Assembly: GCA_021796155.1 (NCBI GenBank)
Contig: JAJYOO010000005.1
Location: 1-24,134, forward strand
Source: Chloroflexota bacterium
GTDB lineage: Bacteria; Chloroflexota; Anaerolineae; Anaerolineales; Villigracilaceae
Direction: 5' to 3'
Length of the DNA stretch: 24,134 bases
Positions within the stretch are counted from its first letter, which is position 1. Every line of letters begins with the position of its first letter. Positions 1 through 24,134 of this stretch are shown here, piece after piece. The translations under genes were made by a program, and so were the position numbers. A model generated the notes under the pieces. That model saw nothing but the letters and a program-made list of their open reading frames with translations. It had not been told where the DNA came from and made no database searches.

Positions 1-842
1 GTCCGATTTGATTTCTTTGTCTTCGTCAATGGGCGGCGCGGACGAGAGGAACTCAATTTGCGCGGCGAGGAGCCGCTCCTCAGGCGAGCGCTCTTCTTTT
101 TCGTTGATGTCTGCACTATCTTTTTTTTTACAACCGTTTGCTTGTCCCCGGTTTTGGAAGTTACCGCTCTTGGTTTTGCCGATTTGCGTCTCGGAGCTGG
201 AATTGTCTTCGAGTCTGCCGCGGCAATTTTTTTCCGCGACGGTTTTGTCACCGGCGCAGATATTTTTTCCGCAGGCAGTTCTTTATCCGGTTTGACTTCT
301 TCCGCTGTGGACGGTTCGGGCGCGGCAGGCAATTCTTCCGTGTAGCGGACGGGAACGAAAGGCTCCGGTTCCAGACCCTTCGACTCACTCAGGGCGGTGC
401 TTGGAGCGGGCGCCGCGTCAACCGGCTCTTCTTCCACTGACGTTGAATCATCGCGGCGCATGAAGCGTTCGCGCAAACTGCTTAGCAGGTTGGGCCGCGC
501 AGGTTCAGGCGCAGATACAGCTTCTTGCGCGGGAGCCGCTTGCGGTTCCGTATTGAGCGGTGTCGAAGCATCCAATGTTGAAGCAGCGGACGGCTGATAT
601 GCAAGAGTCCGCTCGGACGGTTGGATGTCTACAGATGCAGAGTCAGGTTTCAATCCAAGAAAATCGGAATAGACTCGCAGGAAGCCGCGTGCCTGTGCCG
701 CAGATGGAATCGAAGAAAGATCATCGCGCTCGAGCGCTTCGAGATAATGCGAACGAATTCGGGTTTGCTCAACGACCTGGGCAATGGTCAATCGTTTTTC
801 TTCGCGTGCTCGCTTGAGTTTTTGACCAATTGTTTCAGACAT
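1..842 (-). CDS. RodZ-like helix-turn-helix protein, 3' end outside window
   Basis: The ATG at 842 opens a protein starting MSETIGQKLKRAREEKRLTI, which is the N-terminal HTH_25 domain found in RodZ/YmfM-type proteins. It includes the typical segments 'IRSHYLEALERDD' and 'PSAAQARGFLRVYSDFLGL' (about residues 1-75). After it comes a long low-complexity linker rich in Pro, Ala, Glu and Lys, usual for RodZ homologues, where a membrane segment and periplasmic domain follow. The RodZ family links MreB and cell shape, but in Chloroflexota the role is not established. The gene lies downstream of rplI on the same strand. A run of nine A (coding strand, at 129-121) sits in the linker as A-AAA-AAG. The zero frame stays open but becomes very basic, while the -1 frame is also open to the window edge and reads more like ordinary protein (SPEERLLAAQIEFLSSAPP). 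No clear Shine-Dalgarno precedes the ATG. Confidence 0.75.
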   Translation of the reverse strand, partial: MSETIGQKLKRAREEKRLTIAQVVEQTRIRSHYLEALERDDLSSIPSAAQARGFLRVYSDFLGLKPDSASVDIQPSERTLAYQPSAASTLDASTPLNTEPQAAPAQEAVSAPEPARPNLLSSLRERFMRRDDSTSVEEEPVDAAPAPSTALSESKGLEPEPFVPVRYTEELPAAPEPSTAEEVKPDKELPAEKISAPVTKPSRKKIAAADSKTIPAPRRKSAKPRAVTSKTGDKQTVVKKKIVQTSTKKKSARLRSGSSPRKLSSSRPRRPLTKTKKSNR

Positions 843-859
843 ACAATATTATTTTAGCA

Positions 860-888
860 CATCACCGGCCCCATTCGAGCCGGTGATG
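860..888 (-). terminator. Hairpin between rplI and the HTH gene
   Basis: A perfect 10-bp inverted repeat (860-869 with 879-888, nine-base loop) lies just after the rplI stop. On the minus strand the bases after the stem are AU-rich but not a clean U-run, so it may be a weak terminator or an mRNA-processing or stabilising hairpin that sets the ratio of the two genes. Confidence 0.4.
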
Positions 889-894
889 ACTTGG

Positions 895-1467
895 TTATTC
901 AGCCTTTGCATTTTCCGCGGGTGCTGCTTCGGCCTCTTCAGCTTTCTTGCGTATGCGCGGCGCTCGTTTGGGTTTCTCTTCGGTTTTGGCATCTTCGGTA
1001 GCCGCTTCTGCTTCAGCGACTTCGCCTTCACGATGGACAATGATCTTGATTTCAGGGATCAGATCAATCGTCAGGCGGACATGCGCTTTAAATTCGCCGA
1101 GCTCGCGGATGGGCTGCATGTCAATCTGCTGGCGCTTGACCTCATACTTGGTCTGCTCCATGAGCATATTCGCAACATCTTGCGTGGTGATCGAGCCGTA
1201 CAACTTGCCTGTTTCACCGGCTTTGGCAGCAAACGTCAATATGACGCCGTTGATGTGATCGGCTAAATCTTTTAACTCGCTGTTCAACGCGGCGCGCTTG
1301 ACTTCGGCCTGGCCTTTGATCTTCTCAGCCTGTTTCATCGCACCCGGCGTCGCCAGTACAGCCAATCCTTGCGGTAGCAGGAAGTTGCGCCCATATCCAT
1401 CTGCAACTTTCTTTACATCGCCGGCGCGCCCCAATTTGTAAACGTCCTTGATAAGCAATACTTTCAT
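895..1467 (-). CDS. rplI: 50S ribosomal protein L9
   Basis: Ribosomal protein L9 binds 23S rRNA at the base of the L1 stalk. The start chosen at 1467 gives the canonical N-terminus MKVLLIKDVYKLGRAGDV, and the following 'GYGRNFLLPQGLAV' is the L9 signature; a longer in-frame start at 1491 would add eight residues absent from the family. The product is 190 residues against about 150 usual. The extra length is a C-terminal tail of Ala, Glu and Lys repeats (from about residue 150), a low-complexity extension also seen in other Chloroflexota ribosomal proteins. It is transcribed divergently from the FtsB-like gene. Confidence 0.97.
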   Translation of the reverse strand: MKVLLIKDVYKLGRAGDVKKVADGYGRNFLLPQGLAVLATPGAMKQAEKIKGQAEVKRAALNSELKDLADHINGVILTFAAKAGETGKLYGSITTQDVANMLMEQTKYEVKRQQIDMQPIRELGEFKAHVRLTIDLIPEIKIIVHREGEVAEAEAATEDAKTEEKPKRAPRIRKKAEEAEAAPAENAKAE

Positions 1468-1555
1468 TTTCTTCAAGCCCTTTCTTGTCAAATGGTTTTG
1501 CTAAACGAAGGGTACTACGTTCAGCGGGGCAAGATTGTAACAGAAGGTTGCGTTC

Positions 1556-1584
1556 TTGCCAACCTCGCCGACAACGAGTAAGAT
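1556..1584 (+). promoter_or_regulatory. Candidate sigma-70 promoter for the FtsB-like gene
   Basis: TTGCCA (1556-1561) and TAAGAT (1579-1584) are separated by exactly 17 bases. The expected transcription start, about seven bases on, falls on the A of the ATG at 1591. No Shine-Dalgarno is present, so the transcript may be leaderless. Confidence 0.4.
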
Positions 1585-1590
1585 AATGGC

Positions 1591-1968
1591 ATGGATCGTT
1601 TCCCAATCAATGCGCGCCGCGTGGCAATTTTCTTCGGTATTCTGATATTGATCTTGATGGTCATTGATTTCAACTCCCGCGTGGAAGAACTTGACCGTCT
1701 GAAGAAACAGGAAGGTGTCCTCAGCGTGCAGGCGACTCAAGTCACGCAGACGCAAATCGCATTGCAGACACAGCTTGCGTACGCGGGTTCGGACGGCGCC
1801 GTCGAGGAATGGGCGCGGGGCGAAGGACACGAAGTCCAGCCCGGCGACCAGCCCGTTGTCCCGATTGGAGAACCGGGCGCCACGCCTGTCCAAAATTTGG
1901 ATCCCACACCGACGCCAACGCAAATATCCAACTGGCAGGTGTGGTTGAATTTGTTTTTTGGACAATAA
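1591..1968 (+). CDS. FtsB/DivIC-like septum formation initiator
   Basis: This is a 125-residue bitopic protein. It has a short basic cytoplasmic N-terminus, one transmembrane helix (about residues 10-26, AIFFGILILILMVIDF), then a heptad-rich helix (about 27-62, EELDRLKKQEGVLSVQATQ) typical of the FtsB/DivIC coiled coil. The segment 'VEEWARGEGHEVQPGDQPVVPI' (about 70-91) matches the pattern 'EWAREE..LV.PGD.VVVPL' seen in Chloroflexota and actinobacterial members. A Pro/Thr-rich tail follows. The family joins FtsL and FtsQ in the division complex. It is followed by lysA on the same strand after 46 bases, possibly co-transcribed. Confidence 0.75.
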   Translation: MDRFPINARRVAIFFGILILILMVIDFNSRVEELDRLKKQEGVLSVQATQVTQTQIALQTQLAYAGSDGAVEEWARGEGHEVQPGDQPVVPIGEPGATPVQNLDPTPTPTQISNWQVWLNLFFGQ

Positions 1969-2014
1969 ACTTATACAACACCGGCGGGGATAAAGAAAAC
2001 AACCATCAAAAATC

Positions 2015-3316
2015 ATGAAACGACTTGACTTGTTTCCCGATACGACCAAAATAGAAAACGATTCGCTTTCCGTTGCGGGCCGCAACCTCGTCTCGCTCGC
2101 GGATGAATACGGGACGCCGCTATATATTTATGACCGCGCCACGATGGATTCCTCCGTTGCCGCGTATCAAGCCGCGTTGAAAGCAAATTATTCTGCGCCA
2201 TTTGACATCACCTACGCGGGCAAAGCTTTTTTCTGCAAAGCCATCGCTGAATGGATTCGACAAAATCATTTATGGGCTGACTGCACAGGCGAAGGCGAAA
2301 TTGCCATCGCGGCTGCAGGAAAGATTCCTCGTGAACAAATATTGGTTCACGGCGTCAACAAATCGAAGACCGATTTGAAATCAGCAATTCAATATGCAGG
2401 CACGATTGTTGTTGATAATCTAACCGAACTTCGTAATATCGCAGAACTATTCTCTATTCGCCAATCTCCATTCCCTAATCTTTGGCTTCGACTTCAACCT
2501 GGACTTGCCGTCGAAACACACCATGCCTTTACACAAACCGGCCAACACGATAGCAAATTTGGAATGACAGCGGACGAGATCATCGAGGCCGCGGCGTTTT
2601 GTAAACAAAATAATTTGCCGTTGAATGGACTTCATTTTCATCAAGGCTCAAATTTTCGCGATCCATCTCCGTTGTTGCCAGCCGTATCTCTCGCGCTGGA
2701 TTTGATTCAAGAAATCGGTTTCAGAGATGAATGGCATTTTTGCCCCGGTGGCGGTTGGGGCGTTGCATACCACGAAAACGAATTGCCGCAGCCTAAAATC
2801 GAAGAGTATGTTCACACAGTTACCAAAAGCGTGACCAATGAATGTAAGCAGCGTGGATTGACTCTCCCCCATTTGCATCTCGAACCGGGACGAAGTTTGA
2901 TTGCACGCGCAGGCATTGCCGTTTATCGCGTCGGCGCGGTCAAACGACGCGGCGATAAAACGTGGTTATTGACTGATGGTGGCATGGCTGATAATCCGCG
3001 GCACGCGTTATACGGCGCAAGATATTCCTGTTTGCCAGTATCCGGTTTGGGTCGAGAAATGAACGAGCACATCTACATTGCAGGGCCGTATTGCGAATCA
3101 GGCGATGTTCTAATTGAAGATTTGCCAATGCCAAAAATCGAAGAGGGAGAATTGATTGCGGTTCCGGTTGGCGGCGCGTATCACTTGAGTATGTCGAGCA
3201 ATTACAACGGGGCGCGCCGTCCGGCAGTAATATGGCTCGACGAAAGCCGCGCCCGTCTCATTGTCCAGAGGGAAGCGGTAAAGGATTTGTTTCGCAGAGA
3301 CTTATCCATTTCTTAG
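2015..3316 (+). CDS. lysA: Diaminopimelate decarboxylase
   Basis: The enzyme converts meso-diaminopimelate to L-lysine and CO2, the last step of lysine synthesis, using pyridoxal phosphate in the cytoplasm. The 433-residue protein has the fold type III layout: 'GTPLYIYD' near the N-terminus, the PLP-binding lysine in 'TYAGKAFFCK' (K70), 'HFHQGSN', the Gly-rich phosphate-binding 'CPGGGWGV', 'EPGRSLIA', and the C-terminal 'GPYCESGDVL', which supplies active-site Cys and Glu from the partner subunit. Length fits the family. The start has no clear ribosome-binding site. It sits between a division gene and ctaB. Confidence 0.95.
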   Translation: MKRLDLFPDTTKIENDSLSVAGRNLVSLADEYGTPLYIYDRATMDSSVAAYQAALKANYSAPFDITYAGKAFFCKAIAEWIRQNHLWADCTGEGEIAIAAAGKIPREQILVHGVNKSKTDLKSAIQYAGTIVVDNLTELRNIAELFSIRQSPFPNLWLRLQPGLAVETHHAFTQTGQHDSKFGMTADEIIEAAAFCKQNNLPLNGLHFHQGSNFRDPSPLLPAVSLALDLIQEIGFRDEWHFCPGGGWGVAYHENELPQPKIEEYVHTVTKSVTNECKQRGLTLPHLHLEPGRSLIARAGIAVYRVGAVKRRGDKTWLLTDGGMADNPRHALYGARYSCLPVSGLGREMNEHIYIAGPYCESGDVLIEDLPMPKIEEGELIAVPVGGAYHLSMSSNYNGARRPAVIWLDESRARLIVQREAVKDLFRRDLSIS

Positions 3317-3343
3317 TTATCAGTCTCGTGAGCGCGGTACAAT
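3313..3343 (+). promoter_or_regulatory. Possible promoter for ctaB
   Basis: A good -10 match, TACAAT (3338-3343), lies 41 bases before the ctaB ATG. The -35 is weak: TTAGTT (3313-3318) at 19 bases or TTATCA (3317-3322) at 15 bases. Confidence 0.3.
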
Positions 3344-3384
3344 TGAACAACTTTGTTCCAAGCTGATCGCCATTAGGAGTGTCT

Positions 3385-4275
3385 ATGTCTGCCGTCACTC
3401 AGACACGTTTATCCGTCTCCAGTCTCAAATCAAAAATTCGCACATATTGGACTTTGATTAAATCCCTACAAACCGGCTTGCTGCTCATGACCGGTCTTGC
3501 CGGATATTTGAGCGCGCGCGCCGCGATTCAGTGGAGCGATTTTCTCCAGATGATTCCGAGTCTGTTCCTGGCAATCAGCGGCTCGACGATTCTCAACATG
3601 TGGTGGGACCGCGATATTGACGCCAGGATGAAGCGGACTCACATGCGCCCGGCGCCCGCGGGACAAGTTACATCATCGGAAGTTCTATGGCTCGGCCTGG
3701 CCGTTTCAATCATTGGAGTCGGCTGGGCATTGCTTGTGAATCTTTTCTATGGCATTGTTGTTTTTGCCGGACTGTTCTTTGATGTGGTCGTTTACAGCAT
3801 GTGGCTAAAGCGGCGCACGTGCTGGTCCATCGTCTGGGGTGGGATTTCAGGAGCCATGCCGATTCTTTCCGGTCGTGTTTTAGCTATTGGTTGGATTGAC
3901 CCGATTGGCATCCTGCTCGCCTCGGCGATTCTCTTTTGGATTCCCACTCATACACTGACGTTCAGCCTGAAATTCTTTGACGATTACAAAGCGGCAGGCG
4001 TGCCGACATTTCCATCAACGTACGGAATATCTTTTACGCGCCTGACGATTGCGACATCAAGCATCATCGCCGCGCTGGCAATGAGCATCGCCTCGATCTG
4101 GATTGGAGTGGCGGAGGGCATCCTGGCTTTGATCATCGTCCTGAGTGCGGTCCTGCTCTTCCTCGCGGCTACCGTTCTCTTCCGCCCATCTGACAAAACA
4201 AATCTGCGGTTATATAAATACGCTTCGGTTTACATGCTTTGCACGATGTTATTGATCATCCCTTATCGGTTATAG
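3385..4275 (+). CDS. ctaB: Protoheme IX farnesyltransferase (heme O synthase)
   Basis: This membrane prenyltransferase of the UbiA family adds a farnesyl group to heme b to give heme O, the precursor of heme A for heme-copper oxidases. Sequence evidence: the first Asp-rich motif 'NMWWDRDIDARMKRT' (N71, D75, D79) and the second 'LKFFDDYKAAGVPTFP', which is the CtaB-type version of the UbiA signature, plus about eight or nine hydrophobic helices over 296 residues. The ATG at 3385 was chosen over the in-frame GTG at 3379 because AGGAG (3375-3379) sits five bases before it and would overlap the GTG. No oxidase genes adjoin it, but CuA-type proteins are encoded 8-11 kb downstream. It ends at a strong terminator shared with the convergent gene. 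Confidence 0.9.
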   Translation: MSAVTQTRLSVSSLKSKIRTYWTLIKSLQTGLLLMTGLAGYLSARAAIQWSDFLQMIPSLFLAISGSTILNMWWDRDIDARMKRTHMRPAPAGQVTSSEVLWLGLAVSIIGVGWALLVNLFYGIVVFAGLFFDVVVYSMWLKRRTCWSIVWGGISGAMPILSGRVLAIGWIDPIGILLASAILFWIPTHTLTFSLKFFDDYKAAGVPTFPSTYGISFTRLTIATSSIIAALAMSIASIWIGVAEGILALIIVLSAVLLFLAATVLFRPSDKTNLRLYKYASVYMLCTMLLIIPYRL

Positions 4276-4287
4276 AAGTTGAAATCA

Positions 4288-4321
4288 AAAAGAACTCTGG
4301 CATCAATGCCAGAGTTCTTTT
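4288..4321. terminator. Bidirectional intrinsic terminator
   Basis: A perfect 15-bp stem (4288-4302 with 4307-4321) with a four-base loop. The ends of the stem are A-rich on one side and T-rich on the other, so each strand ends in a U-run. It serves ctaB and the convergent cupin-like gene. The cupin stop codon (4303-4305) lies in the loop, so half of the hairpin is coding. Confidence 0.9.
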
Positions 4322-4734
4322 GTTAACCGGATAATTTCTTCGCGATGAAAATCGCTTAACTCAACGAACGGCGAATTCGCTTCAACCGTATCGCGGTTTT
4401 CGACGATCAAAACTTTTGCATCTTTGCTGAATGTGTGCGAATGCCACGCACCCCGTTTGACGTTATAAAGTTTAAACGGCTGCATTTCCACGGCATGGAT
4501 TTGCGAAACCGATTCATTCCCCTCGCCAAGAAAAAGAATGCAGCGCCCGGCGAGCAAAGCAAAAACTTCATCCGTCTCGATATGCTTCTGCATCTTGAAG
4601 ATTTTTTCCGGCACGAGATCGGGCGTGTAGTTCATCAGCGCCACGCGCCAGGATTGATAATCAACGAGCGGTTTGTAATCCGGGTCGTTATGTTCGCGGA
4701 TTTCAATCAGGGATTCGGGAATTGAAATATTCAT
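4303..4734 (-). CDS. Cupin-like small protein, function unknown
   Basis: A 143-residue soluble protein with no signal peptide. The middle looks like a cupin beta-barrel: 'QKHIETDEVFALLAGRCILFL' (about residues 49-69) resembles cupin motif 1, where the metal ligands would be H, E and E, and 'GAWHSHTFSKDAKVLIVENRD' (about 95-115) resembles motif 2. The usual Gly spacing of motif 1 is not kept, so metal binding is uncertain. No enzymatic role can be assigned. A -10-like TAGAAT lies seven bases before the ATG on the minus strand, so the mRNA may have almost no leader. It converges with ctaB and its stop codon lies inside the shared terminator. Confidence 0.75.
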   Translation of the reverse strand: MNISIPESLIEIREHNDPDYKPLVDYQSWRVALMNYTPDLVPEKIFKMQKHIETDEVFALLAGRCILFLGEGNESVSQIHAVEMQPFKLYNVKRGAWHSHTFSKDAKVLIVENRDTVEANSPFVELSDFHREEIIRLTKELWH

Positions 4735-4819
4735 ATTTACATTCTACACTGGAATCGAAAACCCACCTCGTATAGTGTGCTTTCGATTTACTTTCATCGC
4801 GCCGGATTTCCGAATAAAC

Positions 4820-4841
4820 CAATAGGCAATTCTGCCTATTG
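4820..4841. repeat. Perfect inverted repeat holding copy 1 of a recurring 14-mer
   Basis: CAATAGGCA and TGCCTATTG flank a four-base spacer (22 bases in all), about 70 bases before the small Cys-rich gene at 4910. The inner ATAGGCAATTCTGC (4822-4835) recurs with one mismatch at 7793-7806 and two at 9091-9104. It could be a regulator-binding site; there is no T-run after it to make it a terminator. Confidence 0.5.
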
Positions 4842-4909
4842 CGGAGTGCGCTACGCGGCTCTCCAGCCATCTCGCCGAATTCCATACAATTATCATCGCT
4901 GAGACAGCT

Positions 4910-5254
4910 ATGAGCGCGCTTTCTCCATTTCTTAAATTAAATTGTACTTGTGATGAAGCATCACAACGGTCAAGTCGCATCCTGACACAAAATGGATTGC
5001 GCGTGATGCAAACGTTCGATCTGCATGATGCGCGTCATGAAATGGAGGATTGTCCATGCCCTTATCATGGAACAAGCAAATGTGATTGTCAAATGATCGT
5101 GCTATTAGTGTACAGTGAAGCAGCCGAACCAACAACATTGATTCTGCATGGAAATGACGGTCAGACCTGGCTCTCATTCGTTGATACGCCGTCCCAGCAT
5201 GTTGACCTAATAACACGATCAACCATCAAGCAGGCTCTTCAAACCATCCAATGA
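4910..5254 (+). CDS. Small Cys-rich protein, possibly DUF302-like fold
   Basis: A 114-residue soluble protein that I do not firmly recognise. It has CTC near the N-terminus and a cluster 'CPCPYHGTSKCDC' (about residues 48-60) that could bind a metal through Cys and His. The order of elements (helix 'EASQRSSRILTQNGLRVMQTFD', a central strand 'CQMIVLLVYSE', then 'TTLILHGNDGQTWLSFVD' and a C-terminal helix) resembles the DUF302 alpha/beta fold, but this is inferred from pattern only. It lies just upstream of a DUF2085 membrane protein and a two-component pair, 21 bases before the next start, so the four genes may form one operon. The start is supported by reading frame only. Confidence 0.65.
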   Translation: MSALSPFLKLNCTCDEASQRSSRILTQNGLRVMQTFDLHDARHEMEDCPCPYHGTSKCDCQMIVLLVYSEAAEPTTLILHGNDGQTWLSFVDTPSQHVDLITRSTIKQALQTIQ

Positions 5255-5275
5255 AAACGGGTTTATCATAAAGCC

Positions 5276-5977
5276 ATGAACACTACTATGATCACACCAC
5301 CAATGACAACCAGCGCTTCTGGCAAAGCGTCCTCTCATCGCTGGTTTCAAATTTTTATTATCCTATATGGCCTATGGATTTGGCTACCGTGGCTGGCACC
5401 CTTATTTATGCACATTGGCTGGAATGAAGCAGGCAGGACAGTCTATTTCATCTATTCTTATTTTTGCCACCAACTGCCAGAACGCTCCTTTTTCTTTTTT
5501 GGCACAAAGACGATGTATTCCATGTCGGTGATTCAAGCCGCCTGGCAACGCACCTTCAATCCCTTGATTCTGCGACAATTTATCGGCAACCCGACAATGG
5601 GTTGGAAACTCGCCTGGTCGGATCGCATGGTTTCGTTTTACAGCAGTGTCTGGCTGTTTGCACTAGCCTGGTGGCCACTTCGCCACAAAGTCAAAGCCCT
5701 GCCATGGTGGGGATTTGCTCTTTTACTGCTCCCCATCGCATTGGATGGCGGCACACACATGCTTAGTGACTTGACAGGTGGAGTTGGACAGGGCTTTCGT
5801 TACTCCAATCAATGGCTGGCGATGTTGACGGACAACATGTTTCCCGCGTGGTTCTATGCTGGCGATGCACTTGGTTCTTTCAACTCTTGGATGCGCCTCA
5901 TCACCGGAGTTTTGGCCGGACTCGGCATCGTTTGGTTTGCTTTCCCATATCTGGAGGAGTCCTTTGGCAAAAGCTAA
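5276..5977 (+). CDS. DUF2085 family membrane protein
   Basis: A 233-residue integral membrane protein with about five hydrophobic helices. The family hallmark 'YFCHQLPERSFFFFG' (about residues 62-76, with C-H-Q and R) is present, as is 'DGGTHMLSDLTG' further on, where conserved Asp and His face the membrane. DUF2085 proteins have no established function; the conserved Cys/His/Asp set suggests metal or redox chemistry. The last 14 bases overlap the start of the response regulator, implying translational coupling and a shared physiological role with the two-component pair. Confidence 0.85.
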   Translation: MNTTMITPPMTTSASGKASSHRWFQIFIILYGLWIWLPWLAPLFMHIGWNEAGRTVYFIYSYFCHQLPERSFFFFGTKTMYSMSVIQAAWQRTFNPLILRQFIGNPTMGWKLAWSDRMVSFYSSVWLFALAWWPLRHKVKALPWWGFALLLLPIALDGGTHMLSDLTGGVGQGFRYSNQWLAMLTDNMFPAWFYAGDALGSFNSWMRLITGVLAGLGIVWFAFPYLEESFGKS

Positions 5978-6641
5978 AGCGAAGATCAAAGTCCTTTTAG
6001 CGGACGACCACCACATGGTCCGCGCGGGGATCCGTCAACTGCTCGAGGACGCGGGTGATCTGCAAGTCATCGCGGAGGCGGGAGACGGCGAAGAGGCACA
6101 GTCGCTTATCGAGAAATACAAACCGGATGTTGCCGTTCTTGACATTCAAATGCCGAAGGCGAGCGGCATTGAAGTCACGCGCTGGGTACGGGCTCACATT
6201 CCCGAAGTCGGTGTGTTAATCTTGACCGCGTACGATGATGATCCGTATGTGATGGCTGTTTTGCAAGCAGGCGCTAATGGCTACGTGCTCAAAACTGCCG
6301 AAGCAGATGAACTTATCCAGGCCGTTCGCGATGTGCATGAAGGCAAGTCCGTTCTTGATCCTGCCATCACGCGCAAGCTAATGTCCAATCTATTCAAGCA
6401 GACTGCGAAGCTGAACGTCGAAGAACTCACCGAACGCGAGTTGAACGTTTTACGTTTTGCAGCCAAAGGATTCACCAACAAAGCCATCGGTGTTCAACTC
6501 AATATTAGCGACCGCACCGTGCAAGGACATCTTGCGCACATCTTTGCGAAGCTGCAGGCCAGCAGTCGCACCGAAGCTGTGATGCGCGCCGTTTCGCTTG
6601 GATGGATTCCGCAGGATATGGGTAACGCGATGGATGAGTAA
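5964..6641 (+). CDS. NarL/DegU-type response regulator
   Basis: A 225-residue receiver plus LuxR-type DNA-binding protein. The receiver has acidic residues D14/D15, phospho-acceptor D60 ('VAVLDIQMPKAS'), the conserved Thr ('LILTAYDD') and Lys ('YVLKTA'). The C-terminal helix-turn-helix is 'ELTERELNVLRFAAKGFTNK' onward. I chose the TTG at 5964 because GGAGG (5953-5957) lies six bases before it and the product then begins MAKAKAKIKVLLADDH; an ATG 108 bases earlier in frame would add residues with no similarity to receivers and lies wholly inside DUF2085. It overlaps the DUF2085 gene by 14 bases and is followed after five bases by its kinase. Confidence 0.92.
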   Translation: MAKAKAKIKVLLADDHHMVRAGIRQLLEDAGDLQVIAEAGDGEEAQSLIEKYKPDVAVLDIQMPKASGIEVTRWVRAHIPEVGVLILTAYDDDPYVMAVLQAGANGYVLKTAEADELIQAVRDVHEGKSVLDPAITRKLMSNLFKQTAKLNVEELTERELNVLRFAAKGFTNKAIGVQLNISDRTVQGHLAHIFAKLQASSRTEAVMRAVSLGWIPQDMGNAMDE

Positions 6642-6646
6642 ACGCC

Positions 6647-7729
6647 ATGAATAAGGACATGAAAAGCATTTGGCGCAGCGGGACTTTGCAGTTGCTTGCA
6701 ACAATTATCATACCGCTGACCTTGATCTTGATGATCGTTGCGGTTGGCAGTGTAGCCCTCCACCAGCAGGCAATGCGCGCCCAACTCCCCGCCGACACGA
6801 TGAAATCAGCCACCAGTCCTGCCTTGGAATTGACTCTGGTCGCTCCGCTGGTGCTCATCGCACCGTTGTTATTCGCAATTTTCGCTTTATGGTTTGGCGC
6901 AAAGCAAATCGTCCAGCCACTGCAAAAGTTGGAAGCTAAAGCCACAGCGCTGGCATGGGGCGATTTCGATGCCATCAGAGAACCCGTCGGCGGGATTTCG
7001 GAAGTGCAGCATCTCCAAATGGAATTGACCGAGATGGCTCGCAAAGTACGGGCCGCACAAAACGGTCTGCATGATTACATCGGTGCAATTACCTCGGCCC
7101 AAGAAGAAGAGCGTAACCGCCTGGCGCGCGAACTTCATGATGACACCATCCAGGCCGTCATTGCACTCAAACAGCGAATGCAGTTGGCTCAAAAATTTGT
7201 CAAGACGCAAAGCGGTCACCAGGCGTTGAACGAACTTGAAACGCTTGCCGAACAGACTGTCGAGAATCTGCGTCGACTGACGCGCGCTTTGCGACCGATC
7301 TATCTCGAAGATTTGGGGCTGGTTACCGCACTTGAAATGCTGGCGCGCGAGATGAGCGATGGCAACTCATTGTCCGTGGTTTTTCAGCAGATAGGAAGTG
7401 AGCAACGGCTAACAAGCGAAGTGGAATTGGTTCTCTACCGCATCACACAGGAAGCGTTGAACAATGTTCTCCGTCATGCAAAAGCAAATACCGCCGCGCT
7501 TCACATTATTTTTGCAGACAAAGAAGTCTTGTTGGAAGTGAGCGATGATGGGGTTGGATTCCAAATGCCGAACAGTCCAACAGATTTCGCCCCAAATGGA
7601 CACTTCGGTCTGCTGGGGATGCACGAACGCGCCGAGTTGATTGGCGCAAAACTCGAAGTCCAAAGCGAAGCGGGAAAGGGGACGCGCGTCTCCGTTCACA
7701 TGCCAATCGCATCTGGCGCATCAGACTAA
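6647..7729 (+). CDS. NarX/DegS-type sensor histidine kinase
   Basis: This 360-residue kinase has two transmembrane helices (about 15-36 and 63-84) around a short loop of some 25 residues. A HAMP linker follows, then a HisKA_3 dimerisation domain with phospho-acceptor H164 in 'RLARELHDDTIQ', and a HATPase_c domain with N-box 'QEALNNVLRHAK', G1 box 'DDGVGF' and 'GLLGMHERAEL'. The tiny extracytoplasmic loop suggests it senses through the membrane or a partner rather than a soluble ligand; the co-encoded DUF2085 protein is a natural candidate partner. It partners the response regulator immediately upstream. The target is unknown; nearby copper and redox genes are plausible. Confidence 0.92.
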   Translation: MNKDMKSIWRSGTLQLLATIIIPLTLILMIVAVGSVALHQQAMRAQLPADTMKSATSPALELTLVAPLVLIAPLLFAIFALWFGAKQIVQPLQKLEAKATALAWGDFDAIREPVGGISEVQHLQMELTEMARKVRAAQNGLHDYIGAITSAQEEERNRLARELHDDTIQAVIALKQRMQLAQKFVKTQSGHQALNELETLAEQTVENLRRLTRALRPIYLEDLGLVTALEMLAREMSDGNSLSVVFQQIGSEQRLTSEVELVLYRITQEALNNVLRHAKANTAALHIIFADKEVLLEVSDDGVGFQMPNSPTDFAPNGHFGLLGMHERAELIGAKLEVQSEAGKGTRVSVHMPIASGASD

Positions 7730-7792
7730 GTCGTTGGGTGTTGTACGGTTACGATTGCTATTAGGCGGGTGTTTTGCGCGGGGAAAGTAAGG

Positions 7793-7806
7793 ATAGGCAA
7801 TTTTGC
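7793..7806. repeat. Copy 2 of the recurring 14-mer
   Basis: ATAGGCAATTTTGC, one mismatch from the copy at 4822-4835 and one from that at 9091-9104. It lies about 80 bases before the YHS gene in a 156-base intergenic region with no other recognisable element. Confidence 0.45.
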
Positions 7807-7885
7807 TCACACGGCAGTGCGCCAATTAACGCTCGCGAATCTTTTCTCCTTGTGAAATAATCGACCTTGAAAGGATTTCAAACCG

Positions 7886-8065
7886 ATGAACACAGTACAC
7901 AAAGACCCAGTCTGCGACATGACGGTCGGCCCATTCAATGACGTACTTACTATTCAATATAAAGGGCGAACATATTATTTCTGCTCGCAGTTATGCAAAA
8001 TATTATTCGAGCGCGAACCTGAAAAGTATCTCAACAAAAGCGAACATGAGCATCATCACCACTAA
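7886..8065 (+). CDS. YHS-domain mini-protein
   Basis: A 59-residue protein starting MNTVHKDPVCDMTVGPFNDV and containing 'YKGRTYYFCSQLCKILFEREPEKYL'. This is a complete YHS/TRASH-like domain: the first Cys in 'DPVCDM', then C-x3-C in 'FCSQLC' and the downstream 'F...PEKYL'. YHS modules bind heavy metals, especially copper, and often occur at the N-terminus of copper ATPases or as separate chaperone-like proteins. The C-terminus 'HEHHHH' adds further metal-binding capacity. AAAGGA lies 11 bases upstream. The gene stands alone with its own terminator, about 1.1 kb before the CopB-type ATPase, which itself lacks a YHS domain, so it may supply that function in trans. Confidence 0.88.
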   Translation: MNTVHKDPVCDMTVGPFNDVLTIQYKGRTYYFCSQLCKILFEREPEKYLNKSEHEHHHH

Positions 8066-8077
8066 CCCTCTCTGCCT

Positions 8078-8119
8078 GATGATGGCCTGTTCATAAAATA
8101 GAACAGGCCATCATCTTTT
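8078..8119 (+). terminator. Intrinsic terminator after the YHS gene
   Basis: A perfect 15-bp stem (8078-8092 with 8101-8115), eight-base AT-rich loop, then TTTT. Confidence 0.9.
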
Positions 8120-8212
8120 CTTCGCGCCAGACTTTTATGAACTCTTTGTCTCACCTTTACAAAACTTTTGCGGACGAATGCTATCCTTCCTTCATCAAGA
8201 AAGGAACAACTT

Positions 8213-8386
8213 ATGTTCTTCATGTGGATCATTCCCATCGTCCTGATCGGTCTGCTCGTCTACGCCATCGCTGGCGGCAATCTCGGCAATGTTTTCAGAC
8301 CCGCTTCAGGACGCGTCTGTTCGCATTGTCGTCAGCCTGCCCAGGCTGACTGGAAAGTTTGCCCGCATTGCGGGCAGGCACTATAG
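8213..8386 (+). CDS. Short membrane-anchored zinc-ribbon protein (ribbon 1)
   Basis: A 57-residue protein: one transmembrane helix (MFFMWIIPIVLIGLLVYAIA) then a zinc ribbon with two Cys pairs, C-x2-C in 'CSHC' and C-x2-C in 'CPHCG', joined by 'RQPAQADWKV'. The start at 8213 has AAAGGA seven bases upstream; a longer in-frame start at 8168 would add a tail out of keeping with a membrane-first protein. The C-terminus closely resembles that of the protein at 8682-9050. The function is unknown. It begins a three-gene run of zinc-ribbon proteins. Confidence 0.75.
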   Translation: MFFMWIIPIVLIGLLVYAIAGGNLGNVFRPASGRVCSHCRQPAQADWKVCPHCGQAL

Positions 8387-8394
8387 AGGCTGTC

Positions 8395-8667
8395 ATGTGC
8401 GGATGCATGTCGAACCATTCCATGATGGGGCACGATCATGATGGACATCAAACTGCCCAGCAGTCCCAGGCTACGCCCATCGCGGTCGCGTCTGTTTCCG
8501 ATTACAAATGTGCCCATTGCGGTTATCCCTTGCAAAGGAGATTTGCATTCTGTCCCAGTTGCGGGATGCAACTACAAACGGCAAAGTGTCCCGCCTGCGG
8601 ACAAAAGGTGGATCCAACCTGGGGTTCCTGCGCTTATTGCGGCTCGCCGTTGGGCGATAAATCATAG
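8395..8667 (+). CDS. Soluble double zinc-ribbon protein with His/Met-rich N-terminus (ribbon 2)
   Basis: A 90-residue protein. The first 20 residues (MCGCMSNHSMMGHDHDGHQT) are rich in Met, His, Cys and Asp, like copper-handling tails. Two zinc ribbons follow: 'CAHCGYPLQRRFAFCPSCG' and 'CPACGQKVDPTWGSCAYCG'. The second has the same 'W..C..CG' pattern as its neighbours. The ATG at 8395 has GAGG upstream and lies eight bases after the previous stop, so the genes are probably co-transcribed. A further in-frame ATG at 8359 lies inside the previous gene and is less likely. Confidence 0.72.
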   Translation: MCGCMSNHSMMGHDHDGHQTAQQSQATPIAVASVSDYKCAHCGYPLQRRFAFCPSCGMQLQTAKCPACGQKVDPTWGSCAYCGSPLGDKS

Positions 8668-8681
8668 AAAGGAAATTTGAA

Positions 8682-9050
8682 ATGAAAAAAGTGAATTGGT
8701 TAGTCGTTGGCATCGTGGTTATCGTTCTCCTCCTGTTCTTGTTTGGTGGAGGCATGATGTTCGGAGGCTGGGGCTATCATGGTTACGGCATGATGGGCGG
8801 CTATGGTGAACTTGGCATGATGGGCCGGGGATACTCTCCCTTTGGCTGGTTCGGAATGGGACTCGGTATGCTCTTCATGTGGATCATCCCTCTTGGCGTT
8901 CTTGTCTTAATCGGCTTTGGCGTTACTGTTCTGGTTCGCAATTCTGGAAACGGGATTAAGCCGACCATCTCGAAACCCTGCCCCAATTGCGGAAAGGACA
9001 TACAAGCCGATTGGCAAAATTGTCCCTACTGTGGCACAACTCTGAAATAA
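8682..9050 (+). CDS. Two-helix membrane protein with Gly/Met-rich loop and C-terminal zinc ribbon (ribbon 3)
   Basis: A 122-residue protein. An N-terminal transmembrane helix (about 6-24) leads into a Gly/Met/Tyr-rich loop (about 25-60, with repeats such as GYGMMGGYGELGMMGRG). A second helix begins with FMWIIPLGVLVLIGF (about 66-88), followed by a zinc ribbon 'CPNCGKDIQADWQNCPYCG' at the C-terminus. Helix 2 plus ribbon is a clear relative of the whole 57-residue protein at 8213 (shared FMWIIP, QADW, CP.CG). Met-rich loops often bind Cu(I), which fits the setting before copB. AAAGGAAA precedes the ATG. Confidence 0.78.
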   Translation: MKKVNWLVVGIVVIVLLLFLFGGGMMFGGWGYHGYGMMGGYGELGMMGRGYSPFGWFGMGLGMLFMWIIPLGVLVLIGFGVTVLVRNSGNGIKPTISKPCPNCGKDIQADWQNCPYCGTTLK

Positions 9051-9075
9051 GATATCCCTCGATCTAAAAAGCATG

Positions 9076-9102
9076 ATAGCCTATCTTTCGATAGGCTATT
9101 TT
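9076..9102 (+). terminator. Terminator-like hairpin after the zinc-ribbon genes
   Basis: A perfect 10-bp stem (9076-9085 with 9090-9099) with loop TTTC, followed by TTT. The right arm is also copy 3 of the recurring 14-mer (9091-9104, ATAGGCTATTTTGC), so the site may have a second, regulatory role ahead of copB. Confidence 0.65.
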
Positions 9103-9183
9103 GCTTATATGGATATGAGTAAGGCTATGCTACGCATTAAACGACAGTTGCCGTAGAATAACATTTAGTGAAAGGAGTTCCAC

Positions 9184-11322
9184 ATGTCTAATATGGAACA
9201 TAAACATGATCAACATATGGCTGATGAAATGCAGTTGCATAAAATGAATCATGATATGCACAGTGAACACATGGGCCACGACATGGCTGAACATTCCATG
9301 CAGGATATGAACATGGATCACAAAATAGATGGCGGTCACGCTCATCATGCGGATCATACAGGCCATGAGCGGATGTTCCGCGCTCGCTTCTGGGGAAGCC
9401 TGTTATTGAGCATCCCCGTTCTTGTTTTCAGCCCCACGATTCAGAGTTGGTTAGGATTCAACATCCCTTCATTTATTGGCAGTAACTGGATTCCATTTCT
9501 CTTCGCCCTGATTGTTTTCATCTATGGTGGAATCCCGTTTATCAGAATGGCTATTCCTGAAGTCCGCAACCGCGAACCCGGGATGATGACGCTTATTTCA
9601 CTGGCAATTTCAGTGGCATTGGTTTACAGTCTTGCGGCGCAACTCTTCAACATCGGCGAGGGCTTCTTCTGGGAATTGGTCACACTGATTGACATCATGC
9701 TGCTCGGACACTGGTTGGAGATGCGGAGTGTACGTCAGGCATCGGGTGCTTTGAACGAACTTGCCAAACTGATGCCAGATACTGCCGAACTCATCACATC
9801 GGATAGCAACACGAGAACTGTTTCTGTCAGCGCACTTAAATCAAATGATGTTGTTCTGGTTCGACCGGGAGCGAGCGTCCCCGCCGATGGGCAAGTCATC
9901 GAAGGCGAGTCCAGTATCAACGAAGCGATGATCACAGGCGAGTCGAAACCCGTTGACAAGGGAATCGACTCAAAAGTCATTGCGGGAACGATCAACGGAG
10001 ACGGCAGTCTGCGCGTGCGCGTTACGGCGACGGGAGATCAGACGGCGCTGGCGGGCATCATGCGTTTAGTTGAGCAGGCACAAAAGTCGAAATCCAAAAC
10101 GCAATTGCTTGCGGATCGAGCCGCGGGCTGGTTGTTCTATGTCGCGCTGGGAGTCGCCGCACTTACGGCAATTGCATGGATCATCGCGGTGGGTTTCAAT
10201 ATTGACGTTTTGAAACGCGTGGTGACGGTGCTGGTGATCGCCTGCCCACACGCGCTTGGCCTGGCTGTGCCTTTGGTCGTCGCTATCACCACATCGCTCG
10301 GCGCTCGCAATGGAATCCTGGTTCGCAATCGTCTGGCGTTGGAAGCTGCGCGCAGCATTGATGTGGTCGTGTTCGATAAAACGGGCACGTTGACGGAAGG
10401 CAAATTTGGTGTAGTTGGAATTTGGACTGCGGATGGATGGTATGAAAACCGCGCGTTGGCTCTGGCCGCCGCGATTGAAGGCGACTCTGAACATTTGATT
10501 GCGCGAGCCATCCGCACCGCGTCGGACGAACGAAAAGTTGAATTGCCATCTATAAGTAGTTTCTTGGCGATAAAAGGACGCGGCGCTCAAGCCGACTTTG
10601 AAGGAAAATCCGTTTACGTGGGCGGACCTCGTCTGTTGGAGTCTCTCGAAATTTCTCCTTCACCAACAATCGCAAGTTTTGCTGATGATGCTGGACGAAA
10701 AGCCCAATCGGTCGTTTTCCTGATCGTCGAGAAACAAGTCATCGCGGCTTTTGCTGTTGCAGATGTGATCCGCCCTGAAAGCAAACAAACAGTTGAGCGA
10801 CTCCATGCAATGGGTGTGGAAGTCGCCATGTTGACGGGCGACAGCCGTCCTGTGGCTGAAGCCGTCGCGTCTGAGTTGGGCATTGACCACGTCTTCGCGG
10901 AAGTCTTGCCTGAGCACAAAGATCAAAAGGTGGCAGAGCTACAATCGCAGGGAAAGCGCGTGGCGATGGTCGGAGACGGAGTCAACGATGCTCCAGCGTT
11001 GACGCGTGCGGATGTCGGCATCGCCATCGGCGGTGGCACGGACGTTGCGATTGAATCGGCGGGTTTGATTTTGGTGAAAAGCAATCCATTGGATGTGGTC
11101 AAGACCATTGCATTGAGCCGCGTCAGTTATCGAAAGATGATTCAAAACCTGTGGTGGGCAGCGGGCTATAACATCGTGGCTTTGCCATTAGCAGCGGGTG
11201 TGTTGGCGCCATGGAACATTTTGCTCTCGCCCGCGGTCGGCGCGCTATTGATGTCGCTCAGCACGATCATCGTCGCCATCAATGCCCAGTTGCTGCGTCA
11301 AGCAAAACTCGTGACTGAATAA
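9184..11322 (+). CDS. copB: CopB-type copper-translocating P-type ATPase (P1B-3)
   Basis: A 712-residue heavy-metal pump that uses ATP to move copper (or silver) out of the cytoplasm. The first 62 residues carry a dense His/Met tail rather than a CxxC domain, as in CopB proteins. About eight transmembrane helices follow. The ion-binding helix carries C-P-H (354-356, '[13 protein letters not shown]'), the mark of the P1B-3 class, in place of C-P-C of CopA. Catalytic parts: 'TGES' (251-254), the phosphorylated Asp in '[12 protein letters not shown]' (D398), 'MLTGDS', and the hinge '[16 protein letters not shown]'. GAAAGGAG lies upstream of the ATG. Together with the YHS gene and zinc-ribbon genes it forms a metal-resistance neighbourhood before the copper-electron-transfer cluster. 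Confidence 0.94.
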
Positions 11323-11347
11323 CATTGTTTCAACATGAAGCTCAAGG

Positions 11348-11379
11348 AAACAGACCTTAAAGTTTTGGAGTCTGTTTTT
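11348..11379 (+). terminator. Probable terminator after copB
   Basis: An 8-bp stem (11348-11355 with 11370-11377) with a 14-base loop and a T-rich end (TTTTT). It separates copB from the redox cluster, which starts about 130 bases later. Confidence 0.6.
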
Positions 11380-11506
11380 ATGTCATCCGCCAGCATTACG
11401 TTCGTCATAAGCCATTTCGCCTATGAGGAATGTGGCTATCCTGCCCTGCAAATAAACCTGTGCATCCAATATAGTTGCTCCTGAATGGATTATAGGAGAA
11501 TTATTG

Positions 11507-12031
11507 ATGATGAAAAAATGGATTTTGATTAGCGTCGGTGTCCTGTTTTTTCTTGGCGCATGTGGTTTTATCGGTCAACCGATCATATCGTCAAACGCGC
11601 CCATGAATAATGGGTATAGCACCCAACGACAGGGCGGCGGCTCCGCATCAAACGGACAGCAAATCTATTTCACTGCAACTGACCAAAACGGCCAGTATAT
11701 TTCCTACACAGGCGGACCCTACTTCGGCGGAATGATGATGGGAAGTTATCTTACCTGCGCTTCCTGTCACGGCAGCGATGCACACGGCGGCACGCACTAC
11801 ATCCACATGCAGGCGATTGACACACCAGCCATCAATTATGCTGCACTGATCGAGATGAAAAAGCAAGACTCTGGCGGCAATCCTACCGATTATTCGCTCG
11901 ACGATTTTCGCGGAGCTGTGGTCGATGGGCACGATACTGCTGGAAATCAACTGGATCAAAACATGCCGCATTGGCAGATGAGCGACCAAGATTTGCAAGC
12001 CCTGCTCGATTATCTCAAGACCCTGCATTAG
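11507..12031 (+). CDS. Lipoprotein c-type cytochrome
   Basis: A 174-residue monoheme cytochrome c. The N-terminus is a lipoprotein signal ending LGAC, so the mature protein would be anchored at Cys19 on the outer face of the membrane. Heme attachment is CASCH (C84, C87, H88) and the likely Met axial ligand is in 'NMPHW' (M153). The C-terminus 'MSDQDLQALLDYLKTL' is typical of class I cytochromes. Between signal and heme is a Gly/Ser-rich spacer. AGGAG (11494-11498) sits eight bases before the ATG at 11507; a TTG three bases earlier is a less likely start. It opens the six-gene redox cluster. Confidence 0.88.
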   Translation: MMKKWILISVGVLFFLGACGFIGQPIISSNAPMNNGYSTQRQGGGSASNGQQIYFTATDQNGQYISYTGGPYFGGMMMGSYLTCASCHGSDAHGGTHYIHMQAIDTPAINYAALIEMKKQDSGGNPTDYSLDDFRGAVVDGHDTAGNQLDQNMPHWQMSDQDLQALLDYLKTLH

Positions 12032-12071
12032 TTACCATAACAACATTCAATCTTCGAACGTGGGCATCAAC

Positions 12072-12491
12072 ATGATATATCGTAAATTCATTTTTCCAGC
12101 CTTGGTCGTGGTTCTGGTTGCCGCGTCGCTTTCGGCTTGTTCGAGCAACAGTGCAGGCGATATGCCCATGGCATCGCTCGACCAAATGCCTGCGGTTGTT
12201 CAATCCGCGCCAGTGACGGTGCAACAAGCTTATCAATTCGCGGTCGCCAATCCTGATGTGATGAAAGGCATTCCCTGTTATTGCGGCTGCGGAAGCATCG
12301 GTCACACGTCGAACTACTCTTGCTATGTCAACAGCGACGGTTCGTTCGATAACCATGCTCTCGGTTGTTCGCTCTGCGTGGACATTACGCAGGATGCGAT
12401 GCGATTATCAAAAGAAGGCAGGACCGCGCCACAAATCAAAACCTACGTGGACGCGACATATTCCAAATACGGCCCATCGAATATGCCTTAA
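12072..12491 (+). CDS. PCYCGC-motif lipoprotein
   Basis: A 139-residue secreted lipoprotein with signal peptide and lipobox 'LSAC'. The mature part has the family hallmark 'GIPCYCGCGSIGHTSNYSCY' and a second pair 'GCSLCVD', six cysteines in all, followed by 'EGRTAPQIKTYVDATYSKYG'. PCYCGC proteins (Pfam family of that name) have no settled function; the Cys array suggests copper or another thiophilic metal. Its place between a cytochrome c and a CuA protein suggests a metal chaperone or redox role on the outer face of the membrane. The ATG at 12072 was preferred over an in-frame GTG at 12060, since the signal peptide then begins MIYRKF; no strong ribosome-binding site was found. Confidence 0.82.
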   Translation: MIYRKFIFPALVVVLVAASLSACSSNSAGDMPMASLDQMPAVVQSAPVTVQQAYQFAVANPDVMKGIPCYCGCGSIGHTSNYSCYVNSDGSFDNHALGCSLCVDITQDAMRLSKEGRTAPQIKTYVDATYSKYGPSNMP

Positions 12492-12495
12492 TTCC

Positions 12496-12939
12496 ATGAG
12501 ACCTCGCGTTTTGCTTCTCTTGATGATCATGACTGGACTGGCCGTGGCATTCGCGCCACTGCCCGCTTCATCCATTCCGCCTCAAACGCGGACCTTTCAG
12601 GTTGACGCGCGTCAATTTGCCTATTCTCCATCCGAGCTTGCCGTCAATCCAGGTGATACCGTGACTATTCAACTTGTCAGCACGGATGTGGTTCACGGAC
12701 TCTACATCGACGGCTACGATATTTCCGTTGAAGCTGATCCAGGTCAAACTGCGACATTGACTTTTGTCGCCAATAAACCGGGTTCCTTCCACTTTCGATG
12801 CAATGTGACCTGCGGTGCAATGCATCCATTCATGATTGGCAAATTGACCGTGGGTGAAAACGATTGGCTTTATCGTTCGATCGGACTGTCCGCGTTGGCT
12901 TTGGCTGGTGTGGTCGTTTTGGCAAAACAAAAAGATTGA
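12496..12939 (+). CDS. Stand-alone CuA-domain cupredoxin (COX2/NosZ type)
   Basis: A 147-residue exported protein: N-terminal signal or anchor helix (about 4-25), cupredoxin domain, C-terminal helix (about 128-143) and a short Lys tail. All CuA ligands are present: H67 ('VVHGLY'), C102, C106, H110 and M113 ('CNVTCGAMHPFM'). Their spacing (35, 4, 4 and 3 residues) is identical to that of cytochrome oxidase subunit II, so a binuclear CuA site is very likely. Unlike true COX2 it lacks the N-terminal two-helix hairpin, and no COX1 is adjacent. It starts four bases after the PCYCGC gene and ends six bases before the polyferredoxin gene. A role in passing electrons between polyferredoxin and a cytochrome is inferred. 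Confidence 0.88.
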   Translation: MRPRVLLLLMIMTGLAVAFAPLPASSIPPQTRTFQVDARQFAYSPSELAVNPGDTVTIQLVSTDVVHGLYIDGYDISVEADPGQTATLTFVANKPGSFHFRCNVTCGAMHPFMIGKLTVGENDWLYRSIGLSALALAGVVVLAKQKD

Positions 12940-12945
12940 TCGATC

Positions 12946-14430
12946 ATGGCAGGCATCGAACTTACTCGCAGTCTGCTCATAAAGAACACACTCAAAAACC
13001 GTTATCCGCAACTGGCCGTGTTTATCGTCATGTTGGTTGGTTTTCTTTTTGCCATTGTAGCAGGGCTGATCGGTACGCCAGTTGGCAGTCATAATTTCAG
13101 TATTGTGTTCATTTGGATCGCGTGGTGGGCGATTCTGATTCTCGTCGCAGTTCCATTCTTTGGACGCGGATGGTGTTCAATTTGCCCAATCCCACTTCCG
13201 GGGGAATGGCTTCAGCGCGGCGCGATTCTGAATCCACCGAACAAAAAACCAAAATGGCTTCATCTGCGCTGGCCCAAATTCCTTCGCAACATTTGGTTGC
13301 AAAATATTTCGTTTCTTCTGCTTGCGTTGTTCAGCAGTGTTTTGCTAACTACACCAAATATCACCGGGATCGTTTTAGCCGTGATGTTATTCACCGCCAT
13401 TGGATTGAGCATGATTTTCGAGCGCCGATCCTTCTGTCGTTATCTCTGCCCCGTTGGAGGATTCATCGGACTCTATTCGCAAACCGCGCCGATTGAATTG
13501 CGAATCAAAGATAAACAACTTTGCATAACCTGTGATGGCAAACCTTGTTACAACGGCGCTTCGACTGATCTCTATACAAGTGAGAAGAACGCTCACTTTA
13601 CTCGACCCGCGCCGCTCAGTGCGAATTCGGGTTATGGCTGTCCGTGGGATGTCTTTCCTGGTGGGCTGACCAAGAACACGTATTGCGGGCTTTGCATGGA
13701 ATGTCTTCGCACCTGCCCGAACGACAACATTGCAATCAATCTTCGTCCGTTCTCTGCCGATCTTGCCAAACCGTCTGCGCGGCTCGACGAAGCATTCAAG
13801 GCTTTTATCATGCTTGGCTCGGCGATGATCTACGCGGCTGTCCTGCTCGGTCCGTGGGGAACGCTCAAAGATGCGGCTTACGACGTTGACACAGGTTCGT
13901 GGTTTATATACGCAGCAGTTTTTCTTGGAATCATTTTCATCATCATGCCGTCCGTTTTTGCGCTTTGCGTCCCTTCGCCTTCACTCACCATTCGTCCGCA
14001 GGATGGCTGTGCTGATGCCGCGAACAGCGATGGCACTTCGGTGCGAGACGGCAGGGCGAGTTTGCATTTTGAAAATTTCAGTTCATTCAAAAAGCGATTC
14101 ACAACTTTATCCACTTCTCTCATTCCGCTCGGCTTGATGTTTTGGGTCGCGTTCAGTCTGTCGTTTGTATTCACCAACGCAACCTATATCTTGGTTTCGT
14201 TGTCTGATCCGCTTGGTCTCGGATGGAATCTTTTCGGCACGGCAAACGTCGCGTGGCAACCTTTGTTTTCATCCATGCTCGCGTCCACACAAACGCTGGT
14301 ACTCGCCGGAGGATTGATCTGGGCCGCGCGCACCGCACAGAAAGCCGCGCGTGAGGCAATGACATCTCCGATTCCCGTCATCGTCTATTGCTTGATTGCA
14401 ACATTCATCATGTTATGGTTATTGCTATGA
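12946..14430 (+). CDS. NapH/NosR-like membrane polyferredoxin
   Basis: A 494-residue membrane iron-sulfur protein. The N-terminal half has four or five helices with two C-x(2-3)-C-P motifs at their ends, 'CSICP' (C77, C80) and 'CRYLCP' (C164, C168), as in NapH, NosR and CcoG. A first Cys set follows ('CITCDGKPC', C193, C196, C201, with C232 nearby), then a typical 4Fe-4S motif 'CGLCMECLRTCP' (C247, C250, C253, C257). The C-terminal half adds about five more helices, longer than NapH (about 290 residues). The family takes electrons from quinol or ferredoxin to periplasmic partners. The last codon and stop overlap the next start (ATGA, 14427-14430), so the two products are made together. Confidence 0.85.
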   Translation: MAGIELTRSLLIKNTLKNRYPQLAVFIVMLVGFLFAIVAGLIGTPVGSHNFSIVFIWIAWWAILILVAVPFFGRGWCSICPIPLPGEWLQRGAILNPPNKKPKWLHLRWPKFLRNIWLQNISFLLLALFSSVLLTTPNITGIVLAVMLFTAIGLSMIFERRSFCRYLCPVGGFIGLYSQTAPIELRIKDKQLCITCDGKPCYNGASTDLYTSEKNAHFTRPAPLSANSGYGCPWDVFPGGLTKNTYCGLCMECLRTCPNDNIAINLRPFSADLAKPSARLDEAFKAFIMLGSAMIYAAVLLGPWGTLKDAAYDVDTGSWFIYAAVFLGIIFIIMPSVFALCVPSPSLTIRPQDGCADAANSDGTSVRDGRASLHFENFSSFKKRFTTLSTSLIPLGLMFWVAFSLSFVFTNATYILVSLSDPLGLGWNLFGTANVAWQPLFSSMLASTQTLVLAGGLIWAARTAQKAAREAMTSPIPVIVYCLIATFIMLWLLL

Positions 14431-15380
14431 AACGCTCGGAACTCCTCGCACGCATTTTGATAACGGTGACCATTATCGGGGCGGTCGGAACACCGCTATA
14501 TTTTTGGACGCGCACACCGCTCATCCACGCGCGCGTGGCGGAGAACGGCGGATGGAGGCCGAATGTCATTCAGGCAAAAGTCAATGAGCCGCTGCATTTG
14601 AGTCTCACATCCGATGATGTCACACATGAATTTGCGGTTGGACAAATGGACATGCCAAGCGTGGACGTGATGCCTGGCAAAGTGACCAACGTGACGCTGA
14701 CATTTGCCAAGCCTGGGACGTATACGTTCTATTGCACGCGTTGGTGTGGAGTGAATCATTGGCGGATGCGCGGCACGATTGAAGTCAGCGGTTCATCTTT
14801 GGACCTTGAGCCTGCTGCCATTCCATTGTACGTTTCCCTCGGACTCGACATTGACGTTCCGCACAACACGACGGTTATCCCAAGCGATAAGCCATCCGCG
14901 ATCCGCGGCGAAGGACTCGCACCCATTTTATCAATCTCTCAATTTATCAATCCCGATTTCTATCGCGCCAATTCGCCGTACCAATTGTTTGAAAATTTGA
15001 ATTCGACTGGCTTGAATGATTCCGAAAAATGGGATGTGGTCAGTTACATCTGGCAAGTGAACACCACGCCCGAATCATTATCGGATGGACAAAGACTTTT
15101 CGCACAAAATTGCTCAGCCTGTCATGGCGAGAACGGCGCGGGCGATGGAGTCTTTGCCAATAAATTATCGGTAAGCATCAATATCAACTCGATGATACAA
15201 AAGCCTGCCAACCTTACCGATCCCAAGCGGATGCTTGGCGCAAGTCCTGCATTGTTGCAGGGCAAAATCCTGCGCGGCGGGATGGGGACGGGGATGCCAT
15301 CCTGGGGGCCGATCTTTACCGAAGACCAAATCTGGGATTTGGTCGCATATGTTTATTCATTTCAGTTCCAATACCACTAA
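14427..15380 (+). CDS. CuA-domain and cytochrome c fusion protein
   Basis: A 317-residue membrane-anchored protein. After one N-terminal helix (about 8-27) there is a cupredoxin domain with a CuA site: H67 ('VTHEFA'), C103, C107, H111, M114 ('CTRWCGVNHWRM'). The C-terminal domain is cytochrome c with heme motif CSACH (229-233) and probable Met ligand M290 ('TGMPSW'). The CuA-cytochrome order recalls caa3-type COX2, but there is a single anchor helix instead of a hairpin. Between the two domains, residues about 160-212 look like a cytochrome fold that has lost CxxCH ('LNDSEKWDVVSYIWQ' is a typical last helix). Starts by ATGA overlap with the polyferredoxin. Confidence 0.88.
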   Translation: MKRSELLARILITVTIIGAVGTPLYFWTRTPLIHARVAENGGWRPNVIQAKVNEPLHLSLTSDDVTHEFAVGQMDMPSVDVMPGKVTNVTLTFAKPGTYTFYCTRWCGVNHWRMRGTIEVSGSSLDLEPAAIPLYVSLGLDIDVPHNTTVIPSDKPSAIRGEGLAPILSISQFINPDFYRANSPYQLFENLNSTGLNDSEKWDVVSYIWQVNTTPESLSDGQRLFAQNCSACHGENGAGDGVFANKLSVSININSMIQKPANLTDPKRMLGASPALLQGKILRGGMGTGMPSWGPIFTEDQIWDLVAYVYSFQFQYH

Positions 15381-15395
15381 CAAGGAGAATCAACT

Positions 15396-15860
15396 ATGAG
15401 CAAAAAGCATCGAAGACAAAAGAAAAGTTTTCCCTGGCCGTTGATCGTGTTCGGCGGGATTCTTTTGATCGCAGCCGCGTTCTTCTTCGCCAATCAAAAC
15501 GGCAGTGCCAGTGATGACGGAGGTACAGCGAAAATCGCCGTTGACCAATCCAAGATTGATTATGGCTATGTCAAGTTTGGCAACAACGAACAATTCTCGC
15601 TCAAGGTCACCAACACAGGCGACGGCACATTACGTTTCAAGGAAAAGCCCTACACCGAAGTTCTGGAAGGCTGCTGACCGCCCGAACTGTCCATCGGTTC
15701 GATGGCTCTCAAACCGGGAGAAAGCACCACCATTGATTCAAGCATCTTCATGATGCATCCCGGCATGGACGGTCCGCATGATTATGCCGTGCACCTGAAA
15801 ACCAATGATCCCCAAAATCCCGATTGGGTTGTGCATGTCCTGTCCAATTGGGGGCCATAA
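15396..15860 (+). CDS. DUF1573 protein, candidate selenoprotein (in-frame UGA at codon 94)
   Basis: Read through the UGA at 15675-15677 this is a 154-residue membrane-anchored protein: basic N-terminus, one transmembrane helix (about 14-32), then a DUF1573 Ig-like domain ('IDYGYVKFGNNEQFSLKVTNTGDGTLRF'). The UGA falls in '..VLEGC-UGA-PPELSIGSM', where relatives, as I recall them, carry GCCPP, so it takes the place of the second Cys. After it the same frame continues with unmistakable family sequence ('LKPGESTTI', 'MMHPGMDGPHDYAVHLKTND', 'VLSNWGP') to a TAA at 15858-15860. A SECIS-like hairpin follows the UGA. The alternatives are a nonsense mutation or a sequencing error. GGAG precedes the ATG, 15 bases after the CuA-cytochrome gene, so it closes the redox operon. 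DUF1573 is often near cytochromes and copper proteins; its Cys pair may handle metal or thiol chemistry. Confidence 0.75.
15681..15718 (+). promoter_or_regulatory. Candidate bacterial SECIS element
   Basis: Starting three bases after the UGA: a lower stem CCCG (15681-15684) with CGGG (15715-15718), an internal loop, and an upper perfect 5-bp stem CCATC (15691-15695) with GATGG (15701-15705). The apical loop is GGTTC. The loop begins 18 bases after the UGA and has G in its first two positions, both features of SelB-recognised bacterial SECIS hairpins. Confidence 0.55.
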
Positions 15861-16026
15861 ATTTCTTTGTCTGAAAATGTAATAGCACTTTCGCCTCCTA
15901 AAAAGGATGCGGATTGAGACCAGCATTGTCCCCCGCCAGGTTATGCCTCTGCTCACTGACGATCAATACAGCCAATTACAACTTGCGTCCATTATGCGCC
16001 CGGACGCGGAATGAGATTTGAAATAA

Positions 16027-16050
16027 AAAGACCACCATCTGGTGATCTTT
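16027..16050 (-). terminator. Terminator following the tRNA-like remnant
   Basis: A 10-bp stem (16027-16036 with 16041-16050, one G-U pair) and a four-base loop. On the minus strand it is followed by a T-rich run (TTTTATTT), so it would end transcripts that run through the tRNA-like sequence. Confidence 0.6.
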
Positions 16051-16052
16051 AT

Positions 16053-16118
16053 AGGACCGAGGGTGAGATTTGACTCACAACCAAGGGCTTATGAGTCCTC
16101 CGCTTATATTAGCCGCTT
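16053..16118 (-). pseudogene. tRNA-like remnant, CAU anticodon
   Basis: On the minus strand the sequence has the anticodon-loop core CTCATAA (anticodon CAU, Met or Ile2) and a T-arm with perfect stem GTGAG/CTCAC but a six-base loop (TCAAAT, one T short of the canonical TTCAAAT). An acceptor-like 3' end CCTCGGTCC follows. The anticodon stem has mismatches, the D-arm is only partly recognisable, and no 5' acceptor strand complementary to the 3' end is found. This fits a degraded tRNA or the half-tRNA left by a past integration event. The terminator right after it supports an originally transcribed tRNA. It is not likely to be functional. Confidence 0.45.
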
Positions 16119-16344
16119 TTGATCTGTGTTTGATTCATGATTTTCTTTTGCTTGTTTTCATCATCAGCAAAGAATCCGTACACTCTTGCCGATATTTCAT
16201 GCAATTTCGTTAAAACTATTTGTTTCATATCTTCAAGAGACTGAGATTCATAAACAAATGATATTTACCCAACAACTGACCTTTGGCAGAAGGCGGTTCA
16301 ACTGGTGGGAAAGGTTTTATTTCAGGTTCATCTGCAAGGCACAA
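16109..16344 (-). pseudogene. Decayed coding fragment, frameshifted
   Basis: Two minus-strand frames that look like protein join at about 16255-16265. The first, opening after a stop at 16345-16347, reads LCLADEPEIKPFPPVEPPSA and on to KGQLLGKY. The second reads FVYESQSLEDMKQIVLTKLH and on to EISARVYGFFADDENKQKK, ending with a TAA at 16109-16111. A one- or two-base frameshift would make a piece of about 75 residues, probably the C-terminus of a lost protein; I do not recognise the family. The second part could alone be a 39-residue peptide from an ATG at 16228. Its stop lies inside the D-arm region of the tRNA-like remnant. Confidence 0.4.
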
Positions 16345-16373
16345 TTAAGTGAGCGGGAGGTGTGAGCTGCAAC

Positions 16374-16389
16374 TATGACAATTGTCATA
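16374..16389. repeat. Perfect 16-base palindrome
   Basis: TATGACAATTGTCATA is fully self-complementary with no spacer, the form expected of a dimeric repressor operator. No gene start lies close by, so its target is unclear. Confidence 0.4.
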
Positions 16390-16635
16390 CCAGGCTTCGC
16401 TCCGTGCTATCCCATTCACCGCTATGATAACGAGAGGAGGGTGGGGACGATTCGTTCAAAGAAGTTGGCGAAACTATTCTGATGAATTTCAGTGGCTCGG
16501 AAGATGCAAGAGAGTATCCTCCACAGCATTCCAAATCCATTCAGTGATTGAATCCGAGAAAGGATATACGTTGGGAATAATCCCCCACTGGGAGGCATGG
16601 GTTAGTTCGATAAAAAATCTATTGCCCCTCTCCGT

Positions 16636-17295
16636 TCAATTGCTTTTGATCAGACCTTCCTGCAACGCAAACTTTACCAATGCAGCACGCGTCCGCAGTC
16701 CCAGTTTTTCCATTCCGCGCGCTCGATATGTTTCCACAGTCTTCGTGCTCAAGCTGAGCTGGCTGGCAATCTCCGCACTGGTATGACCCAGCGCCACCAT
16801 TTTGAGCACCTCCTGTTCACGCTCACTGAGGCTGTCCCAAGCATTCTTATTGTTGCTAACCTGCGCTTCAGGCAACAGATCCTCAAGCAAGATACGCGTC
16901 ATCGAAGGGTGGACGTAAACATCACCCTGCATGACCGTACGTATTGCAGAGAGCAATTCGGAGTCGGCGGCCTTCTTTAATACGTAACCGCTTGCGCCCT
17001 GCTTCAACGCCTGCCTCAGGTATTGCGGATCATCGTGCATGGTGAGGATGAGGATGCGGGCCGCAGGGACCAATTGTCGTAAAACAGGAAGCGCGTCCAA
17101 GCCGCCGAGCGCGGGCATGCTTAGGTCAAGCAGGATTAGGTCGGGTCGGAGTTGCTCGGCGAGGGAAAGCGTCTCGTTTCCGCTTGACGCTTCACCGACC
17201 ACTTCGTACTCGTTCGTATTTGCGAGCAGAAGACGCAAGCCAGCGCGTAAGACAGCGTGATCATCTGCGAGGAGGACGCGGGTAGGATGGCTCAT
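16636..17295 (-). CDS. NarL-type response regulator of the oxyanion-sensor unit
   Basis: A 219-residue protein with receiver domain (D11/D12, phospho-acceptor D57 in 'LILLDLSMPALGG', Thr in 'LILTMHDD', Lys in 'YVLKKA') and a LuxR/NarL helix-turn-helix at the C-terminus ('SLSEREQEVLKMVALGHTSA' onward, with 'STKTVETYRARGMEKLGL'). The ATG at 17295 overlaps the stop of the kinase gene (17292-17294), implying coupled translation and a cognate pair. It is the last gene of the three-gene unit. Its likely targets are the molybdoenzyme operon and the cofactor genes upstream on the same strand, by analogy with TtrR and ArrR-type regulators. Confidence 0.93.
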   Translation of the reverse strand: MSHPTRVLLADDHAVLRAGLRLLLANTNEYEVVGEASSGNETLSLAEQLRPDLILLDLSMPALGGLDALPVLRQLVPAARILILTMHDDPQYLRQALKQGASGYVLKKAADSELLSAIRTVMQGDVYVHPSMTRILLEDLLPEAQVSNNKNAWDSLSEREQEVLKMVALGHTSAEIASQLSLSTKTVETYRARGMEKLGLRTRAALVKFALQEGLIKSN

Positions 17296-18737
17296 GTTCG
17301 ATTCTCGTGATGCAGGACGCCTTCCTGCCTCATCAAGGGAATTTCAATGAAGATGCTTGCGCCATGTTCAGGAGTGGATTCGATGGTCAGCGTGCCGTTC
17401 AACAATTCAGCGCGTTCGCGCATGCCCAAAAGGCCGAGATGATGTTCTCCGCGCTTCGTATTAATATCGAAACCGATACCATCATCCTCGACAATGGCAC
17501 GCACCATATTCTCCCGCCTTTCAATGAAAATGCTGGCCGAACGCGATTGGGCGTGACGGGCAATATTGGTCAATGCCTCCTGAATGATCCGATAGATGGC
17601 AGTTTCCACCTCATCGGGCAATCGTTCATCGAGGCGAATAGCAAGGTCTACAGGTATCTTATAGCGCGCCTGCCATTCGTGCGCGAGGCGTTCCAGTGCT
17701 GCCGCGAGGCCCAAATCATCGAGAACACGCGGCCGGAGGCGCGTGGAAATCTCATGGACCTCATCCAAAGTTCTTGATGCTACCTGGCGCAAATCGGTGA
17801 CTTTGGCCTGTGCAACGCACTGCTCACATTTTGCCTCCATGAGCCGCAGCCCCAGAATGAGGGAAGTCAAATTTTGGGATGTAGAATCGTGCAATTCCCG
17901 CGCGATGCGCCGACGTTCATCTTCCTGAGTGATGATTACCTTTTCAAGCAGTTGGCGCCGCAAAGTCTCACGCTCGCGGCGGAGCTCGTCGGTATGTGCG
18001 AGTTCTTCAGTCATCTTGTTGAATGCATCAGCAAGATCGCCAATCTCATCATTTGCCCAACGCTTCACACGCGGAGTGAAGTCCCCCTTGGCCACTGTCT
18101 GCGTAGCGTTTACCAGGGCGAGGATGGGGCGCGTCAGCACCCAAGTCAAAAGAACTGCCACCAGAATGCCTATCGCCGAAACCAAGAGGATGGTGATGAG
18201 CAATTGCGCTGTCAACGTGGACAAAGCCGCTTGCATGGAAGCATCCGAAAGTCCGAGGCGAGCCGTGCCAACCTTGCCATCAAGAATCGGCACAGCCGTA
18301 TCCCACACATAGCCCTCGTTCGTCTGGATCAAAACTGTGTGATGATGTTCGTTCGCCTGAACCGCGTTCATGGTAAGCAAGTCAGGCGGAAAGCCGCCCT
18401 GAAATGTTTGTGCAATCACTTGTCCCTGCGGATCCACAATGAAGGCATAACGCACGTTGGGATTGTTGGCGATTGTTTCATCGAGCAGATCGTGCAGACT
18501 AAGCAGGTCATTCAGCAGAATTGGATCGGCGGAACGGGCTGCAAGATCGCGGGTGGCCGAAACGCTTTGCTCCTCCAACTGCATGGTCATGGTCGCAGTC
18601 AGCGCATAACGAGCCTGGATGGTTACGCCCGCGCCCAGCAGGATGACCGATCCCAGCACGATACCAAGGATCTTCGTGCGGATGCTGACAGCGCCCACGA
18701 TGGCCCAGAAACGTTGAAAGAACTTTTGAAGGATCAT
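17292..18737 (-). CDS. NarX-like sensor histidine kinase
   Basis: A 481-residue membrane kinase: helix 1 (about 22-42), an extracytoplasmic domain of about 130 residues resembling single-Cache sensors ('NPNVRYAFIVDPQGQVIAQT', 'EGYVWDTAVPILDGKVGTAR'), helix 2 (about 178-200) and a HAMP domain ('RPILALVNATQTVAKGDFTP'). A HisKA_3 domain follows with phospho-acceptor H283 ('RRIARELHDSTSQNL'), then HATPase_c ('IIQEALTNIARHAQ', 'EDDGIGFD', 'GLLGMRERAELL'). A Cys pair 'CEQC' (304, 307) in the dimerisation domain is unusual and might sense redox state or metal. Its start overlaps the stop of the binding-protein gene by four bases, and its stop overlaps the regulator start. Confidence 0.93.
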   Translation of the reverse strand: MILQKFFQRFWAIVGAVSIRTKILGIVLGSVILLGAGVTIQARYALTATMTMQLEEQSVSATRDLAARSADPILLNDLLSLHDLLDETIANNPNVRYAFIVDPQGQVIAQTFQGGFPPDLLTMNAVQANEHHHTVLIQTNEGYVWDTAVPILDGKVGTARLGLSDASMQAALSTLTAQLLITILLVSAIGILVAVLLTWVLTRPILALVNATQTVAKGDFTPRVKRWANDEIGDLADAFNKMTEELAHTDELRRERETLRRQLLEKVIITQEDERRRIARELHDSTSQNLTSLILGLRLMEAKCEQCVAQAKVTDLRQVASRTLDEVHEISTRLRPRVLDDLGLAAALERLAHEWQARYKIPVDLAIRLDERLPDEVETAIYRIIQEALTNIARHAQSRSASIFIERRENMVRAIVEDDGIGFDINTKRGEHHLGLLGMRERAELLNGTLTIESTPEHGASIFIEIPLMRQEGVLHHENRT

Positions 18738-19666
18738 GGCTGCATCGTTGACGAGGATGCCGTGCTTACCAGAGCACGCACGCTATCATAAGCACTGTCC
18801 TCAATGGTCACAAAACGTTCAACGCCGATGGAGGACAAGGCATCTTTCGCCTTTGGATCCGAATCCATGTTGAGAAGCAGTGTCTGTAATTCAGCCCGGA
18901 CCTGGGGCCGGATCAACGGGCTGACGACCACAGGAGGAATCCCAAAATCCGGCGAACGATTGATGACACGGACTTTATTTGCAAGCGAGGGGTCGCTTGC
19001 CAGTGTGTATTCATACACCATGGAGTCGACCGTTGCACCGTCTGCCAGCCCACTGGCCACCGCGCGAATTGCCTCATCGTGACTATATGTAAAGAACGTC
19101 TTGGAGAAGAATGTTTCGGGAGTGAAGCCAAGTTGTTGAACTAGATAAGCCGAGTATAAACGTCCGGTCAAAGAGATCGGATCCGTGAAGGCAAAGACCT
19201 TGCCGCGCAAATCGGCCATGCTTTGGGCATTGCTCGAGGCTGGCACGATCAGCAATGAGTTGTATGTGGTCTTGCCATTGACCTGCGGAGCGACAAGTAG
19301 TTCCATGCCGAAGCTGTCATGTCCTTGCACATAGGGCCCGCTGCAAACGAAGGCAATGTCCACTTCGCCGTGCTCGACCAGATCGTTCACTTCGAGATAT
19401 GTGCGACGCTGGACCAACTCAACTGGCCGGTTCAATTTTTCTCTCAGGTAGTCGAGGAGAGGTGAATATGATTCAACCGTTCCTTTGGGAGATATGATTG
19501 CGCCAACGGCCACGCGGAGTGGAACAGCGTCATGCCCGTCGAGCGTTGGCAGTGGCTGAAGGTTGTTCAAGTCAACGCTCCCAGCGACTGGTGTTTGTGC
19601 CACGCTTGAACACGAAACGAGCAGGACAGTAAATAACAGAAGAACAAATCTCTTCATAGTGGTCAT
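18734..19666 (-). CDS. PhnD-like substrate-binding lipoprotein (oxyanion sensor component)
   Basis: A 310-residue extracytoplasmic lipoprotein. The signal peptide ends in 'LLVSC'. The mature protein is a type II periplasmic binding protein of the phosphate/phosphonate (PhnD) family: 'PLRVAVGAIISPKGTVESYSPLLDYLREKLNRPVELVQ', 'VEHGEVDIAFVCSGPYV', 'LLIVPASS', 'MADLRGKVFAFTDPISLTGR' and 'VASGLADGATVDS'. There are no ABC permease or ATPase genes beside it; it is coupled to a histidine kinase instead. That layout is known from AioX, ArrX and ArxX, which sense arsenic oxyanions, and from the PhnD-like sensor part of TtrS. So it probably presents an oxyanion to the kinase. The start at 19666 has GGAG close by; 19657 is also possible. 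Confidence 0.88.
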   Translation of the reverse strand: MTTMKRFVLLLFTVLLVSCSSVAQTPVAGSVDLNNLQPLPTLDGHDAVPLRVAVGAIISPKGTVESYSPLLDYLREKLNRPVELVQRRTYLEVNDLVEHGEVDIAFVCSGPYVQGHDSFGMELLVAPQVNGKTTYNSLLIVPASSNAQSMADLRGKVFAFTDPISLTGRLYSAYLVQQLGFTPETFFSKTFFTYSHDEAIRAVASGLADGATVDSMVYEYTLASDPSLANKVRVINRSPDFGIPPVVVSPLIRPQVRAELQTLLLNMDSDPKAKDALSSIGVERFVTIEDSAYDSVRALVSTASSSTMQP

Positions 19667-19703
19667 TTTCTCCGTGAATGTAGCAAATCGGACAAAGGAT
19701 GTC

Positions 19704-19721
19704 CAGTGATGAACATCACTG
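19704..19721. promoter_or_regulatory. Candidate operator of the sensor operon
   Basis: CAGTGATG and CATCACTG separated by two bases: a perfect 8+2+8 inverted repeat. It centres about 47 bases before the start of the binding-protein gene, just downstream of a -10-like TTTATAT on the minus strand. The core AGTGA-N6-TCACT resembles sites of the Crp/Fnr family. A repressor or autoregulatory role is inferred from position only. Confidence 0.4.
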
Positions 19722-19899
19722 ATCTGATATAAAATGAAGCGCCTGTGACAGTACGGAGCGAACTCTACATTTGTGCCTGTATTTTCTTTTCTCAACCAGC
19801 CCAATAAACAGTTATACGACCTGTTTCAACTGCCCAGTTGCTTTGAAGATCAGGGGTGACATCGTTGTCCCTGGGTCAAATCATCAGGATGCATATCAC

Positions 19900-20355
19900 T
19901 CATCTTAAGTCTCTGGCAGTGTGCCCTTCCACCCATTCTTCACCCGTTGCGCTAACTTCCTTCTTCCAAACCGGGACAATTTCTTTGAGGCGATCAATGC
20001 CGTACCGCGCCGCGTCGAAGATGCCGCCGTCACGATGGGATGAAGCGCAGGCAATCAGCACGGTCGGAGTCCGCGGGTAAAGTCGCCCGACTCGCTGGAC
20101 AATCGCAATACCTTCTATCGTATCCCAGCGTTCGCGGATTTCATCCGCAATCTGCTTCATCTTGGATTCAGCCATTGGCACATACGCTTCATATTCAAGG
20201 TAAGTCGTCTCATGCGGATCGCCGCGCGAAGTGACGCCGCGTACTGTCCCCACGAAGGTTGCAACAGCGCCGGTAGAGGATAATGTAATTTGATCGAGCA
20301 AATCACCAAGGTCAAGTTCGTCTTCTGTAATTTTATAAATCGTTGGATAATTCAT
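19900..20355 (-). CDS. moaE: Molybdopterin synthase catalytic subunit
   Basis: MoaE, with MoaD, turns cyclic pyranopterin monophosphate into molybdopterin by adding the dithiolene sulfurs. The 151-residue protein has 'TGAVATFVGTVRGVTSRG' near the N-terminus, 'TYLEYEAYVPMAESKMKQIADE', 'VQRVGRLYPRTPTVLIACASSHRDGGIFDAARYGIDRLKEIVPVWKKE' with the catalytic-site basic residues, then 'GEEWVEGH'. Length and motif order are as usual. The gene follows moaD after 43 bases and is the last gene of the cofactor operon; the sensor operon begins 233 bases further on. Confidence 0.95.
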   Translation of the reverse strand: MNYPTIYKITEDELDLGDLLDQITLSSTGAVATFVGTVRGVTSRGDPHETTYLEYEAYVPMAESKMKQIADEIRERWDTIEGIAIVQRVGRLYPRTPTVLIACASSHRDGGIFDAARYGIDRLKEIVPVWKKEVSATGEEWVEGHTARDLR

Positions 20356-20398
20356 AATATTTTTCTATTATCATGTACATCCACATAAAGCATCTTTT

Positions 20399-20648
20399 TT
20401 ATCCACTGGAGACGGGCGGAAACAAAGCAATTTCGGTGTCGAGTGGAATTACCATTTCATCAAAAGCATATTCCTGATTGACGGAAATCAATGCATGATT
20501 CATGAATCCATTCAGGGCGGGGAACTTCTCGCTCAACATCCGTTTAAATTCCGCCACATTGGTTCGCAATGAGATTTGAATTTCAACGGACTTGACGTCC
20601 GCGCGGTCGCGTAACGCCGCCAAAAAATAAGACCTTGACTCGATGCAT
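20399..20648 (-). CDS. moaD: Molybdopterin synthase sulfur carrier subunit, frameshifted as given
   Basis: MoaD carries sulfur as a C-terminal thiocarboxylate. The ATG at 20648, with AGAAG upstream, begins MHRVKVLF, the usual first strand of MoaD. The rest (LAALRDRADVKSVEIQI, 'FPALNGFMNHALISVNQEYAFDEM', 'DTEIALFPPVSSG') is in another frame. The two join at a run of six T on the coding strand (20627-20622); with five T the reading frame is continuous and gives a normal protein of about 82 residues. As given, only a TTG at 20623 opens the second part, and it would lack strand 1. A second oddity is the C-terminus: Ser-Gly in place of the nearly universal Gly-Gly. The gene may be intact with a homopolymer error, expressed through slippage, or decaying. 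Confidence 0.8.
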
Positions 20649-20684
20649 TTGATTCTTCTCTCTATGAAACAGATAACACACCAT

Positions 20685-21677
20685 TCATCCGCCGATCTGG
20701 CTCATACCGCGTTGTGAACTGGCAGATATCGCCACACGCATGTCATGACGTTCCGGTTTATTCGCGATTGCCTGATAAAAATATTTTTCCAAAGACTCTC
20801 CAGCACGCAAAGCATCGCGCAATGAAACTTCGCTCGGGATGACCAGACACGAACGCAATTTCCCACCGGATGTTAGACGCAGACGATTGCAATTCTGGCA
20901 AAAGTGGTCACCCAGAGGCGAAATGAATCCGACCGTACCAAGTGCATGCGGAATCTGGAAGGTGCGAGCCGGGCCATTGCCCATCGGCGAAGACACAGGT
21001 CGAAGTTCGAGAACAGAAAGCGCAGCACGCATTTCCTGCACAGAAACATATCTTGCATCCTGCGCGGGAAAACCTTCGCCCCAATCCTGCGCATTGCCGA
21101 TCGGCATAAGCTCAATGAAGCGCACATGCCAGTCATTTTCAATCGTCAGACGCGCCAGTGGAATCAATTCGTCAGCGTTGAGGCTGCGCACGACAACGGT
21201 ATTCAATTTGAGCGGCGCGAGATGCGCACGCTCGGCAGCCGCGATTCCCTTCCAGACGCGATCAATCTCTCCCCCGCGCGTGATCCGCTTGAATTTGTCT
21301 GCATCCAATGTGTCCAGGCTGATATTGACGCGTTTGAGCCCGGCATCCGCAAGCGGTTGAGCAAGACGCGCCAACAGCATTGCATTGGTAGTCAGACTGA
21401 CTTCTTCAATCCCATTGATAGAAGAAAGACGGCGCACAATTTCAATGATGTGCGGATGCACCAATGGCTCGCCGCCTGTGAGACGGACTCGCGACACTCC
21501 GCCTTTTGAAGCGGCCTCGACCACCCGGACAATTTCATCCACTGAGAGTTGATCTGCGCGCGCTTGCCATTGCAGACCTTCCTTCGGCATGCAGTAGACA
21601 CAACGCAAATTGCATCGATCTGTCAACGAGATGCGAAGATAAGTAATGACGCGACCAAAGGTATCAATGAATTTCAT
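20685..21677 (-). CDS. moaA: GTP 3',8-cyclase
   Basis: This radical SAM enzyme makes 3',8-cyclo-GTP from GTP, the first step of molybdenum cofactor synthesis. The 330-residue protein has the N-terminal cluster motif C-x3-C-x2-C in 'DRCNLRCVYCMP' (C22, C26, C29), 'RLTGGEPLVHP', 'LTTNAMLL', 'VNISLDTLD', and the C-terminal cluster 'CQNCNRLRLTSGGKLRSCL' that binds GTP. It ends in Gly-Gly, a feature of active MoaA. The start overlaps the stop of the permease gene upstream (TGA/ATG at 21674-21677), so the genes are translationally coupled. moaC and mogA/moeA are not in the window. Confidence 0.96.
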   Translation of the reverse strand: MKFIDTFGRVITYLRISLTDRCNLRCVYCMPKEGLQWQARADQLSVDEIVRVVEAASKGGVSRVRLTGGEPLVHPHIIEIVRRLSSINGIEEVSLTTNAMLLARLAQPLADAGLKRVNISLDTLDADKFKRITRGGEIDRVWKGIAAAERAHLAPLKLNTVVVRSLNADELIPLARLTIENDWHVRFIELMPIGNAQDWGEGFPAQDARYVSVQEMRAALSVLELRPVSSPMGNGPARTFQIPHALGTVGFISPLGDHFCQNCNRLRLTSGGKLRSCLVIPSEVSLRDALRAGESLEKYFYQAIANKPERHDMRVAISASSQRGMSQIGG

Positions 21678-22429
21678 AGTGAAAGGAATATGCTAAACCA
21701 GTAGGTCCCAACAGCGATCATCAAAATGACACCCAACGCACGGCGGACACCTGCACCTGAGAATTTCATTGCGCCGGACCGACTCCCGATCACCGCTCCA
21801 AGAAGTCCAGCAGGCAACAGCCACAGGCCAAATTGACCGAACGAAAGTGTTCCGCTTAATATGCGTCCAACCAGCCCGCTGACCGAATTGATGGCAATGA
21901 ATCCGCCTGCGGAAGTTGCAGCTTGTTTGGAATTTCCCCACTGAGCCAGCAAGATCAATGGCGAAAGAAATATTCCGCCGCCGATGCCAAGCATCCCCGA
22001 CAGCAGGCCGATGACTGCTCCACTTGCTAATGCCGCCCAAAGCGGAACGGTGCGAGGAGTCCATTCAACAGATTCGGCGGGCGTACGAAAGAATAACATC
22101 CGTATCGCAAGATAGGTCAGCATCAGATAAAGCAGTGTGGTGTAAACCTGCTCTGAGATTTTGAGATATCCACCGATGAACGCGGTCGGGGTCGAAGTAA
22201 TGAGAAAAGGTAGCAACAGATTCCATCGCAAATGTCCAGCACGTGTGTAACTGGTAAATGAAATGGACGAGACCACGATATTCAACACCAACGCCGTGCT
22301 GGCCATGACACTCACTGGAATTGAAAAGAAACTCATGGCCGTGAGATATCCAGAAGCACCGCCAAACCCTGCACTGGCATAGAGTGTAGCAATCAAAAAC
22401 ACCAACGAAGAAAGCAATGCGTTATTCAT
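21674..22429 (-). CDS. TauE/SafE family sulfite/anion exporter-like permease
   Basis: A 251-residue membrane protein with about seven or eight helices. Both halves carry the internal-repeat Gly signature of TauE/SafE ('SAGFGGASGYLTAM' in the first, 'LLSGMLGIGGGIFLSPLILL' in the second). Members move sulfite, sulfoacetate or other small anions. Its tight coupling to fmdE and moaA (overlaps of 8 and 4 bases) suggests transport of a sulfur oxyanion, molybdate-like anion or formate-like substrate linked to the molybdoenzyme, but the substrate cannot be read from sequence. The ATG at 22429 was preferred over an in-frame start at 22510, which would lie deep inside fmdE. Confidence 0.85.
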   Translation of the reverse strand: MNNALLSSLVFLIATLYASAGFGGASGYLTAMSFFSIPVSVMASTALVLNIVVSSISFTSYTRAGHLRWNLLLPFLITSTPTAFIGGYLKISEQVYTTLLYLMLTYLAIRMLFFRTPAESVEWTPRTVPLWAALASGAVIGLLSGMLGIGGGIFLSPLILLAQWGNSKQAATSAGGFIAINSVSGLVGRILSGTLSFGQFGLWLLPAGLLGAVIGSRSGAMKFSGAGVRRALGVILMIAVGTYWFSIFLSL

Positions 22430-23024
22430 GATGGAATGCAAAAAGAGGTGACTCAACGGGAGTCTGATAATACGATTGACCAGCGCAGGCACGGCACATT
22501 GGTTCACCATTCACGACGATCTCGCGCTCGTTCATGATCTCCTCACCGCAAACAGTGCAATCCACGCGCAGACCGGGGCGGGAAACAATTTGCTCGACTG
22601 GAGTCATGAGATGCACTTCGGTAACCGTCAACAACTTCTCATCCGCCAGGATTTGATATGCCTGCATCTGCGCGAAATAATGTCGAGATTCATCTGGCAC
22701 ACACGAACAAGCTTGTTGACGAACATCCAAGACAGGAGCCACGCGAACGGCGCGTTTCGTTTGAGTATCTACAAATGTGGCTGCGACTTTTCCATAATCC
22801 TCGACGCGCAGAGTGCGATGACCAACTGTGCAATTTGTGGCCGCAATCACACCATCCGCAAAACAACCGTCTGTTTCCAAAATAACAAGCAGCCGTTTGC
22901 TAAGCGGTTCCGCAAAGCCCAGAGCAGACAAGCCCGCGAGTCCGATGCGTACGCCAAGGATCTGCCGCGGGCAAAGATGGCTATGATTACGGGAGGAAAG
23001 TTCGAGAAGCGGTTGAATATCCAT
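22422..23024 (-). CDS. FmdE-family protein with C-terminal zinc ribbon
   Basis: A 200-residue protein. The N-terminal domain (about 1-110) is FmdE-like: 'HSHLCPRQILGVRIGLAGL' with the conserved His and Cys, then 'LETDGCFADGVIAATNCTVGHRTLRVEDYGKVAATF', which binds a metal in structures of the family. The C-terminal part has a treble-clef or zinc ribbon, 'CTVCGEEI' and 'CRACAG'. FmdE was named from the formylmethanofuran dehydrogenase operon, but in bacteria it accompanies molybdenum and tungsten enzymes and probably helps cofactor or metal delivery. It is the first gene after the structured leader, with GGAG before the ATG, and overlaps the permease gene by eight bases. Confidence 0.88.
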   Translation of the reverse strand: MDIQPLLELSSRNHSHLCPRQILGVRIGLAGLSALGFAEPLSKRLLVILETDGCFADGVIAATNCTVGHRTLRVEDYGKVAATFVDTQTKRAVRVAPVLDVRQQACSCVPDESRHYFAQMQAYQILADEKLLTVTEVHLMTPVEQIVSRPGLRVDCTVCGEEIMNEREIVVNGEPMCRACAGQSYYQTPVESPLFAFHHE

Positions 23025-23045
23025 GTTGATGCTCCGGAATAAAAT

Positions 23046-23076
23046 GAGGCCGTCTCAATGGATTGGAGACAGCCTC
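23046..23076 (-). terminator. Intrinsic terminator in the leader of the cofactor operon
   Basis: An 11-bp stem (23046-23056 with 23066-23076, one G-U pair) with a nine-base loop, followed on the minus strand by A and TTTT (23045-23041). It lies 17-22 bases before the fmdE ATG, between a structured RNA and the gene, so it looks like the expression platform of a riboswitch rather than an end-of-operon signal, although it could also terminate tatA transcripts. Confidence 0.8.
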
Positions 23077-23094
23077 ACACAATATATAAAGCTG

Positions 23095-23213
23095 ACCTCC
23101 TTTCCAAGGCGTATATGCGCGGGGGGCTGGGACGTTTCCATACCAACCGGGACCACATGTGTGGTCGGTCTTCTGCTCATGCGTAAAGCGTTTAGAGCAG
23201 ATAGACTCGGAGT
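23095..23213 (-). promoter_or_regulatory. Structured 5' leader, candidate molybdenum-cofactor-type riboswitch
   Basis: About 120 bases of non-coding, G+C-rich, foldable RNA between tatA and fmdE. On the minus strand: an outer helix formed by ACUCC (23213-23209) with GGAGGU (23100-23095); a hairpin with stem CUGCUC/GAGCAG (23200-23195 with 23178-23173); and a second hairpin ACCGACCAC...GUGGU-CC-CGGU (23169-23161 with 23156-23146). A purine-rich GGAAAGGAGGU closes the 3' side. An intrinsic terminator follows directly. Length, multi-stem layout and place before fmdE-tauE-moaADE fit the Moco RNA motif class; I cannot confirm the family consensus by eye. Confidence 0.55.
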
Positions 23214-23282
23214 TTGAATTTATTTTAGAGCGAACTCGTTAGCCAACCAACCTGTAAATATCTTGATTTATAGCGACAAGCG

Positions 23283-23441
23283 TCACGAGTTATCCTTCTT
23301 TTCTTCGCCCTGCATTGCGTTGCGAAACGAACGTATTCCAGATCCAAGTTCGCCAGCAATCTTGCCAATGCGGCCCACGCCGAAGAGCAGAATGATGATG
23401 CCCAGAATGATCAGAAGCTCAGGTACACCCAAGTCAAACAT
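23283..23441 (-). CDS. tatA: Sec-independent protein translocase TatA
   Basis: A 52-residue protein, MFDLGVPELLIILGIIILLF then GVGRIGKIAGELGSGIRSFR, with the single N-terminal transmembrane helix, the conserved 'FG' hinge (here LFGVGRIGKIA) and the amphipathic helix of TatA/TatE, ending in a charged tail. TatA forms the pore for folded proteins with a twin-arginine signal. GGAGG lies eight bases before the ATG at 23441. It directly follows the molybdopterin oxidoreductase, a class of enzyme whose periplasmic members are exported by Tat, so it probably serves that enzyme. tatC is not in the window. Confidence 0.93.
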   Translation of the reverse strand: MFDLGVPELLIILGIIILLFGVGRIGKIAGELGSGIRSFRNAMQGEEKKDNS

Positions 23442-23480
23442 AACAACCTCCGTTCCATTTCAATCGTGCTTCTCCCTGTT

Positions 23481-23505
23481 CCCCTCCCCAATTGCTGGGG
23501 AGGGG
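23481..23505. repeat. GC-rich inverted repeat between the molybdoenzyme gene and tatA
   Basis: CCCCTCCCCA and TGGGGAGGGG are perfect complements around a five-base spacer, but no T-run follows on either strand. It may be a dispersed repeat of the genome, an mRNA-stability hairpin that lowers or protects the downstream tatA message, or a weak terminator. Confidence 0.45.
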
Positions 23506-23522
23506 GCAAAGGAGAATGTGTA

Positions 23523-24134
23523 TCAGACTTTTTGAATTTTCACTTTCGTATCATAGAAGCTTGCGCTCCCGCCAATGGGATCTGTAAGACAGGTTGTCTT
23601 CGTTCCCTCATCGAGCAGCAACACAGGGTTGGAGCATGAGCCAACCGCGCGGCGCGGGTCACCTCGAACGATCTGACTATCAATCGTTACATCGCGCGCA
23701 CCATATGCCCAGTGGCCGTACGACCACGAGACCATGATTACGCCGGGACGGACTGTCTCGGTGAGTTTCACCTTGCCCTGAACCGGTTCACGCTGGCCGT
23801 TGCCAAGATCGAGAATCCCATCCGGGTTGGTGCGCGAGAAGAGCTGAACTGTATCGCCATCGTGGATGCTGAGCCGCATCGCGTCGCTTGGATTCATCTT
23901 CACGTAGTTGGTCGGGACAATGCCCATGCCGCCCTGCGTCCAGTAATTGCTGATCGTACGCGACTGTCCGCCTGTGACTTCCTTGTAGGTAATAAGATGG
24001 AACGGCATGTCTTTGTCGTCCACGAGTGTACCAGTGCTATTGTGAATCGGCTCGAAATGTGCTGTGCCAGAGAAGAACGTACCGGTGATGCTGTCCTTGC
24101 CGGTCGCCACGGGTTCGACGAACAGGTTCATCTG
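23523..24134 (-). CDS. Molybdopterin oxidoreductase, C-terminal part (5' end outside window)
   Basis: The last 204 or so residues of a large DMSO-reductase-superfamily catalytic subunit; the frame is open to the window edge. It contains most of the molybdopterin dinucleotide-binding domain: 'PFHLITYKEVTGGQSRTISNYW', 'TNYVKMNPSDAMRLSIHDGDTVQLFS', 'GKVKLTETVRPGVIMVSWSYGHWAYG' and the end 'DPIGGSASFYDTKVKIQKV'. The C-terminal 'GGS..FYDT.V.' pattern is one I associate with the tetrathionate/arsenate/selenate reductase-like group (TtrA, ArrA, SrdA), but active-site residues are missing from the window, so substrate and direction are open; formate dehydrogenase is not excluded. tatA, moa genes and an oxyanion-sensor unit follow on the same strand. 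Confidence 0.85.
   Translation of the reverse strand, partial: QMNLFVEPVATGKDSITGTFFSGTAHFEPIHNSTGTLVDDKDMPFHLITYKEVTGGQSRTISNYWTQGGMGIVPTNYVKMNPSDAMRLSIHDGDTVQLFSRTNPDGILDLGNGQREPVQGKVKLTETVRPGVIMVSWSYGHWAYGARDVTIDSQIVRGDPRRAVGSCSNPVLLLDEGTKTTCLTDPIGGSASFYDTKVKIQKV

Follow-up and report, generated by a model that had tools for sequence, protein, structure and literature searches.

A widespread putative selenoprotein subfamily with a GCUPP motif, often encoded beside CuA-type proteins in Chloroflexota

The gene at positions 15396..15860 of the window, the whole 24,134-nt stretch of Chloroflexota DNA analysed here, very probably encodes a true selenoprotein of 154 residues in which an in-frame UGA (15675..15677) is read as selenocysteine (Sec) at residue 94; we put the probability of this reading at about 95%. 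This gene, the features mapped within it and the genes described at 11504-15380 lie on the + strand. The UGA, a hairpin downstream of it and the frame beyond are conserved in dozens of genomes that carry Sec machinery. In the proposed mechanism, a ribosome would reach the UGA at codon 94, SelB and Sec-tRNA bound to the mRNA hairpin at 15691-15705 would insert selenocysteine, and translation would continue for 60 residues to a TAA. Selenium insertion in the window's own organism is what these sequences predict.

An in-frame UGA conserved across genomes

The frame opens with an ATG at 15396, immediately preceded by AAGGAG, and closes with a TAA at 15858-15860. A first, sequence-only reading of this DNA had described the frame as broken by UGA alone and running on for 60 residues, and we indeed found TGA at 15675-15677 to be the sole in-frame stop, with 60 codons between it and the TAA. 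On read-through, the context of residue 94 is EGC-U-PPEL, so that Cys93 adjoins Sec94.

A protein search matched 938 proteins, the best 120 of which were listed. The column alignment held 121 rows: the window read-through (P0001, with Cys at the UGA column by construction), a truncated prediction (P0066) and 119 other listed relatives. P0066, itself among the best 120 of the 938 matches, is the window's own ORF cut short at 93 residues. Cys occupies the UGA column in 119 of the 119 full-length relatives listed (best 120 of 938), in the context GCC(P/Q), which agrees with the earlier proposal that UGA replaces the second Cys of a GCCPP motif. The protein database thus shows the subfamily only as a Cys form (best 120 of 938) or as a 93-residue ORF. 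Gene finders shorten the gene, and in databases of predicted proteins the Sec members of such families largely go unseen.

We therefore turned to nucleotide data. A tblastn search against genome contigs returned three loci, each with TGA at the same codon; both the TGA and the hairpin of the window recur in the two closest genome loci, which are 70% and 72% identical. Among 396 genomes of the first relative's class, 80 had matches: 64 with an internal-TGA copy, 5 with only Cys-type copies and 11 with only weak matches. The subfamily is thus present in about one in six of the sampled class genomes (64/396), 57 of these 64 having been read base by base and 7 assigned on the automatic TGA flag alone. 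Including the window, 74 copies were read base by base, with TGA in 67, TGC in 4 and TGT in 3; the 67 UGA copies come from 58 relative genomes and the window. The check for TGC or TGT in close relatives that had been proposed at the outset therefore came out in favour of UGA, both in the two nearest loci and in 67 of the 74 copies.

These counts exclude two duplicates (L012 of L002, L014 of L001), the SelB loci L004-L011 and two tblastn matches, second pieces in L044 and L033, that stop short of the column. Eighteen class-search places with internal TGA (17 with one, 1 with two), a Cys-type place (G225:C3) and short or weak places without TGA also lie outside the column reading. All UGA copies except the frameshifted L044 keep the frame open past the UGA for 58-66 residues, up to a stop; L044 was left out of the tree and the protein set. 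This second copy in G216 is frameshifted just after the hairpin, and as the same genome holds an unbroken copy, L017, it seems to be a duplicate in decay or an error of assembly.

Two further draws were judged by the TGA flag, not by base reading (new loci L102-L133). A Cys-type query against 251 genomes of the order gave matches in 56, with 64 places listed, 63 with one TGA and 1 without. Among 400 genomes of the phylum, at least 20 had matches, a lower bound because at most nine candidates were scored per genome; 26 of the 27 places listed had one TGA by the automatic flag, and the remaining one covers the trailing part of the second, frameshifted copy of G216.

The single contig behind the window and the Cys of the 119 listed full-length relatives (best 120 of 938) would both fit a Cys-type gene that has recently gained a nonsense mutation or whose UGA is a sequencing error. 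We consider this extremely improbable, as 67 of the 74 copies, drawn from many assemblies, share this UGA and the hairpin is held by compensatory changes and frozen codons (see below). A pseudogene, too, was ruled out by the conserved UGA, hairpin covariation, codon freezing and conservation of downstream residues.

Another possibility is that the UGA acts as a stop, wholly or under selenium scarcity, and that the 93-residue product is the one used. Gene callers do predict that product (P0066), and decoding of UGA as Sec is rarely complete. Against this, the post-UGA residues rank with the most conserved, G108, M124 and H128 being invariant in an alignment of 94 rows and in one of 192, and the frame end keeps its place across the UGA copies. 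Since these residues and the frame end are conserved, it is the full product that is under selection, and we regard exclusive or conditional use of the short one as very unlikely.

Decoding of the UGA as Trp or Cys by a changed code found no support. TGA terminates 11 of the 26 window ORFs taken as genes, so the genetic code is unchanged, as the sequence-only reading had argued from other genes that stop at UGA. Among the 66 unbroken UGA copies of the selenoprotein gene itself, 15 likewise end in TGA, and Cys is the sole alternative residue at the column. A reassigned codon is accordingly the least credible of these alternatives, its probability being close to nil.

The machinery for Sec decoding is widespread in the class. 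All 3 genomes tried for SelB scored over its curated cut-off, and SelA was over its cut-off in 315 of the 396 class genomes; the SelA match reached E 1e-90 or better in 56 of the 64 UGA genomes, although that in G206 (4.5e-100, one of three matches) may be a SelA-like paralogue. tRNA-Sec and SelD were surveyed in 70 genomes (the 64 UGA genomes, G003 and the 5 Cys-only genomes). The tRNA-Sec model scored over its cut-off (47 bits) in 64 of the 70, and 60 reached at least 61 bits, 56 of these among the 64 UGA genomes; weak matches near 47 bits mean little, because 5 of 14 control genomes also pass. SelD was over cut-off in 63 of the 70, in most with one TGA of its own. Altogether, 63 of the 64 UGA class genomes have a strong match to SelA, SelD or tRNA-Sec. 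The exception, G339, has no strong match to any of the three, its tRNA-Sec barely passing at 47.2 bits. Being common in the class, the machinery is necessary for the selenoprotein reading and weak evidence for it. Two Cys-only genomes (G290 and G328) are without SelA and SelD, and a third (G225) has no SelA match and has tRNA-Sec and a SelD without TGA. In G248 and G254, also Cys-only, SelA, SelD and tRNA-Sec are all present, so loss of the machinery does not account for the Cys form.

We placed 66 Sec and 126 Cys sequences on a tree of 192 rows, with the trait column masked in all but 11. The tree needs at least 9 Sec/Cys changes, 4 of them forced by well-supported branches; it was built by a quick method that leaves 82 of 189 inner branches open. 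Its share of Cys is biased because 119 of the Cys rows are predicted proteins, which miss UGA forms. The alternation of Sec and Cys on the tree, together with the 7 Cys copies read in DNA, which have no hairpin at this place, offers a natural experiment on selenium at a putative copper site.

A SECIS-like hairpin downstream of the UGA

A hairpin of the form CCAUC-GGUUC-GAUGG lies at 15691..15705, with its loop starting at 15696, 18 nt after the UGA. PMC13188914 gives limits for bacterial SECIS elements of a 3-9 nt loop, a 4-16 bp stem, a G in the first two loop positions, a distance of 16-37 nt after the UGA and a minimum free energy (MFE) of at most -7.5 kcal/mol. Loop, stem, G position and spacing of the window hairpin all fall within these limits, and its GGUUC loop confirms the earlier description of a loop opening with GG at the right distance.

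The hairpin is found in 67 of 67 UGA copies, starting 18-22 nt beyond the UGA; at least one of the first two bases of its loop is a G, its stem has 5-8 pairs (GU counted), and all 67 fall within the SECIS geometry limits; L069, which has a 3-base insert, was kept in the hairpin and codon counts and left out of the hairpin alignment A1. At the same place it is found in none of the 7 Cys copies, none of which forms more than one pair there. Three Cys copies form stems of 5-6 pairs elsewhere in the stretch, so a free hairpin search alone separates the two groups incompletely. In 200 runs of synonymous resampling, a stem of at least five pairs was formed by a mean of 10.2 of the 67 copies and at most by 19.

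The aligned stem of 66 UGA copies comprises six pairs and 396 cells, of which 99.0% pair, compared with 88.0% in shuffles. Three pairs switch type across the 66 copies (GC36/AU25/GU1, UA39/CG24/UG3 and GC39/AU25/GU2). Cells changed on both sides number 74, against 30.3 in shuffles, and the covariation score is 0.476, against 0.252, with 0 of 500 shuffles as high in either measure; the shuffles take no account of kinship, and few events may underlie the covariation. Two of the five covariation measures were no higher than in shuffles, namely pairs with double changes (3 vs 2.9) and further pair types (7 vs 7.0). Stems slid along the alignment scored lower, the best of them (+3) pairing in 69.4% of cells with a covariation score of 0.289. 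Codon choice is frozen at the same place: given the same residue, the same codon is used with a frequency of 0.97-1.00 at codons 5-9 after the UGA, where 0.21-0.34 is expected. The frequency is raised less, up to 0.63, at codons 1-3, 11, 15 and 16, and is near expectation at codons 4, 10 and 12-14.

With the stem imposed, the UGA plus 48 nt reaches -7.5 kcal/mol or lower in every one of the 67 copies. Unconstrained folding places the conserved stem in the best fold of 60 of the 67, the window being among the other 7. Folded alone, the window RNA favours an overlapping hairpin by 3.3 kcal/mol (-15.4 vs -12.1); its fold energy is no better than that of shuffles (z -0.87), and the 24-nt hairpin piece alone reaches -6.7 kcal/mol, short of the -7.5 limit. 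We give this unfavourable free fold little weight, since none of the loop and inner stem bases that are invariant across the family has changed in the window. The hairpin belongs to no known RNA family, as Rfam gave no match at E <= 1 in 15600-15800. The case for a putative SECIS element is one of comparison, and a single sequence would not prove the hairpin.

Relation to known selenoprotein families

With 32.8 bits, the window protein scores over the gathering cut-off (25.5) of Pfam PF22544 (HYDIN/VesB-like Ig); it has no match at E <= 1e-3 to PF07610 (DUF1573, gathering cut-off 26.1). Several relatives pass PF07610, namely L040 (33.1 bits), P0099 (31.3), P0087 (28.0) and P0093 (27.7), while L001 stays under the cut-off at 18.4. 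The DUF1573 label first given to this protein therefore does not hold for the window member itself, though it does for some of its relatives. The window protein passes none of the NCBIfam models and has no match to NF041425, the OS_HP2 (seleno)protein (curated cut-off 100), which 4 of 8 relatives tried match weakly (best 27.9 bits).

Residues 45-154 (15528..15857) form an ASH/PapD-like Ig domain according to the Pfam profile, the AlphaFold2 prediction and fold matches; the best fold matches of the predicted structure are ASH/PapD-like Ig domains with varied roles. A match to particulate methane monooxygenase B (E 0.27) was not significant, and we rejected that protein as a relative. One N-terminal helix, at residues 15-32 (15438..15491), is predicted in the AlphaFold2 secondary structure with low confidence (pLDDT 55-62). 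We take it as a membrane anchor; it would insert in the membrane, and the Ig-like domain would lie outside.

PMC9312934 and PMC13188914 already list DUF1573 as a selenoprotein with the motif UGC and the PCYCGC family as one with the motif UxxC, and Table 1 of PMC13188914 lists adjacent Cys-Sec (CU) for several metal-related families. The earlier suggestion of a new setting for selenium chemistry was thus overstated; the Sec-Cys setting found here is a new variant, not unprecedented chemistry. Neither GCU nor PF22544 has an entry in Table 1 of PMC13188914, which according to its text covers 119 families. A literature search brought up no earlier report of the family by title or abstract start; most subscription journals were outside its scope, so an earlier report is possible.

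The published DUF1573 UGC selenoprotein and NF041425 OS_HP2 are probably one family. It shares with our protein the same class of Ig-like domain and differs in having U-G-C where the window has G-C-U-P-P, a separation made by published motif, not by alignment. The PCYCGC/CYCXC family (OS_HP4; NF041379, PF13798) is found in the same operon and likewise has Cys and Sec forms, also within the clade, but is a different protein family; its window member is a Cys form that scores 76.4 bits against the NF041379 cut-off of 90. The CopZ-family 2Fe-2S form 2, MerB-like SaoL, HgcA and MbdU share a metal-linked adjacent Cys-Sec, as listed in Table 1 of PMC13188914, but have other domains, judged by the accessions there and not by sequence comparison. 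From their sequences, the GCUPP proteins are a new and widespread subfamily of predicted selenoproteins, near but outside DUF1573 "UGC" and OS_HP2.

Operon setting and possible function

Upstream of the selenoprotein gene, the window encodes a c-type cytochrome 5' of the operon (11504..12031, profile match), a PCYCGC-family protein of the Cys form (PF13798; 12060..12491, profile match), a cupredoxin (12496..12939; start inferred, ORF opens at 12325), a NapH-like polytopic 4Fe-4S membrane protein (Fer4_5; 12946..14430, with a match to NCBIfam napH_ below cut-off) and a CuA-type cupredoxin fused to cytochrome c (14427..15380; start inferred, ORF opens at 14388). Both cupredoxins have the CuA ligand pattern CxxxCxxxHxxM.

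Among 22 loci with wide flanks, 14 have the full gene set and 8 do not (the distant Sec loci L089, L090, L092-L094 and L096-L098). Nine (L001, L002, L082-L088) show the window order of PCYCGC, cupredoxin, NapH-like protein, CuA-cytochrome c and selenoprotein; L095 has this order at greater distance, and in L091 and the three Cys-form loci, L099-L101, the set is complete but the gene for the present protein stands between those for the cupredoxin and the NapH-like protein. The set of two CuA-type cupredoxins, NapH-like protein and PCYCGC protein is thus kept in the window (11504-15860) and in 14 loci. In a count of neighbours at 71 loci, where most flanks were 1.5-2 kb and the two cupredoxin types cross-match, at least one of the four operon families lay beside the gene in 54 (a raw count with no random-locus baseline) and none in 17; when a CopA-like match was allowed, these numbers became 61 and 10. 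A scan of selected neighbours identified two PCYCGC proteins, one cytochrome c, one HMA-domain protein and a COX2, the rest being ordinary or unknown.

The PCYCGC neighbour is a UGA form at the UxxC place in 3 of the 26 loci with a PCYCGC match (L032, L039 and L040), and an ATCACG..CGTGAT hairpin can be seen by eye after the TGA of these three genes. With this TGA and hairpin, it seems that certain operons carry two selenoprotein genes.

Of 18 genomes tried, 17 encode haem-copper oxidase subunit I and 5 have a NosZ match over cut-off. We rejected a direct terminal-oxidase link, as subunit I lies near the gene only in G002. None was seen within the window's operon. The operon is also not simply a nos operon, because its CuA domains match NosZ models only over the CuA part and NosZ occurs in 5 of 18 genomes. 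The hosts are thus mostly organisms with haem-copper oxidases (17 of 18 tried), in which the protein is probably extracytoplasmic and often encoded beside CuA-type proteins.

Across the 192 rows, Cys93, Met124 and His128 are invariant and column 94 holds only Sec or Cys, while Met120 (191/192) and His121 (188/192) are nearly so. The last four residues of the candidate site form a conserved MH-x-x-M-x-x-x-H motif at 15753..15779. This pattern suggests that Cys93/Sec94, Met120, His121, Met124 and His128 are metal ligands, which may form a soft-metal, probably Cu(I), site. Such a site could help to load the copper of the neighbouring CuA proteins or to keep it reduced. PCuAC and Sco are extracytoplasmic copper chaperones that work on CuA; PCuAC uses Met/His ligands, as would the candidate site here, and neither protein was among the matches listed. 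From the conserved residues and the CuA-type, NapH-like and PCYCGC neighbours, a role of any kind in copper or CuA maturation would be the most likely function, at a little under even odds.

The protein could instead be a thiol/selenol-disulfide redox partner that carries no metal and, for example, reduces the cysteines of CuA or of the PCYCGC protein in the manner of Sco or TlpA. Its Cys-Sec pair is vicinal, its CuA-type and PCYCGC neighbours have cysteine pairs, and most uncharacterised selenoproteins are thought to have redox functions, according to PMC13188914. Invariant Met124 and His128 and near-invariant Met120 and His121 would be unusual in a pure thiol oxidoreductase, and the fold resembles an Ig domain and not thioredoxin. 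As a selenosulfide, moreover, a vicinal Cys-Sec pair is strained. We regard such a redox role as a serious possibility that falls short of probable. Within the copper reading, a specific version is held more tentatively still: the protein may be a selenolate Cu(I) chaperone outside the membrane that loads the two neighbouring CuA-type proteins in a CuA/NapH-like/cytochrome c electron-transfer system of Chloroflexota. As many as two extracytoplasmic proteins of that system, the selenoprotein and the PCYCGC protein, could then use Sec.

Elsewhere in the window, the C-terminal part of a putative molybdopterin oxidoreductase, read from its translation, runs off the edge at 23523-24134; the residue at its active site (Cys or Sec) lies beyond the window, and nearby genes were read from their translations as MoaA/MoaE. 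A copper-type P1B ATPase is encoded 5' of the operon at 9184-11322, with CPH in place of CPC and a His/Met-rich N-terminus.
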